Notes under the pieces: model-generated
Told to the model about the DNA's origin: nothing
Database searches by the model: none
The model's input: only the letters and a program-made list of their open reading frames with translations
Source: an uncultured Anaerolineae bacterium
GTDB taxonomy: Bacteria; Chloroflexota; Anaerolineae; Aggregatilineales; Phototrophicaceae
Direction: 5' to 3'
Assembly: GCA_937922795.1 (NCBI GenBank)
Contig: CALAJK010000028.1
Coordinates: 1 to 64,000, forward strand
Length of the DNA stretch: 64,000 nt
In this document: positions 1 to 64,000 of the stretch, piece by piece
Layout: the number at the start of each line of letters is the position of its first letter
How positions within the stretch are numbered: position 1 is the first letter of the stretch
Translations under genes and position numbers: made by a program

Positions 1-902
1 TGCCGGCTGCGCCCCTGCCCCAGGTCGAACGTCTCATCGCAGCCCACATTGAACTGCTGGCTGGTGAAATTCGGGAGCAGCTCATCATACAGACCAGCGA
101 GAAACTGCAGCGACTGTGGGTTGGCGGGCATCAGGCTGAACGGCAGAGCTTGGCGTTCGCCCCAGGGGGTGACGAACCCATCTTCAGTCTCAGCCAACGG
201 CAGATAGCGCGGATGTTCAAACCAACGATGCATGTGACCGAAACTATTTTGGTTAGGAACTAGTTCAATGTGGCGCTCACGACAGTAAGCATCCAGCACC
301 AGGATCTGATCGGCTGTCATAGGCGACGCCTTCGCCCAAACCTCTGGATGCTGTCTGTAAGCAAAGGTATGTTCGGTATACAGCTGAAGTTGGTTGATCT
401 TCCACCCCGCCAGTCGGTCCACCAGCGCGTACAGCGTCTCCATCGTCGGCACTTTGTCGCGGCTGATGTCAAGCATGATGCCGCGATGCGGCAGATCAGG
501 CCAGTCTTCGATCTGCAACAGCGGAAGGCGAGTCCGTCCCTGCTGCACCAGCTGAACCAACGTCGCGACGCCGTAGAACGCGCCAGGCAAATCTTGGGCT
601 TCGATGAGCAGACCATCAGCCGTAACGCTCAGTCGGTAGCTTTCCGCGCGCCCCGTGCCGCGCCCGATGGCGATTCGCAGCCCGATCTGGTCTTGGGGCA
701 CAGCATCGCCACCGACGAGCTCCCACTGCACGCCTGCATAGCGCGCCAGGGCGGCCTGTATACGCCGGGCGGTGAACGCCAAATCCGCTGGGCGAGGCGT
801 ATCCAGCGCGATCAGCCGGTGATCGGCCAAGTCAAGCGCCCCCTCGCCCAGCGACAGAGATTGCGGCCAGGGTAAAAGAATGAACGACGATGACATACTC
901 AT
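1..902 (-). CDS. GH20 beta-N-acetylhexosaminidase (3' end outside window)
   Basis: Open from an ATG at 902 to the window edge, about 300 residues, with the C-terminal part missing. It should release terminal N-acetylhexosamine residues from glycans. Residues about 1-130 resemble the GH20 N-terminal alpha/beta domain (GAFYGVATLVQLV), and the TIM barrel starts near LPHRGIMLDISRDKVP. The sequence GCDET close to the edge is the GH20 Asp-Glu catalytic pair, whose Glu is the general acid; the Asp helps position the substrate acetamido group (family knowledge). AAAGGG lies upstream; the ATG at 896 has better spacing to it and is an alternative start. The gene follows the ROK kinase by 37 bp on the same strand, which suggests co-transcription and use of the released amino sugar. 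No signal peptide is evident, so it may act on imported oligosaccharides. Confidence 0.85.
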   Translation of the reverse strand, partial: MSMSSSFILLPWPQSLSLGEGALDLADHRLIALDTPRPADLAFTARRIQAALARYAGVQWELVGGDAVPQDQIGLRIAIGRGTGRAESYRLSVTADGLLIEAQDLPGAFYGVATLVQLVQQGRTRLPLLQIEDWPDLPHRGIMLDISRDKVPTMETLYALVDRLAGWKINQLQLYTEHTFAYRQHPEVWAKASPMTADQILVLDAYCRERHIELVPNQNSFGHMHRWFEHPRYLPLAETEDGFVTPWGERQALPFSLMPANPQSLQFLAGLYDELLPNFTSQQFNVGCDETFDLGQGRSR

Positions 903-939
903 CAACCCTTTTTCAATTCTAATGGTCACGAGAGGAGTG

Positions 940-1893
940 TCAGCAAGCGCGCTGTGGCGCGTGCCAGACTAACGAAGCCGCCCCAACCGCGCTCACAGAG
1001 ATGGCAGACGGCACAATCTGGGTGGAATCAGCCGCCTGCGGCAGGACGCGGCGGCGCAGTTCACGCAACGCCGGCGGCATCAGCCACTGCCACGCGGCAT
1101 GGCCTAGCCCGCCGCCGATGACGATCAGAGGCGGATTGAGGATGCCCACGCACATCCCCAAGACCCAACCGAGCGCCCGCCCGCCTTCCTCTAGGATGGC
1201 CAGCGCGAGCGGATCGGACGCCTGAGCAGCGCTGAGAATTGACGCAGTCGTCGGCTCATTCGCCTGAGCCAGGGCGCTGGATGGGTAGCGATCCCGATAT
1301 AGTTCCAGGCTGGCCAGCAGGCCGATGCCGCCGACGTACATCTCGACGCAGCCCTGCCTTCCGCAGGAGCAGCGCCGACCTTCAGGATCCAATGACAGGT
1401 GCCCGACTTCAGTGGCGAAGCCGGCTGCGCCGGTCACCACCTGACCATGCGCCACGACCGCGCCGCCCAGTCCAGTCCCTAACGCCAGATAGACGAAATC
1501 GGCCTGCCCGCGCGCTGCCCCAAACGTGTGCTCGCCCAAAGCGGCGGCTTTCACATCATTCTGGATATGAACCGGGATGTGAGCGCGCAGCCGCCGCTCC
1601 AATTCTGCGCGCAGCGATACCTGTGCCCATCCCAGGTTGACGGCTTGACGCACGACCCCTGCCGCTGGATCGACCACGCCAGGGCAGCCCACGCCCACAC
1701 CAACCACCGGCGCAGGCGCGCTGTGCATCAGCTCGTGAACGCCCTGGACGACCCGTTCTAGTACGGCCGCCTCGCCCTCCTGCGGCCGTGTTGGCAGTTG
1801 ATGATCCGCCAGCGCCCGCCCAGTCTCATCAACCAGCGCGAAAGCGATCTTGGTGCCGCCGATGTCCACGCCGACCGCGACTTGCTGCGTCAT
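940..1893 (-). CDS. ROK-family sugar kinase
   Basis: A 317-residue protein of normal ROK length. The N-terminal phosphate-binding motif DIGGTKIAFALVD and the ROK zinc site CSCGRQGCVEMYVGG are both present, and GTGLGGAVV is the second ATP-contacting loop. ROK kinases phosphorylate glucose, N-acetylglucosamine or N-acetylmannosamine with ATP in the cytoplasm. The sequence alone does not fix the substrate, but a GH20 gene 37 bp downstream favours an amino sugar (inference). The ATG at 1893 is chosen over an in-frame GTG at 1896; GAGGGG lies just upstream. It begins 36 bp after the GT4 gene on the same strand, so a three-gene unit is likely. It lacks the N-terminal helix-turn-helix of ROK repressors, so it is not a NagC-type regulator. 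Confidence 0.88.
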   Translation of the reverse strand: MTQQVAVGVDIGGTKIAFALVDETGRALADHQLPTRPQEGEAAVLERVVQGVHELMHSAPAPVVGVGVGCPGVVDPAAGVVRQAVNLGWAQVSLRAELERRLRAHIPVHIQNDVKAAALGEHTFGAARGQADFVYLALGTGLGGAVVAHGQVVTGAAGFATEVGHLSLDPEGRRCSCGRQGCVEMYVGGIGLLASLELYRDRYPSSALAQANEPTTASILSAAQASDPLALAILEEGGRALGWVLGMCVGILNPPLIVIGGGLGHAAWQWLMPPALRELRRRVLPQAADSTQIVPSAISVSAVGAASLVWHAPQRAC

Positions 1894-1929
1894 CACCCCT
1901 CACTGATCTGGGCAGAGCTGAGATTTCAC

Positions 1930-3186
1930 TCACGGCGCTAAGTCTACCACATCGCCAGGTGTTGAGGCGTAATCTAGCATTTCAAGCATAGGAACGATTT
2001 GCTCGCGGATGATGACATCCCAGCGGTAGGACTGACGTACCCGAACCCGCAGCCGGTAGGCTGAGCTAGCGCGCAGCGTTTCGACAATCTGCCGCCCAAT
2101 CGCTGCCGGAGAGCCATTGATCGGGTCAAAGAAGGTGACATCGTCTCGGCCTGTTTGTCTGAGCGGGGGTATATCGGCGCAGAACACTGGCAGCCCCGAC
2201 AGCCCAGCCTCAAGGATGGGGATGCCGAAACCTTCCTGCTCGCTAGGGAAGAGCAGCGCATCGGCCATTTGATATAGATTCGCCATCGTATCGTCGTCAG
2301 GGACGCCATAGGTGTAGATGAAGTGAGCGGCATCGTCCAGCCCAAGATCGCGCCGCAGCGTCAGCAGTTCGCCCAGGTAGCCTGGGTTGGATGGGTTGTG
2401 CGGCCCCGGCGGGCCGGTGACGATCAACCGAAAATCCTGGCCTGATTGGCGGCGCACCTCTGCTAGGATGCGCAGCGCCAAAGCGATGTTCTTGCGCCGC
2501 GTCAGGCGCGCGGGCAGCAGCAGCAGCCCATCCGCATCGAGCAGACAGAGTTCGTCCTCCAAGGTGCGCGTCATGGCCGTCCAGTGGAAGAAGCGAGCGG
2601 GGTCAACACCTGGCACGATCACCGCCACCTGTTCAGCCGTAATGCCCAACATTTGCGCCAGTTCGCTCCGCCGCGCTTCCGAAACGGTGACGTAGCGCAC
2701 GCCCGGCCACCGCTCGCGCAGCAGCGTCCACGGATAAGCCTCATACAATTCGGGCAAATACTGCGGATTCGTCCAGGCCAAATCATGACACCAGGCAATG
2801 ACCGGGACGCTATCCAGCAGTCGAGCCAAAGCTGCCGTCAAAGGCAGGTTCTTATGCAGCGATGGGACGTTATGCGCTAAACAGACGTCACAACCGTTCA
2901 AGCTGTTCCTCAGGTCAATCGTGATTTGATCCGTCAACCGTTCAAACTGCGCGCTGACGATGCCCGCGTCCAATTCCGACTTGACTCGCAGCACTTCGGG
3001 ATGCGAAGAGCCAAACAGAGGATTGACGCGCGTCTCCACGCGCGTATCAAAGTCATAGCCGCTCCCGCTGATGACGCGCACGGCGTAACCGAGATCAGCC
3101 AACCCTCGCGCATGATAGGCGATCGTCGCCTCAACGCCGCCGACCGTGGGCGGACTTGCATAGTGCAGAATGGCAATACGTTTCAT
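1930..3186 (-). CDS. Family 4 glycosyltransferase (GT-B)
   Basis: A 418-residue GT-B glycosyltransferase that should transfer a sugar from a nucleotide-activated donor. The N-terminal domain starts MKRIAILHYASPPTVGGVE, with the acceptor-side glycine-rich loop typical of GT4. The C-terminal domain carries SEQEGFGIPILEAGLSGLPV, the E-x7-E donor-binding motif. ARLTRRKNIALALR precedes the second Rossmann fold. The ATG at 3186 is preferred because GAAGG sits about eight bases upstream; an in-frame start ten codons earlier lacks this. Donor and acceptor cannot be read from the sequence. It is the first gene of the apparent unit with the ROK kinase and GH20 genes, though GT4 enzymes usually serve glycan synthesis rather than breakdown, so a functional link is uncertain. 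Confidence 0.85.
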   Translation of the reverse strand: MKRIAILHYASPPTVGGVEATIAYHARGLADLGYAVRVISGSGYDFDTRVETRVNPLFGSSHPEVLRVKSELDAGIVSAQFERLTDQITIDLRNSLNGCDVCLAHNVPSLHKNLPLTAALARLLDSVPVIAWCHDLAWTNPQYLPELYEAYPWTLLRERWPGVRYVTVSEARRSELAQMLGITAEQVAVIVPGVDPARFFHWTAMTRTLEDELCLLDADGLLLLPARLTRRKNIALALRILAEVRRQSGQDFRLIVTGPPGPHNPSNPGYLGELLTLRRDLGLDDAAHFIYTYGVPDDDTMANLYQMADALLFPSEQEGFGIPILEAGLSGLPVFCADIPPLRQTGRDDVTFFDPINGSPAAIGRQIVETLRASSAYRLRVRVRQSYRWDVIIREQIVPMLEMLDYASTPGDVVDLAP

Positions 3187-3261
3187 ACTTTTTACCTTCG
3201 CGCGTTTCCAGATCAAAAAGCCGTTTTACAAGCATTCGCGGCAAAACGCCAGCTTTAAATC

Positions 3262-3288
3262 GAGAGGCGTCCAATGAGGACGCCTCTC
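3262..3288 (-). terminator. Hairpin terminator after nifJ
   Basis: Perfect 11-bp inverted repeat (GAGAGGCGTCC and its complement) with a 5-nt loop, just past the nifJ stop. On the minus strand it is followed by GATTTAAAG, a weak T-tract. It separates nifJ from the GT4 gene. Confidence 0.65.
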
Positions 3289-3316
3289 CGGATACCGCCG
3301 AGTCTAAACCGCGCGA

Positions 3317-6892
<3,576 letters not shown>

Positions 6893-7070
6893 GACGTTGA
6901 ACCTTCCTAACGGAACAGCTCTTACATTCTACCTCTTTAGCCTAGCAACCCGCTCCATATCCATAAAGTGAAGAACGGCATGATTTTGGTGTCAATCGTC
7001 ACTTCTGCTTCAAACGTAACCAACAGTACATTTAGGGGGTAATGAGCTTCAACTAAGGAGCAGTCGATTT
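6893..7070. promoter_or_regulatory. Divergent nifJ / DHOD-like promoter region
   Basis: 178 bp between two divergently transcribed genes, so it must hold both promoters. I find no pair of boxes close to consensus. GTGTCAATCGTCACTTC at 6989-7005 weakly resembles the dyads before ppdK and in the hox intergenic region (11 of 17 positions against the ppdK site). AAGGAG before 7071 is the ribosome binding site of the plus-strand gene. Confidence 0.4.
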
Positions 7071-8057
7071 ATGGTAAATTTTTCGACAACCTACTTGGGT
7101 ATCCCGTTGAAAAACCCCCTGGTTGTCGCCGCCAGCAGCATCTCCAGTCACATTGATCGGGTGAAGATGGCAGAAGATGCCGGCGCGGGCGCGCTGGTGA
7201 TTCGATCGCTGTTTGAGGAACAAATTCAGTTTGACCATCTTCTGCTTGACGAAAGGCTGAGCGCCGGCGCAGAAAGTTTTCCAGAGGCGTTAACCCACTT
7301 TCCGCAGATTGAGCATGGCGGCCCCAAAGAGCATCTGATGTGGGTGGAGAAGACGCGCAAAGCAGTTTCGATGCCGCTGTTTGCCAGCCTGAACGCCGTA
7401 TCGCCTGGCGCCTGGACCCACTATGCGCGCCAGCTCGCGGATACCGGTGTGGATGGCTTAGAGGTCAACTTCTACGCGGTCGCGACCGATCCGCTGCGGC
7501 CCGGCATCGACATCGAACGCGACTTATACCAGGTTGTGGAGAGCATCCGCGCCGAGGTCAAACTGCCGATCGCCGTCAAACTCAGCCCGTTCTACACTTC
7601 CACCGTCAACGTAGTGCATGAATTGGAACAACGCGGCATCAATGGCGTCGTGCTTTTCAATCGCTTTCTGCAGCCTGATATTGACCCCGATACCGAGACG
7701 ATTTTCAGCCAGATGGTCTTCAGTCATCCAGACGAGATGAAAGTGCCCCTGCGCTGGATTGCGCTGCTGTATGGGCGCACCACGCTCGATCTGTCGCTCA
7801 GCACCGGTGCGCACACCGGCCGCGATGTCGTCAAAGCGCTGCTCGCCGGCGCAACTACGGTGCAGATGGCCGCCACCTTGCTCAAGCACGGCGTGCACTA
7901 TCTGTCAACCATGCTGATGTATCTGCAGAATTGGATGCAGGAGCGCGGCTACACCTCGGTGGATGAGTTTCGGGGCAAGCTCAGTCAGAAAAACTGTGAC
8001 GATCCGTTCACTTTTGAGCGCGCCCAATATGTCAAGCTGCTGCTTGACCAGAAGTAA
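7071..8057 (+). CDS. Dihydroorotate dehydrogenase-like flavoprotein next to nifJ
   Basis: A 328-residue FMN TIM-barrel protein of the dihydroorotate dehydrogenase superfamily (COG0167). The start STTYLGIPLKNPLVVAASS is the class 1 DHOD opening, and LPIAVKLSPF supplies the strand with the FMN-contacting Lys. The central stretch GVDGLEVNFYAVATDP differs from true PyrD, where NxSCPN is expected, so pyrimidine synthesis is not assured. Proteins of this type are commonly annotated DHOD-like and often lie beside nifJ; here the two are divergent across 178 bp. The real substrate is unknown. AAGGAG is placed ten bases before the ATG. No PyrK-type partner is adjacent. A ferredoxin- or NAD-linked reductase role tied to PFOR is only an inference. 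Confidence 0.8.
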   Translation: MVNFSTTYLGIPLKNPLVVAASSISSHIDRVKMAEDAGAGALVIRSLFEEQIQFDHLLLDERLSAGAESFPEALTHFPQIEHGGPKEHLMWVEKTRKAVSMPLFASLNAVSPGAWTHYARQLADTGVDGLEVNFYAVATDPLRPGIDIERDLYQVVESIRAEVKLPIAVKLSPFYTSTVNVVHELEQRGINGVVLFNRFLQPDIDPDTETIFSQMVFSHPDEMKVPLRWIALLYGRTTLDLSLSTGAHTGRDVVKALLAGATTVQMAATLLKHGVHYLSTMLMYLQNWMQERGYTSVDEFRGKLSQKNCDDPFTFERAQYVKLLLDQK

Positions 8058-8099
8058 GCGTTTCGATCGGCCAGTTCGTGATCTATTACGGGCCGGCTT

Positions 8100-8116
8100 G
8101 TGACGAACATCACTAT
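8100..8116. promoter_or_regulatory. CRP/FNR-like dyad upstream of ppdK
   Basis: TGTGA-N6-TCACT at 8099-8114 matches the layout of CRP-family operators. GTGACGAACATCACTAT here agrees at 14 of 17 positions with 21944-21960 in the hox intergenic region. It lies about 100 bp before ppdK. The regulator is not in this window. Confidence 0.35.
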
Positions 8117-8212
8117 AGCGTCTCTGCTGCCAGACATACCATAGTGCTGCTGTCACAAGCCATTACATGGGCACGTTATATGCCCGCTGCACGACACACA
8201 GAAGGAGGAGCA

Positions 8213-10867
<2,655 letters not shown>

Positions 10868-10897
10868 CTCAGCGCCTCAGAGAAATAGATTGTCATT

Positions 10898-10923
10898 CGA
10901 GGGTGGGCACAGGCTCACCCTCG
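10898..10923 (+). terminator. Hairpin between convergent ppdK and membrane gene
   Basis: Inverted repeat CGAGGGTG/CACCCTCG with a 10-nt loop, 30 bp after the ppdK stop. There is no clear T-tract, so this is a probable rather than certain terminator. Confidence 0.5.
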
Positions 10924-10955
10924 TTCGATCTCAGTGCATGCCGCTTCGGTGGACG

Positions 10956-11873
10956 CTACCGCGGCCAGAACAACAAGCCGACCGCAAGCCACAACGCCAG
11001 GCTGACGAGCAGCGCAGCGCGGGGGAAGCGCGCGCCGATCAGCGCGAAGGGCAGCATCGCGCTGTATCCCGCCAGATACGGCACGAAGCAAGTGCCCGCC
11101 AGGATGCCCCAGACCGGATCACGGCGGCGCAGCGCCGCTGCCGCCAGCAGCGCGCCGATCACGAGCGACGCTGGCGCGCCGATCAGCGCTGCAGGCGCCA
11201 CGTTGATCGCCCAGACGACCAGTTTGCTCTGGGTGTTGTCGATCCAACCCTGCACCCAGTTGCCCCAAACCACAAATGAAATCAGAACCACCGTGAGCGT
11301 CACGATCAGCCATCGAATCAGATCACGACGGTTGAAGCTCAACAGATAGCCGAGCGCGTTCTGGGGTTTAACCAACAGCAGCGGCGCACTATAGGCGGGC
11401 GGCACGAGCAGGCCTAGACACACCAGCCAATCGATGTTGAGTTCCAGCGCGGTATCGAGCGCCAGCGGCGACGTAAGCGCCACAGCAGCAGCCAACCGAA
11501 CCTGTCCTCGGCCAAACTTCTGCATGAGGGCTGTCAATGTGAGGAAGTAAATCAGCATCTGGGTCAGCACCGCCCCTTCCAGCGGCAGCAGCCTGAGCGG
11601 GGCCAGAAAAACCATCGTCCAGGGTGGGTTGACGAAACCGGGCACGCTGTAGGGATGGCTCAGATTGGCGGCGGTGAAGGTTGAAACCTGGTCGTCCCAT
11701 ACCAGCACCCGGACGCCAGACCCGCGCACAGCCAGCGCCAACACCCACCACCCCAACGCCAGAACGGCCGCCAGCGCCAGCGCTTGGCCAAACGGCGTGA
11801 TGAGCGCAGCGCGCCAGCGGAGCACTATGGTACGAACAAACGACAGCCCAGACGTCAGTGAGCGCTCTGCCAT
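10956..11873 (-). CDS. Polytopic membrane protein, possibly GT87-like
   Basis: A 305-residue protein with about seven or eight hydrophobic segments. After the first segment it has a large outside loop with VWDDQVSTFTAANLSHPYS and FVNPPWTMVFLAPLRLLP, a layout seen in GT-C mannosyltransferase-like membrane proteins (GT87/DUF2029 type). LLVKPQNALGYLL is also typical of that group. At 305 residues it is shorter than most GT87 proteins, so catalysis is doubtful. It starts 27 bp after hypE on the same strand and could be the last gene of the hydrogenase operon, but nothing in it suggests a hydrogenase role. No clear ribosome binding site precedes the ATG, so the start is uncertain. Confidence 0.6.
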   Translation of the reverse strand: MAERSLTSGLSFVRTIVLRWRAALITPFGQALALAAVLALGWWVLALAVRGSGVRVLVWDDQVSTFTAANLSHPYSVPGFVNPPWTMVFLAPLRLLPLEGAVLTQMLIYFLTLTALMQKFGRGQVRLAAAVALTSPLALDTALELNIDWLVCLGLLVPPAYSAPLLLVKPQNALGYLLSFNRRDLIRWLIVTLTVVLISFVVWGNWVQGWIDNTQSKLVVWAINVAPAALIGAPASLVIGALLAAAALRRRDPVWGILAGTCFVPYLAGYSAMLPFALIGARFPRAALLVSLALWLAVGLLFWPR

Positions 11874-11900
11874 GGGATTCGCAGCCGGCAGCCGCCGCCA

Positions 11901-12950
11901 TCAGCAGATGCGGGGGAGCTGTTCGCCGCTTAGCATATCCACAATCCGGCTGGCGCCGATGCGGCTGGTCATCGTCACCCGTCCGGCCGGGCCGTCCAGC
12001 GCCTCGCCGATCAGACTGGCCTGCGGCTCAAACGCCTGCAAAATCGCCAGGGCGCGCTGCGCATCCTGACGGGCGACAAAAGCGACAAACCGTCCCTCGT
12101 TGGCCACATACAGCGGATCCAATCCCAGCATCTCACATGCGCCTTGCACATCGCCGCGCACCGGAATGCTCGCCTCATCAATGTTGACCCGCACCCCCGC
12201 CGCTTCGGCGATCTCGACCAGGGCGCTGGCCAGCCCGCCGCGGGTGAGGTCGCGTAGGCATCGCACCTCGACGCCTTCATCCAGCAGCCGGCTCACCGGC
12301 TCCACCAGCGGCGCGCTGTCGCTTTCAATTGCGCTCTCAAATTCGATCCCTTCGCGCACCGCCATGATGGCAATCCCGTGGCGTCCGATGTCTCCGCTCA
12401 GCAGCAGCGCGTCGCCTGGTCGAACGCTCTGAGGGGCAATCACGCGCTCGTGAGCGATCACGCCAATGCCTGCCGTATTGATGAATATCCCGTCCCCTTT
12501 GCCGCGATCAACCACTTTCGTGTCGCCGGTGACGATCTGCACGCCAGCCGCATCAGCGGCCAGTTTCATCGATCGGATGACCTGCCAGAGGATGTCCATG
12601 GGCAGCCCCTCTTCCAGGATGAGCCCCAAGCTGAGGAACACCGGTCGAGCGCCGCACATCGCCAGATCATTAACCGTGCCGTTGACCGCCAGCTTGCCGA
12701 TATCGCCGCCCGGAAAAAACAGAGGCCGCACTACATACGAGTCAGTCGTGAATGCCAGGCGCAGCCCATCAAACTGAAGCACAGCGCCATCGTGTCGCGC
12801 ATCCAGCAGGGGGTTGCTGAACGCTGGCCCGATCATCTTCTCGATCAGATGGTGCATCAGTTTGCCGCCGCTTCCATGCGCCAGCAGCACCTGCGGATAC
12901 TGAGAGATCGGGATCGGGCAGCAGAGGGTGAAGTCCGAGACCGTGTCCAC
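11901..12950 (-). CDS. hypE: Hydrogenase maturation factor HypE (carbamoyl dehydratase)
   Basis: A 349-residue HypE. It dehydrates the thiocarboxamide that HypF builds on its C-terminal Cys to a thiocyanate, which becomes a CN ligand of the NiFe site. The C-terminus LPRIC carries the terminal Cys that HypE needs. [18 protein letters not shown] opens the PurM-like ATP-binding domain, followed by [20 protein letters not shown] and [11 protein letters not shown]. The start is a GTG at 12950, preceded by AGGAGG eight bases upstream inside the end of hypD; only 3 bp separate the genes. It is the last clear maturation gene of the hox-hyp operon. Confidence 0.95.
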
Positions 12951-12953
12951 GGA

Positions 12954-14057
12954 TCAGGCCTCCTGCGCCACTTGAACACGCCGGTAGCGATAGTAGGCGG
13001 CGCAGGCGCCTTCTGACGACACCATCGTCGCCCCCAGTGGATGTTCAGGCGTACAGCGCGTGCCAAAGGCCGGGCACTCATGCGGCTTCTTGACGCCCTG
13101 CAGTACCAACCCGCTCATGCACTCCGTCGGTTCTTCAACCATCATACTCGCCAGACCGAAACGCTTTTCAGCATCATAACGCGCATAGGCAGCGCGCAGC
13201 CCCAGCCCGCTCTGAGGAATATCGCCGATGCCCCGCCACTTGCGCGGAACGATCTCGAATACCTCCGCGATGAGCTGCTGCGCCGGGCGATTGCCCTCTC
13301 GCTGCACTGCCCGCGCATATTGATTCTCGACCTCAGCTCGCCCCTCTTCAAGCTGCTTGACCGTCATGTAGATGCCCTGCAGGATGTCCAACGGCTCAAA
13401 GCCGGTCACGACGAAAGGCACACGGTACTTGCGCGCCAGCGGCTCATACTCGGCGAAGCCGACCACCGCGCACACGTGGCCAGCGGCCAAAAAACCCTGC
13501 ACGCGGTTGCCCGGCGCGGACAAGATGGCCTCAATCGCCGGAGGCACGAGGACGTGCGACACCAGCAGCGAGAAGTTCTCAACCCCCAGACGCTGCGCCT
13601 GATAGACCGCCATGGCATTCGCTGGCGCTGTGGTCTCAAACCCGACGGCGAAGAATACGACCTGTTTATCTGGGTGTCGTTGCGCCAGCGCCAGCGCATC
13701 CAGCGGGGAGTAGACCATGCGCACATCGCCGCCAGCCGCTTTGACCGCCAGCAGATCCGTTTTTGTGCCCGGCACGCGCAGCATGTCGCCAAACGAAGTG
13801 AAGATCACATCTGGTCGCGCTGCAATCTCCAGCGCTTTGTCGATCAGCTCGACCGGCGTCACGCACACTGGACAGCCCGGACCGTGCAGCAGCGTGATGT
13901 CTTTCGGCAGCAGCTCATCCACGCCAAACTTGATGATGGCATGGGTCTGGCCGCCGCAAACCTCCATGATCGTCCAGGGACGGGTCGTGATACGCGCGAT
14001 CGCGTCGGCGAACTGCCGCGCGGCGGCGGCATCGCGGTATTCATCAATGAACTTCAT
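12954..14057 (-). CDS. hypD: Hydrogenase maturation factor HypD
   Basis: A 367-residue HypD, the iron-sulfur scaffold on which Fe(CN)2CO is assembled together with Hyp[16 protein letters not shown] near residue 30 and [10 protein letters not shown] near 65 hold the conserved cysteines, and the C-terminal region [23 protein letters not shown] supplies the 4Fe-4S ligands. The ATG at 14057 gives the typical HypD opening MKFIDEYRD; an in-frame ATG 47 codons earlier lies inside hypC and is rejected. The gene overlaps hypC by 14 bp, consistent with translational coupling of two partner proteins. Confidence 0.95.
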
Positions 14058-14307
14058 CAGCTGCATCCTCCAGCTCGGCCAGCTCATCCATCTCCCGCAG
14101 ATACTCGAACACGCGGTTGGCCTCGGCTTCGTCAACGATGCTGATGGCAAAACCCACATGGACGATGACATACTGCCCGACCTGCGCCTCTGGCACATAC
14201 GCCAGGTTCACTTCTTTCACGATGCCGCCGAAATTGACGCGGCCTGTCCGCATGATCGGATCGTCGCCCTGAATGCTCTCTATCTTGCCCGGAATCGCCA
14301 AACACAT
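14044..14307 (-). CDS. hypC: Hydrogenase maturation chaperone HypC
   Basis: An 87-residue HypC/HypG chaperone. It begins [12 protein letters not shown], and Cys2 is the essential residue that contacts HypD and the large-subunit precursor. The OB-fold core contains [21 protein letters not shown]. The ATG at 14307 is chosen because the family starts with MC and because GGGAGTGAGG lies directly upstream; a start nine codons earlier would overlap hypF and hide Cys2. It probably delivers the Fe(CN)2CO unit to HoxH. Confidence 0.95.
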
Positions 14308-14314
14308 ATCCGCC

Positions 14315-16603
14315 TCACTCCCTGCTGTGCTCACGGGCAGCCGCGATGAGCTGCCCTAATGCAATACTACCATCGTTCGGGGGGAAATGCTGAGGCCAGC
14401 ACGGACGAAAACCGGCTCGTCCCAGCCGCTGGATTGCACGTTCTAACAGATAACGGTTCTGAAAACAGCCCCCGGTCAGCACGATCTGTTCCAGTTGCGC
14501 CGCCTGCGCGACGGCTGCTATCGCCTCAACCAGCGCGTTGTGAAACCTGGCCGAGATCATCCCCGCCGGAACTGAACGCCGCACATCCTCCAACAGCTCA
14601 TGCACCAAAGGCTCCCAGTCGACGACCATCGGCTCTCCCGGCCGCAAATCGAACTGGTAACGCTCATCGGTCTGAATGCCTTCAAGCGCAAACTCGAGCT
14701 CCATCGCCGCCTGCCCTTCATACGTCGCGCGCGCCCGCAAGCCGGCTAACGCGGCGACGGCGTCGAACAGCCGCCCGACGCTGGATGTCAGCGGCGCATT
14801 CACACCGCGCTCTAGCAGCCGGCGCAGGACGGTCAGCTCCGCCGGAGAGAACGCGGCGTGCACTGCGGCATAGGGATCGCTGAAGGCCGTCTCCCCCGCC
14901 AGCGCGTACAGCAGCCCCAACGCCGACCGGCGCGGTTCGCGCACAGCCGCCTCGCCGCCAGGGAGCCGAAAAGTGCGCCAGTGAGCCGCCCGCGTGAAAG
15001 CGGCGTCATCCACCACCAGGAACTCGCCGCCCCATACCGTGCCATTTTGGCCATAGCCAGTGCCATCCCAGGATACACCGAACACCGGCGGCCGCAGCCG
15101 GTGTTCGGCCATACAAGCCAACACATGGGCATAGTGATGCTGCACTGTCACTACTGGCAAGCCCGCGCGCCGGGCATACTGGGTAGACAGATAGTCGGGA
15201 TGGGCATCGCAGGCGACCATTGCCGGCTCAAAAGCATAAGCCTGCTGGAAGCTGCCGATCACCCGTTCGAAGGCCTCCAGCGCGGGCGCTGTCTCCAGGT
15301 CGCCGATATGCTGGCTGACGAAGATGTCATGCCCAACCGCGACCGCGACCGTATTCTTGAGATGAGCCCCGACAGCCAGCGCGGCAGGCAGCAGTTCAGT
15401 CGAGCGCAGCGGCAACGGCGCGTAGCCGCGCGCTCGCCGCAGCACCATCTCGCGCTGCGCGACGACCTGCACGATTGAATCGTCCACATGGCGAACGATC
15501 GGACGGTTATGTACCAGGAAAACATCGGCTAGCCCCGCCAAGCGTTCCAGGGCGTCATACTCATCAGTGCAGATCGGCTCATCTGAGAGATTGCCGCTGG
15601 TTGCCACCACCGGGAATCCTAAATCTGCCAGCAGCAAATGGTGCAGCGGAGTGTACGGCAGCATGATGCCCAGGTAGGGATTGCCCGGCGCGACCTCAGC
15701 CGCGATCAGCGTCATCGCATCCGGTTCGCGGCGACGCCGCAGCAGCACGATGGGCGACTGTGGCGACAGCAGAATCCGCGCCTCGAACTCACTGACCTCG
15801 CAAGCCCTTTTCACCCACTCGAGATGGGGAGCCATGACGGCGAACGGCTTTTCTTCGCGCCGCTTGCGCCCTCTCAGCTTGTTGACAGCCTCAGCGCTGC
15901 GAGCGTCCACCATGAGATGAAAGCCGCCCAACCCCTTGACCGCGGCCACTGCGCCAGCCTGGATCACGGCAGCCGTCTGTCGCAGCGCCGCATCCCCTTC
16001 GGCCAGCATATTTCCCCGGCTGTCCCACAGCGCCAAACGCGGCCCGCAGACCGGGCAGGCATTCGGCTGGGCGTGAAACCGCCGATCCGTCGGATCCTCA
16101 TATTCGGCGCGGCACTGCTCGCACATCGTAAAGCCAGCCATGCTGGTATTCGGCCGGTCATACGGCAGCGCCCGAATGATGCTGAAGCGCGGGCCGCAGT
16201 GCGTACAGTTGGTAAATGGATAGCGGTAGCGTCGATTTTGCGGGTCGAAAATCTCCGCCAGGCAGTCCGGACAGGTGGCCAGATCGGGCAGCATGACCGC
16301 CGTCTTGTCGCCGGCGTCGTCGCTCTCTCGAATTTCAAAACGCGCGAAGCCCACTGGGGCATCATACGCCACGTTGATATCGTGGATGATGGCGGGCAGC
16401 GGTTTCTCGTCCCGTATCCGCGCCAGAAACTGGTCGAGCTGAGGACGGCTTCCCTCGACTTCAATCTTTACGCCCTGCGGCGAATTGTTCACCCAACCCT
16501 TCAGGCCGGTCTCCACCGCTAACCGGTAGATGAACGGGCGGAAACCTACGCCCTGCACAGCGCCGGTGATCCAAATTTTCAACCGCAGCGCTTCGGCTTT
16601 CAC
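14315..16603 (-). CDS. hypF: Carbamoyltransferase HypF
   Basis: A 762-residue HypF, which activates carbamoyl phosphate with ATP and moves the carbamoyl group to the HypE C-terminal Cys. Domains in order: acylphosphatase (ITGAVQGVGFRPFIYRLA, residues about 10-95), two zinc motifs (CPDCLAEIFD with CTHCGPRF, then CEQCRAEYEDP with CPVCGPRLAL), a YrdC-like domain (AAVKGLGGFHLMVDA) and a C-terminal Kae1/HSP70-like domain (HHYAHVLACMAEH, GVSWDGTGYG, VLTGGCFQNRYL). Length is normal. The GTG start overlaps the protease stop as GTGA, and GAGGG lies nine bases upstream. It is followed by hypC after 7 bp. Confidence 0.96.
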   Translation of the reverse strand: MKAEALRLKIWITGAVQGVGFRPFIYRLAVETGLKGWVNNSPQGVKIEVEGSRPQLDQFLARIRDEKPLPAIIHDINVAYDAPVGFARFEIRESDDAGDKTAVMLPDLATCPDCLAEIFDPQNRRYRYPFTNCTHCGPRFSIIRALPYDRPNTSMAGFTMCEQCRAEYEDPTDRRFHAQPNACPVCGPRLALWDSRGNMLAEGDAALRQTAAVIQAGAVAAVKGLGGFHLMVDARSAEAVNKLRGRKRREEKPFAVMAPHLEWVKRACEVSEFEARILLSPQSPIVLLRRRREPDAMTLIAAEVAPGNPYLGIMLPYTPLHHLLLADLGFPVVATSGNLSDEPICTDEYDALERLAGLADVFLVHNRPIVRHVDDSIVQVVAQREMVLRRARGYAPLPLRSTELLPAALAVGAHLKNTVAVAVGHDIFVSQHIGDLETAPALEAFERVIGSFQQAYAFEPAMVACDAHPDYLSTQYARRAGLPVVTVQHHYAHVLACMAEHRLRPPVFGVSWDGTGYGQNGTVWGGEFLVVDDAAFTRAAHWRTFRLPGGEAAVREPRRSALGLLYALAGETAFSDPYAAVHAAFSPAELTVLRRLLERGVNAPLTSSVGRLFDAVAALAGLRARATYEGQAAMELEFALEGIQTDERYQFDLRPGEPMVVDWEPLVHELLEDVRRSVPAGMISARFHNALVEAIAAVAQAAQLEQIVLTGGCFQNRYLLERAIQRLGRAGFRPCWPQHFPPNDGSIALGQLIAAAREHSRE

Positions 16604-17052
16604 CCTAATTGTCCCTCAACCCACTGACGGACACGGGCCACCAGCGCCGGCAGCGCTGCCGCTGCCGCTGGCGACAGCCCGCTGCCCAACGCATAGCGCT
16701 CGCCGGTCAATGAGAAAACAACCGCCGCCGGACAGGTTCCGTAAAGCGTCTGCGTGAGCGCCAGCAGCCCGCCGGGCGTCAGGTGATGAGTGAGCGAACC
16801 GCTGGCGCTTAAGTCAGGCTCGACCGCCGCCGCCCGAATTTCCCCCGGCTGGCCATCCACACACGCATCCAGGAAAGCGACGGCGCGCGCTTGGCTGATC
16901 CATTCAGCCAGCTCTGGGGTCAGTTGGTGGCAGACTTTGACGATCACCCGTTCATCGGCGACCTGCTCTGAAAGCTGCTGCGCGGCGTGCCAGCCGATGG
17001 CATCGTCGCCGCGCAGCGCATTCCCATAGCCGATGATGAGCACCGGATCCAT
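16600..17052 (-). CDS. hoxW: Hydrogenase maturation endopeptidase (HoxW/HyaD family)
   Basis: A 150-residue HyaD/HoxW/HycI-type endopeptidase. After nickel insertion it cuts the C-terminal tail of the large subunit. The opening VLIIGYGNALRGDDAIGWHAA contains the conserved GNxLxxDD motif whose acidic residue probes nickel, and FLDACVDG holds the second acidic ligand. Its ATG overlaps the hoxH stop (TGATG), so it is directly coupled to its presumed substrate, HoxH, which keeps a 24-residue tail after the DPCLSCSTH motif. The symbol is assigned from context; the family is certain. Confidence 0.92.
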   Translation of the reverse strand: MDPVLIIGYGNALRGDDAIGWHAAQQLSEQVADERVIVKVCHQLTPELAEWISQARAVAFLDACVDGQPGEIRAAAVEPDLSASGSLTHHLTPGGLLALTQTLYGTCPAAVVFSLTGERYALGSGLSPAAAAALPALVARVRQWVEGQLG

Positions 17053-18473
17053 CAGCGGATTTTCTGGTCGAGCACCTCGCCGTCTGGCCCAATGAGCTGA
17101 ATGTGCAGCGGCATCTGCCCCAGGGCATGCGTCGAGCAGCTCAAACAGGGATCGAAGGTGCGGATGACAGCCTCGACTCGGTTCAGAGCGCCTTCGGTCA
17201 GTTTAGAACCGTTGACGAAATGCTTGGCCGCCTGCAGCACCCCCCGGTTCATCGCCAGGTTGTTATGGCCAGTGGCGATGATCAGATTGGCTTTGGTGAT
17301 GATGCCATCTTCGTTGATGTGGTAGTGGTGAATGAGCGTGCCGCGCGGGGCCTCGGCCATACCGATGCCTTCCAGCCGGTTCGGCGCGGCGTGGGCGCGC
17401 ACATGCGTGCTGAGGATGTCCGGCTTGTTCAGCAGATACTCGATGCGCTCAATGCCGTTCAAGATTTCGATCAATCGGGCGTAGTGATAATGGAACGAGC
17501 TGAGCACAGCGCCCCGTCCCAGCTCTCGAAACTCCGCCCACTCTGCATCCGCCCGCGGTGTCCCGCAGAAATTGATGATGTTCAGCCGCGCCAGCGGCCC
17601 GACGCGGTACATCCCGTCCGGGTAGCCCATAGGCTTGTAATATGGGAACTTGAGATAGGACCAGGGCTCTACCGCCTCGCCGATAACTTTCTGGTAGTCT
17701 TCCGCCCGGATGCCATCCGCTACGATCTTGCCGGCAGCGTCTACAAACCGCAGCTTGCCGTCATAATGGACGAGTTCCCCCTTATCGTTCACCATGCCCA
17801 TGAACAGCGAGGGGAAATTGGCAAACGTGCGGATCTCTTCAGGATAATTGTCGAACGTGCGCTTGAACCAGTCCAGCGTGCGCTGGATGATCGCCAGCGC
17901 TTCAGGGATCTCCGCCAAGATCTTGTCGCGTAGTTCCGGTTTCAGCGGCTCGCTGACGCCACCCGGCACGATCCAGCCCGGATGGATGCGCTTGCCGCCC
18001 AGCCACTCGATGATTTGCTGGCCAAATCGCCGCAGCCGGATGCCATCGCGCGCGATGTTGGGGTTTTCCTCGATGAGCTTGAAAATGTTGCGCTGCGCCG
18101 GATCGTAATCCAAACCGAGCAGGAAATCCGGCGACGCCAGATGAAAGAAGCTCAAGGCGTGTGACTGGACGAGCTGCGCCAGGTTCATGATGCGCCGCAG
18201 GTACTGCGCGGTCATCGGAATGCTGACCGCCATCAGCGCATCACAGGCCTTGGCCGACGCGATCAGATGGCTGACGGGACAGATGCCGCAGATGCGCGCC
18301 ATGAGCGCAGGCATCTCGTAGAACGGTCGTCCTTCACAGAACTTCTCGAACCCGCGAATTTGCGTCACGTGGAAGCGCGCATCCTGCACAAATCCTTGTT
18401 CGTCCAAATGGATCGTGATCTTGCCGTGTCCCTCAGCGCGAGTCACGGGGTCAATGACAATTTCTCTCGCCAT
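17052..18473 (-). CDS. hoxH: NiFe hydrogenase large subunit HoxH
   Basis: A 473-residue catalytic subunit carrying the NiFe(CN)2CO site. The N-terminal ligands are in [10 protein letters not shown] (Cys62 and Cys65) and the C-terminal ligands in [10 protein letters not shown] (Cys443 and Cys446). A 24-residue tail beginning [10 protein letters not shown] remains after His449 and is the expected target of the protease encoded next. The motifs and the gene order E-F-U-Y-H fit group 3d bidirectional NAD-linked hydrogenases. AGGGAG lies about seven bases before the ATG. All four nickel-binding Cys are present, so an active enzyme is expected. It couples NADH/NAD+ to H2/H+ in the cytoplasm. Confidence 0.97.
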
Positions 18474-18484
18474 ACCAGCGCTCC

Positions 18485-19018
18485 CTAGGCTCCAAACCGT
18501 GACTTATCGGTAAGGTCGGGCGTGCGACCTTGCAGCAGTTCTGTGAGTACGTAGTAGATCGTATCCGCTGACGGCGGGCAGCCGGGCACGTAGACGTCAA
18601 CTTTCACCACCGTATGCACCGGCCTTGCTTTGGCCAGCAGCGCCGGCACAACTTGATTCGGCGTCTGCGGTTGCAGCGTCGCATTCTCATTGTAGGCCCG
18701 GCGCATCACATCATCCACCGAGTATGGGTTGCGCATCGCCGGCACGTTAGCCGTCACCGCGCAGTCCCCCAGGGCGATCAAAATCTTGGTGCGCGCGCGG
18801 ATATGCCGGATTTTCTCCATATCCTCGACGCTGCTCACCGCGCCTTCAACTAGGGTCACATCCACCGACTCTGGAAACCTTTTCGGGTCAACCAGCGGGC
18901 TGTAGACGACTTCAACCTGTTCAGCCAGCTCCACTAACCGTTCGTCCATGTCAAGGAACGACATGTGACAGCCCGAACACCCATCAAGCCACACCGTCGC
19001 CAAGCGCACTTTGCTCAT
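18485..19018 (-). CDS. hoxY: NiFe hydrogenase small subunit HoxY
   Basis: A 177-residue small subunit of the short group 3 type, holding one proximal [4Fe-4S] cluster next to HoxH. Ligands are visible in [13 protein letters not shown] (Cys14 and Cys17), in [12 protein letters not shown] and in [13 protein letters not shown]. There is no Tat signal, consistent with a cytoplasmic enzyme. It overlaps hoxU by 4 bp and precedes hoxH by 11 bp. Confidence 0.96.
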
Positions 19019-19749
19019 TTCGACCGCTTCTCCCGCATCAATGTCAGGTACGGCAGGAAAGCGCGTTTCTTCGACATTTCAGCTACTGCTTTGCCTTTTT
19101 CGAATAACGCGCCCGTCGGGCACACATTCACGCACTTGCCGCAGCTCGTGCACGTCTCTGACTGGCCCCAAGGCTGATTGAGGTCAGTCACGATCCGCGC
19201 TTCGATGCCACGCCCCGACACATCCCAAGTGTGCGCGCCTTCGATCTCATCGCACACGCGCACACACCGTGTGCACAGTATACAACGGTTGCGGTCCAGC
19301 GCATACCGTTCATGCGAGGCATCCACCACGCGGCGCGGGTATAAATACGGCACGGTCACATGGGTCATGCCGATGCGCTGCGCCAGGCTCTGCAGCTCGC
19401 AGTGACCGTTGACCACGCACACCGCGCATACGTGGTTGCCCTCGGAGAAGATCAACTCCATGATCATCCGGCGGTATTCAATCAGTCGCTCCGAGTTCGT
19501 GACGACTTCCATGCCCTCCGCTACATGCGTGACGCACGCCGGCAGCAGTTTGGACGATCCTTTGACCTCGACCAGGCACAGCCGGCAGCCGCCATGCGCC
19601 GACAAACCGTCCAGTTGGCACAGTGTGGGGATGAAGATGCCGTTCTCACGGGCGACGTCTAGGATGGTTTCATCCTCGCGCCCGCTGACATCATGCCCAT
19701 CAATTTTCAGCGTCTTGGTGCGTGACAGCACCTGCTGCCTGTCTTTCAT
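19015..19749 (-). CDS. hoxU: Hydrogenase diaphorase subunit HoxU
   Basis: A 244-residue NuoG-N-terminal-like subunit that relays electrons between HoxF and HoxY. A plant-type [2Fe-2S] cluster is ligated by Cys44, Cys55, Cys58 and Cys72. The His106-Cys108-Cys111-Cys117 motif matches the NuoG-type cluster with one His ligand. Two further [4Fe-4S] motifs follow, [11 protein letters not shown] (156-166) and [12 protein letters not shown] (200-210). Length matches HoxU of other species. It overlaps hoxF and hoxY by 4 bp each. Confidence 0.96.
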
Positions 19750-21353
19750 ACAACCTCCTGCTGCCGGATACGCGCCAGATATTCATCGCGGAAATAGCGC
19801 AGCGTACTGATGACCGGATTAGGCGCGCCTTGTCCCAAACCACACAGACTGGCATGTTTGACCACATCGCACAGTCGTTCCAACAGCGCGAGGTCCTCCA
19901 GAGTCGCCGTGCCCGCCGCGATGCTGTCGAGCAAGTTGTACATCTGGGCAGTACCGACCCGGCACGGGACGCATTTGCCGCACGATTCGGTCATCGAGAA
20001 TTCCATGAAATACCGTGCGACATCCACCATTGACGACGTATCGTCAACGACGATCATGCCGCCTGAACCCATATACGTGCCGATCTCAAGCAGCGACTCG
20101 TAGTCAACCGGCATGTCCAGATACTGAGCCGGCACACACCCCCCTGACGGCCCGCCGGTCTGCACCGCTTTGAACTGGCGACCATCTGGAATGCCCGCGC
20201 CGATCTCGAAGACGATCTCGCGCAAGGTGATCCCCATCGGCACTTCAATCAGCCCATTGTTGACCACTCGGCCTGCCAGCGAAAAGACTTTCGTCCCTTT
20301 GCTCTTCTCGTTGCCGATGCTGCTGAACCACTCCGCCCCTTTGCGGATGATCGGGGCGACATTGGCGAACGTCTCCACGTTGTTCACCAGTGTGGGAAAT
20401 CCCCACAGGCCGTGCTCCGCCGGATAGGGTGGGCGGGGACGCGGCTGGCCGATCTTGCCTTCAATTGAAGCGATCAGCGCCGTTTCCTCGCCGCAGACGA
20501 ATGCACCCGCACCCAGGCGAATATCCACGTTGAAGCTGAAGGGCGTGCCGCAGATATTCTCGCCCAGCAGCCCAAGCTTTTTCGCCTGGCGTATGGCGGT
20601 TTTCAACCGATCAACTGCCAGGGGGTACTCAGCCCGCACATACAAATATCCCTGGCTGGCGCCAATGGCATACGCGGCGATGGCCATACCTTCGATGACG
20701 CGGTGCGGATCGCTTTCCAGCACGCTACGATCCATGAACGCGCCCGGGTCACCCTCATCGGCGTTGCAGATCACGAATTTGCGCTCGCCATGGCTCTTCG
20801 CCACCGTGGACCACTTCAGCCCGGTCGGGTAGCCGGCGCCCCCACGCCCGCGCAGGCCGCTTTTCGTGATCTGGGAGATCACCTCCGCCGGGGTCATCAT
20901 CGTTAGAACATGGAACAGCGCCTGATAACCGTCGGCGGCAATGTAGTCTTCGATGCTCTCCGGATCAATTGCGCCGGAGTTTTCGAGCACGATCTTGACC
21001 TGGCGCTTGAAGAAAGGCATTTCCAGGCTGCATTGCAACCGCTTGACGGGCGTGCTGTCCAGGCTGGCGACGATGACCGAGGCATCATCGGGCGTGACGC
21101 CCTGGTACAGGATGCCATCGGGCTCAACCGACACCAGCGGCCCAGCCGCGCATAACCCCTTGCATCCCACCCCTTTGACGCGGCAGAGCCGGGCTTTGCC
21201 GCTCTGTTCTAGTTCCTGCTCAAGCGCCTGTTTGACCATATCGCTGCGCGAGGCCAGGCACGGTGTGCCGGTGCACACATGGATATGGTGCGGGTACTGT
21301 GCTTTTTCGGCCTGCTCAGCTTGAGCGATCTTGATGAGTTCATCGCCGATCAT
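19746..21353 (-). CDS. hoxF: Hydrogenase diaphorase subunit HoxF (NADH-binding)
   Basis: A 535-residue NuoF-like flavoprotein with an N-terminal thioredoxin-like [2Fe-2S] domain ([12 protein letters not shown], then [13 protein letters not shown]). The FMN/NADH domain has [16 protein letters not shown] and [15 protein letters not shown] [4Fe-4S] site lies in [13 protein letters not shown] plus a later Cys in [10 protein letters not shown]. It exchanges electrons with NAD(H). Coupling by 4-bp overlaps to hoxE and hoxU indicates stoichiometric production. Its length equals a NuoF plus part of NuoE, as usual for HoxF, and no cofactor ligand appears lost. Confidence 0.96.
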
Positions 21354-21850
21354 GTCTGTATTAACTCCCTGAGTTTGTCCACCACCGCCGCGGGTTCCAG
21401 CTTGCCGACGATCTCACCGTCGAACACAACGGCCGGCGCTAGACCGCATGATCCTAGACAGCGGGCGGCCAACACCGATAGCTGATTATCGGCTGTGGTC
21501 TCGCCAGGCCTAACTTGGAAATTCTCCTGTATGGCGCTCAGGATACTGGCGCTGCCTTTGATATAGCAGGCTGTCCCGGTGCAGACGACACAGTTGTGTT
21601 TGCCCTGCGGCTTCAGGCTGAAGAAATGATAGAATGTCGCCACCCCATACACTCGGCTGAGCGGAACTCCTAGCGACTCGGCGACGAAATGCAGGGAAGT
21701 CTCGTCGAGATAGCCAAATGACTCTTGGACGGTGTGCAGAACTTCAATGAGAGCACTCGCATCATAGCCGTGGCGGCGCATGGTCGCCTCGACCAAACGC
21801 CAGCGACGATCATCAGACGGGGGGGCGACTTTGGGCTGAGAAGCAAGCAT
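21350..21850 (-). CDS. hoxE: Hydrogenase subunit HoxE (NuoE-like)
   Basis: A 166-residue NuoE-like thioredoxin-fold subunit with one [2Fe-2S] cluster ligated by CVVCTGTACYIKG and ARCLGSCGLAPAVV. It is the first gene of the hoxEFUYH operon. Pentameric (HoxE-containing) enzymes occur in cyanobacteria and some phototrophic bacteria; HoxE may help exchange electrons with ferredoxin (family knowledge), which would fit the PFOR encoded upstream. AAGG precedes the ATG closely. It is divergent from the M20 peptidase across 187 bp. Confidence 0.95.
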   Translation of the reverse strand: MLASQPKVAPPSDDRRWRLVEATMRRHGYDASALIEVLHTVQESFGYLDETSLHFVAESLGVPLSRVYGVATFYHFFSLKPQGKHNCVVCTGTACYIKGSASILSAIQENFQVRPGETTADNQLSVLAARCLGSCGLAPAVVFDGEIVGKLEPAAVVDKLRELIQT

Positions 21851-21943
21851 CTGACCTTCTTCCTTGTTGGAAACCCCCAGCTAACTCTTCCCATTCTAGT
21901 CATTTGCGAAACATGACATGTAAGACGTTCTTCAGATTATCCG

Positions 21944-21960
21944 CTGACAAACATCACGAT
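21944..21960. promoter_or_regulatory. Dyad-like site between hoxE and the M20 gene
   Basis: CTGACAAACATCACGAT agrees at 14 of 17 positions with the ppdK upstream site. It lies 94 bp before the hoxE start. An 11-base part (CAAACATCACG) also occurs between convergent genes near 24.2 kb, where no promoter is expected, so chance is possible. Confidence 0.25.
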
Positions 21961-22037
21961 CCTGTCTCCGCGCATCGTCATACTGTAAGATAGAAGTTAT
22001 TTCACCAGCTTAGACATCCCAGGACTTAGCCGCCGTC

Positions 22038-23273
22038 ATGACGATCGAGTCACAGTTGACAGACTACCTCCATCAACTTCAACCCCAATTAGTGGACTGC
22101 TGCGTTCGGTTGCTGCAAATCCCCTCCGTAAATGGTCTCCATGACGAGGTTCACCTGGCCGAATACCTGGCCGCCCAGGCGCGCGCGCTGGGGCTGGAAG
22201 TCGCTCTAGTAGGGGAAGATCCTCGACGTCCCAACGTCATCATCAGCACTGCGCCGGCTGGGCCGACGGGGCTGATCCTGATCGCACATCTCGATACGGT
22301 GCCGCCCGGCGACCCCGATCGCTGGGTTTACCCGCCGTTTTCCGGCCAGAGCGCAAACGGCAGGATCTATGGCCGCGGCGCGGTCGACACGAAAGGCGGC
22401 ATGGCGGCGGCGCTGTTCGCGCTGGCCACCCTGCAGCGGACGCCCGGCGCGCTGGCCGCCGGCAGGGCGCAGCTCATCTGCGTCCCAGACGAAGAGTCGG
22501 GCGCAACCGGCACGTTGGGCATTCGTTTCCTCGCGGCTCAAGGGCTGCTGGAGGGACTGGGAGCCATCTACGCCTACTCAGGCGATGACATCATCCTGGG
22601 GCATCGCGGCTTAGTTCGATATCGGCTCACAGCTCAGGGAGCAGCCGCGCATACTGGCTCCAGAGATTGGCAGGAGCGGGCAGTTGGCGCTAACGCCGTG
22701 ACGGCTATGGCGCGGCTGCTGCTGGCGTTGGAAGCGGTCGAAACCCCCTACTCCAGCGCGCCTTACTTCCACTCCTATCGGACGGTCTTCACTCCTGGAA
22801 CTGTGATCCGGGGAGGCTCCAGCGTCAATATCGTGCCTGACCACTGCGAAGCGCTGGTGGACATTCGAACGACACCTGAGTATGATCTCAGCCGAATAGA
22901 GCCGCTGCTGCATACCGCCTTGGCGCGAGCAGCTTCGCCGGGCGTCAGCTTTGAGCATACGCTGCTCAACTATGTGCCCGCCGCCGTCGCCGACGATCGG
23001 GCGGCCATCTTCGCCCATGCCGAGGCGGCCGTCCAGCAGGTCAAGGGCATCAAGCCGGCGCGCGCTGTTGCTGGCCCGGCTAACGAAGGCTACCTCCTCA
23101 TCGAGCGAGGCATTCCCACGATTTGTGGGCTGGGACCATCGGGCGCGAACGCTCACGCGCCGAATGAGTATGTTGAGATCGAAGGGTTGGCCGAGGCAGC
23201 GCTGATCTACGCTTTAGTCGCCCACGGCCTCTCACGGGAACTGACAAGCTCTATTCTGAAAGCGATTGAGTGA
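22038..23273 (+). CDS. M20-family metallopeptidase (ArgE/DapE/CPG2-like)
   Basis: A 411-residue M20 dinuclear zinc hydrolase. Metal ligands are in LIAHLDTVPPGD and GRGAVDTKGGMAAAL, and the general base region is CVPDEESGATGT. A dimerisation domain fills residues about 180-300 (SVNIVPDHCEALVDIR) before the C-terminal GANAHAPNEYVEI, which supplies the last His ligand. The family includes succinyl-diaminopimelate desuccinylase, acetylornithine deacetylase and carboxypeptidases; the sequence does not decide among them. The nucleoside hydrolase follows after 3 bp, suggesting a nutrient-salvage unit rather than lysine or arginine synthesis. There is no signal peptide. The ribosome site before the ATG is weak. 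Confidence 0.85.
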   Translation: MTIESQLTDYLHQLQPQLVDCCVRLLQIPSVNGLHDEVHLAEYLAAQARALGLEVALVGEDPRRPNVIISTAPAGPTGLILIAHLDTVPPGDPDRWVYPPFSGQSANGRIYGRGAVDTKGGMAAALFALATLQRTPGALAAGRAQLICVPDEESGATGTLGIRFLAAQGLLEGLGAIYAYSGDDIILGHRGLVRYRLTAQGAAAHTGSRDWQERAVGANAVTAMARLLLALEAVETPYSSAPYFHSYRTVFTPGTVIRGGSSVNIVPDHCEALVDIRTTPEYDLSRIEPLLHTALARAASPGVSFEHTLLNYVPAAVADDRAAIFAHAEAAVQQVKGIKPARAVAGPANEGYLLIERGIPTICGLGPSGANAHAPNEYVEIEGLAEAALIYALVAHGLSRELTSSILKAIE

Positions 23274-23276
23274 ACC

Positions 23277-24203
23277 ATGCGCATGTTGATTGACACCGAC
23301 GCCGGCGTAGATGATGCTCAGGCCATCATGATGGCGTTCGCCCACCCAGACGTCAGCGTGGAAGCGATCACGACCTGCACCGGCAACATTCACGTGGACA
23401 AAGTCGTCGCCAACGTTTTCGCAGTACTCGACCTGCTAGGACGCAGCGCGCCGGTATATCGCGGCGCGGCGTCCCCCTTGATCTCGAACTGGTCGCCAGA
23501 AGTGACAGTGCACGGCGAAGACGGCCTGGGGAATTGGTCTGGCCGCCAACCGACATCCCGACGTGTTGAGCCCGAACCCGCGGCGGCGGCGCTCGTTCGT
23601 CTGGCTGACGAATCCCCAGGCGAGTATACGCTGGTCGCTCTTGGCCCTCTGACTAATCTGGCGTTGGCTTATGCGCTAGATCCTTCCTTTCCGAGCAAAA
23701 TCAAAGAGCTAGTGTTCATGGGCGGCACGATACGCGCAGCGGGCAACACCGAAATGGTGACCGCCGAATGGAATATCTTCTGCGACCCCGAAGCAGCCCA
23801 CATGACGCTCAGAGCCTTTCCCCACTCAACGATGTTGTCCTGGGAGACAACGCTTGATCACCCGCTGCCCTGGTCGCGCTTTGAAGCGCTGCTGGCGGCC
23901 GAGACGCCCGCGGCGCGGTTCGTGCGCGAGACGAGCAGCCTTTCCGTCAACCTGATGAAGCAGTATCCACAGTTTGGCGGTTATCTGATGCCGGATCCGT
24001 TGGCGATGGCGGTCGCCCTAGTGCCTGATCTCATCCGCCGCAGCGCCGAACACTATGTGACGGTCGAACTGCACGGGAGCGAAACGCGCGGGCAGACCGT
24101 CATCGACTATTTCGGGCGCAAAGGCCAGCCGCCCAACGTCCAGATCGTCACTGAGCTGGACATGGACGGCGTCGGTCGGTTGTTTGAACAGATACTGCGC
24201 TGA
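23277..24203 (+). CDS. Inosine-uridine-preferring nucleoside hydrolase family protein
   Basis: A 308-residue nucleoside hydrolase that should release ribose from ribonucleosides. The N-terminal calcium site IDTDAGVDDAQAIMMAF is intact, as are LVALGPLTNLALA and the VFMGGT segment. AEWNIFCDPEAAHM corresponds to the NxxxDPEA motif of the family, and the closing LMPDPLAMAVAL supplies the last Asp and replaces the usual His-Asp pair with Pro-Asp, so base preference may differ. It begins 3 bp after the M20 gene and is convergent with the Gfo/Idh gene, with 10 bp between stops and no obvious terminator. Confidence 0.88.
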   Translation: MRMLIDTDAGVDDAQAIMMAFAHPDVSVEAITTCTGNIHVDKVVANVFAVLDLLGRSAPVYRGAASPLISNWSPEVTVHGEDGLGNWSGRQPTSRRVEPEPAAAALVRLADESPGEYTLVALGPLTNLALAYALDPSFPSKIKELVFMGGTIRAAGNTEMVTAEWNIFCDPEAAHMTLRAFPHSTMLSWETTLDHPLPWSRFEALLAAETPAARFVRETSSLSVNLMKQYPQFGGYLMPDPLAMAVALVPDLIRRSAEHYVTVELHGSETRGQTVIDYFGRKGQPPNVQIVTELDMDGVGRLFEQILR

Positions 24204-24213
24204 GCTGCAAACA

Positions 24214-25323
24214 TCACGCTGAGGGCTTTTCAACCTGCAGCGAGATCTCTCGCCCGCTCCTGGCCGATTCGTAGAAGGCGTCCAGGATCACCATCGTCGC
24301 CAACCCCTGCCAGCCATCCGTTGCCGGCTGCGCGCCGCGCTTCAGGCTGCCGATCAAGTCAACGATCAGCGCCTCATGTCCCTGCAGCCGGCCAGGGCGG
24401 ACGCCAGGGATGACCGTGACCGGCTCCCCTTCGATCTCCGTATAGAAGCGCAGCGTGTCTTCATGACGGCCGCTGCGGGCGTTCAGCACCGCTGTGCCTT
24501 CCGTGCCCTGCAGTTCGATGTAGATCGTGTCTTCCTGCGGCTGGTGATGCTCGGCCCAGGTGACATGGACAAACAGGTTGACGTCATTATCCAGCCGCAC
24601 CAGGCCCACCGCCCCATCTTCAACTTCAAACGCGCCGCGGGCGACCTGTCCCGACTCCATGCCCCAATGACGTCCCCACGTTTTCAACCCTCGCCCACCG
24701 AACAGCGCCCGCATGCCCCCGCTGACCGTCCGCGCCGCTGGAAAGTCCATCATCCACAGCGCCAGATCAATGACATGCACGCCCAGATCAATCATCACGC
24801 CGCCGCCCGCCAGCGACCGGTCGCTAAACCAGCCTGATCCAGGGATGCCAGTCTCGCGCCGCCAGGACACGCTGGCATGGTGGATCTTCCCCAACCGCCC
24901 ACTGCGCACCAGTTGGCACATCCAGCGCACATCAGACCGGTAGCGGTGATTATAGGCGATCATCAACCGCCGTCCACTGCGCTCGGCCGCAGCTAACATC
25001 TGCTGCGCTTCGGCAGCGTGCAGCGCCATCGGCTTCTCACAGATGACATGGATGCCCGCCTGCAAAGCGGCGATCGTCGCTTCGGCGTGCAATGCGTTGG
25101 GCAGACAAATGCTGACAACATCTAGCTCAGCTTCTTGGAACATGGAGCGGTAATCTGCGTACCGCTCGCTGACGTTCCACTGATCGCCTAGTTCATCCAG
25201 GCGTGCAGCGTTCATATCGCAGATCGCCGCGATGATCGCGTCCTGGCTGGCCAAATAGCCGCGCGCATGAGCTTGCCCCACCCCCAGCCCAACGATCCCG
25301 GCGCGCAGCTTGCAGTCACTCAT
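24214..25323 (-). CDS. Gfo/Idh/MocA-family NAD(P)-dependent oxidoreductase
   Basis: A 369-residue Gfo/Idh/MocA protein. The Rossmann motif is GIVGLGVGQAHARGYL, and CEKPMALHAAEAQQML contains the family EKP motif whose Lys is catalytic. GGGVMIDLGVHVIDLALW holds the downstream His of the active site. Members oxidise sugars, inositols or related polyols; the substrate cannot be read here. The ATG at 25323 is preferred over an upstream in-frame start because AGGAGGG lies nine bases before it. It is divergent from the RND transporter across about 285 bp. Confidence 0.88.
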   Translation of the reverse strand: MSDCKLRAGIVGLGVGQAHARGYLASQDAIIAAICDMNAARLDELGDQWNVSERYADYRSMFQEAELDVVSICLPNALHAEATIAALQAGIHVICEKPMALHAAEAQQMLAAAERSGRRLMIAYNHRYRSDVRWMCQLVRSGRLGKIHHASVSWRRETGIPGSGWFSDRSLAGGGVMIDLGVHVIDLALWMMDFPAARTVSGGMRALFGGRGLKTWGRHWGMESGQVARGAFEVEDGAVGLVRLDNDVNLFVHVTWAEHHQPQEDTIYIELQGTEGTAVLNARSGRHEDTLRFYTEIEGEPVTVIPGVRPGRLQGHEALIVDLIGSLKRGAQPATDGWQGLATMVILDAFYESARSGREISLQVEKPSA

Positions 25324-25434
25324 GATGACGAACCCTCCTGATCTCGCCATGAAGGCGGCCGTCTCCGAACCATAGCGCAACCCGCGCTATAGGATTCTTT
25401 AACTTCCCGCGCGGTGAACGCAACTATAATCGTA

Positions 25435-25463
25435 TTGGCAGAAGCCCGCTACAGATATACAAT
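25435..25463 (+). promoter_or_regulatory. Sigma-70-type promoter of the RND transporter
   Basis: TTGGCA, a 17-bp spacer, then TACAAT. The predicted start near 25470 leaves a leader of about 140 nt before the ATG at 25609. Confidence 0.6.
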
Positions 25464-25608
25464 GAGACGCCTATTCGTGAAAAGACGAACGAATGTTTGT
25501 CCTGCGCGCCATGTCTGAAATGTGGTGTTGGAAAAGCCGCGGCGCGATTGTCAGAGTACAGCGCTAGTCTGTTCCCATTTCCACTAACATTTGCTCAGAG
25601 GTAGATGA

Positions 25609-28600
25609 ATGAAATCGCTGTTCAGCCTGTTCACTGAGTTCTCACTGCGTTTCCGCGCCATTATCTTAGCTCTCGTCGTCGTCTTCGTCGTGCTGGGTGT
25701 GATCGCAGTTACACAGCTTCAGCAGGAACTGCTGCCGTCCATTGCTTTCCCACAAACGGTCATTCTGGCACAGGCTTCCGGCATGTCTACCGATGAAGTG
25801 TTAGAAGTGCTGACGCGCCGCCTAGAATCAGCCCTTGATCAGATTGAACCGATCATCAATATCGAGTCGACCACAACCGGCGCGTTTGGGAGCGTCATCA
25901 TCGCTCGCAACGACTTCGGCGTCGATCAAACCAAGCTTCAGGCCAGCATCCGCAGTGCCTTAGACCAGGTCTGGCTACCTCAGCGCCGGATTGAACCGCC
26001 TGACGGCCAGGAGGACGCAGGCTATGCTCGCGCCCTGCTAGCAGATATTACGCCGGACGTTCTGATTTATCTGAACGAAAAATCCCCCGGCTTCTTGCTT
26101 CAATTGTCCCCGAATGTCTGGTCGGCGCTCTCTGATGACACCATCAGCGATTTACTCGCCTATCTGGCCGGCCAGGTCAAGAAAACGAACGAAGGTCAAA
26201 CGGCGCTTCAGAATCTGGTCAGACAACAACTGGTTCCCAACCTCGAAGCCCTGGACGTTGTGGCGCGCGTAACGGTCAGCGGCGGCCAGTCGCTGCCAGG
26301 CGAAAACAACCAACCAGCGCCAGCAGCGGCTGCCGACCCAACCAGCCTGCTGCTAGAGTTGCCCGCCGAAGTCTGGCGCGTCGTTGGCTCACGCGTTGGC
26401 CTGGGCGAGGAATTAGACGAGCGAGCAGTTGAAACGCTGCGTCAAGCCTCCGTCGCCGTTCCAACGCAGCCGCCCCCCCTGCCCTCATCCTGGCAGCGCG
26501 ACGGCTTTCACGACGCCAGCGATCTTTTGGAGATGGAAAACCTGACGCGCAGCGCCGCCGCCGTCATCAATGCGTTCGCAGAGACCGGTCGTATCGTCGG
26601 CGCGCTGGGACAAACCGATGATTTGACGCCTGAAATCATCACCAAGATGCTTGAGCTGCAGCCGTCGCTCGCGCGGTATTTCAAGGCCGAGCACCTGGTT
26701 GCGATGCCCCAAGCTGCTTTTGAAGCTCTGCCGGATGATTTCATCGCCAATCTCGATGGCTTCACGCGCGATGAACTGGCGGCCAAAGCCCTGGCGGCCA
26801 GCATTACCGGCCAGGATATCGAACCGAAACCCGTCAACCTGCCGTCCGCCTGGCGCATCTCACCGCCTCAGCTCATCAGCTTCAGCTTCGACGACATTCC
26901 TCTAGCCAGCTTCAGCGTCGCCAGCGCCGCGCCTGATCAACAGCTGGCGGCTGCCGCCGCGGTAGCGCAAAGAGAAGAAGAGAAACCGGCCGCCACGCCC
27001 GCGCCTGAGCCGCGCCCCAACACCGATGTACTGCCGGAGGGGCCGGCGCTGCCCCCATTTTTCAGCCTTCTGGGCTTGGCTTTTGGCGTTGAGATGAACT
27101 CTGCCGACGACCTGATCAACCTGCAGCTCCCAGACAACCTGGCGGCTCAGTTCGGCGGCAGTGCCTTACGGGCGGCCGACTTGCTCAATTTTTTGATGCT
27201 CCTCCGCGACCCCGCGGCGCTGCCGCCCGGCATCAACCTGCCGCCCCTGCTCAGCAATCTGGACGTGAACGCGCTCATCGGCTCCATCAGTCCAGAAGCT
27301 GTGGCGTTTCTGGCCGCCAATGATCCCACCTTTCTACCCAATCTCGCCGATGACGTCTTCAATGCCTTTTCGGACGGCGTACTTGAACGCCCAGAGGTTG
27401 CCCCGCCGCTGGATGACGCCTGGAACACGCTCGCCAATCGTCCACAATTTGCTGACAGACCGCTGCGCACTGCGGCCGATCTACTGGCGCTCGGCAATGG
27501 CCGCGCTTCAACCGTGCTGAATACCATCAATCGAGCAGTGCCAGAGGCATTCACCGGGTATGAAGTGCGGCTGTTTGACAGCTTGAGCGTGGCCGCCGTT
27601 CGCTATCTGGTACTGCAGGAGCCAGATTTCCTGCAGAACCTCGAAACCGATGTGCTGACTAAGCTGTCGCCGGCGGTGTTGTCTCGCTTCCAGGAACAGC
27701 TCACGTCGATACTGGACGGCGACGCCGCCGAGGCCGTGCAAGCCATCGCAATGGGCGAACGACCTTCGGCGGCGCAGCGGTTGGCGGCGCGCTACCAGCG
27801 CAACGTGCCTGAAGGCGATCCCACTGCTCCCCCTCTCAACCCTGATTGGAAGTTCGTGGGCGATTTCCTGTCTGTCGAGCTGGACACCGCCGACGACTTC
27901 TTCCGATTTTTCCCAAGTGTGACCGCTTTCTTGAACAACCTGTTCGACAGCCCGCAGGGGATCGCCTTTGCCCCTAACCTGTTCGGCAGGCTGCCGGTGG
28001 ATGCGGCGCGCTACATGGCGCGGCGCGACCCGCAGTTGTTCGACAACCTGCGTATCGAAGCGCTGCAGCTGCTGACGCCCGAAGTTCTGCAAGCGCTGCC
28101 CCAGTCCGTGCGCGATCGCGCCGCTTCCGACGGCGAGCCTTTTGTCCCGACTAACAGCATCACCCGCACGAATGGCAGCAGCAGCCTGCTCGTGACCATC
28201 TACAAGAAAGCGGGCACGAACACAGTCGCCGCGTTCCACACTGTGGCCGACGCTATCCGCGATTTGGATGCCCGCAATGACACGATCCAAACGAATGTGG
28301 TGTTCGAGCAGGCCAGCTTCATCGAGGAATCGATCAGCGGCGTCGCCCGCGAAGGAGGTCTAGGGGGCATTTTTGCCGTCATTGTGATCCTGGTCTTTCT
28401 CAGCGCCGGCGTCTGGTCTGGCCGCGCCCGCCGCGCTACAGGCATCATCCTGATAGTCATCTTCTTAACGCTGCTGGCCATCGTGGTCGGCTCAGGGCTG
28501 GAAGCCGCCGGCGGCGATATCGGGCGAGCGTTTGACCAAGCTGATGTCGTGGTGCGAGTCCTGCTGCTGCTGGGCGCAGTGATCGGCCTGCTGATCTTTT

Positions 28601-30492
28601 TGTGGCCAGGAACGCTGCCCTACCCGGCCTGGCGCAGTACATTAGTCGTGGCCATCAGCATCCCGCTGTCGCTGTGCATGGCGCTGGCCGTCATGAATTG
28701 GGTACCGCCCTTCGTGCATCAACTATTAGCCCCCGCCGCCGAGACTTCGCCGCTGATCGGTTTCCTCATCCGCCTGTTCCCCGCCAGCGTCACGATCAAC
28801 ATCATGACGCTCTCTGGCTTGACCGTGGCCATCGGCCGCGTCGTGGATGACTCGATCGTCGTGTTGGAGAACATCTTCCGCGAAATTCAAGCCGGCGGCG
28901 ACGCACGCCGCGCCATCATCATCGGCACGCGCGATGTATCCGTAGCCATCTTCGCCGCCACCGTGATCACTGTGGTCGTCTTCCTGCCGCTGGGGTTGAC
29001 CGGCGGCATCATCAGCGAGTTTTTTCTGCCCTTTGGTCTAGCCGTCACCTATGCGCTGCTGTCATCCTTCATCGTCGCCATCACAGTGGTGCCGGTGCTG
29101 GCGTATCTCTTTATCACGCCGGAGGAAGCCGCTGCTGAGGGTCACCGGGAAGGCTTCCTGGAACGCATCTACCTGCCTGTGCTGCGCTGGTCGCTCGGAA
29201 AACGGATCAACCGCGGCATCGTTTTGGGATCAGCCGCTTTGAGCATGGTCATTGGCCTGGGGCTGTTTGCCGCGCGGCCAACAACTTTTCTGCCTGAGCT
29301 GGGTGAGCCGCAGATTTCCGTGAGCGTCAACCTGCCCAGCGGCACTAAGCTCATCGAGACGAACGCCAAAGTCAAGGAATTTGAGGCCTACATCAAATCC
29401 GCCATACCGGAACAGGAGTTGAAGACCTACCAGACAATCGTCGGCAGCGGCGGCGCGAACCTGCAAACGCTGATCGGCGGCAGCAACCGCGTCACCGAGA
29501 ACATCGCCAGCATCACGATCGCCATCGAGTCCCGCGATCAACTCGACCGCTGGGCGCAGACCCTACGCGCCGAAGCCGAGAGGATCTTCGGGCCGAACTA
29601 CGTCACCGTATCAGCGGCGTCGATCAGCGAACAGGGCTTCGGCGGTTTTGCCTTAGTCTTGTCAGGCGATCAAGACGACTTGAACGCCATCAACCAGAAG
29701 ATCATCGACACGTTGAATGCTGTCCCAGGGCTCACCAATGTCTCCAGCAATCTGCAAGCCGTCGCCAGCGCAGGCGGGGATAACGGTCCGACGACGCTCA
29801 TTCGGATTGATGGCGAGTCGGCGCTGCGTTTCACCGGCGAGCTGGAGACTGAAAACACGCTGGGCGTTACCCGTCAGGCGATCGAAGCCATTCGCGCCCT
29901 GCCCGATTTGCCGCCGGGGTTGAAAGTCAGCCAGGGCTTTGAGTCGCAGCTTCAAACGGAAGGTTTTCAAAGCCTGTTCGTGGCGATGGGCATCGCCATC
30001 GTCATCGTCGTCATCATCTTGGTCTTCACCTTTGGCTCGCTGGTACACTGGTTAGACATCATCCTCAGTATCGCGGTCGCGCCGGTCGGCGCCGCTGTGC
30101 TGCTGACCCTCACGAACCGGGTGCTGGGCATCTCAGCCATGATTGGGCTGCTCATGCTCATCGGCATCGTCGTCACCAATGCTGTCGTGCTCATCGATCG
30201 CGTTCAAGCCAACCGTCGCGAACGAGCGATGAACGTTCGCGATGCGCTGATCGAGGCGGGCGGGCGGCGGCTGCGCCCCATCTTGATGACCGCGCTCGCC
30301 ACGATCTTCGCTTTGATGCCGCTGGCCGTGGGCTTGTCTAAAGGCGCTATCATCGCCGCTGAACTCGGCACGGTCGTCATCGGCGGCCTCTTCAGCAGCA
30401 CGCTGCTGACCTTGATCGTGGTCCCGGTTGCCTACATGCTGCTGGATCCGCTCCACCGACGGCTGGCGAAACTCGTTGGCCGGGGTCAATGA
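25609..30492 (+). CDS. Giant RND-superfamily transporter with repeat-rich extracytoplasmic insert
   Basis: A 1,627-residue HAE1/AcrB-like permease; relatives are usually about 1,000-1,100. TM1 spans residues about 15-35, followed by a recognisable porter start (SGMSTDEVLEVLTRRLESAL). From about 140 to 840 the sequence is unlike AcrB and contains repeats. The porter fold resumes with TVAAFHTVADAIRDL. TM2 begins near 925; two extra hydrophobic segments separate it from TM3. TM4 carries GRVVDDSIVVLENIFREI, the proton-relay segment. The second half is conventional and ends with TM10-12 (GIVVTNAVVLIDRVQANRR). No membrane-fusion or TolC-like gene is adjacent. In a probably single-membraned Chloroflexota cell it may export lipids or drugs, or act in envelope assembly (inference). 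GAGG lies about ten bases before the ATG. Confidence 0.85.
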   Translation: MKSLFSLFTEFSLRFRAIILALVVVFVVLGVIAVTQLQQELLPSIAFPQTVILAQASGMSTDEVLEVLTRRLESALDQIEPIINIESTTTGAFGSVIIARNDFGVDQTKLQASIRSALDQVWLPQRRIEPPDGQEDAGYARALLADITPDVLIYLNEKSPGFLLQLSPNVWSALSDDTISDLLAYLAGQVKKTNEGQTALQNLVRQQLVPNLEALDVVARVTVSGGQSLPGENNQPAPAAAADPTSLLLELPAEVWRVVGSRVGLGEELDERAVETLRQASVAVPTQPPPLPSSWQRDGFHDASDLLEMENLTRSAAAVINAFAETGRIVGALGQTDDLTPEIITKMLELQPSLARYFKAEHLVAMPQAAFEALPDDFIANLDGFTRDELAAKALAASITGQDIEPKPVNLPSAWRISPPQLISFSFDDIPLASFSVASAAPDQQLAAAAAVAQREEEKPAATPAPEPRPNTDVLPEGPALPPFFSLLGLAFGVEMNSADDLINLQLPDNLAAQFGGSALRAADLLNFLMLLRDPAALPPGINLPPLLSNLDVNALIGSISPEAVAFLAANDPTFLPNLADDVFNAFSDGVLERPEVAPPLDDAWNTLANRPQFADRPLRTAADLLALGNGRASTVLNTINRAVPEAFTGYEVRLFDSLSVAAVRYLVLQEPDFLQNLETDVLTKLSPAVLSRFQEQLTSILDGDAAEAVQAIAMGERPSAAQRLAARYQRNVPEGDPTAPPLNPDWKFVGDFLSVELDTADDFFRFFPSVTAFLNNLFDSPQGIAFAPNLFGRLPVDAARYMARRDPQLFDNLRIEALQLLTPEVLQALPQSVRDRAASDGEPFVPTNSITRTNGSSSLLVTIYKKAGTNTVAAFHTVADAIRDLDARNDTIQTNVVFEQASFIEESISGVAREGGLGGIFAVIVILVFLSAGVWSGRARRATGIILIVIFLTLLAIVVGSGLEAAGGDIGRAFDQADVVVRVLLLLGAVIGLLIFLWPGTLPYPAWRSTLVVAISIPLSLCMALAVMNWVPPFVHQLLAPAAETSPLIGFLIRLFPASVTINIMTLSGLTVAIGRVVDDSIVVLENIFREIQAGGDARRAIIIGTRDVSVAIFAATVITVVVFLPLGLTGGIISEFFLPFGLAVTYALLSSFIVAITVVPVLAYLFITPEEAAAEGHREGFLERIYLPVLRWSLGKRINRGIVLGSAALSMVIGLGLFAARPTTFLPELGEPQISVSVNLPSGTKLIETNAKVKEFEAYIKSAIPEQELKTYQTIVGSGGANLQTLIGGSNRVTENIASITIAIESRDQLDRWAQTLRAEAERIFGPNYVTVSAASISEQGFGGFALVLSGDQDDLNAINQKIIDTLNAVPGLTNVSSNLQAVASAGGDNGPTTLIRIDGESALRFTGELETENTLGVTRQAIEAIRALPDLPPGLKVSQGFESQLQTEGFQSLFVAMGIAIVIVVIILVFTFGSLVHWLDIILSIAVAPVGAAVLLTLTNRVLGISAMIGLLMLIGIVVTNAVVLIDRVQANRRERAMNVRDALIEAGGRRLRPILMTALATIFALMPLAVGLSKGAIIAAELGTVVIGGLFSSTLLTLIVVPVAYMLLDPLHRRLAKLVGRGQ
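26041..28113 (+). repeat. Degenerate protein repeats inside the RND gene
   Basis: Encodes residues about 145-835 of the transporter. A motif of the form A-x-Y-L-x4-P-x-F-L-x-N-L-x3-V-L-x2-L-x-P recurs near residues 148-180, 563-595, 662-695 and 798-832, with a weaker copy near 353-383. A second element (PPL-x3-W, then TADDLL or similar) precedes several copies, near residues 288, 482, 598 and 741, giving composite units of roughly 115-195 residues. The repeat exists at protein level; I see no long exact DNA repeat. Confidence 0.65.
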
Positions 30493-30532
30493 GCTAGGGG
30501 CGAACAGACGGTCGGCGGCAGGTTGGACGAAA

Positions 30533-30560
30533 AAGGGGACAGGCAGGCGTCTGTCCCCTT
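30533..30560 (-). terminator. Hairpin terminator between convergent genes
   Basis: Perfect 10-bp stem (AAGGGGACAG and its complement) with an 8-nt loop between the RND and SPT-like stops. On the minus strand it is followed by TTT and then CGTCC, so it best terminates the SPT-like transcript; it may also stop plus-strand readthrough. Confidence 0.75.
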
Positions 30561-30586
30561 CTATTGATATGCGAGAGCCCCCACAG

Positions 30587-31807
30587 CTATTGAGCCGGAT
30601 TCAACTCCGGCCGGGTGGGGATGAGATCCAGCCGCTCACCCACAACCTTAAACGCGCGCAGCGCCTGTTCCAGGTGCTCGCGGCGATGCGTCGCTGTGTA
30701 GCTCGTGCGCAGCAGCGCCCCATTCGGCGGCGTCGCCGGCGGCACGACTGGGTTAGTATAGACGCCTTCTTCGATGAGCGCATTCCAGGCCAAAGCCGTG
30801 TGGAAGTCATCGCCCAAGATGACCGGGATGATCGGCGTGCAGCTCGTGCCCGTGTTGTAGCCCAGATTGACCAGTCCCTCGCGCATGAAATTCGCGTTGT
30901 CCCACAGCGTCTGCACGTGTTGGGGTTCCGTCTCCATGATCTCCAGCGCCGCCAGCGCCGCCGCCGCATTCGGGGCGGGCAGCGCCGCCGAGAAGATCAA
31001 CGCGCGCGCCTTGTGCTGAATGTAGTAGATAACATCGGCATCGCCGGCGATGAAACCGCCGATCGAAGCGAAGCTTTTGCTGAAAGTCCCCATCGTCAGA
31101 TCAACCTGATCGGACAGTCCGAAGTGAGCCGCCGTGCCGCGGCCGCCGCCGGTCACCCCCATGCCGTGCGCGTCGTCCACCATCAGACGCGCCCCGTACT
31201 TCTTGCAAACGGCGGCGATCTCCGGCAGCGGCGCGATGTCGCCGCTCATGCTGTAGACGCCGTCCACGATCACCAACCGCCCCGCATCATCCGGCAGCCG
31301 GCTGAGGACGCTTTCCAGGCTCTCGACGTTGTTGTGCCGGAATCGCTTGATCTCGCCCTGGCTCATGGTGCAGCCATCAACGATGCTGGCGTGATCTTCT
31401 TTGTCCAGGATGACGTAGTCGCCCTTGCCCACCAAGGACGAGATCGTGCCCACATTAGTTTGATAGCCGGTGGAGAACACCAGCGCCGCTTCTTTGCCGA
31501 CAAAACGCGCTAGCCGGCGTTCAAGCTCCAAATGCAGCTCCAGCGTGCCGTTGAGGAAGCGCGACCCGGTGACACTTGTCCCATACCGGCGCACGGCATC
31601 AATCGCCGCCTGACGGACGCGGGGATCTGTCGTCAGGCCCAGGTAATTATTCGAGCCTAGCATGATCACCTGTTTGTTTTCGAAGACGGCGGTGACGCCT
31701 TCCGTTTCGCTGAGGGCGCGGAAGTAGGGATACATGCCGATTGAAGCCGCATCCTTGGCGCGAACTATGGTCTCATCTTTCTCGATCTTATCAAACAGAT
31801 CAGCCAC
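30587..31807 (-). CDS. Alpha-oxoamine synthase, serine palmitoyltransferase-like
   Basis: A 406-residue PLP-dependent alpha-oxoamine synthase, a family that condenses an amino acid with an acyl-CoA. MGTFSKSFASIGG holds the PLP Lys, DDAHGMGVTG is the cofactor Asp region, and KEDHASIVDG contains the ring-stacking His. YPYFRALSE, LGSNNYLGLTTDPRV and TGSRFLNGTLELH resemble bacterial serine palmitoyltransferase of the Bacteroidetes type more than glycine C-acetyltransferase or BioF (judged from memory). The GTG at 31807 is chosen because AAGGGAG lies seven bases upstream; an in-frame ATG 23 codons earlier lacks this. No biotin or sphingolipid genes are adjacent, so the product is an inference. It ends at a strong hairpin. 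Confidence 0.75.
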   Translation of the reverse strand: MADLFDKIEKDETIVRAKDAASIGMYPYFRALSETEGVTAVFENKQVIMLGSNNYLGLTTDPRVRQAAIDAVRRYGTSVTGSRFLNGTLELHLELERRLARFVGKEAALVFSTGYQTNVGTISSLVGKGDYVILDKEDHASIVDGCTMSQGEIKRFRHNNVESLESVLSRLPDDAGRLVIVDGVYSMSGDIAPLPEIAAVCKKYGARLMVDDAHGMGVTGGGRGTAAHFGLSDQVDLTMGTFSKSFASIGGFIAGDADVIYYIQHKARALIFSAALPAPNAAAALAALEIMETEPQHVQTLWDNANFMREGLVNLGYNTGTSCTPIIPVILGDDFHTALAWNALIEEGVYTNPVVPPATPPNGALLRTSYTATHRREHLEQALRAFKVVGERLDLIPTRPELNPAQ

Positions 31808-32094
31808 GAATGGGCTCCCTTCTACACAATATTCACACAACTCACGGCGGTGAATGTCGAGTTGTGTCTCCAACATAAACGAAATGGAACAATCACACCT
31901 TTAAACAACACGCGACTGAAGGTCTGCGTTACGTCTGTAGGTGGTGATAATTTCACGAATTTAACCGGCTTTGACGATTTTTGCAAACCTTTCGCATTCC
32001 GAACTCCGTCACAAAACCTTGCGTCAGACTGCCCAGACCGTTAAAATGTCGGCTTGATCGCTAGATAGCGTGTGCGACCGGAGCAAAACGTAGC

Positions 32095-32328
32095 ATGGGA
32101 TCTTTGACTGTTCGTCGTCTCATCGTGTGGGCCGTCTCGACCGTACTGGGTTTCATCGTTTCCTGGCTGATCATCACCATCGGCTTTCCCATCATTTTGC
32201 CGTCCGCTCATGGGGTGACGATCGAGCAGTATGGCATCATGTACTTCCTGGTCACCATGATCCCCTTGGTGCTGGTGTTCGTGATCTGGCTGGATGCCCT
32301 GCTCGGCACGAAGATCCTGCCGGACTAG
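32095..32328 (+). CDS. Small two-TM membrane protein, unknown function
   Basis: A 77-residue protein with two hydrophobic helices, residues about 9-31 and 48-70, joined by a short loop containing HGVTIEQYG. The N-terminus has two Arg, suggesting both ends are cytoplasmic. I do not recognise a family. GGAG lies 11 bases before the ATG, which is a weak site. The upstream gap shared with the SPT-like gene is about 290 bp, enough for divergent promoters. Codon use resembles the neighbours, so I consider it a real gene. Confidence 0.6.
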   Translation: MGSLTVRRLIVWAVSTVLGFIVSWLIITIGFPIILPSAHGVTIEQYGIMYFLVTMIPLVLVFVIWLDALLGTKILPD

Positions 32329-32363
32329 ATTCGTTACTACACCTCACGTATTGCCCATCCGAT

Positions 32364-32383
32364 CCGGCCTACATCTAGGCTGG
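32364..32383. terminator. Weak hairpin between convergent genes
   Basis: CCGGCCTA/TAGGCTGG stem with one G-T pair and a CATC loop, lying between the small membrane gene and the deacetylase stop. There is no T-tract on either side, so the call is tentative. Confidence 0.3.
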
Positions 32384-32389
32384 ACGTGG

Positions 32390-33208
32390 TCATGACGCAT
32401 ACTCGCGCAGCGCCGCAGCTAACCCTGCCGCCCCAGCGTCGGCTGGCACGCGCACGCGCGCCAGCTCCAACAGACGGTCGGTGGTGTGCACAGCGCCCGG
32501 CTGGGTCGTCACCGCTGCCCAGATAGGCATCTGCCTGGCAACCGCCAGCACAGCATCGTCATAGCGGCCAACCGGATAAGCCAGCATGTGCGCTGGCACG
32601 CCGGTATGCGCTTGCAAACTCTCCAGACTGCCCAGCAGCTCATACACTAGAAACTCGTACGATCGGTTGCGCAGATCCGGATGATTTTTGGTATGCGACT
32701 CCATGCTCATACCTGCCGCCGCCATCTCGCGAATCTGCGTCCAACTGAGGTGACCGGGATGGGCTGCGTCGGCCAGCCCGGTGATGATGAAGAAAGTGCC
32801 AGTGTAGCCGAAACGCTTCAGCGTCGGGAAAACATGAATATAGTGATCCAGATAGCCATCATCGAAGGTGAGGATGATCGGCTGAGAGGGCAGCGGCGTC
32901 CCCCGAGTGAGCGCATCCCGCAGTTGATACAGCGAGATGGTTGTATAGCCAGCGGCGCGCAGGTAGACCATCTGCTCCCGAAACTGGTCGGGAGTGATCG
33001 TCAGACCCCGGCGCATATCGTCGGCATCTTCTGGAAGATCGCTGACGTAGTGATACATCAAGATCGGCACGCGCACCCGGCGCAGCGTGCCATCGTACGG
33101 CGTCTGAGCGATTCCTGACCCCAGCGCCGCCTGCCCCGCTGCGCCCTGCTCACCGCCGGCTGCCGCCAAAAGCGCGGCCAGGACTCCGATCCCGATCACT
33201 CGCCACAT
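32390..33208 (-). CDS. Secreted polysaccharide deacetylase (CE4, NodB domain)
   Basis: A 272-residue CE4 deacetylase that should remove N- or O-acetyl groups from a cell-wall or exopolysaccharide. Residues 1-25 look like a signal peptide (WRVIGIGVLAALLAAAGG). NodB motif 1 is ILTFDDGYLDHY (catalytic base and metal Asp), motif 2 is MESHTKNHPDL (two metal His), and motif 3 is AYPVGRYD. VPILMYHYVSD before the domain is typical of the PgaB/IcaB-like subgroup. It stands alone, convergent with the small membrane gene. The upstream 229 bp are shared with the HMG-CoA reductase promoter. Confidence 0.9.
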   Translation of the reverse strand: MWRVIGIGVLAALLAAAGGEQGAAGQAALGSGIAQTPYDGTLRRVRVPILMYHYVSDLPEDADDMRRGLTITPDQFREQMVYLRAAGYTTISLYQLRDALTRGTPLPSQPIILTFDDGYLDHYIHVFPTLKRFGYTGTFFIITGLADAAHPGHLSWTQIREMAAAGMSMESHTKNHPDLRNRSYEFLVYELLGSLESLQAHTGVPAHMLAYPVGRYDDAVLAVARQMPIWAAVTTQPGAVHTTDRLLELARVRVPADAGAAGLAAALREYAS

Positions 33209-33395
33209 TCGCTTTCACCTCGCTTCAAGATCGCCCTTAGCTTACTGACCGTCGCTGCTGGCGTCAATCGCGCGCACAACCCAAACCCTCAGACCGCAAC
33301 AATCCTAACCTGTCAATACTGCTCGCTGGAAGCGACTGCTGCGCTGCTCACGAAAACTCATCAAACCCTAACACTTTGTGCCATTTTTCACCATT

Positions 33396-33413
33396 CCTGA
33401 TAGCTTTTGAAAG
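33396..33413 (+). promoter_or_regulatory. TGATAG-type motif upstream of HMG-CoA reductase
   Basis: CCTGATAGCTTTTGAAAG, 24 bp before the reductase ATG, matches CCTGATAGGTTTTGATAG at 37109-37126 before the DUF35 gene at 16 of 18 positions. It may be an operator or promoter element shared by the mevalonate genes. Confidence 0.4.
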
Positions 33414-33437
33414 TTCTCCGCTGCTAAAGTGTGCTGC

Positions 33438-34739
33438 ATGAACGCTCAACATTCCTCTCGCTTACCTGGTTTCTACAAGCGCAGCCTGCCAGAACGCGCC
33501 GCCATCGTGGCGGAGTGGGCTGGCTTGACGCCCGAGGAACAAGCTGTTTTGCTCGGTGTCAGCGGTCTCAACGCCGCCCAGGCTGACCATATGATCGAAA
33601 ATGCCATCGGTGTGTACGGACTGCCGATGGGCATAGCCACCAACTTTCTCATCAACGATCAGGACTATTTAGTCCCGATGGTGATCGAAGAACCTTCGGT
33701 GGTGGCGGCTGTCAGCAATGCCGCCCGGCTGTTCCGCGCCGGCGGCGGCTTCATCACATCGAGCGATGAGCCGCTCATGATCGGACAAATTCAAGTCCTA
33801 GATCTGGCCGATGTTTATGTAGCAGCGGGCGCTGTCATGGCGCAGCGCGATGCGCTGCTGCGCCAGGTGGATGAAATCGGCGGCAGCATCGTCAAACATG
33901 GCGGCGGCGCGCGCGATCTTCAGGTACGCCCAATTCTGGACACGCCGGTCGGCCCCATGTTGATCGTACACCTGATCTATGACACACGCGACGCCATGGG
34001 CGCGAACGCGGTCAACACTGCTGTCGAACATCTCGCGCCGCAGATCGAGACGATCACCGGCGGACGGGTCAATCTGCGCATCCTCAGCAACCTGGCAGAC
34101 CAACGCAAAGCCCGCGCCGAAGGCATGATCCCTGCCGGCGAATTGGCCACCGAGAGGATCACCAGCGAAGACGCGGTACAGGCTATCATCGAAGCCGGCA
34201 TCTTCGCCGAAGTGGATCCCTACCGGGCCACCACCCACAACAAGGGCATTCTAAATGGGATTGACGCCGTCGTCATCGCCACCGGCAACGATTGGCGCGC
34301 CATCGAAGCCGGCGCGCACGCCTATGCTGCCCGTGACGGCCGCTACACCAGCCTGACCCAGTGGTGGAAAGACGAGCAGGGAAACCTGCGCGGCGCGATC
34401 GAGCTGCCGCTGGCGGTGGGCATCGTGGGCGGAGCCACCCGGGTTCACCCGGCGGCGCAGGTGGCGCTGAAGATTTTGGGCGTGCAGTCCGCCCGGCAGC
34501 TCGCCGAAGTGATCGCCGCAGTCGGCCTGGCGCAAAACCTGGCGGCCATGCGAGCGCTGGCCACCGAAGGCATTCAGCGCGGTCATATGCGTATGCACGC
34601 GCGCCAGATCGCCATCGCCGCTGGTGCAAGCGGCGACTTGGTGAACCGGGTCGTGCAGGCCATGATTGAAGACAATACGATTCGCCTGGAGCGCGCCAAA
34701 GAACTGGTGCAACAGTTCAAACGCGCCGGCTCAAACTGA
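33438..34739 (+). CDS. Class II hydroxymethylglutaryl-CoA reductase
   Basis: A 433-residue HMG-CoA reductase of the class II (Pseudomonas mevalonii-like) type, with no membrane segment. It interconverts HMG-CoA and mevalonate. Catalytic residues by family alignment are Glu in VIEEPSVVAA (84/85), Lys in TTHNKGILNGID, Asp in IATGNDWRA and His in GHMRMHARQIA. ENAIGVYGLPMGIA is the substrate loop and DTRDAMGANAVNT lies in the dinucleotide region, which suggests NAD(H) use (inference). Next to HMG-CoA synthase it should act in the biosynthetic direction. The ATG at 33438 is preferred to a GTG three codons earlier; neither has a good ribosome site. It is followed by HMG-CoA synthase after 33 bp. 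Confidence 0.95.
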   Translation: MNAQHSSRLPGFYKRSLPERAAIVAEWAGLTPEEQAVLLGVSGLNAAQADHMIENAIGVYGLPMGIATNFLINDQDYLVPMVIEEPSVVAAVSNAARLFRAGGGFITSSDEPLMIGQIQVLDLADVYVAAGAVMAQRDALLRQVDEIGGSIVKHGGGARDLQVRPILDTPVGPMLIVHLIYDTRDAMGANAVNTAVEHLAPQIETITGGRVNLRILSNLADQRKARAEGMIPAGELATERITSEDAVQAIIEAGIFAEVDPYRATTHNKGILNGIDAVVIATGNDWRAIEAGAHAYAARDGRYTSLTQWWKDEQGNLRGAIELPLAVGIVGGATRVHPAAQVALKILGVQSARQLAEVIAAVGLAQNLAAMRALATEGIQRGHMRMHARQIAIAAGASGDLVNRVVQAMIEDNTIRLERAKELVQQFKRAGSN

Positions 34740-34772
34740 GATCAGCACACTCTACAGCGGAGGACGTACTCC

Positions 34773-35858
34773 ATGACGATGAATGGATTGAATCCTGCTA
34801 ACTACTCCCTTCTGATGCGGCCAGACCGGCAGGTAGGCATCATCGGTTACGGCGCTTACATCCCGCGCTACCGGCTGCCCGGCGCTGAGATCGCCCGCAT
34901 CTGGACGAACGGCCTGGGCGGCTCGCCTGTCAAAGAGAAGGCCGTCGCCGGGCTGGATGAAGACGTGACGACCATGTCGATCGAGGCGGCGCGCAATGCC
35001 CTGGCGCGCGCCGGCATCGACCCGCGTTTGATCAGGGCTGTCTGGGTGGGCAGTGAAAGCCATCCCTACGCCGTCAAACCCACCAGCACGATCGTCGCCG
35101 AGAGCATCGGCGCGTCGCCCAACATCCAGGCTGCCGATTGGGAATTCGCCTGTAAGGCGGGCACCGAAGCCGTGCAGGCTTCCATCGGCTTGGTCGGCAG
35201 CGGCATGGCCGCTTATACCCTCAGCATCGGCATGGACACTGCCCAAGGGCGGCCGGGCGACGCGCTCGAATACACGGCCGCCTCCGGCGGAGCCGCTTAC
35301 ATCATCGGCCCAGCAGATGAGGCCTGCGCCATCTACCAGGGCAGCTACAGCTTCGTCACTGACACACCCGATTTCTGGCGGCGCGCCGATGAAACGTACC
35401 CAAGCCACGGTGACCGCTTCACCGGCGAACCCGCCTACTTCAACCATACGCTGTCCGCGGCCCAGACTCTGATGGACACGATGGGCACGCGCGCTTCGGA
35501 CTACACGTTTGCCGTCTTTCACCAGCCCAATGTGAAATTTCCCTCGCGCGCAGCCGAGATATTGGGGTTCACGCCTGACCAGATCAAGACCGGCCTCCTG
35601 GCCAACGAGATCGGCAATGTCTATTCCGGGTCGTGCATGTTGGGACTGACCGCCATTCTAGACGTGGCCAAGCCCGGCGACCGCATCTTGATGGTCAGCT
35701 ACGGCAGCGGCGCAGGCTCAGACGCCTTCGATATCCTGGTAACAGAGCGCATCACACAAGTTCAAGGGCGCGCGCCCAAAACGCGCGACTACATCAATCG
35801 CCGCACGGTCATTGACTATGCAACCTACTGCCGTTATCGCGGCAAGCTAAAGGACTGA
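34773..35858 (+). CDS. HMG-CoA synthase, archaeal type
   Basis: A 361-residue HMG-CoA synthase of the compact archaeal kind. It condenses acetyl-CoA with acetoacetyl-CoA. The Glu-Cys-His triad can be placed at Glu95 ([11 protein letters not shown]), Cys127 ([10 protein letters not shown]) and His250 ([16 protein letters not shown]); the 32- and 123-residue spacings match the archaeal enzyme as I remember it. [21 protein letters not shown] is the characteristic opening, after about 20 extra residues. GGAGG lies nine bases before the ATG. The thiolase homologue follows after 9 bp. In archaea this protein forms a complex with thiolase and a DUF35 protein that channels acetoacetyl-CoA; both partners are encoded here but look altered, while this enzyme looks intact. 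Confidence 0.95.
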
Positions 35859-35867
35859 GGGCAAACT

Positions 35868-37019
35868 ATGCGCGAAGTGGCCATCGTCGGTATTGGACAG
35901 ACGCCAGTCGGCGAACACTGGGACACCAGCCTGCGCATGCTGGCAGCCGAGGCTGTACGCGCCGCTCTACAAGATGCCGGTGTGAAGACGGCTGACGCTC
36001 TATACGTCGGCTGCGGTTTCAGCGCGCCTTTCAGCAGCCAGCTTCATCTGGGAGCGCTGGTGGCGGATTTCGCTGGTCTGCGAGGAATTGAGGCGTACAG
36101 TGTCGAGGCCGCCGACGCTTCTGGCGGCGCAGCGCTGCGCACGGGTTTCCTGGCAGTGGCCTCCGGAGCCGTTGAGACCGCGCTGGTGCTCGGCGTAGAG
36201 AAAGCCACAGATACTGTGGGCAGCGCCCGCATTCAAGCGCGTAACACCAGCCTCGACGCTGATTTTGAAGCTGCCCACGGCGCTACGCAGTCAGCGCTGG
36301 CCGCCCTGCTCATGCGCCGCTATATGCACGAGTACGGCCTGGAGTTGAGCGCGTTTGAAGGCTTCAGCATCAACGCGCATGCCAACGGCAGCCGCAACCC
36401 AAATGCGATGTTCCGCAACCTGATCAAGCCGGGCAGCTTCGCCCGGGCGCCTATGGTAGCCGATCCGATCAATCTGTTCGACGGCGCGCCCGACGCTGAT
36501 GGAGCGGCCGCCGTCGTGCTGACGACGGTGGAACGCGCCGCCGATATGGTCCCTCAACCCGTGCGGCTCACCGCCAGCGCTGTCGCCACTGACAGCTTGA
36601 CGCTGCATGACCGTCCTGATCTGCTAATTCTGCGCGCCGCCCAGCAGTCAGCCGCGCGCGCTTATGCCCAGGCAGGCATCGAACCTAACGCCGTCAGCTT
36701 GTTCGAACTGCACGATGAATACACTATTCTAGCGGCGCTGTCGCTGGAGGCAGCTGGATTCGCCGAACGCGGCCAGGGCTGGAAGCTGGCGCAGGACGGA
36801 GCCATCGGCTTGCAGGGTTCTATCCCGATCAGCACCTTTGGCGGGTTGAAAGCTCGCGGCAATCCGATCGGCGCAACTGGCATCTACCAGGCGGTGGAGG
36901 CTTGCTTGCAGCTCCGGGGTCAGGCCGGCGACAATCAGGTCAGCGGCGCGCGGACGGCGCTGATCCAGAACTTGGGCGGGCTGGGTGCGACCGCGATCAC
37001 CCATATTCTTCAGGCATAG
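35868..37019 (+). CDS. Archaeal-type thiolase homologue lacking catalytic Cys and His
   Basis: A 383-residue protein collinear with archaeal acetoacetyl-CoA thiolase (SCP2-thiolase-like). The nucleophile motif, expected as VEAACASG, reads VEAADASGG with Asp83. The GHP motif reads GGLKARGNPIGATG with Asn332 instead of His. The C-terminal HNxGG motif reads QNLGG (Gln367). His282 in ELHDEYTI is retained. Fold-defining glycines and loops are intact and there is no frameshift, so it is not an obvious pseudogene. Without the Cys nucleophile, ordinary thiolysis or Claisen condensation should be impossible; a scaffolding, channelling or different catalytic role is inferred. It is tightly coupled to HMG-CoA synthase, 9 bp upstream. 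Confidence 0.85.
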   Translation: MREVAIVGIGQTPVGEHWDTSLRMLAAEAVRAALQDAGVKTADALYVGCGFSAPFSSQLHLGALVADFAGLRGIEAYSVEAADASGGAALRTGFLAVASGAVETALVLGVEKATDTVGSARIQARNTSLDADFEAAHGATQSALAALLMRRYMHEYGLELSAFEGFSINAHANGSRNPNAMFRNLIKPGSFARAPMVADPINLFDGAPDADGAAAVVLTTVERAADMVPQPVRLTASAVATDSLTLHDRPDLLILRAAQQSAARAYAQAGIEPNAVSLFELHDEYTILAALSLEAAGFAERGQGWKLAQDGAIGLQGSIPISTFGGLKARGNPIGATGIYQAVEACLQLRGQAGDNQVSGARTALIQNLGGLGATAITHILQA

Positions 37020-37088
37020 ACCGACCACATGAGTTCAGACTTATGCCGCTTTTAATCGCCCATCAGACAAGCGAAGTTTTGAGAGCCT

Positions 37089-37126
37089 CTGATAGCTCTT
37101 GTGCCGCCCCTGATAGGTTTTGATAG
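37089..37126 (+). promoter_or_regulatory. TGATAG motif cluster upstream of the DUF35 pair
   Basis: Three TGATAG hexamers at 37090, 37111 and 37121, spaced 21 and 10 bp, close to whole helical turns. The second and third form CCTGATAGGTTTTGATAG, nearly the same as the motif before HMG-CoA reductase. They lie 75-110 bp before the DUF35 N-terminal gene in a 180-bp gap. Confidence 0.4.
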
Positions 37127-37199
37127 CGGATTTCCATTACGATGCAGACCAGTTCGTGCAGAAATGCACAACCCAAACCGGAATCGAGGAGTAACGACT

Positions 37200-37376
37200 A
37201 TGCAGATTTCCAGACACTGGCGTTTGAACGCGCAGCGGTATCGTCTTCAGGGTGTGCGGTACGAGAATGGTGAAGTCAGCTTGCAGCCCCGCCCCCAACC
37301 ATCACTCGACGAAATGACGCGAGAATCGCGGTCACAAGCCCTCAAAGCTGAGCCGGCGCTGACCGCCGGGCGCTGA
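37200..37376 (+). CDS. DUF35 N-terminal half, cysteine-free remnant of a zinc ribbon
   Basis: A 58-residue ORF with a strong ribosome site (GAGGAG eight bases upstream). The opening MQISRHWRLNAQRYRLQGV matches the N-terminal helix of DUF35 proteins, which bind the thiolase/HMG-CoA synthase complex. In normal DUF35 proteins a four-Cys zinc ribbon follows; here RYENGEVSLQPRPQPS occupies that place with no Cys. The ORF ends at a TGA that is in frame with the OB-fold ORF; only three codons (Arg-Gly-Arg) separate the TGA from the next ATG. It is either a genuine two-subunit arrangement, a readthrough site or a recent nonsense mutation. The surrounding sequence looks well maintained. Confidence 0.65.
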   Translation: MQISRHWRLNAQRYRLQGVRYENGEVSLQPRPQPSLDEMTRESRSQALKAEPALTAGR

Positions 37377-37385
37377 CGAGGACGT

Positions 37386-37694
37386 ATGAGCGAACTTCGC
37401 AAACAAGTCGAAATTCAGGCTGAGCAGTTCGCCTTCGCCGGCACGGGGGAAGTCTACAGCTTCACCACCGTGCTGCAAGCGCCGGAGAACTTCGAGGAGC
37501 AAGCGCCTTACACGCTGGCGCTCATCAAGCTGGATGAGGGTCCCATGATCACCGCGCAGCTCACAGACCTCGACGGGCCGGTAGCGATTGGCGACCGCGT
37601 GGAAATGGTCACGCGCAAGCTGACGACCGAAGGCCCTCGCGGTATGATCGTGTACGGGTATAAATTCCGCAAAATCCTGCCGCGCTCATCCTGA
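37386..37694 (+). CDS. DUF35 OB-fold protein (acyl-CoA-associated)
   Basis: A 102-residue OB-fold half of a DUF35 protein. GTGEVYSFTTVLQAPENF, QAPYTLALIKLDEGPMITA and the closing GMIVYGYKFRKILP are the family hallmarks. In archaea DUF35 bridges acetoacetyl-CoA thiolase and HMG-CoA synthase. Here it starts at its own ATG with GAGGA a few bases upstream, in the same frame as the preceding 58-residue ORF. Its place after HMG-CoA reductase, HMG-CoA synthase and the thiolase homologue supports the same complex. It is followed by a hairpin and then the convergent pyrophosphatase gene. Confidence 0.85.
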   Translation: MSELRKQVEIQAEQFAFAGTGEVYSFTTVLQAPENFEEQAPYTLALIKLDEGPMITAQLTDLDGPVAIGDRVEMVTRKLTTEGPRGMIVYGYKFRKILPRSS

Positions 37695-37700
37695 AAGCGA

Positions 37701-37728
37701 ACGGCGGCCTGGTAAACTGGGCCGCCGT
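37701..37728 (+). terminator. Hairpin after the mevalonate cluster
   Basis: Perfect 9-bp stem (ACGGCGGCC and its complement) with a 10-nt loop between the convergent DUF35 and hppA genes. There is no T-tract. Confidence 0.5.
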
Positions 37729-37745
37729 CCTCCACAAATCTAAGC

Positions 37746-39863
37746 CTATACCAGCGGCGTAGTCGCCAGCAGCGGCGCAATCACCAGCGCCACGATCGCC
37801 AGCAGCTTGAGCAGAATATTTAACGATGGCCCAGCAGTGTCCTTAAATGGATCGCCCACCGTGTCGCCGACCACGGCTGCCTTGTGCGCGTCAGACCCTT
37901 TGCCGCCCAGGTGACCAGCCTCGATGCGTTTCTTCGCGTTATCCCAGGCCCCGCCCGCATTCGCCATCATCACCGCTAGCATGAAGGCTGATACCAATGC
38001 GCCAATCAACATGCCGACCAAAGTCGTTGGCCCGACAAACTGGCCGATTATGTTATCGCGTCCGATCAGCGACAAGACCGCAACAGCAATTGGAACGACG
38101 ACGGCGATCAAACCTGGCAAGATCATCTGCCGGATCGCGCTGTCGGTGCTGATCCCCACACAGGTCTCATAGTCTGGCTCAGCCTTGCCCTCCATCAAAC
38201 CAGAGATTTCACGAAACTGGCGGCGCACTTCCTCGACGATGCGCTGCGCCGCATTCCCCACGGCCAGCATGGCTAGCGCGCTGAACAGATACGGAAGCAC
38301 CGCCCCCAAGAATAGACCCGTGATAAAACGCGGATCCAGCACATCGATGCGCAGGATGGCAGCGCCGGCATCAGCGCTTGCGCCCATCAGCGCAGTGACG
38401 AAAGCCGCGTTCAGCGCCAGCGCGGTCATAGCGGCGCTGCCAATGGCAAAGCCCTTGCCCGTTGCGGCGGTCGTGTTGCCCAAGCTGTCCAGCGCATCGG
38501 TGCGCGTGCGCACTTCTTTGCCCAACCCAGCCATCTCAGCGATTCCGCCCGCATTATCTGCTACTGGCCCGTAAGCATCTGTCGCCAGCGTAATGCCCAA
38601 CGTCGCCAGCATCCCGACCGCCGCCATCGCCACGCCGTACAGACCGCCCGTCGCGGCGGAAATCAGCGTCACGACCACGACGATCACCACTGGGGCTACC
38701 GTGCTGAACATGCCGAGCGCCAGGCCGCGGATGATGACGATCGCCGGGCCACCGTTCGCGCTTTCTGAGAGCTGTTGAGTCGGACGATAGCTGTCAGCCG
38801 TGAAGTACTCGGTGAAGTAGCCGATCAGCACGCCGCCTACCAGCCCGCTGAGCGTGGCGATCACCACATTCCAGCCGAGATCCAGCGCCAGCCCCAGCAC
38901 GACAACGGCCAGAGCGACCAGCGCGCTGGCCGTGTATACGCCGCGCCGCAGGCTGCCGAGCAGCATTTCTTGCGTGGCGCTCTCCTGAGTGCGGACCAGG
39001 AAAGTACAGCCCATGCTGATCAGAATGCCCACCGCCGCCACCAGCACTGGAAACACCTGCCCAGCCAGCGTCTTGTCTGGCGCCAGCCCAGCGCCCAGCG
39101 TCGCCAGGGTGATAGCAGCGATGATCGAGCTCGCATAGCTCTCAAATAGGTCTGAACCCATGCCGGCGACATCGCCGACGTTGTCGCCGACGTTGTCCGC
39201 GATGACGGCTGGATTGCGCGGATCGTCCTCCGGGATCCCGGCTTCCGTCTTGCCAACCAGATCGGCGCCCACGTCGGCCGCTTTGGTGTAGATGCCGCCG
39301 CCGACACGGGCGAAGATGGCGATCGACGTGCCGCCGAACCCGAACCCGGCCAGGGCGCTCACTGCTTCTCTGGCAGGCAGTTGGCTCGCGAACAACAGGA
39401 ACAGCAGACTGATACCCAGCAGCGCCAGCGAAACGACGGTTGTGCCCATCACTGTGCCGCTGGCAAACGCGACTCGCAGTCCACTGTTCAAACTCTTGGA
39501 AGCGGCTTGAGCCGTGCGCACATTGGCGCGGACAGCGGTATACATGCCGATGTAACCGGCTAAACCGGAGGCCAGCGCGCCGCTGACGAAAGCGATCGGC
39601 GTCCACAAGCTCATGCCTGAGCCGGGGATCAGACCCAGCACAATGAGCAGGAGCGTGACGACAGCCACTAGGACGACAACTGCCCGGTATTCCCGCCGCA
39701 AAAATGCCTGAGCGCCGCGCTGAATGGCGGACGCAATCTGACGCATGCGGTCATTGCCCGACTCTTGGGATATCACCCAACGCAGTTGATACGCAGCAAA
39801 ACCGATACCGACTAAACTGGCAGCCAGCGCAATCCCATTCGCGCTGCTCAACAAAAACTCCAT
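37746..39863 (-). CDS. hppA: Membrane ion-pumping pyrophosphatase, K+-dependent type
   Basis: A 705-residue M-PPase with about 16 membrane helices that couples PPi hydrolysis to cation export. Catalytic loops are intact: [41 protein letters not shown] and [19 protein letters not shown]. The signature [10 protein letters not shown] has Ala (near residue 463) where K+-independent enzymes have Lys, which indicates K+ dependence. The gate helix reads DLFESYASS, with Glu at the position shared by Na+ pumps and some H+ pumps, so the ion cannot be settled. The start has GGGAGAGAGGG upstream. It is divergent from a second M-PPase. Confidence 0.95.
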
Positions 39864-40262
39864 ACCCTCTCTCCCTAGTTTGCGTCAAAGAATCCGCAGT
39901 TGCTCGCTGGTGCGCTGTCTTCGCAAAAGTTCAAAGCGATGAGCGACCGCCGCACACTCGAAAACCGCAGATGCCGAAAACCAGCGCTAAGCATACCAGA
40001 ACACGTGGAATATTTCACTAAAACATTACAAAATCTTGCAAAATGATTAAGAAACACCCTGTCATTTGCAGGGGAATTTTCATGCTATTTGTTACGACAC
40101 GCCGCTTGACTCATCCCATACAATTATCAGCAGATTAAATTTCTGCGCTCACCCGATGCCTTCTGGCGCACGGGACCTCATCGCTGACACCACAGATCAC
40201 TGCACCAGGGAAGCACCGGGTTTTTGAGTGCTTGCTGGCTTTTGCTTGGAAGGATGAACGTC
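39864..40262. promoter_or_regulatory. 399-bp divergent region between the two M-PPase genes
   Basis: No gene is seen here. An AT-rich core lies at about 40010-40140. On the minus strand GTGAAA-17-TATGCT is a possible weak promoter for the K+-dependent gene. On the plus strand TTGACT lies at 40106-40111, but no good -10 box sits 16-18 bp downstream. GGAAGG just before 40254 is the ribosome site that sets the second start at 40263. Confidence 0.45.
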
Positions 40263-42911
40263 ATGCAAGCAATGCAAGGTATACAACCGTTCGAGCAAGT
40301 CATGATCCTCATCGTATTAGCCACGGCGTTCATTGCCTTGATCTATGCCTACTGGCTGGCGCGACAGACGTTCGCCGCCGACAAGGGCAGTCAGGCGATG
40401 CAGCGCATCTGGGGCTTCATCCGCGATGGCGCTAACGCATATCTGCGGACGCAGTTACGGACAATCGCCATCCTGATCGTCATCCTGACTATCGCGATGT
40501 TCTTGAGCGTGGCGCTAGTCAGGCCCACCGGTGAAGCAAATGAGCTCTTCTGCTCAGCCGAGGTGGAAAAGGCTTATGCCAGCGCCATTGCCGCCGGCAC
40601 TGGTTTGGAAGTCGAGGCAGTGACACAGCTTCTAGAAGACCGCACCCTCACGCCCAAACAGATCGCCAGTAATAACGGCTATGAAGAATTCAATCCGGAG
40701 CGCGTAGCGGCAGGCGTCGAGTGCGCCCCGGCCGTGACCGGCATCGCCATCGGCCGCGCGCTGGCGTTCGCGATGGGCGCGTCTTTCTCGGCCATGGTAG
40801 GTTTCATCGGCATGAACATGGCGGTGCAGGGTAATGTGCGCGTGGCGGCAGCCTCACGGCACAGCTTCAAACGTGCGCTGACCATAGCTTACCGCTCTGG
40901 CACGATTACCGGCATGCTCACCGACGGCCTGGGGCTGCTGGGCGGCACGATGATCTTCATCGTCTTCGGCAAAGCAGCGCCGGATGTGCTGCTCGGTTTT
41001 GGCTTCGGCGGCACGCTGCTAGCGCTGTTCATGCGCGTGGGCGGCGGCATCTACACCAAAGCGGCCGATGTAGGCGCTGACTTGGTCGGCAAGGTCGAAG
41101 CCGGTATGGAAGAAGACGATCCGCGCAATGCCGCTGTGATCGCCGACCTGGTGGGCGATAACGTCGGCGACTGCGCCGGTATGGCCGCCGACATCTTCGA
41201 AAGCTACGAGGTCACCATCGTCTCCAGCTTGATCCTTGGTCTGGCGCTGACTTCGCTCACCGGGCAGTTGTTCTGGATCGTGCTGCCGCTGCTGGTGCGC
41301 GGCATCGGCGTCATCAGCTCCATCGTCGGCACTTACATGGTCTCCGTCTGGCGTGTAGACGACGCCGAGGAAGCCATGTACAAGAGCTACGAAATTTCCA
41401 GCGCCATCACCATCGCCTCGACGTTCCTGCTGTCCGTGTTCTATGCTGGCGCTCAGGAGCCCAGCGGCGACATGCTAGCGCATCTATCGCTCGGTTCGCT
41501 GGTAGCCGTCGGCGTGGCGCTGGCGGTGACCTTCAACCCGCTCACCTCTTATGCTACCAGCGCCAAGAGCAAGCGCGTCCAGAACATCGCCAAGGCGACC
41601 GTGTTCGGCCCGGCGCTGGTCATCCTGGAGGGCGTCTCGCTGGGTTATCAGTCCAGCGTGTGGTCAGTCCTGGTGATCGTCGGCAGCATCGGCGCGTCCA
41701 TCCTGGTTTACAGCGTCACCTTCCCGGCCAACCTGGTTTTGCCTGTGTTCATCCTGGGCGTGGCGCTGGCCGTAGGGGCGATCATCCGCGGTTACCTGCG
41801 CAAAGACATCGTAGGGGGCATCTTCCTGGCGCTGTGGATCATGGTGGCTGCCCTGTACCTCATCAGCATGCGCGAAATCGATCTGGCGAATCGTTTCGTC
41901 TACACCCTGTTTGGCGTATCGCTGATCGGCGTCGGCATGCTCTCGCACACTGGCAACAACGTCAGCATGGACACCTTCGGCCCGATCTCTGACAACGCCA
42001 ACGGCATCGCCGAGCTGGCGGGCGAAGAGGACTTTTCGCCGCAGGCGCGGCAGATCATGGCCGATCTGGACGCGGCTGGCAATACGACGAAGGCGATCAC
42101 CAAAGGCATCGCCATCGGTTCGGCTGTCATCGCGGCGGTATCGCTGTTTGGGTCGTTCTTCATCGACATCAAACGGGTGGCGCCAGAGGGCATGGTCATC
42201 GAAGAGGTGATCAATCTCGCCAATCCGGTGGTCTTCATCGGCCTGCTGCTGGGCGGCGCGCTGCCGCTGCTGTTCGGCGGCCTGCTCATCAAGGCGGTCA
42301 ACCGCGCTGCGGGCTACATCATGGCTGAAGTGCGACGCCAACTGCGCATTCCGGAGATCATGAATAAGGAGCGTCCACCTGACTACGCGCAGTGCGTGAC
42401 CATCTCCACCCGCTCAGCGCAGGCCGAGCTCATCCCGCTGGGATTGATCGCCATCCTGGCGCCCATCGTGGTCGGCCTGCTGTTGAAGGAACAGGCGTTG
42501 GGCGGCTTCCTGGCCGGCGTCATCCTCTCCGGGCAGCTTCAAGCGGTGTTCATGGCCAACGCTGGCGGAGCCTGGGACAACGCCAAGAAATTCATCGAAG
42601 ACGGCAATTTGGGCGGCAAAGGCACCGATAACCACAAGGCCAGCGTCGTGGGCGATACGGTCGGCGACCCGTTCAAGGACACGGCCGGGCCGGCGCTGAA
42701 CCCCATGATCAAGGTGATGAACCTGGTGTCGCTCATCATGGCGCCTATCGTCGTCCAGACGCAGACGCCAGAGGCGACTGTGCCGGTGCTGATCTTCGTG
42801 ATCGTCGGCATCGCGCTCATCATCTGGTCGGTGCGTCGCAGCGACCGCGACGAGCAGGCGGAAGCGCCCATCCCAGCGGCAGCAACGGTTGAGCCTCAGC
42901 GCGTCGGCTAG
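40263..42911 (+). CDS. hppA: Membrane H+-pumping pyrophosphatase, K+-independent type
   Basis: An 882-residue M-PPase, longer than usual. The signature GNTTKAITKG has Lys610, the mark of K+-independent H+-PPases. Catalytic loops [40 protein letters not shown] and [20 protein letters not shown] are intact; the gate region reads DIFESYEVTIV. Extra length comes from a loop of about 60 residues after the second helix, bracketed by Cys97 and Cys154, and from a C-terminal tail after the last helix (DRDEQAEAPIPAAA). The ATG at 40263 is chosen because GGAAGG lies nine bases upstream; an ATG at 40254 is too close to it. It is followed by a strong terminator. Confidence 0.95.
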   Translation: MQAMQGIQPFEQVMILIVLATAFIALIYAYWLARQTFAADKGSQAMQRIWGFIRDGANAYLRTQLRTIAILIVILTIAMFLSVALVRPTGEANELFCSAEVEKAYASAIAAGTGLEVEAVTQLLEDRTLTPKQIASNNGYEEFNPERVAAGVECAPAVTGIAIGRALAFAMGASFSAMVGFIGMNMAVQGNVRVAAASRHSFKRALTIAYRSGTITGMLTDGLGLLGGTMIFIVFGKAAPDVLLGFGFGGTLLALFMRVGGGIYTKAADVGADLVGKVEAGMEEDDPRNAAVIADLVGDNVGDCAGMAADIFESYEVTIVSSLILGLALTSLTGQLFWIVLPLLVRGIGVISSIVGTYMVSVWRVDDAEEAMYKSYEISSAITIASTFLLSVFYAGAQEPSGDMLAHLSLGSLVAVGVALAVTFNPLTSYATSAKSKRVQNIAKATVFGPALVILEGVSLGYQSSVWSVLVIVGSIGASILVYSVTFPANLVLPVFILGVALAVGAIIRGYLRKDIVGGIFLALWIMVAALYLISMREIDLANRFVYTLFGVSLIGVGMLSHTGNNVSMDTFGPISDNANGIAELAGEEDFSPQARQIMADLDAAGNTTKAITKGIAIGSAVIAAVSLFGSFFIDIKRVAPEGMVIEEVINLANPVVFIGLLLGGALPLLFGGLLIKAVNRAAGYIMAEVRRQLRIPEIMNKERPPDYAQCVTISTRSAQAELIPLGLIAILAPIVVGLLLKEQALGGFLAGVILSGQLQAVFMANAGGAWDNAKKFIEDGNLGGKGTDNHKASVVGDTVGDPFKDTAGPALNPMIKVMNLVSLIMAPIVVQTQTPEATVPVLIFVIVGIALIIWSVRRSDRDEQAEAPIPAAATVEPQRVG

Positions 42912-42943
42912 GCATCTGTTCACGATCATTTCGCAGACTTTGG

Positions 42944-42975
42944 GCGGGGTGCAGGGGGCAACTTCTGCGCCCCGC
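42944..42975 (+). terminator. Rho-independent-type terminator of the second M-PPase gene
   Basis: An 11-bp stem with one G-U pair (GCGGGGTGCAG with CTGCGCCCCGC), a 10-nt loop, then TTCTTCATT. It lies 32 bp after the stop. Confidence 0.7.
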
Positions 42976-43060
42976 TTCTTCATTACAAATGTCCGCCCGC
43001 CGACTGCATTTTAGGCTATACTTGTGAGCAGACGTCTCTCTATACCGAATTGGGATAACC

Positions 43061-43606
43061 ATGTCGCTCCACCTATGGCATAATCTCTCGTCCGGCCCGA
43101 AACCGCCCGACATCATCTACGCCGTCGTCGAAGTTCCAAAAGGCAGCCAGAACAAATACGAGTACAGCAAGAGCGCCGGCGTGATCAAGCTCGACCGCGT
43201 GCTGTACAGCCCTCTGCATTATCCGGGTGATTACGGCTTCATCCCCCAATCCTACTACGGCGACGGCGATCCGCTGGACGTGCTGGTCATGATGGAAGAG
43301 GCCACTTTCCCCGGCTGTGTGATTGAGGCGCGCCCGCTAGGGATGCTGCGCCTGCTCGACCGCGGCCACAACGATGACAAAATCCTGGCCGTCCCATCAA
43401 CCGATCCCCACTACGACGACTTCCACGACATTGAGGATTTACCCAAACACTTCCCCAAAGCGGTCGAACACTTCTTCATCACCTACAAGCATCTTCAAGG
43501 CGCTGAGGTGACCAGCCAGGGATGGGTAGGAGCCGCCGAAGCCAAGCTGGCGATCCTGAACTCAATGCAGCTCTATCGCGACACTTTTCCGCCACAGCGC
43601 GTTTGA
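43061..43606 (+). CDS. ppa: Soluble inorganic pyrophosphatase (family I)
   Basis: A 181-residue family I PPase that hydrolyses cytoplasmic PPi without conserving energy. YSPLHYPGDYGFIPQSYYGDGDPLDVLV contains the family signature with the metal-binding acidic residues, and VPKGSQNKYEYSK holds the substrate-contacting Lys and Tyr. DDFHDIEDLP and HFFITYKHLQG complete the core. It lies 150 bp after the second membrane PPase gene beyond a terminator, so it probably has its own promoter. Three PPi-cleaving enzymes in under 6 kb is notable. Confidence 0.96.
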   Translation: MSLHLWHNLSSGPKPPDIIYAVVEVPKGSQNKYEYSKSAGVIKLDRVLYSPLHYPGDYGFIPQSYYGDGDPLDVLVMMEEATFPGCVIEARPLGMLRLLDRGHNDDKILAVPSTDPHYDDFHDIEDLPKHFPKAVEHFFITYKHLQGAEVTSQGWVGAAEAKLAILNSMQLYRDTFPPQRV

Positions 43607-43618
43607 GCGTCAGCGTCG

Positions 43619-43984
43619 ATGTCTCGGTCGACCCAGCAGCTCGGCAAACGGGGCGAACAACAGGCGCTGGCGTACCTGCGGCAGCGCGGCTACGAAATTG
43701 TAACCACCAACTGGCGCTGCCCAACCGGCGAGATCGACATCGTCGCCCGCCAGGGGACGACAGTGATCTTCGTCGAGGTGCGCAGCCGGCGCGCTGCCAC
43801 CACCGAAGCGGCTTTTGGGAGCATCGATGGCCACAAGCGATCGCGTCTGGCGCAGGCGGCGCAGCAGTATCTCAGCCAGCACGGGCTCGACCAGGCTGAC
43901 TGGCGCATTGACGTGATCGCGCTGGCCGTCTCGCCAGGCCGCACTCCGCTGATCGAACATGTCGAGGATGCGCTTGACTGGTGA
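43619..43984 (+). CDS. yraN: YraN/UPF0102 endonuclease-fold protein
   Basis: A 121-residue UPF0102 protein with the PD-(D/E)xK-like core: LGKRGEQQALAYL, NWRCPTGEIDIVARQ and IFVEVRSRRA. The Asp in GEIDIV and the Glu in VEVR match the metal-binding positions of Holliday-junction-resolvase-like nucleases. Its cellular role is poorly defined. It starts 12 bp after ppa and overlaps miaA by 26 bp, so ppa-yraN-miaA may be one transcript. Confidence 0.9.
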   Translation: MSRSTQQLGKRGEQQALAYLRQRGYEIVTTNWRCPTGEIDIVARQGTTVIFVEVRSRRAATTEAAFGSIDGHKRSRLAQAAQQYLSQHGLDQADWRIDVIALAVSPGRTPLIEHVEDALDW

Positions 43985-44906
43985 TCCGCCGCTGATCGTC
44001 ATCCTCGGCCCAACAGCGGTGGGCAAAACTGCGCTGGCCATTGAACTGGCTTTGGCCATCGGCGGCGAGATCATCAGCGCCGACAGCCGCCAGATCTACC
44101 GCTTCATGGACATCGGCACCGCCAAACCGACGCCCGAACAGCGGCAGCGCGTTCCGCATCACCTGCTCGACGTGGTCAATCCAGACGAAAACTTGGCGCT
44201 GGCGCAGTTCCAACGGCTGGCTTACGCCGCCATTCGCGATATCCTTAACCGCGAACGTATTCCCATTCTGGTCGGCGGAACCGGCCAATACCTGACAGCC
44301 GTAGTCGAGGGATGGCGCATACCGGAAGTCGCCCCTAACCGGGCGCTTCGGGCCGAGCTGGAAGCCTTCGCCGCCCAATATGGCGCGCTGGCACTTCACC
44401 AGCGCCTGGCGCAGGTCGATCCCGCCGCCGCCCGCGCCATTGACCCTCGCAACGTGCGGCGGGTGGTGCGCGCGCTGGAAGTTTGCCTGGAGACCGGCCA
44501 ACCGATCAGCAACCTGCAGCGCAAGCAGCCGCCCGCCTACCGAATCGTCCAGCACGGTCTCACGCTGGAACGGGCGGCACTTTACCGCCGCGCGGATGAT
44601 CGCCTGGATGACATGCTGCGCCAGGGGTTTCTGGAGGAAATCCGCCAGTTGCTGGCGCGGGGTTATGATCCCCACCTGCCTTCGATGAGCGGCTTGGGTT
44701 ATCGCCAGTTGATCCCCCACCTGCTGCACGGCCAACCCCTGGGTGAGGCCTTGGCGGCTGCGCGGCATGCCACTCATGATTTCATCCGCCGGCAGTACAC
44801 CTGGTTTCGCGGGCATGACTCCGGCATTCTATGGCACAATATGGATGATCTGGCAGCCAACCGCTTCATCGAGGCGGTCGAACGGTGGCTGCGCGAACAG
44901 GAATGA
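43959..44906 (+). CDS. miaA: tRNA dimethylallyltransferase MiaA
   Basis: A 315-residue MiaA that adds a dimethylallyl group to A37 of UNN-decoding tRNAs. The P-loop is ILGPTAVGKTALAIELA, DSRQIYRFMDIGTAKPT is the substrate motif, and LVGGTGQYLTAVVEG and GLGYRQLIPHL are conserved. Its donor DMAPP would come from the mevalonate pathway encoded at 33-37 kb (inference). The start at 43959 lies inside yraN; a second in-frame ATG at 43968 is possible, and neither has a strong ribosome site. Confidence 0.95.
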   Translation: MSRMRLTGDPPLIVILGPTAVGKTALAIELALAIGGEIISADSRQIYRFMDIGTAKPTPEQRQRVPHHLLDVVNPDENLALAQFQRLAYAAIRDILNRERIPILVGGTGQYLTAVVEGWRIPEVAPNRALRAELEAFAAQYGALALHQRLAQVDPAAARAIDPRNVRRVVRALEVCLETGQPISNLQRKQPPAYRIVQHGLTLERAALYRRADDRLDDMLRQGFLEEIRQLLARGYDPHLPSMSGLGYRQLIPHLLHGQPLGEALAAARHATHDFIRRQYTWFRGHDSGILWHNMDDLAANRFIEAVERWLREQE

Positions 44907-44910
44907 CCGG

Positions 44911-45573
44911 ATGTCGCTCATACGGCGCGTTAGCAATCCCAACTTTGTCGTCGGCGTGTTCCTGCTGGTCGTCTTATCCATCCTCGCCGGCCCCAACACG
45001 CTGCCCCGGCTGATCGCCTCGCTCGTGCCGGGCTTCGATGAAGGCGCGCCCTGCCAGTGGCTGCGCCGCGGCATAGATCGCGCCGCCCACCAGTCGTTGA
45101 TCGGCCGCGCCGCCCGCAACCCCTTGAGCCTCAGCGTCCGGGCGGCGCCGCTGCCCGCCACCTTGGACGGCACGCTGGTGATCACCATCACCATCACCAA
45201 CACTTCCCTGGGCACAGTGGCCATCTACTACAACCCGGACCAGGTGCGGATCGGCGATGACGGCGTCACCAGCGGTCTGGGGCTGGTGTTCAACGCGCCC
45301 AACCGGCAGCCGGCCGGCCAGTTTCAGGGCGGCGGCGTCCCCGAAAGCGACATCCGTCTGCTCGGCCCACGCCAGAGCTGTGTGCATCGAGTCGAATTTC
45401 CTATGACGCAACTGCCTGACCCGACCATTGCCACCGGGAGCGCCTCCGTCAAAGCCTACTACCGCAACACGTCGCCGGGCGCTCAGACGGCCGACGCCCA
45501 GACGGGATTGATCTTCGCCGATCAAGGGCTATGGGTTGGCGTGGTCGAGTCAGAACCGGTTATCATCCGTTGA
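44911..45573 (+). CDS. Membrane-anchored protein with beta-rich external domain, unknown
   Basis: A 220-residue protein with one N-terminal hydrophobic segment, residues about 12-33 (FVVGVFLLVVLSILAGP). The remainder looks extracytoplasmic and beta-rich: DGTLVITITITNTSLGTVAI resembles immunoglobulin-like domains. Two Cys, in GAPCQWLRR and RQSCVHRVEF, could form a disulfide. I do not recognise a family. The start at 44911 is 4 bp after miaA; longer in-frame extensions run back into miaA. Co-transcription with miaA is likely. Confidence 0.7.
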   Translation: MSLIRRVSNPNFVVGVFLLVVLSILAGPNTLPRLIASLVPGFDEGAPCQWLRRGIDRAAHQSLIGRAARNPLSLSVRAAPLPATLDGTLVITITITNTSLGTVAIYYNPDQVRIGDDGVTSGLGLVFNAPNRQPAGQFQGGGVPESDIRLLGPRQSCVHRVEFPMTQLPDPTIATGSASVKAYYRNTSPGAQTADAQTGLIFADQGLWVGVVESEPVIIR

Positions 45574-45589
45574 GGGCGTCAAATGACGG

Positions 45590-45618
45590 TTCACATTCTT
45601 CGCAGTTCCGATTATGAT
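45590..45618 (+). promoter_or_regulatory. Promoter of the FHA regulator with overlapping inverted repeat
   Basis: TTCACA, a 17-bp spacer, then TATGAT. ATGATA-N5-TATCAT at 45614-45630 overlaps the -10 box and the expected start, and could be an operator for autoregulation. Confidence 0.6.
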
Positions 45619-45669
45619 AGATAATATCATGAGCAAGACATCGGCTCATCGAACGAGGTTTTAAATCGC

Positions 45670-46326
45670 ATGCCGAAATCAGACCTGGACAGACCCGTCT
45701 TGATCGTACAGTACGAGAATGAGCCTTCACAGCATTGGCCGATGCCGAAAGACGAGGTCATTCTCGGACGTGACGATGCCTGCGACCTGCCGTTGAAAGA
45801 ACGACCGGTCTCTCGTCATCATGTGCGCATCTTCCGCGAAGGCGACGCCTACTTCATCGAAGACCTGGAAAGCCGCAACGGCACCTGGCTGAACGGCGAG
45901 AAGATCACCGGCGTGCATCCCTTGTACGACGGCGACGAAATTCATCTGGCGCTGTGCGTCCGCATCCGCTTCATCGGCTCCGGCACGACCACGCCGCTGA
46001 CCTCGCGCGTGCCGCCGGCGGGCGCTGGCCGGCTGCGGCTGGACCGCGAATCGCGCCGGGTGTTCATCAACGACCAGGAGCTGAACCCGCCGCTCAGCCT
46101 GCCCCAGTACCGGCTGTTGGAGCTGCTCTACAACAATCCGGGCAGCATCTGCACCCGCGACCGCGTCATCGAAGCTGTCTGGCCAGAGGCGATGGGCGAA
46201 GGCGTCAGCGAACAGGCGATCGACGCGCTGGTGCGCCGCCTGCGCGACCGTCTGGCCGAGCTTGACCCGGACTGGCAGTACATCGTCACCGTGCGCGGCC
46301 ACGGCTTCCGCCTGGATCAGGGGTAG
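45670..46326 (+). CDS. FHA domain-winged helix transcription regulator
   Basis: A 218-residue protein joining an FHA domain (residues about 25-100) to an OmpR/PhoB-type winged helix (about 115-217). The FHA has the phosphothreonine-binding residues in ILGRDDACDLPL, PVSRHHVRIF and ESRNGTWLNGE. The DNA-binding half has LSLPQYRLLELLYNNPG, VWPEAMGEGVSEQAI and VTVRGHGFRLDQG. It probably changes DNA binding when the FHA docks on a Ser/Thr-kinase-phosphorylated partner. No kinase gene is adjacent. A promoter with an inverted repeat over the -10 box lies just upstream. The last codons form the start of a 37-bp direct repeat. Confidence 0.88.
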   Translation: MPKSDLDRPVLIVQYENEPSQHWPMPKDEVILGRDDACDLPLKERPVSRHHVRIFREGDAYFIEDLESRNGTWLNGEKITGVHPLYDGDEIHLALCVRIRFIGSGTTTPLTSRVPPAGAGRLRLDRESRRVFINDQELNPPLSLPQYRLLELLYNNPGSICTRDRVIEAVWPEAMGEGVSEQAIDALVRRLRDRLAELDPDWQYIVTVRGHGFRLDQG

Positions 46327-46350
46327 TCACGGAATCACGGTGGCTGACAC
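46314..46350. repeat. 37-bp direct repeat, copy 1
   Basis: Begins GGATCAGGGGTAGTCACGG and includes the stop codon of the FHA gene. It is identical to 46387-46423; the start-to-start distance is 73 bp. Confidence 0.95.
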
Positions 46351-46353
46351 CGC

Positions 46354-46382
46354 TTGACAAATTGTCAAGTGGGGGGTACAAT
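46354..46382 (+). promoter_or_regulatory. Near-consensus promoter with palindromic operator
   Basis: TTGACA, a 17-bp spacer, then TACAAT, the best promoter seen in this window. CTTGACAAATTGTCAAG at 46353-46369, with perfect 8-bp arms around one A, covers the -35 box, so a bound repressor would block it. Transcription should start near 46389, at the edge of repeat copy 2. Confidence 0.8.
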
Positions 46383-46386
46383 GCAA

Positions 46387-46423
46387 GGATCAGGGGTAGT
46401 CACGGAATCACGGTGGCTGACAC
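46387..46423. repeat. 37-bp direct repeat, copy 2
   Basis: Exact copy of 46314-46350. The 36 bp between the copies are essentially the promoter-operator. A 73-bp tandem duplication or a small insertion event would explain the arrangement. Confidence 0.95.
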
Positions 46424-46443
46424 TCCACAGGATTGAGCCAGCT

Positions 46444-47382
46444 GTGCATATCGGCAAGATGGAAATCGTCCCCCTGCGGCAGGCCTTCCGGCACGAAGCC
46501 CAGGACTTTACACGTTGGCTGGAGGCCAACATAGACGCGCTGTGCCAGCGAATAGGTTTGGAACTCACCGTTCTGGAGCGCGAAAGAGTCGTCGGGTCAT
46601 TCATCGTTGACCTATTGTGTGAGGATCGCCAGAGGAACCGCGTCATCATCGAAAACCAGCTTGAGCGCAGCGACCACGATCATCTGGGAAAACTGTTGAC
46701 GTATCTGGTGAATCTGGAGGCCAAAACGGCCATCTGGGTGACGCCTGAAGCCCGTCCTGAACACCAGCGGGTGATTGACTGGTTGAACGAAGTGACCAGC
46801 GAGGATTATGCGTTTTATCTCATCCAGGTGGAAGCCGTGCGAATTGGCGCTTCGCCCTTCGCCCCCTTGTTCACCGTCCTGGCTGCGCCTGACGAACAAA
46901 CCCGCGAGATCGGCGAAACCAAGAAGGAACTAGCTGACAGCCACATTCGCCGGCGCGAGTTCTGGACGCAGCTGATCGAACGCAGCAAAGGACGCACCAG
47001 ACTGTTTTCAGCACGAAAGCCCGGCACGGATCATTGGCTTGGAATTAGCGCCGGGCGGTCCGGCTTGACCCTTACCTACCTCATCTGGTCCGACGGCGCG
47101 GGCATAGAACTCTATATACACACCGGTGATCAGCAGAAGAACAAAGCGATCTTCGATGCGCTTCTGGCACAGAAGGCAGCAATTGAAAACGAGTTTGGAG
47201 AACCCTTGAACTGGCAGCGGCTCGACGAAAAGCAGGCCAGCCGCATCAGGTGGAAGATCTATGGCCACGGCGGCCTGAATGAGCCAGACCATTGGCCTGC
47301 GCTCCAGGATAGGCTAATTGATGCCATGATCCGTTTCGACAAAACCCTGCGGCCGCGAATCGCCAGAATCGCGGTGCGATGA
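46444..47382 (+). CDS. DUF4268-type protein with PD-(D/E)xK nuclease-like domain
   Basis: A 312-residue protein of a family seen near restriction and defence genes. The N-terminal half (VGSFIVDLLCED, VIIENQLERSDHDHLGKLL) has a PD-(D/E)xK layout, D then E-x-Q, in which Gln replaces the usual Lys. The C-terminal half (RREFWTQLIERS to WKIYGHGGLNEP) is the DUF4268 domain. The start is uncertain: GTG at 46444 with AGGA upstream is preferred, ATG at 46459 is possible, and anything earlier would overlap the promoter. The biochemical role is unproven; nuclease or methylation-dependent defence functions are guesses. It stands alone with no methyltransferase beside it. A strong, palindrome-overlapped promoter suggests repressed, switchable expression. 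Confidence 0.75.
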   Translation: MHIGKMEIVPLRQAFRHEAQDFTRWLEANIDALCQRIGLELTVLERERVVGSFIVDLLCEDRQRNRVIIENQLERSDHDHLGKLLTYLVNLEAKTAIWVTPEARPEHQRVIDWLNEVTSEDYAFYLIQVEAVRIGASPFAPLFTVLAAPDEQTREIGETKKELADSHIRRREFWTQLIERSKGRTRLFSARKPGTDHWLGISAGRSGLTLTYLIWSDGAGIELYIHTGDQQKNKAIFDALLAQKAAIENEFGEPLNWQRLDEKQASRIRWKIYGHGGLNEPDHWPALQDRLIDAMIRFDKTLRPRIARIAVR

Positions 47383-47481
47383 CACAGACCGGAATTGCGT
47401 TGAAACACGAGCGTTCCAGCCGCGCTGCGCCAGCCTCCGGGCCGCAAGATTGGGTCACCCAGCCAACCGATCACCCACCTC

Positions 47482-47649
47482 CTACACCAGTTCGGGCGCG
47501 AACAGGATGAGGTTGCCGGTCACAGCTCCACTTTTATACAGCACGCTGGCTTTCGCCGCCTCCAGAATCGGAAACTTGGCGGCGATGACCGGCCGGATGA
47601 CGTCCAACCCCCACAAACGGCGTTCAGGCGCGCAGCCCGGCTGGGCAAA
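47482..47649 (-). pseudogene. Fragment resembling the C-terminus of a zinc-type alcohol/quinone dehydrogenase
   Basis: A 56-codon open stretch without a start. RPVIAAKFPILEAAKAS followed by YKSGAVTGNLIL resembles the end of medium-chain dehydrogenases (family pattern PVI-x3-FPLE-A-x-A-x-LESG-x-x-GK-V/I-L). The rest of such a gene is absent. The 47383-47812 gap holds nothing else that I recognise. The similarity was judged by eye. Confidence 0.4.
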
Positions 47650-47812
47650 CTAGAACCCACAGCCATCGCCTCAAAATTAGCGAGACGTCTGCAACAAGAC
47701 CGATGTGTCTACTCTGCCGGGCGAATACACCGGCGCGCCTCTACAAACTTTCCCAACCTGCTGCGATCCACTGGTTGATTTTGATGCCTCTGCCTGACTG
47801 GAAGCTGGGCAG

Positions 47813-47841
47813 TTGAAACAGCATTATTGACACACTATTAT
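47813..47841 (+). promoter_or_regulatory. Promoter of the amidohydrolase-type M20 gene
   Basis: TTGAAA, a 17-bp spacer, then TATTAT, with an expected start near 47848 and a short leader. CACTA-N6-TAGTG at about 47833-47848 forms a small inverted repeat over the -10 box. Confidence 0.6.
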
Positions 47842-47880
47842 AGTAGTGCGAATTTACAGTCTCTGAGAGGAGGATCACCG

Positions 47881-49131
47881 ATGGCCGCCACATCTCATAC
47901 TTTGCAGCCCCAGCGCACGATTGACGAACTGAAGGAGCTCCGAGCGCTCACCGGCACGCCGGATGGAGCGCAGCGCGTCGCCTTCACTGACACCTGGGCC
48001 AAAGCGCGTGATTGGTATCGTGCTAAGCTAGCTGAACTGCCTGTCCAGATCGAGATGGATGAAGCGGGCAACCTTTGGGCTACGCTCAAAGGCCAATCGG
48101 AACGTGAGATGCTCATCGGCGGTCATCTCGACTCAGTGCCCAACGGCGGCTGGCTGGACGGCTGCCTGAACACGCTGGCTGGGCTGGAGGTGCTGCGCCG
48201 AATCGCCGCTGAAGGGACGCCGCCTGTCACCGTGCGCCTGGTGGACTGGGCGGACGAAGAGGGCGCGCGTTTCGGACGCAGCCTGTTCGGCTCTAGCGCC
48301 GCCTCCGGCACCATGAACCCTGACGACCTGCGCCAGCTCGTCGACCGAGACGGCATCAAGCTGGTGGACGCCATCGCCCGCTTTGGCCTGAGCCTGGATA
48401 CGGTCAAGCAGGCGCAGCGTCAGCTCAAACACGCCGCCGCTTACCTGGAACTGCACATCGAGCAGGGCCCAGTACTGGAGAGCCTAGACATGCCCCTGGG
48501 CGTGGTACTGGGGACATTCGGCGTTGAGCGCCATGCGATCCGCTTCACGGGTCAGTCGGCGCACGCTGGCTCAACGCCGATGGACAAACGCCGCGACGCT
48601 TTCGGCGCTGCCGCCAAACTAGGGCTAGAAATCCGTGAGATTGCCAAGCGTCACGGCGGCGTCTGCACCGTCGGCAGCGTGATCACCAAACCTGGCATCG
48701 TCACCGCAGTCGTCGGCCAATGTGACATCACCCTCGACCAGCGCCATCTAGACGCTGACGAGCTGGCGGCCATGCTGCAGGAGGCCAAAGACGCCAGCCA
48801 GCGCTTCGCCGATGAGGAGAAGGTGACGGTCGAATGGCAGCCTCTATGGCGAATCCACCCGATTCCCTTCCATCCCGACCTCATTGAGATGGCCGATGCC
48901 GCCGTCCGCGAGACCTGCGGCGTCTCCCACCGCTTACCCAGCGGCCCGCTGCATGACGCCGCCGAAGTCGCCCGCGCTGGCGTGCCGACAGTCATGCTGT
49001 TCGCCCAGAGCCTGCGCGGCCTGTCGCATGCCAAAGAAGAGGATACGAAAGAAGAGCACGTCGCGCTGTCGGTACAGGCGCTCGACCGGCTGGCCAGCAA
49101 AACGATGGACTGGATCGCCCGTCAGCAGTGA
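47881..49131 (+). CDS. M20 amidohydrolase, N-carbamoyl-L-amino-acid hydrolase/allantoate amidohydrolase type
   Basis: A 416-residue member of the HyuC/AmaB/AllC branch of M20. Metal-binding motifs are GGHLDSVPNGGWLDG, ADEEGARFGRSLFGS and ELHIEQGPVLE; the dimer domain contains TGQSAHAGSTPMDKRRDA; the C-terminal LPSGPLHDAAEVA supplies the last His. Substrates in this branch are N-carbamoyl amino acids, allantoate or ureidoglycolate; I cannot choose. The start at 47881 is fixed by GAGGAGGATCACCG immediately upstream. It is convergent with the deaminase-CYTH gene, 80 bp away. Confidence 0.88.
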   Translation: MAATSHTLQPQRTIDELKELRALTGTPDGAQRVAFTDTWAKARDWYRAKLAELPVQIEMDEAGNLWATLKGQSEREMLIGGHLDSVPNGGWLDGCLNTLAGLEVLRRIAAEGTPPVTVRLVDWADEEGARFGRSLFGSSAASGTMNPDDLRQLVDRDGIKLVDAIARFGLSLDTVKQAQRQLKHAAAYLELHIEQGPVLESLDMPLGVVLGTFGVERHAIRFTGQSAHAGSTPMDKRRDAFGAAAKLGLEIREIAKRHGGVCTVGSVITKPGIVTAVVGQCDITLDQRHLDADELAAMLQEAKDASQRFADEEKVTVEWQPLWRIHPIPFHPDLIEMADAAVRETCGVSHRLPSGPLHDAAEVARAGVPTVMLFAQSLRGLSHAKEEDTKEEHVALSVQALDRLASKTMDWIARQQ

Positions 49132-49211
49132 GCGCAGGTTCATGCCTGCTGGAGCGGCGGCCGGCTGCTCCAGCAGGGCGCTGTCCAGATAGGCGCGAGG
49201 CGACGCCCAGG

Positions 49212-51200
49212 TCAATCTACCCCAGGCACAACTTCCATCTCCAAATAATCCTGCGCCACGATATCCGCTTCCGTCAGGCCTAAGATGCGCAGCATGGTCT
49301 GGATGCGGTCGGCTTTGTTCTCCGCGTCGGAGGACGACCAGGTACGGCTCTTGAGTTCGATGAACGTCTCACCCAGTTGCGGCGTCAGCACCCGATCTAC
49401 GTTCACATAGAACAGCACACCCTGGTAGTGAATGTGCCAGCGCCGCCTATCTTTGCACAGTTCTCGCTCCATTGCGGGCTGAAAATACTCGCGATAAAAC
49501 CTCAAGGGGCGGTCAGCCGACGAGATGAAACGCGAGTGCGACAGCAGCACGCTGGAGTTGAAGCTGCGCACTTTGGTCGGCATGGTGTAGGTCAGCCGGG
49601 CGCGCACAGAGATGACCTCTCCTTTTTCATTGACAGTGTCATCTTCCCGGTAGCGCACCCGCCCTTGAGCCGGATCATCGAACAGGAAATAGGTGTCGTA
49701 CTGGCGGTAGCGCTTGACGGCCAGGGTCTGCACGTCTGGGTGTGACAGCAGCCGCTCGATCGCCCCCTCATCGCGCAGCACCGCTTTGACCTGCACCTCA
49801 AAGCTCTCGCTCTGCTCTAGGCCGCCGATGGCCAGCAGCTTGCTGAGGATATCCTGCTCGCGCGCCGCTAGGAAAGTATCAATGCGCGCGGCATAAGCTT
49901 GAATCTGAGGCAAAAGCGCGTCTTCATCGATCGTCAGCAGCCGCCGGTCGCGCATCAACCAGCGCCCATTGCACAGCACATGCCGCACATCGCTGCTCTT
50001 GGAAGCGTACACGATCTGCGAATAAACCGCGTTGGGGTCGCGTCTGAACTGCGGGATGTTATGCACCGGGCGCGCGTCCACCACGATCACATCAGCCGCC
50101 TTGCCAACTTCCAGGCTGCCGGTGACGTCGCCCAGAAACACCGCCTCAGCCCCTTGACGGGTCGCCATCAGCAGCGCCTGGCGGGCCGGCAGCGCGGTTG
50201 GGTCATTGGCGGCCGTCTTGGCCAGGATCGCCGCCAGCCGCACTTCCTCAAACATGTCCAGGTCGTTGTTGCTGGCCGGGCCATCCGTGCCGATCCCTAC
50301 CGTCAGCCCATGTTCCAGCATCTGCGCCACCGGAGCGATACCGGCTGCCAGCTTGAGATTGCTGGTCGGGCAGTGAGCAACTGTCGTCTGGTGGTCATGC
50401 AGCAGGCGCATCTCACCAGCATTGATGTGAACGCAGTGCGCGGCTAGCACCTTCACCTCTAACAGCCCCACCGACTGCACCCACGGCACTACTGTGACAC
50501 CAAAATGGCGCAGGTGATCGTCCACTTCCAGCCGCGTCTCAGCGATGTGAATCAGGATCGGGACATCATAGGCGGCAGCGAGCTGGGCGCACTCACGCAG
50601 AATCTCTTCGGTAGTTGAATACACTGCATGCGGCGCAATCGCTGGCGTGATCAACTCATGATCGCGCCAGGCTTTGATGAACTGAACAGCATATTCCAGG
50701 CTGAACTCATAGGTGTCGGCATCCGGCGCTGGGAATTTGAGAATGGTCTGGCCGAGCACGCCGCGCATCCCAGCCTCAACCGTCGCTTGAGCGACATCCG
50801 CTTCGTAGTAATACATGTCGGCAAAACAGGTCACGCCGCTGCGGATCATCTCGGCGCAGGCCAGAGTCGTGCCCAGCCGGCAGAAGTCTGGGTTCACGAA
50901 CTCACGTTCTGTCGGCATCATATAGCCCATCAACCACACATCCAGACGCAGATCGTCGGCCAGTCCTCTCAGCAGCGTCATTGGCACGTGCGTATGCGCA
51001 TTGATCAGGCCGGGCAGAATGTACTGGTTGCGACAGTCAAGGGTCGTATCAGCCGCAAAACGCGCCGTGATATCCGCGCTTGATCCGACCGCCGCGATTC
51101 GAGAGCCGCGAATGGCGATCGCTCCATCGAACACAATATCGAACTGCTGGTTCATCGTCACCACGATGCCGCCGGTCAGGATGGTATCTACGCGCTCCAC
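49212..51200 (-). CDS. SAH/MTA deaminase-like amidohydrolase fused to a CYTH-like domain
   Basis: A 662-residue protein with two parts. Residues 1 to about 440 form a complete MtaD/SsnA-type amidohydrolase: LPGLINAHTHVPMTLLRG (metal His pair), HIAETRLEVDDHL, LAAHCVHINAGEM and IGTDGPASNNDLDM (metal Asp). This group deaminates S-adenosylhomocysteine, methylthioadenosine or related adenosines. Residues about 466-662 resemble a CYTH/triphosphate tunnel domain: FEVQVKAVL (E-x-Q-x-K, compare the ExExK signature), RYRQYDTYFLFD, GRVRYRED and FIELKSRTW. Typical MtaD proteins stop near 430-450 residues. The CYTH call is by eye. Both halves deal with nucleotides or phosphate compounds, so coupled catalysis or sensing is possible but unproven. 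Confidence 0.8.
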   Translation of the reverse strand: MERVDTILTGGIVVTMNQQFDIVFDGAIAIRGSRIAAVGSSADITARFAADTTLDCRNQYILPGLINAHTHVPMTLLRGLADDLRLDVWLMGYMMPTEREFVNPDFCRLGTTLACAEMIRSGVTCFADMYYYEADVAQATVEAGMRGVLGQTILKFPAPDADTYEFSLEYAVQFIKAWRDHELITPAIAPHAVYSTTEEILRECAQLAAAYDVPILIHIAETRLEVDDHLRHFGVTVVPWVQSVGLLEVKVLAAHCVHINAGEMRLLHDHQTTVAHCPTSNLKLAAGIAPVAQMLEHGLTVGIGTDGPASNNDLDMFEEVRLAAILAKTAANDPTALPARQALLMATRQGAEAVFLGDVTGSLEVGKAADVIVVDARPVHNIPQFRRDPNAVYSQIVYASKSSDVRHVLCNGRWLMRDRRLLTIDEDALLPQIQAYAARIDTFLAAREQDILSKLLAIGGLEQSESFEVQVKAVLRDEGAIERLLSHPDVQTLAVKRYRQYDTYFLFDDPAQGRVRYREDDTVNEKGEVISVRARLTYTMPTKVRSFNSSVLLSHSRFISSADRPLRFYREYFQPAMERELCKDRRRWHIHYQGVLFYVNVDRVLTPQLGETFIELKSRTWSSSDAENKADRIQTMLRILGLTEADIVAQDYLEMEVVPGVD

Positions 51201-51236
51201 TGGCTGTACTCCTCAATGACTCAGCCCAGGCGGAAA

Positions 51237-51265
51237 TTGGCGGGATTATAACCCTGTTGTACACT
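51237..51265 (+). promoter_or_regulatory. Candidate promoter of the membrane-EEP gene
   Basis: TTGGCG, a 17-bp spacer, then TACACT, 35 bp before the ATG at 51300. Confidence 0.5.
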
Positions 51266-51299
51266 TTTTCCAGATTTTCTTCCCGCGTTGGGAGTTCGT

Positions 51300-53363
51300 A
51301 TGCGCAGTCTATTTCGCTGGCGCTGGCAGGTGGTGAGCACTCTCGAAACGCTGCTCCTCGGCCTGTTTTTCGTCCAGTCTATACGCTTCTTGATCGGCGC
51401 TGTGTACAGCCGGCTGGGGGCGGTATCGGTCATCATCGGCCTCGACCCCGCCAGCCTCCCCGCCGAACTACCGGGCATCGTTGCCCCCGATACGGTCACC
51501 GGCGAACTGGCGCTGACAGCACTGATGCTGCTGCTGCCGCTGTTAGCCCTGCTGCTGGGGCGTTTCCGCGTTCTGCTCGCGGCGGCGGCCGCGCTGACGG
51601 CGCTTGGGCGCGTCGTCCTGTTGGCCGGCGCGCCGTTCACGCCGATCATCGGCGCGGCGCTGGCAGTCGGCGGCGGACTGCTGTACACGGCGCTGCTCAT
51701 CCGTTTTCGTCCTGCTGCCCTGCCCACTTTCTTTCTTTTGGGGCTGGGCGTTGATCAGGCGCTGCGAGCCGCCGGCAACACGCTTGACCCTTCAGCCTCG
51801 CCTGAATACCTCAACGTCCAGCTCATCCTGTCCGCCGCCGCTATACTGGCCGCCGTCGTCTCGCCGCTGCGCCGGCCGGACGGCGCGGCACCAACCGAGC
51901 GCGGGCTGCTTCCCTTCTGGGGCGGCATCGGCCTCGGCGGGCTGCTGTTCCTGCAAATCGCATTGCTCGCCCTGCCGAACGCCATAGCCGGCCGAGCCGG
52001 CGTGGATTACACCCTGTTCGCACCGTTCGTCGCCCTGGCGACGCTGCTGCCGCTGACTCCTTGGATCAGACAGCAGGCGCGCGCTTTTCTAAGCATCTTC
52101 GATGCTGGTCTGCGCGGCTGGGTGTGGATGCTGCTGCTGGCGCTGCTCCTGCTGGTGGGCACACGCTTCCGGGGCATCTTCGCCGGCGCAGCGCTGGTCT
52201 TCGCCCAGTTTGCGGCCAGCCTCACCTGGTGGTGGATCATACGCCCGCAGGCCGAGCGCGAACGCAGCTTCAGCGGACTGTGGCTGACGCTGGGGATGGC
52301 GCTGTTCTTCCTGCTGGTAGCCGCCGATAACTTCACCTATGAATACGCCTACGTTCGCCCGCTGGCCGGCGAGCTGGCTTTTCTCAACGATGTCATTCCG
52401 CCGTTCCTGCGCGGATTCCGGGGTATGGGGCTGGGGCTGCTGCTGCTGGCCGCTTTTCTCGCTTCGCTCCCTATCATCCAGACGCGCCGCCGCATCCCCT
52501 GGCCGGGCGGCAGCGCCAGCCTCTCGCTGCTGGGCTTAGCGGCCGCTGCTGCGGTCAGCATCGGCGTTGCCGCCGCCGTGCAGCCGCCGGTCATCAGCGG
52601 CGTCCGCGGCGTGGATCGCATCCGTGTGGGCACGTATAACATCCACGGCGGCTTCAACGAGTTCTACCACTACGACCTGGAAGCGATTGCGCGCACCATC
52701 CAACAGAGCGGCGCCAACGCTGTGCTGCTTCAGCAAACAGAAGCGGGACGACTCACCAGCTTCGGGGTCGACCAACCGCTGTGGCTGGCGCGCCGGCTCG
52801 GCATGGACCGCCGGTTTTTTCCCACGAATGAGGGGCTGCAAGGGTTGGCCATCCTGTCCAACATCGAGATCGTCTACTCCGACCAGAGTCTGCTCACCAG
52901 CCTGGGACAGCAGACCGGTTTGCAGCGCGTCCAACTGCGGCCTGATACCGGCATCGTCACGCTGTACAACCTGTGGCTCAACTACCTACTGGACATCGGA
53001 GATGGCCGCAGCATCGAACAGCAGGAGCAGGAACAGGAGCGCCAGCTTCGCCAGGCGCTGGCGATCATCAACGCCCAACACCCAAATGGCAATCTAGGAC
53101 GCATGGTGATCGGCGGCACTTTCAACAACATACCGGACTCGCCCTTAGGCGACCTGATGCGCGCCGCTGGCTTCAGCGATCCGTTCGCCGGCCTGCCCGC
53201 AGAGCTCACGGCCACGCTCTGGCGAACAGGTCTGCCGCGCGTCCGGCTGGATTACATCTGGGTTCGGTCAATGCTCGCTCTGGGAGCTGTCGTCATGGAC
53301 AGCAGCGCCTCAGACCACCGGATGGCAGTCGTCGAGATGTTGATCACTCGGCAGGGGCAGTAG
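51300..53363 (+). CDS. Polytopic membrane protein fused to a degenerate EEP phosphoesterase domain
   Basis: A 687-residue protein. Residues about 10-430 contain roughly ten to twelve hydrophobic helices with no family I recognise. Residues about 438-685 form an endonuclease/exonuclease/phosphatase fold: RVGTYNIHGGF, then VLLQQTEAGR, VIGGTFNN, LDYIWV and SSASDHRMAVVEM. In active members the second motif is LQE and the third GDFN; here they read LQQ (Gln479) and GTFN (Thr607), so two catalytic acids are replaced, while Asp672-His673 remain. Activity is doubtful. GGGAG lies just before the ATG at 51300. The 3' end overlaps the rnc gene by 20 bp, tail to tail. Confidence 0.75.
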   Translation: MRSLFRWRWQVVSTLETLLLGLFFVQSIRFLIGAVYSRLGAVSVIIGLDPASLPAELPGIVAPDTVTGELALTALMLLLPLLALLLGRFRVLLAAAAALTALGRVVLLAGAPFTPIIGAALAVGGGLLYTALLIRFRPAALPTFFLLGLGVDQALRAAGNTLDPSASPEYLNVQLILSAAAILAAVVSPLRRPDGAAPTERGLLPFWGGIGLGGLLFLQIALLALPNAIAGRAGVDYTLFAPFVALATLLPLTPWIRQQARAFLSIFDAGLRGWVWMLLLALLLLVGTRFRGIFAGAALVFAQFAASLTWWWIIRPQAERERSFSGLWLTLGMALFFLLVAADNFTYEYAYVRPLAGELAFLNDVIPPFLRGFRGMGLGLLLLAAFLASLPIIQTRRRIPWPGGSASLSLLGLAAAAAVSIGVAAAVQPPVISGVRGVDRIRVGTYNIHGGFNEFYHYDLEAIARTIQQSGANAVLLQQTEAGRLTSFGVDQPLWLARRLGMDRRFFPTNEGLQGLAILSNIEIVYSDQSLLTSLGQQTGLQRVQLRPDTGIVTLYNLWLNYLLDIGDGRSIEQQEQEQERQLRQALAIINAQHPNGNLGRMVIGGTFNNIPDSPLGDLMRAAGFSDPFAGLPAELTATLWRTGLPRVRLDYIWVRSMLALGAVVMDSSASDHRMAVVEMLITRQGQ

Positions 53364-54084
53364 CCGGCGGCAGAATTGCCTGCAGGTTTTTGAGCGCGTC
53401 GCGCGCTGCCGACTGGGCAGCGGCCTGCTTGCTGTGGCCTGTGCCATGACCGACCACCTCATCGCCGATCAACACCTCGACCTCGAACAGCTTGTCATGA
53501 TCCGGACCCGTTGCGCTGATCAGATGGTAGACGGGCGTGATCCCCCGATGCGCTTGGCTCCACTCCTGCAGATGGCTGCGCGCGTCCAGATGCAAGCCGG
53601 ATGCCAGCACCTGCTCCAGCAAATCTTCCAGCCGCGGCAGCACGAACCGCCTCACCGCTTCCAGGTCTTGATCCAGATACAGCGCGCCCACGACCGCCTC
53701 AAACGCGCCGCACAGAATCCCCTGGCGATCACGGCCACCGCTGACGGCCTCTCCCCGCCCCATACGCAGCGCCGATCCCAACTGAACCGTTCGCGCTAAC
53801 TGCGCCAGCGATTCAGTGCGCACCAGCGCCGATCGCAGTCGCGTCAACTGTCCTTCGGGCATTTCCGGATACCGTCGAAACAGCATATCCCCGACTACAA
53901 AATCTAGCACGGCGTCGCCCAAAAATTCCAACCGCTCATTATCGCCTTCGACATCTTCATGCTCATTGACATACGAGCGATGCGTCAAAGCGCGCAGCAG
54001 CAGCCGTTTATCGGTAAAGCGCAGTCCAACCTCAGACTGCCACTGGTCAAGCCATCCGGTGGCCAGCTCATCCATATCATTCAT
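53344..54084 (-). CDS. rnc: Ribonuclease III
   Basis: A 246-residue RNase III that cleaves double-stranded RNA such as rRNA precursors. NERLEFLGDAVLDFVVGDML is the signature with the catalytic acidic residues, CGAFEAVVGALYLD carries the second metal-binding Glu, and the C-terminal double-stranded RNA-binding domain ends with SKQAAAQSAARDAL. It overlaps fabF by 4 bp, a fabF-rnc order seen in many bacteria. The 3' end overlaps the convergent membrane-EEP gene. Confidence 0.96.
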   Translation of the reverse strand: MNDMDELATGWLDQWQSEVGLRFTDKRLLLRALTHRSYVNEHEDVEGDNERLEFLGDAVLDFVVGDMLFRRYPEMPEGQLTRLRSALVRTESLAQLARTVQLGSALRMGRGEAVSGGRDRQGILCGAFEAVVGALYLDQDLEAVRRFVLPRLEDLLEQVLASGLHLDARSHLQEWSQAHRGITPVYHLISATGPDHDKLFEVEVLIGDEVVGHGTGHSKQAAAQSAARDALKNLQAILPPATAPAE

Positions 54085-55325
54085 GCCACAAATGCCCTGA
54101 AGATCAACGAGACGTTATGCCCGCCAAAGCCGAACGAATTGGTCATGACGTGGGACATCGTCATCGGGCGCGCCGTGTTCGGGACGTAGTCGAGGTCGCA
54201 TTCTGGATCAGGCTCGGTCAGGTTAATGGTCGGCGGCGCGATCTGGTCGCGCAGCGCCAGCACCGCGAAGATCGCTTCCATGGCCGCGGTCGCGCCCATC
54301 CCATGCCCGGTCATACTCTTAGTTGAGCTCATCGGCACACGATAAGCGTGCGCGCCGAAGACTCGTTTCACCGCTTTGGTCTCCATCACATCGTTCAAAG
54401 CAGTGGCTGTGCCATGCGCATTAATGTAGTCAATATCGGTTGGGCTCAAGCCGGCATCATCCAAAGCCAGTTGAATGGCCTGGCTGGCGCCCTGCCCCTC
54501 CGGGTCAGGCGCAGTGATGTGGTAAGCATCGGAAGTTGAGCCATAACCGACCAGCTCAGCCAGGATGTGCGCCCCGCGCGACCGCGCCGTCTCCAGTTCT
54601 TCCAGCACGATCACGGCCGCCCCTTCGCTGAATACCAGGCCGGTGCGGTTCCTGTCGAAGGGGCGCGATGCCCGTTCCGGGTCTTCATTCAGGCGAGAAC
54701 AGGCTCCCACGCGGTCGAAAGCGGCGATCCCGATGGGAAAGATCGGGGCGTCGCCGCAGCCCGCCAGCGCCTGGTCGAGGCGCCCCCAGCGGATCAGGTC
54801 GAAAGCATGGCCGATGCAGTCCGCCCCAGTCGCGCAGGCTGAGATCGGCGGGCTAGAGGCGCCACCTGCCCCCAGGGTGATGCTGACCAGATTGCCGCCG
54901 CCGTTGACGACCAGCATCGGGATGCCAAAAGGCGTGATCCGCCGCGGGTCGCCGACCTCCAGCAGCATGCGGACTTCGTTGTAATAACTCTCGACGCCGC
55001 CGACCGACGAGCCGATGATCACGCCCACGCGCCACCGGTTGCCGCCCTCGATCTGCAGACCCGCGTGCTGCACCGCTTCCTGCGCCGCGGCCACGACGAA
55101 GTGTTGGTAGCGATCACGACGGCGCACTTCTTTCGCCGGCATGTAGTCAGCCGCGTCCCAGTTCTTGACCTCGGCGGCGATGCGAACTTGAAAATCGGTG
55201 GCGTCAAACCGTGTGATCGGCCCGACGCCGCTCCGCCCCGCCTTGATCGCTTCCCAAGTCTGCTCCACGTTGTGCCCCAAAGGCGTCACCATTCCCAGGC
55301 CTGTCACCACTACCCGACGGCTCAT
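54081..55325 (-). CDS. fabF: Beta-ketoacyl-ACP synthase II
   Basis: A 414-residue KAS II that elongates acyl-ACP with malonyl-ACP. The catalytic Cys is in SACATGADCIGHAF; the two catalytic His are in NAHGTATALND and KSMTGHGMGATAAME. TNSFGFGGHNVSLIF is the closing glycine-rich loop. The ATG at 55325 is preferred over an upstream in-frame start because GAGGAG lies six bases before it and the family opens MSRRVVVTGLG. No acpP or other fab gene is beside it. It is co-transcribed with rnc. Confidence 0.96.
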   Translation of the reverse strand: MSRRVVVTGLGMVTPLGHNVEQTWEAIKAGRSGVGPITRFDATDFQVRIAAEVKNWDAADYMPAKEVRRRDRYQHFVVAAAQEAVQHAGLQIEGGNRWRVGVIIGSSVGGVESYYNEVRMLLEVGDPRRITPFGIPMLVVNGGGNLVSITLGAGGASSPPISACATGADCIGHAFDLIRWGRLDQALAGCGDAPIFPIGIAAFDRVGACSRLNEDPERASRPFDRNRTGLVFSEGAAVIVLEELETARSRGAHILAELVGYGSTSDAYHITAPDPEGQGASQAIQLALDDAGLSPTDIDYINAHGTATALNDVMETKAVKRVFGAHAYRVPMSSTKSMTGHGMGATAAMEAIFAVLALRDQIAPPTINLTEPDPECDLDYVPNTARPMTMSHVMTNSFGFGGHNVSLIFRAFVA

Positions 55326-55784
55326 CGAAAACTCCTCTAGTCGTAAGAATGCTGGCGGCAGCACTCACTGGTCGATCACCAGTCGTTTGCTGTTGGCCAA
55401 TAGGCTCTCTTAACCCACGTGGTTCCCCGCAGACGAACGTCCACATGGGCCGTACCTTATTCACGCCCCTTTTCATTCCTGAGCAGAATTATAACTGATC
55501 TACCCGCCATCGTGTGGCGGCGGCTGTGTGTATAGAGCTATCGTATCAAAATTCAGAATAGGTCTACAAAAGGCCACAAAGGTTTTCATGGGAGCAGACC
55601 TAGCAGTCGGCCAAACCTGCGATAAATATCGGTGCGTCCCCACAATATTTTCTACCCCCTGCGATCCTTTGTTGATCGCGATAGGCGCGTCCTATCATCC
55701 GTGCTTGGGCGCAGGCTTGTTTTAAGGGATGTCGGCGTGTATACTTCGACCAACTTTCCACCAGGCTCAGGGAGACAAATCGCA
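55326..55784. promoter_or_regulatory. 459-bp divergent region between fabF and ftsY
   Basis: No gene is recognised. CCCACGTGG and CCACATGGG near 55414-55450 form an imperfect inverted repeat. GATAGG-N5-CCTATC at 55680-55696 is a perfect short inverted repeat upstream of ftsY; TTGTTG and TATCAT, 18 bp apart, overlap it as a possible promoter. TATAAT occurs on the minus strand near 55490 without a good -35 box. Confidence 0.4.
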
Positions 55785-56687
55785 TTGGGCATCTTTCGCA
55801 GCGGCATGGCGAAAACGCGCCAATCTTTCTTCGGTCGCATTGCCCAGCTATTAGGCAACACTGAACTCGACGACGAGACATGGGACGACATCGAAGCGCT
55901 GCTCATCCAAGCTGACCTAGGTGTACAAACGACTGGGCGCGTGCTCAACGAACTGAAAGCGCGCGTCAAACGTGAGGGCATCACCCGCGTCGACGACGTC
56001 CGAGCCGCTCTCAAACAGACTTTATTCTCGCTGCTCAAAGTGCCGCCGCCGCTGAACATCAGCGGGCGTCCCCTTTCCATCATCCTGATCGTCGGCGTCA
56101 ACGGCTCAGGCAAGACGACTTCGATCGCCAAACTCGCTCACCGCCTCAACCGGGCTGGCCGTAAAGTGCTGCTGGCGGCCGGCGATACTTTTCGTGCCGC
56201 CGCCATCGAACAGCTTCAGACCTGGGGTCAGCGCGCAGGTGTGCCGGTCATCGCTGGACAGCCGGGTTCCGACCCGGCGGCGCTGGTCTATGACGCCACC
56301 AATGCGGCGCGAGCGCGCGGGCATGATATCCTGATCGTGGATACCGCCGGTCGGCTGCACACCAATTTCAATTTGATGGAAGAGCTCGCCAAGATCAAAG
56401 CGGTCTCCAGCAAGGTCGTCCCAGATGCGCCTCATGAAGTCCTGCTGGTCCTGGACGGCACTACAGGTCAGAACGCGCTGCAGCAGGCGCAGAAGTTCCG
56501 CGAAATGGTTGACATCACCGGCGTGATCGTCACCAAACTGGACAGCACCGCCAAAGGCGGGATGGTATTCGCCATTTTCAATGAGCTAGGCCTGCCCGTC
56601 CACTACGTGGGGCTGGGCGAAGGCATTAACGATCTCGTCTTGTTCAGTCCGGAAAACTTCGTCAACAGTCTGTTTGACGAGAACTAG
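55785..56687 (+). CDS. ftsY: Signal recognition particle receptor FtsY
   Basis: A 300-residue SRP receptor GTPase, mainly the NG core without a long acidic A domain. The N domain has LDDETWDDIEALLIQADLG. The G motifs are VGVNGSGKTTSIAKLA (P-loop), AAGDTFRAAAIEQL, DTAGRLHTN, TKLDSTAKGG and GLGEGINDL. It brings ribosome-nascent chain complexes to the membrane. The start is probably the TTG at 55785, with AGGGAG about ten bases upstream and the common opening GIFRSG; the ATG at 55806 is an alternative. prfB follows after 29 bp. Confidence 0.95.
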   Translation: MGIFRSGMAKTRQSFFGRIAQLLGNTELDDETWDDIEALLIQADLGVQTTGRVLNELKARVKREGITRVDDVRAALKQTLFSLLKVPPPLNISGRPLSIILIVGVNGSGKTTSIAKLAHRLNRAGRKVLLAAGDTFRAAAIEQLQTWGQRAGVPVIAGQPGSDPAALVYDATNAARARGHDILIVDTAGRLHTNFNLMEELAKIKAVSSKVVPDAPHEVLLVLDGTTGQNALQQAQKFREMVDITGVIVTKLDSTAKGGMVFAIFNELGLPVHYVGLGEGINDLVLFSPENFVNSLFDEN

Positions 56688-56716
56688 TCTGTAAGCTGAG
56701 GACTTTTGGCGTCAAG

Positions 56717-57823
56717 ATGGACAGCTTAGTCAGCCTGTTGTTAGCGATGAAAGAGCGTGTTGACGAATTGATGGCACGCTTAGACATTCGCGGCAAAGCC
56801 CAGCGTATTGAACACCTGCAAACGCAATCCAGCGCCCCTGATTTTTGGAATGACCCTGAATCAGCCCAAAAAGTGATGCAGGAAATTGCGCGCCTGCAAG
56901 CCGAAGTGGAGCGCTGGCAAAGTCTGGCCCAGCGCATCAACGATGCGCTAGATTTGGCAGCTCTCGGTGATCAAAGCCTGCTCGATGATCTGACGGAGGA
57001 AGTGAACGCGCTGACGCCGATTGTCGAGCGCATGGCGCTGCAAACGCTGCTGTCCGGCCCCTACGATCATGAAAATGCGATCCTCGCCATTCACGCCGGC
57101 GCTGGCGGCACCGACTCGCAGGACTGGGCGCAGATGCTGGAACGGATGTATATCCGCTGGGCTGAACAGAACGGCTACAAGATCGAAGTCATCGAGCGCA
57201 GCGAGGGTGAAGAGGCCGGCATCAAAAGCGTCACGCTCAGCGTGCGGGGCGAATATGCCTATGGTTATCTCCAAAGCGAACAAGGGGTGCACCGGTTGGT
57301 GCGCCTCAGCCCGTTTGACGCAGCTAACCGGCGGCACACGTCGTTCGCTAAAGTCGAACTCTGGCCTGATATTCAGGGCACGATTGATATCGAGATCAAC
57401 GAAAAAGATTTGCGGATAGACACTTATCGCGCGGGCGGCGCGGGCGGCCAGCATGTCCAGAAAAACGATACGGCCGTGCGCATCACCCATCTACCCTCTG
57501 GCATCGTCGTCCAGTGCCAGAATCAGCGCAGCCAGATGCAGAACCGCGAACGCGCGCTCCAAATCTTGAAGGCGCGTTTGTTTGAGATGGAGCGCAAAAA
57601 ACAGGAAGCCCAGTTGGCAGCCCTCAAGGGCGAAAATGTGGATGCCGGCTGGGGCAATCAGATCCGTTCTTATGTGCTCCACCCATACCGCATGGTCAAA
57701 GACCACCGCACCGACTTCGAGACGGGCAACACTGATGCGGTGCTCGATGGCCGACTCAATGAATTCATGGAGGCTTACCTGCGCTTCAAAGTCGAAAAGA
57801 CGAGCGCAGCCACGCTCCAATGA
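56717..57823 (+). CDS. prfB: Peptide chain release factor 2
   Basis: A 368-residue RF2 that releases proteins at UGA and UAA. The stop-codon recognition motif SPF is in VRLSPFDAAN, and GGQ is in RAGGAGGQHVQKNDTAVR. Many prfB genes need a programmed +1 frameshift near codon 25; here the frame is open from the ATG (LMARLDIRGKAQRIEHL) with no internal TGA, so expression is not autoregulated in that way. It is probably co-transcribed with ftsY. Confidence 0.96.
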   Translation: MDSLVSLLLAMKERVDELMARLDIRGKAQRIEHLQTQSSAPDFWNDPESAQKVMQEIARLQAEVERWQSLAQRINDALDLAALGDQSLLDDLTEEVNALTPIVERMALQTLLSGPYDHENAILAIHAGAGGTDSQDWAQMLERMYIRWAEQNGYKIEVIERSEGEEAGIKSVTLSVRGEYAYGYLQSEQGVHRLVRLSPFDAANRRHTSFAKVELWPDIQGTIDIEINEKDLRIDTYRAGGAGGQHVQKNDTAVRITHLPSGIVVQCQNQRSQMQNRERALQILKARLFEMERKKQEAQLAALKGENVDAGWGNQIRSYVLHPYRMVKDHRTDFETGNTDAVLDGRLNEFMEAYLRFKVEKTSAATLQ

Positions 57824-58136
57824 TGACACGCTTCAGTTAGGCGAATGCGCATAATGTCATTTTGGCCTCTTGGCGCGACTCTGCTTTTTCATAGTTTTCT
57901 GCGGCGCGCGGATCTTGACTCACAAATCGAACTACCTTAGAATGAAACCTACGAATGGTCACGAATACGCCCACCTAAAACAGCCCCACAGCGCTGGGTC
58001 ACCGCATCCAGACGCTGTTTAGTTGTTGGTAGGCGTTGACTGTCTCCGCTCAAAGACGATGTAGCTTGGTGGCGTGGTCGCCAACATCATCACCCAATTG
58101 ATACCAACGTCCTGTTAGCGCAGAGGAGGGTATGCC
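57824..58136 (+). promoter_or_regulatory. 313-bp rpoC leader region
   Basis: No gene is seen. The region contains one good promoter and a leader of roughly 187 nt. A hairpin at 58058-58088 pairs TTGGTGGC with GTCGCCAA (two wobble pairs) and, after a bulge, GATG with CATC. No rpoB, rpl or other ribosomal gene lies upstream. GAGGAGGG ends six bases before the TTG start of rpoC. Confidence 0.5.
57915..57943 (+). promoter_or_regulatory. Sigma-70-type promoter of rpoC
   Basis: TTGACT, a 17-bp spacer, then TAGAAT. The expected start is near 57950. Confidence 0.7.
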
Positions 58137-62738
<4,602 letters not shown>

Positions 62739-62770
62739 TCGCGGCGATCAGGCCGATAGAACTGAGCCGA

Positions 62771-62801
62771 ATGAGGGCGGGCGCAGTCTACCCGCCCTCA
62801 T
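62771..62801. terminator. Bidirectional hairpin terminator after rpoC
   Basis: Perfect 11-bp stem (ATGAGGGCGGG and its complement) with a 9-nt loop, between the convergent rpoC and glycosidase genes. There are no long T-tracts. Confidence 0.65.
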
Positions 62802-62818
62802 GATTTCAGGCAGCCAGT

Positions 62819-64000
62819 TTACGACGGTTTGCCGCCGCGCACCGCATCATACAGCATCCAGTAGAGAGGGCGCTCCCGCGGCTCCAGCGGGACGATCAGG
62901 CTGTAGGCCGCGCGCTCATCACGCTGTTCCACCAGTCCGCGCAGCACCGCGAAGTTCAAATTCCACAGGATCATCGGCCCCACGTAACCCAGTTCCTGGC
63001 CGATCTCGAACGCGCGCAGGGTATAGCGCGCCTGCGCCATCCGGTCATTGTAGGTCATCCACTGTTCCGGCGCTTCGCCGGGCAGGCCATCCCAGGTCGC
63101 CCAGCCGAACTCAGTCACCCACAACTGCGCATTGGCGTGGCCGTTTCGCACCATGATATCCCGGTAGTCCAAGATATTGTCTAGAAAGAAGAAATGAGGA
63201 TCATCATCCCACCCGCGTTCCGGGCTGAAATCACAGCAGCGGGCGTCTGGCGGGTTGCCCCACCCGTACGGGTGGATCCCGACCGCGACATCGCCGAAGC
63301 TCGCCAGACCAGCGCTGTACATCTGCTGTAGATAGGTGCGATCATCGGCTGAACCGAGGTTATTGCCGGTGGGCGCCAGCCCGGCGGTGACGATCGCAAT
63401 ATTGGGCGAGTAGGAGCGGATGGCGTTATAGCTGGGGCGAAACAGGTTCATGTACGACGCGCCCGTGAGCGGCTGCCCCTGCCATTCCCGTTGGAGGTTG
63501 GGCTCATTCCAGACCTCGATGGCTGTGATCGCTTGACCGAATTCGCGCAGCATCAGGCTGATGAAATTAGCCAGCGCTTGTGGATCATTCGGCGGCCCAT
63601 CTTCAACCGTGGTCGAACGCGCCCAGTCAGGAGCTTTGGCGACGCTCAATAACACGTTCAGGCCTTGATTGCTGGCGTTTTCGAGATAGATTTCGAGGCG
63701 CCGAAAATCCTCGGTGATGTCATTCGGCCCGCTTGGCTGAAGCATCTTCCACGAGATTTGAACTTTCAGCCATTTGATGCCCAGCCGCTGAATGTCATAT
63801 AACGCCAGGTTCCAATCGCTCTGATCGAGCGTCGGGTCGAGCTGAATGCCAATCCGGTTCGGGTCAAGACCGGGCACTGGCGCGGGCGTCTCCGTCGGCG
63901 GAGCCAGAGTGAAGGTAGCGAGCGGCGTTGGCGACGGCCCTTCCGTCGGTGTAGCCGTCGGGCGAGGCGTAGACGTCGGCGGCAGGGTATATTCAGGACC
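62819..64000 (-). CDS. Secreted clan-A glycoside hydrolase with Pro/Thr linker (5' end outside window)
   Basis: The reading frame is open to the window edge (about 394 codons visible). Upstream of the catalytic domain lies a Pro/Thr-rich linker (TPRPTATPTEGPSPTP and similar), typical of exported Chloroflexota proteins, so a signal peptide or anchor probably lies beyond the edge. The barrel domain has IEVWNEPNLQREW (general acid/base Glu after Asn) and LWVTEFGWATW (nucleophile Glu), the clan GH-A pattern of GH5, GH39 and relatives. The substrate is unknown. It is convergent with rpoC beyond a hairpin. Confidence 0.82.
   Translation of the reverse strand, partial: GPEYTLPPTSTPRPTATPTEGPSPTPLATFTLAPPTETPAPVPGLDPNRIGIQLDPTLDQSDWNLALYDIQRLGIKWLKVQISWKMLQPSGPNDITEDFRRLEIYLENASNQGLNVLLSVAKAPDWARSTTVEDGPPNDPQALANFISLMLREFGQAITAIEVWNEPNLQREWQGQPLTGASYMNLFRPSYNAIRSYSPNIAIVTAGLAPTGNNLGSADDRTYLQQMYSAGLASFGDVAVGIHPYGWGNPPDARCCDFSPERGWDDDPHFFFLDNILDYRDIMVRNGHANAQLWVTEFGWATWDGLPGEAPEQWMTYNDRMAQARYTLRAFEIGQELGYVGPMILWNLNFAVLRGLVEQRDERAAYSLIVPLEPRERPLYWMLYDAVRGGKPS

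Follow-up and report, generated by a model that had tools for sequence, protein, structure and literature searches.

A Chloroflexota RND transporter family whose docking domain is replaced by helical repeat units

The window, i.e. the whole 64,000-nucleotide stretch of DNA analysed here, encodes an RND transporter whose reading frame and parts are listed in table 1. Its start codon with the AGAGG box, its Pfam match and its homologues confirm that the frame is a real gene. The protein matches Pfam ACR_tran (PF00873) at 4e-116 with 389 bits (cut-off 28) and, by exceeding the gathering score over its TM core, belongs to the AcrB/AcrD/AcrF family; in its own 3.6-Mb genome it is the only match at E <= 0.001. 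The TM4 Asp–Asp pair, which serves as the proton relay of RND pumps, is invariant across 29 aligned sequences. MmpL or HAE-2 as the best family was ruled out because the MMPL profile reaches only 26.6 bits compared with the 389 bits of ACR_tran. None of the NCBIfam RND permease models scores above its cut-off, the top one being NF033617 with 296 bits versus a cut-off of 1250.

Table 1. Coordinates of the transporter gene, its parts and its convergent neighbour in the window.
Feature	Residues	Positions	Strand	Basis
RND transporter gene, 12 canonical TM segments plus extra hairpin	1627 aa	25609..30492	+	Pfam ACR_tran; homologues; RBS-like AGAGG box 5' of the start ATG at 25609
PN1, first part, ordinary porter	~38-125	25720..25983	+	ACR_tran profile 2-112 at residues 9-120; strands and helices in model
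Repeat unit U1, core	136-192	26014..26184	+	2.1e-17 with iterated profile; 6.7e-6 with profile of last unit only
PN2 helix-strand segment C, displaced ahead of segment B	200-226	26206..26286	+	profile 8e-7
Repeat unit U2 with PPLPSSW lead	288-394	26470..26790	+	8.4e-5 with last-unit profile; 1.1e-11 with profile seeded only from distant homologues
PN2 strand segment B	419-439	26863..26925	+	profile 1.1e-5; model strands 421-426, 433-439
Pro/Ala/Glu-rich linker, predicted disordered	441-476	26929..27036	+	pLDDT 26-34
Repeat unit U3	477-596	27037..27396	+	profiles; structure model
Repeat unit U4	597-714	27397..27750	+	1e-12 with last-unit profile; iterated profile; pairwise alignment; model
Repeat unit U5	737-842	27817..28134	+	profiles; pairwise alignment; model
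N-half porter return segment	852-905	28162..28323	+	strands 857-866, 893-900 and helix 872-889 in model; family-wide FEQASFIEESI motif
Extra hydrophobic hairpin between TM2 and TM3	938-1005	28420..28623	+	TM2-TM3 spacing; alignment
TM4 Asp-Asp pair	D1080, D1081	28846..28851	+	invariant in alignment
C-half porter without docking subdomain DC	1223-1455	29275..29973	+	ACR_tran profile 526-711, then 790-1020
Serine palmitoyltransferase-like enzyme, convergent neighbour		30587..31876	-	NF047600, 497.6 bits, below its 640 cut-off

The stretch between TM1 and TM2, i.e. the first porter segment, measures about 870 residues, which agrees with an earlier note on this DNA, made from the letters alone, that had called this segment far longer than usual. 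That note had also placed about 700 inserted residues in the porter; the repeats it described stood up, but a single 700-residue insertion had to be rejected, because pieces of PN2 (approximately residues 197-228 and 412-440) lie inside the 691 residues concerned. Rather, alignments and profiles indicate that the insert combines units at two sites with a swapped PN2 and a docking domain that has been replaced. The simplest relative (L098) runs from the PN1 start through the PN2 strand–helix–strand, two units, the return strand and the FEQAGFIEESI helix into TM2, so that the two units are placed exactly between PN2 and its return strand, which is the position of the N-half docking domain (DN) in AcrB. 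It is this domain that the repeat units replace, with the PN1/PN2 porter core being kept. In the C-half, the ACR_tran profile skips columns 712-789 (about 78) with zero residues in between, and the corresponding docking domain (DC) is thus missing. The docking domains that an HAE-1 permease carries in both halves are thus not present in the window protein. Two extra hydrophobic segments between TM2 and TM3, already seen in the first reading, lie at residues 946-964 and 980-998 and are family-specific, with a TM2–TM3 spacing of 92 residues in the window's clade versus 19-28 in relatives.

The two PN2 segments, i.e. the strand segment B and the helix–strand segment C, were traced with profiles built only from relatives of ordinary order and run on all N-halves; segment order was counted only in sequences with both segments clearly found, the truncated L095 giving noise-level matches only. 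In every member of the window's clade counted in this way C comes before B, with 191-208 residues between them, whereas in all other homologues B directly precedes C at a distance of 1-13 residues. A tree of the conserved second half places every permuted member in one 30-row clade with a support of 100/100. This arrangement probably arose by tandem duplication of a unit–B–C block, after which the first copy lost B and the second lost C. Beside PN2, whose halves exchanged places, further units would have been added in the window's family. In AcrB, PN2 lines the substrate pocket, and its permutation may serve as a natural test of how much re-wiring a porter tolerates beside this pocket.

The recurrent units described in the first reading were recovered by profile-based repeat detection, which finds five related, all-helical units in the first porter segment of the window protein. 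A profile of the last unit only (residues 735-852 region of 22 homologues) matches the other parts at residues 136-186 (6.7e-6), 288-378 (8.4e-5), 513-593 (2.1e-6) and 597-699 (1e-12), and a profile iterated over 48 homologues places the cores at 136-192, 331-394, 555-594, 647-714 and 780-839. When units were aligned pairwise and compared with shuffles, z values of 11.3 (U4/U5), 7.9 (U1/U3) and 7.7 (U3/U4) were obtained, four more pairs reached 4.3-4.7, and the pairs U1/U5, U2/U3 and U2/U5 gave no significant direct alignment; by these comparisons, the repetition of the units exceeds chance. When four distant relatives alone seeded the profile, U2 was found at 1.1e-11, with the remaining window units scoring no better than shuffles, and the most distant unit types are therefore linked only via intermediates.

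The consensus of the unit core reads L-x2-L(T/S)PEVLxYLxxxDPxFLxxLxPEVLxxLSPEVLxALP and is often preceded by (P)PLxxxW as well as by a TADDL element 30-60 residues upstream. Both motifs of the earlier note could be located, i.e. the A-x-Y-L-x4-P-x-F-L-x-N-L core in U1, U3, U4 and U5, and the preceding PPL-x3-W element as PPL/W ahead of U2, U4 and U5. The idea that the unit is a known Pfam repeat was rejected: Pfam searches (HEAT, ARM, TPR and others) returned no family match for the 691-residue stretch and, for 41 units, a single weak match to DUF3352 at 0.0087.

AlphaFold2, run on residues 1-1190 with a 29-sequence alignment, gave a model with a mean pLDDT of 79.5, in which the units mostly reach 85-94 and the linker (441-472) stays below 35. 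Modelled alone, units 3-5 (pLDDT 86.6, pTM 0.73) consist entirely of short helices in a recurring order and are thus predicted with confidence to form one repeated helical fold. Structure prediction, which had been proposed as a check, therefore returns a regular repeated fold in the units and not an ordinary porter lacking one. The core of the modelled N-half superposes on AcrB (about 1-509 to 1-520) with a Z of 25.8 and an rmsd of 4.8 over 363 aligned residues. Because structure searches with the full N-half (Foldseek, VIA) were filled by AcrB-like chains, the insert was modelled alone. Foldseek then returned no match at E <= 0.001, the top rows being mesothelin and other superhelices at E 0.04-0.1, and the best VIA match of the modelled units to solved structures had a Z of 4.0 over about 100 residues. 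Mesothelin-type superhelices are likewise built from short helices, with a likeness that is not significant (E 0.05-0.25, Z ~4). We make no claim of a novel fold for the modelled units, since the absence of a fold relative would be no proof of one. The only PDB sequence matching the unit profiles is 9zem (HeliScrew4; E 1.6e-10 with profile A3 and 1.8e-6 with A4), on which a literature search found no paper. It resembles the unit in having short helices of the LTPEQIAAL kind but differs in being a 120-residue chain of approximately 8-residue repeats, and the similarity may be compositional or convergent.

Among 61 related genomes, 34 encode a matching protein; within the same family, about 20 of 37 genomes have a clear homologue, with identities of 42-71%. 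When 84,980 species, each represented by one genome, were scanned with the N-half alignment, 48 relatives emerged, mostly from Anaerolineae MAGs; the scan used a single peptide pattern and is therefore non-exhaustive. All 48 loci belong to Chloroflexota, and a restriction of the insert to this phylum, raised as a question at the outset, is borne out as far as tested. Of 298 genomes from the class, 27 match the unit profile, as do 7 of 400 from the phylum. One pump-carrying record (L058) is titled Pleurocapsa minor, a cyanobacterium; it groups inside the Chloroflexota clade, and its title looks wrong. A weak unit match in a protein of genome G085, penicillin-binding-protein-like by reading, was judged to be due to chance. 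No long-known family with this architecture came to light either, with no Pfam or NCBIfam model spanning the insert and no description of this family found in the literature. What characterises the family is an RND core, a docking domain that has given way to a previously undescribed repeat, and a PN2 permutation confined to one clade.

The number of units per homologue is 2 (L098), 3 (L096), 4, 5, 6 (L079, L093) or 8 (L119). In the L119 pump, which has 1766 residues, neighbouring units share 60-79% identity and recur every 90-91 residues, which points to a recent unit expansion. Pumps of family f42 (L113, L114), found in Chloroflexota outside the class and 1301-1304 residues long, have kept DN, within which short units with weak matches (1e-5 to 3e-4) lie just ahead of its return strand; from their sequences, they possibly represent an intermediate state toward docking-domain replacement. 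The relatives thus form a graded series that runs from an ordinary docking domain through one with short units and one replaced by 2 to 8 units to the addition of units together with a swapped PN2; such a series makes it testable what takes the place of adaptor and channel. That the unit number drifts among relatives, and that ordinary RND pumps of about 1000-1100 residues without units are common in Chloroflexota, would also fit a neutral elaboration, in which units are tolerated since a monoderm pump needs no docking domain and play no special role. We consider this highly improbable, because neutral inserts this large would decay, whereas homologues of 50-60% identity retain five units, in which Trp, Pro and Asp positions are invariant, and the fold is predicted with confidence.

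RND pumps are usually understood via tripartite assemblies crossing two membranes, with the docking domain being the seat of AcrA and TolC in Gram-negative bacteria; to our knowledge, how such a pump works in single-membrane bacteria is poorly known. As the earlier note had stated, no membrane-fusion protein (MFP) or outer-membrane channel (OMF) gene adjoins the pump at the locus. TolC (PF02321) and Omp85 (PF01103) gave no match in 12 genomes of the group, compared with matches in 7 of 14 control genomes, in line with the single-membraned cell that had been suggested. The pump's own genome, 85% complete, contains no RND adaptor (RND_mfp) above cut-off, only sub-cut-off profile matches, and the membrane-fusion protein and outer-membrane channel with which an HAE-1 pump works were thus not found by these searches. 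RND_mfp adaptor-like proteins are present elsewhere in related genomes.

These data can be read in terms of an AcrB-type (ACR_tran) exporter that is driven by protons and would be adapted to a single-membrane cell. In this pump, presumably a homotrimer, the units of three protomers would stand round the exit of the central funnel as a self-contained tower or duct, which would take over from adaptor and outer-membrane channel by carrying or releasing substrate past the wall or surface layer, and the number of units would set its height. A function as a tower is suggested by the replacement of DN and the lack of DC in alignments and profile gaps, by the units of L098 standing exactly at the docking position, by the confident repeated helical fold and by the N-half core superposing on AcrB. 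Also consistent with it are the variation in unit number between 2 and 8 and the near-identical tandem copies in L119, both of which a spacer would lead one to expect, as well as the short units inside the retained DN of the f42 relative and the absence of TolC and Omp85 from the 12 genomes. Against it speak the long flexible linker (441-476) between PN2 and units 3-5, the location of units 1 and 2, which adjoin PN2 and are thus off the docking position, and the adaptor-like proteins elsewhere in related genomes; moreover, a chain of short helices could equally be an open arm. On balance, we hold the chances to be even that the pump is a self-contained trimeric exporter whose docking domain has turned into a modular tower or duct. 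The more far-reaching proposal is tentative and, in our judgement, rather less probable than its opposite: an RND family restricted to Chloroflexota would have converted its docking domain into a length-adjustable extracellular duct of a new helical repeat, with one polypeptide standing in for a three-protein machine, and in one branch PN2 would have been permuted by duplication and reciprocal loss, presumably with function retained.

The nearest precedent for a self-supplied extension is MmpL5 (HAE-2) of mycobacteria, likewise an RND pump of a TolC-free lineage with its own periplasmic extension inside a porter domain, which has a 196-residue coiled-coil insertion predicted to form a tube replacing the tripartite partners (PMC12501195). 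The extension of MmpL5, however, is one antiparallel coiled coil in periplasmic domain 2 (PMC12501195), whereas the window pump has an AcrB-like core and five solenoid-type units in its first porter domain; a long antiparallel coiled coil of the MmpL5 type does not describe these chains of short helices. With AcrB and HAE-1 pumps (PF00873), the window pump shares the TM core, the TM4 Asp pair and a porter of PN1/PN2 and PC1/PC2, but it differs from them in having repeat units in place of DN, no DC, swapped PN2 halves, an extra TM hairpin and neither TolC nor an adjacent adaptor. The ordinary Chloroflexota RND pumps, including those of f42, come from the same phylum and have the same core, but unlike the window pump have kept DN and the canonical PN2 order and lack the TM2/TM3 hairpin. 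One large survey deliberately excluded Chloroflexota (PMC10872679).

The unit also occurs outside the pump. Family f8, which belongs to the same order, has a secreted protein some 440 residues long (L044:2471-3790, forward strand; also L045-L047) with a squalene-cyclase-like alpha-toroid domain (Pfam SQHop_cyclase_C, 2e-8), and the C-terminus of this protein is one repeat unit of the pump (2e-16). As the unit caps a pump-free secreted protein, it is a mobile domain able to work outside a pump, and this argues for binding rather than for conduction through a tower. The units might accordingly form an arm which captures cargo or a partner outside the membrane, such as a lipid carrier, a wall polymer or the S-layer, and exchanges it with the porter without any duct. 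Two units adjoin PN2, which is rearranged there, and the best Foldseek matches, none of them significant, are peptide- or ligand-binding solenoids (mesothelin, importins). A freely changing unit number with near-identical tandem copies, however, is more readily explained by a spacer than by a single specific binding site, and the units occupy the former place of DN above the exit, so that we regard such an arm as a possibility to be taken seriously, though a doubtful one.

Downstream of the pump, the convergent serine palmitoyltransferase-like gene is followed by genes for a polysaccharide deacetylase, HMG-CoA reductase, an archaeal-type HMG-CoA synthase and thiolase. This cluster (window 30587-37019) is conserved throughout the family, whether or not the pump is present, and points to sphingolipid as well as mevalonate metabolism in these bacteria. 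Among the pump loci, the serine palmitoyltransferase-like gene recurs in 22, the deacetylase in 18, the reductase in 15, the synthase in 14 and the thiolase in 9; genes upstream of the pump recur in at most 6. The adjacency of pump and serine palmitoyltransferase-like gene is thus recurrent and non-obligate, with the enzyme cluster also present in pump-free genomes, where other genes fill the slot of the pump. Anaerolineae have been proposed as sphingolipid producers (PMC11334938) and, together with the recurrent neighbours in 22, 18 and 15 loci and the weak MMPL profile match, this could mean that the pump exports an envelope lipid, a sphingolipid or an isoprenoid lipid, as MmpL or HpnN proteins do, with the units shielding lipid tails outside the membrane. 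A lipid-export operon with the serine palmitoyltransferase is weakened by the stability of the enzyme cluster without the pump, and the convergent genes do not form one operon. The pump is, moreover, located on another contig in two genomes (G018, G028) and missing from about half of the genus genomes. Lipid export is therefore unlikely in our view, and a link of the pump to envelope lipids is possible and weak. Farther along the window, two divergent membrane pyrophosphatase genes lie side by side (37746-39863, reverse strand, and 40224-42911, forward strand), the second of which encodes 895 residues and is longer than its 645-position profile.

Follow-up and report, generated by a model that had tools for sequence, protein, structure and literature searches.

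Thiolase and HMG-CoA synthase (HMGS) form a complex that is a clear case of direct hand-over of an intermediate in isoprenoid synthesis. In the archaeal complex, the CoA-binding interface is built by all three proteins, thiolase, HMGS and DUF35 (PMC6392133), DUF35 is the scaffold (PMC6996347), and the acetoacetyl chain moves between the active sites without release (PMC12329534). The active cysteine of the thiolase of M. thermolithotrophicus is Cys85 (PMC6392133). It is also known that the HMGS-like protein PhlA lacks Cys and Glu and is very likely required for a folded complex (PMC6392133), and that the steroid aldolase Sal has Gly in the column of the nucleophile Cys (PMC12329534). In Chloroflexota, enzymes of Roseiflexus castenholzii support a working mevalonate route (PMC3857490).

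The window analysed here is a stretch of 64,000 nucleotides from an uncultured Anaerolineae bacterium of this phylum (contig CALAJK010000028.1). Its plus strand encodes HMG-CoA reductase (HMGR; 33435-34739; TIGR00532, 424 bits, cut-off 260), followed after 33 bases by an archaeal-type HMGS (34773-35858; TIGR00748, 533.6 bits, cut-off 353) and, after another 9 bases, by a thiolase-like ORF (35868-37019). The HMGS is intact at both its catalytic Cys (FACKAGT) and its catalytic His (FHQPN), residues that were kept in all 134 HMGS homologues read. Genes for the thiolase-like protein, HMGS and DUF35 all stand together, with DUF35 split into two ORFs. As a weak check of the lower mevalonate pathway, mevalonate kinase matches in this genome were below the cut-off. 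Upstream of the operon, the window encodes an RND permease of 1627 aa (25609-30492), which exceeds the usual profiles by about 600 aa and contains large extra regions, and a serine palmitoyltransferase-like/BioF-family PLP enzyme (30587-31876). Directly behind the operon, three pyrophosphatase genes lie side by side (37746-43606): two membrane-bound enzymes of different subtypes (37746-39863, minus strand; 40224-42911, plus strand) and a soluble inorganic pyrophosphatase (43061-43606).

The thiolase-like ORF has an intact frame of 383 aa. Its profile matches (PF22691, 150.8 bits, and PF00108, 52.9 bits, each above the cut-off; PRK06064, 416.5 bits, slightly below the cut-off of 420), together with its fold, place it in the SCP2/archaeal-type thiolase superfamily. 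The AlphaFold2 model (pLDDT 91.8) had its best structural match in the M. thermolithotrophicus thiolase 6ESQ_A (Z 62.8, rmsd 1.1, 381 residues aligned, 38% identity), so that the thiolase fold is predicted to be untouched, in agreement with the kept frame and fold motifs described in an earlier sequence-only reading. That reading had also proposed that the catalytic Cys and the His of the GHP motif were replaced. Both columns were confirmed by alignment with the thiolases of P. furiosus (7YVY; EAACASGG and RGHP) and M. thermolithotrophicus (6ESQ; VEAACASG and AGHA): the nucleophile column holds Asp83 (codon gac, 36114-36116, within VEAADASGG) and the GHP His column holds Asn332 (codon aat, 36861-36863, within GGLKARGNPIGATG). 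Neither column contains a Cys or a His in the window protein. Among the residues expected of an active thiolase (EC 2.3.1.9), only the His of the HDxF motif is present, as His282 in HDEY (36711-36713). Judged from the alignment, the residues for thiolase chemistry are lost. Gln367, which had been taken for a third lost catalytic residue, had to be dropped from the list, since the same motif occurs in intact relatives (TQNIGG in a paralogue of the same genome, QNIGG in P. furiosus); HNxGG is restricted to more distant Chloroflexota thiolases.

A sequencing or assembly error was ruled out as the source of the replacements, because Cys is absent from all 80 nearest loci in a public genome collection. 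The Cys/His columns of these loci were Asp/Asn in 65, Glu/Asn in 10, Asn/Asn in 2 and other pairs in 3. In a sample of 60 genomes of the class, mostly metagenome assemblies and enriched for the window's own order, an archaeal-type thiolase was found in 58. A Cys-less copy occurs in 36 of these 58; in 26 of the 36, no copy bears the Cys. The usual setting of the Cys-less gene is an HMGR-HMGS-thiolase-DUF35 operon, and its frame is intact in all relatives. The replacements are mostly Asp/Asn, with Glu/Asn, Gly/Asn, Gly/Phe, Gln/Asn, Gly/Asp and Glu/Asp also occurring (the columns of one genome, G208, being read via its near-identical relative G276); a few members of the class have lost Cys alone. 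Outside the class, in 12 genomes of other Chloroflexota families (f25, f35, f61 and f64), the operon copy mostly carries Gly in the Cys column, Thr or Ser in place of the HDxF His and Asp in place of the GHP His; the adjoining DUF35 lacks the zinc Cys4. One of these 12 genomes, G166, is a single contig of 100% estimated completeness, and all its archaeal-type thiolases are Cys-less.

A tree built with the catalytic columns removed contains one large Cys-less clade, which comprises 58 of 105 rows (SH-aLRT 93) and spans the class and other Chloroflexota families. Quick trees placed further Cys-less rows outside it (G361, G406, G403, G408, G411 and G011). Several independent losses of Cys are not claimed for these rows, nor is a convergent Asp/Asn in G361, since AU tests did not reject a single clade either for the core with G361 (p = 0.83) or for all operon Cys-less rows (p = 0.36). 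A further Cys-less lineage (L107, L108, L109 and L212) has Thr in the Cys column (AATATGAA), keeps GHP and shows GATA for GATG; no HMGS was found beside these thiolases at their loci.

The DUF35 partner of the window is encoded by two separate plus-strand ORFs. The first (37200-37376) encodes a 58-aa peptide that motif reading identified as a remnant of the N-terminal helix and zinc ribbon: HWRLNxQRYRLxG is kept, there is no Cys, and the four zinc ribbon cysteines of DUF35 are thus missing from the window. The peptide had no Pfam or NCBIfam match of its own. The second (37386-37694) encodes the C-terminal OB domain (OB_ChsH2_C; PF01796, 1.6e-19; 6ESQ chain E, 8.6e-17), the sole DUF35 OB domain found in this genome. 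Since the split peptide recurs in about 30 relatives, the two ORFs very probably represent genuine genes. A fused DUF35 with the zinc Cys4 was present in all 17 HMGS loci with an intact thiolase, and the zinc cysteines have been lost exclusively beside Cys-less thiolases. There, by automatic classes corrected by eye (including those of this window and G276), DUF35 was fused with zinc cysteines at 34 loci, split or fused without them at 46 and OB-only at 13; at a further 27, no DUF35 was seen in the retrieved stretch. In two genomes, G505 and G672 (L111 and L112), the operon reads HMGR-HMGS-DUF35N-DUF35C and contains no thiolase gene. Their DUF35 is split, its N part still has four cysteines, and an intact orphan thiolase is kept. 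Because these two genomes lack the Cys-less protein, it is dispensable where an intact orphan thiolase is present.

The Cys-less gene is under purifying selection, conserved and not decaying. Between the window and near relatives, dN/dS was 0.07-0.12 for the Cys-less gene, 0.06-0.08 for HMGS and 0.10-0.12 for HMGR (synonymous sites are near saturation in wider pairs, and closer pairs agree), which bears out the earlier suggestion that selection acts on the gene. The overall ranges were 0.04-0.08 for HMGS and 0.07-0.12 for HMGR, so that the Cys-less gene resembles its neighbour HMGR. Of 101 columns that are near-invariant in live thiolases, the Cys-less proteins conserve 68 at 90% or above. Twelve fall below half; Cys83 and His332 are among them, as are several columns of the 122-145 stretch, which probably lines the active site. 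Other residues are newly conserved in the Cys-less proteins, for example Asn332, Phe324 and Trp305. These data bear on the reading that the gene is a relic on its way to becoming a pseudogene. The loss of both catalytic residues would agree with it, as would the operons of G505 and G672, from which the gene is gone, but frames are intact in all relatives, dN/dS is low, the gene is retained across families and classes, and some residues are newly conserved within the clade, so that we regard decay as extremely unlikely.

The conserved residues also bear on a gain of function. In a large subclade of the class (110 Cys-less rows), Asp or Glu at position 83 (89%), His282 (95%) and Asn332 (94%) are conserved above the expectation from a pure release of constraint. 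Together they might constitute a new acid/base active site, one that catalyses a different acyl-CoA reaction in the mevalonate complex. The fold is kept, and Cys-free proteins of the thiolase fold can be enzymes (PMC12329534); aldol, hydration or hydrolysis reactions would be the candidates, by analogy with the aldolases Ltp2 and Sal, which share the thiolase fold. However, sister lineages have Gly83 with Phe or Asn332 in the same operon, and other families have Gly, Thr and Asp. No residue set is therefore common to the whole clade. The catalytic Tyr of Ltp2 and Sal (YDxF/YDxY) is likewise absent from the window protein, which has HDEY. Asp, Gly and Asn immediately ahead of the helix that follows position 83 may do no more than stabilise a site relieved of catalysis. 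A new reaction is thus an unlikely explanation, weaker than a pseudoenzyme.

A search of the window's own genome for a second intact thiolase gene, a check that the sequence-only reading had called for, recovered an archaeal-type paralogue (G000:C35) that is 58% identical to the window protein and has Cys, GHP and QNIGG. It is an orphan on contig 35, with neither HMGS nor DUF35 alongside. The genome also encodes three classical thiolases. At least one classical thiolase was found in all 28 tested genomes of the class with a Cys-less operon thiolase and in all 13 tested Cys-less genomes from other families, whereas it was missing from 4 of 18 genomes with an intact thiolase, all four of which keep the catalytic Cys (Fisher's exact test, relatedness ignored: p = 0.019). 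The presence of the paralogue would also suit a heterodimer in which the dead protein pairs with an intact archaeal-type thiolase and links it to HMGS, an arrangement modelled by analogy on ketosynthase/chain-length-factor pairs. Both partners are encoded in this genome and in nine more of the sample, among them its two genus mates G537 and G642. However, only Cys-less archaeal-type thiolases occur in G166 and in 26 of the 58 genomes sampled within the class, and such pairing therefore cannot be the general function. We consider a heterodimer, and with it the ketosynthase-like analogy, highly improbable.

The distribution of the genes across the class points to a link with HMGS. A homologue of the archaeal-type thiolase was found in 329 of 344 genomes of the class with HMGS and in 24 of 52 without it; the 15 HMGS genomes that lack a homologue are mostly fragmented or incomplete. 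Even where the linkage is broken (G487, G591, G609 and G689), the genome retains each of the three, the thiolase-like gene, HMGS and DUF35; in G487 and its relatives the Cys-less gene lies apart from HMGS and DUF35. The explanation that we favour is that the window protein is probably a pseudoenzyme, serving HMGS as a scaffold or as a subunit of the CoA pocket, and that acetoacetyl-CoA comes from other thiolases. Both halves had been proposed from the DNA alone. A pseudoenzyme supporting HMGS would be consistent with the clade-wide loss, the purifying selection, the intact HMGS and the co-retention with HMGS and DUF35. Synthesis of acetoacetyl-CoA elsewhere would be consistent with the intact paralogue and with the classical thiolases encoded by every Cys-less genome that was checked for them. 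The window protein would descend from the thiolase subunit of a thiolase-HMGS-DUF35 complex. Together with DUF35, it may hold HMGS in a complex and form part of a shared CoA pocket, while HMGS would use acetoacetyl-CoA from the orphan paralogue or the classical thiolases, as their presence suggests. Direct hand-over of acetoacetyl-CoA would then be uncoupled and the scaffold would persist. The distribution of the DUF35 forms suggests that the death of the thiolase came first, after which DUF35 could dispense with its zinc ribbon and become split.

Literature searches turned up no earlier description of a mevalonate operon with a dead thiolase. Across much of one phylum, the hand-over enzyme appears to be dead and the genes of the assembly are retained, which allows the purpose of the complex to be tested: channelling, folding of HMGS or binding of CoA. 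The annotation of the Cys-less gene as acetyl-CoA acetyltransferase would be wrong in these organisms, and models of their pathway need another source of acetoacetyl-CoA.

Among the closest described systems is the archaeal thiolase-HMGS-DUF35 complex (6ESQ). The same three families are present, the catalytic residues of HMGS are intact in both, the modelled fold of the window protein is nearly identical to that of the 6ESQ thiolase, and the 6ESQ DUF35 OB domain is homologous to the OB ORF of the window. In contrast to the archaeal complex, the thiolase Cys and His are replaced, and DUF35 is split and lacks the zinc cysteines. Direct hand-over of acetoacetyl-CoA should be impossible in the window system. 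The steroid aldolases Ltp2-ChsH2(DUF35) and Sal-Shy(DUF35) also combine a thiolase fold without the nucleophile Cys with DUF35, but they use a catalytic Tyr in YDxF/YDxY (PMC12329534), whereas the window protein, encoded in a mevalonate operon, reads HDEY at this motif. The thiolase-like protein ST0096 of Sulfolobus tokodaii (4YZO) has an SCP2/archaeal-type thiolase fold that lacks the nucleophile Cys, for which the alignment shows Ser; unlike the window protein, to which it is 30% identical, it keeps the GHP His. PhlABC (PpATase) of Pseudomonas protegens is a homologous trio of HMGS-like, DUF35 and thiolase-like proteins with one dead subunit. As far as the catalytic residues indicate, it would be the mirror case of this locus: PhlA is dead and the thiolase-like PhlC works, whereas in the window the thiolase-like protein would be dead and HMGS is intact.

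Follow-up and report, generated by a model that had tools for sequence, protein, structure and literature searches.

A two-gene, zinc-free DUF35 protein beside an altered thiolase in an archaeal-type mevalonate operon of Chloroflexota

In the stretch of DNA analyzed here (64,000 nucleotides, hereafter the window), two adjacent genes, which we call N and OB, encode the two halves of a DUF35 protein. They probably form a two-subunit, zinc-free scaffold within a remodelled archaeal-type thiolase/HMG-CoA-synthase/DUF35 complex, in which the resident thiolase would no longer work as a thiolase. N is an independent gene under selection. Moreover, many species share the split, the missing zinc ligands and the missing thiolase catalytic residues, and the catalytic residues of HMG-CoA synthase are kept. 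In archaea, a small DUF35 protein joins the first two enzymes of isoprenoid synthesis, and the archaeal complex is accounted for by direct hand-over from an active thiolase to HMG-CoA synthase. This ancient enzyme complex appears to have undergone stepwise reconstruction in a group of Chloroflexota; the closest named relatives of the window's genome are Aggregatilineales and Anaerolineae metagenome-assembled genomes. Upstream of N and OB lie genes for HMG-CoA reductase (HMGR), an archaeal-type HMG-CoA synthase and a thiolase homologue, in this order:

33438..34739, + strand: HMGR (PF00368, E 1.8e-113; TIGR00532 over cut-off)
34773..35858, + strand: archaeal-type HMG-CoA synthase with catalytic Glu, Cys and His present (TIGR00748 and NF003274 over cut-off; best PDB match 6ESQ)
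35868..37019, + strand: thiolase homologue with Cys83 replaced by Asp and His332 by Asn (alignment to 7YVY and 6ESQ, conservation, tree)
37200..37376, + strand: N, a 58-residue zinc-free N-terminal part of DUF35 with a WR..RYRL segment, a hairpin and a low-confidence tail (translation, alignment, model)
37386..37694, + strand: OB, the 102-residue OB-fold half of DUF35 (PF01796, OB_ChsH2_C, E 1.6e-19)

Conservation, selection and structure of the split DUF35 genes

Translation of 37200-37694 yields 58 codons, a TGA, three codons and a 102-codon ORF in a single frame, as the initial annotation of this DNA had described, and it also confirms the reported absence of Cys from the N-terminal half. 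Neither N nor OB contains any Cys, so the four-ligand zinc ribbon of DUF35 is lacking, and the two domains of the DUF35 scaffold are not carried on one polypeptide. The OB fold of that scaffold is present (PF01796), and N retains the WR..RY segment that stands ahead of the ribbon, with W7, R8 and Y14 invariant in 45 N sequences. N alone matched no Pfam or NCBIfam model; its relationship to DUF35 N-termini emerged when it was aligned with fused homologues, and a read-through model that matches the DUF35 protein of 6ESQ also shows it. Each half had been credited with its own ribosome-binding site, and such sequences are indeed found (gaggag ahead of 37200 and gagga ahead of 37386). Across loci, a ribosome-binding-like sequence precedes the start of N in 49 of 50 cases (random background, 12%) and that of OB in 32 of 54, the latter count being biased upward by a looser motif and by picking the best of several starts.

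Comparison of the locus in related genomes, a check proposed with the initial annotation, revealed that the split is conserved. The OB protein was identified in 58 of 61 genomes (counting that of the window); where it is missing, in three genomes, there is also no N, archaeal-type HMG-CoA synthase or thiolase of this type. A set of 88 loci with non-identical OB DNA was collected from the 61 genomes and 80 named contigs, which partly cover the same species (loci with identical OB DNA were entered a single time). Fifty of these loci have a separate N plus OB, with no Cys4 motif in any of them, five have a separate Cys4 N plus OB, three a separate Cys4 N plus a complete Cys4 DUF35, 27 a fused Cys4 DUF35 and two a fused zinc-free DUF35; at the last one (L028), N is not nearby. 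When counted by genome (n = 58), 41 carry a separate zinc-free N plus OB, eight a separate Cys4 N plus OB, five a separate Cys4 N plus a complete Cys4 DUF35, two the fused zinc-free form and two no N beside OB. An uninterrupted, Cys-containing DUF35, which had been named as a finding that would speak against the split, was observed in none of the 16 other genomes of the genus.

A separate N gene is present in 56 of the 58 OB-bearing genomes, and in two of them (G017 and G018) it lies away from OB. Profile search recovered N in five of six loci with an N-less OB ORF (L080, L083, L086, L090 and L110) and detected none at L028 or its longer copy L051, whose genome, G018, has five N genes at three places away from its single OB gene, two of these places being tandem pairs. 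The same search placed the single N of G017 on another contig than OB. The median gap between the N stop and the OB start is 10 nt, and 53 of 54 gaps fall within -20 to 70 nt. At L059, the OB frame is open upstream of N, yet the locus belongs to the two-ORF class and not to the fused one.

Both N and OB are under purifying selection. The dN/dS of N is 0 to 0.53 in 10 of 11 close pairs (those with computable dS), with the pair L080/L086 near 0.5, and differences by codon position amount to 70/62/215 for N and 55/39/359 for OB, the pairs not being independent. Cys4 forms of N (e.g., L027 and L186) contain a CxxC...CxxC ribbon. The window group has only a short turn (YENG) in place of its first knuckle and lacks the second. 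The tail of N is poorly conserved, and in L083 and L090 the protein is reduced to little more than WR..RY.L. The read-through model of the pair has a confident OB domain, a hairpin at residues 17-28 and a low-confidence region around the stop (residues 52-70, pLDDT under 50). Among PDB structures, it matches the DUF35 subunit of 6ESQ best (model residues 3-161, 124 residues, Z 13.9, rmsd 3.0), the N part of the model leaning on fused homologues because these were in its alignment; N modelled alone gave a poor result (mean pLDDT 63, pTM 0.22). According to the available text of PMC6996347, zinc was bound at equivalent positions in every DUF35 structure known at that time. The intermediates among our loci point to a likely order of events, in which the Cys4 N domain would have been duplicated as a separate ORF, the N domain would then have been lost from the OB protein, and the zinc ligands would have disappeared last.

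The resident thiolase homologue and the mevalonate pathway

The thiolase had already been noted as altered, and the alteration is real. It shows full-length homology to acetoacetyl-CoA thiolase (7YVY, E 2e-109; 6ESQ, E 2e-68), and alignment to both structures places Asp83 at the nucleophilic Cys and Asn332 at the His of the GHP motif, which we take to be a functional residue of acetoacetyl-CoA thiolase. Among the 92 operon-type sequences in the tree, residues 83/332 are Cys/His in eight, Cys/Asn in one, Asp/Asn in 53, Glu/Asn in 20 and other combinations in ten (three of 118 sequences were too short and were dropped beforehand); His has also been lost nearly always. A single change from Cys to non-Cys is required by this tree, which was built by a quick method with SH-aLRT support only and took in eight of 23 intact paralogues. 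L107 (Cys/Asn) and the Gly forms split off early within the altered group, with modest support, as if His had been lost first and Gly had been an intermediate step. Position 83 is acidic in all 47 split-group sequences despite at least 13 interchanges between Asp and Glu, which is not as expected from drift. In addition, eight columns of the altered thiolase are fixed unlike those of active homologues, and R125, E164 and F324 are newly fixed residues. In the sorting of loci by DUF35 arrangement, 13 of 92 rows had a thiolase but no OB in the stretch examined, some of them ending at a contig edge and others having OB on another contig.

The window's genome (G000) encodes three canonical thiolases whose motifs are intact, as well as an intact homologue of the operon thiolase, and canonical thiolase was over cut-off in 38 of 41 genomes. 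Since the only OB gene of this genome is that of the window, the intact homologue (contig C35) has no DUF35 beside it; it is a lone gene at G000:C35:17298-18452, divergent from a UvrA-like ORF (name by eye). All 58 OB genomes possess a thiolase-fold homologue, which is altered only in 31, of both kinds in 18 and intact only in nine, the 18 including three that rest on fragments: G002 (position 83 past the contig end), G017 (a 78-residue fragment with only Asn332 visible) and G047 (broken frames). In L179, L184, L186 and L030, HMG-CoA synthase is followed by N/OB with no thiolase in between; those genomes have the intact thiolase at another place.

The HMG-CoA synthase of the window is supported by the equivalog models as well as by its catalytic Glu, Cys and His, which are kept in 83 of 86 loci, the remaining three being cut before Glu and Cys. 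For HMGR, the ATG at 33438 looks a likelier start than the GTG at 33429. Dxr was found in none of 31 genomes, and mevalonate kinase was over cut-off in 28 of the 31; none was over cut-off in the window's genome (85% complete). Three genomes (G022, G029 and G033; completeness 74-93%) have no archaeal-type HMG-CoA synthase, no TIGR01835 match over cut-off and no IspH, and their weak HMG-CoA synthase matches were rejected as FabH-like by sequence (name by eye).

A shared promoter box

Further examination of the intergenic regions revealed the following candidate regulatory features:

33398..33413, + strand: box TGATAGCTTTTGAAAG before HMGR, with TAAAGT (-10-like) 11 nt further, at 33425-33430
37080..37126, + strand: array of TGATAG/TGAGAG boxes with a full box, TGATAGGTTTTGATAG, at 37111-37126 (sequence, box counts)
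37138..37143, + strand: -10-like TACGAT, 11 nt after the box (read by eye from the sequence)
37153..37171, + strand: inverted repeat TTCGTGCA-GAAA-TGCACAA, downstream of the -10-like site and upstream of N

The array occupies part of the 180 nt interval between the thiolase and N. Upstream of 60 N genes (9825 nt), TGATAG occurs 107 times versus 3.45 expected from mononucleotide shuffling. The composite TGAKAGNTTTTGAKAG, with at most one mismatch, has four sites in the window's genome. Three of them precede N, HMGR and the intact thiolase; the fourth (G000:C11:4575) falls within an ORF of the opposite strand and was discarded as chance. The direct-repeat form of the box, TGATAG-N-TTTTGATAG, is seen at 33398-33413 (HMGR), 37111-37126 (N/OB) and G000:C35:17227-17242 (intact thiolase), and by eye a TANNNT hexamer follows 11 nt after the box at each of the three. 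Because the -10-like TAAAGT ends 7 nt before the likely start ATG, the HMGR mRNA may be leaderless.

With at most one mismatch, the box is present in 46 of 74 HMGR upstream regions versus a background of 0.95%. When two mismatches are allowed (background 1.5%), it precedes HMGR in 58 of 74 cases, the intact thiolase in 19 of 24 and the split zinc-free N in 49 of 50, and it is rare before HMG-CoA synthase (4 of 93) and the operon-type thiolase (5 of 119); the upstream regions in these counts were not de-duplicated, and the background is somewhat too high because it was drawn from the same loci. The box common to HMGR, N/OB and the intact thiolase suggests one candidate mevalonate regulon. Among fused-zinc operons, the box stands before DUF35 in 13 of 18 with an altered thiolase versus none of nine keeping Cys (p 0.0006, a guide only because the loci are related). 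It thus seems that DUF35 acquired its own promoter around the time the thiolase lost its Cys. The inverted repeat at 37153-37171, possibly an operator or a leader hairpin, has related repeats in 33 of 50 split loci versus 3.7% of random windows; a similar repeat precedes the intact thiolase.

A candidate remodelled complex and competing explanations

In the complex that we consider probable, N would bind the OB subunit non-covalently, and the two would hold the thiolase-fold subunit against HMG-CoA synthase. The resident thiolase-fold protein would be kept for a structural or CoA-site role without condensing acetyl-CoA, and acetoacetyl-CoA would be supplied by an intact thiolase encoded elsewhere. 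Such a partner may be required by the complex, perhaps for the CoA site shared by both enzymes in the archaeal complex, as described in the available text of PMC12329534. The initial annotation had suggested that the whole complex has been remodelled: the conserved split, the lost zinc ligands and the changes in both scaffold and thiolase speak for this part, whereas its idea of one gene interrupted by TGA did not hold.

That idea, which covers a recent nonsense mutation, a sequencing error or programmed readthrough to a 164-residue product, draws on the halves of the window being co-framed and only TGA plus three codons apart. However, N and OB are in different frames in 39 of 55 two-ORF loci; because only 16 of the 55 are in frame (p 0.57 versus 1/3), the in-frame TGA of the window is a coincidence. 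The N stops in these loci are mixed (TAG 24, TAA 20, TGA 11), N stands apart from OB in G018 and G017, the ribosome-binding sequence is conserved at N, and the stop region is a low-confidence boundary in the model. Frame relations, mixed stops, codon selection and detached N genes exclude readthrough as a general state, and we give a single interrupted gene almost no credence. N could instead be a decaying remnant beside an OB half that functions alone, given its lost ligands, its poorly conserved tail and the minimal forms at L083 and L090. This is very unlikely, since codon selection, the ribosome-binding sequence and the promoter box, the latter two each found at 49 of 50 loci, all disfavour it, and the extra N copies of G018 keep the conserved segment.

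A serious rival, albeit a doubtful one, is that the altered thiolase performs new chemistry at its Asp/Glu-Asn site and is served by N/OB, which would then not be a scaffold for acetoacetyl-CoA use. The acid held through at least 13 Asp/Glu changes and the eight differently fixed columns favour this, and thiolase relatives turned aldolases, with DUF35 partners, offer a precedent (available text of PMC12329534); on the other side, HMGR is encoded in the operon together with an HMG-CoA synthase whose catalytic residues are in place, and nine of the 58 OB genomes have only the intact homologue. N might also be a separately regulated adaptor choosing whether the altered or the intact thiolase-fold protein docks on HMG-CoA synthase. 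The box that N/OB share with the intact thiolase, its distribution in fused-zinc operons (none of nine keeping Cys versus 13 of 18 without it) and the five N copies of G018 are in line with such a role, but 31 of 58 genomes have the altered thiolase only, leaving nothing to choose between, and we consider it rather improbable. The preferred two-subunit scaffold has its own difficulties: five N genes versus one OB gene in G018 fit poorly with a fixed 1:1 subunit, and the acid kept at position 83 together with R125, E164 and F324 argues against a purely passive thiolase. The poor model of N alone, the dN/dS of N near 0.5 in L080/L086 and the incompletely visible pathway of the window's genome also count against it. 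A less likely, tentative variant would have N/OB recruit interchangeable thiolase-fold partners to HMG-CoA synthase, with N separately promoted and sometimes multiplied; one partner would be an ex-thiolase with a novel role for its Asp/Glu-Asn site, for instance to bind acetoacetyl-CoA, to gate it or to produce it through a different reaction.

Like the archaeal complex, the locus combines homologues of HMG-CoA synthase, thiolase and DUF35, the last with a fold match of Z 13.9 (judged here from genes and a model); unlike it, DUF35 consists of two zinc-free pieces and the thiolase Cys and His are replaced. ChsH2 with Ltp2, Shy with Sal, PhlB and BbsA are likewise scaffolds with a zinc ribbon and an OB fold, and all are among the fold matches of the read-through model. 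In contrast to N/OB, those scaffolds of other thiolase-fold enzymes that have been solved carry their zinc within a single DUF35 domain, the ligands being Cys3His1 in Shy (available texts of PMC6996347 and PMC12329534). Both Ltp2 and Sal are related to thiolases but have altered active sites (PMC12329534, as far as its text is available), in which other residues are replaced than in the operon thiolase. Within the same phylum and pathway type, an alternative mevalonate pathway is known in Roseiflexus (PMC3857490), and a report on Promineifilum is cited in PMC13001223; the available parts of these two accounts describe neither a split DUF35 nor an altered thiolase. A literature search by title and abstract returned no work on split or zinc-free DUF35 or on an inactive mevalonate thiolase in Chloroflexota. 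Each part is a member of a known family, and as far as that search goes, the two-gene zinc-free scaffold with its altered thiolase is a new variation on them. Here a partner that lost its catalytic residues has long been retained and the scaffold divided into two pieces, and every step is represented by intermediates in living lineages. It thereby becomes testable whether the thiolase-fold partner of HMG-CoA synthase is needed for the CoA site and not for passing on the intermediate, and how the fold of a scaffold outlasts the loss of its metal and covalent link.

A minor observation concerns the surroundings of the stand-alone N genes of G018 (L249:5581-5948, L250:4763-4909 and L251:1139-1449). 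One N pair adjoins a divergent pair of ACP-synthase-III-like and acyl-CoA-ligase-like genes, and the others lie near protein kinase and P450 genes.
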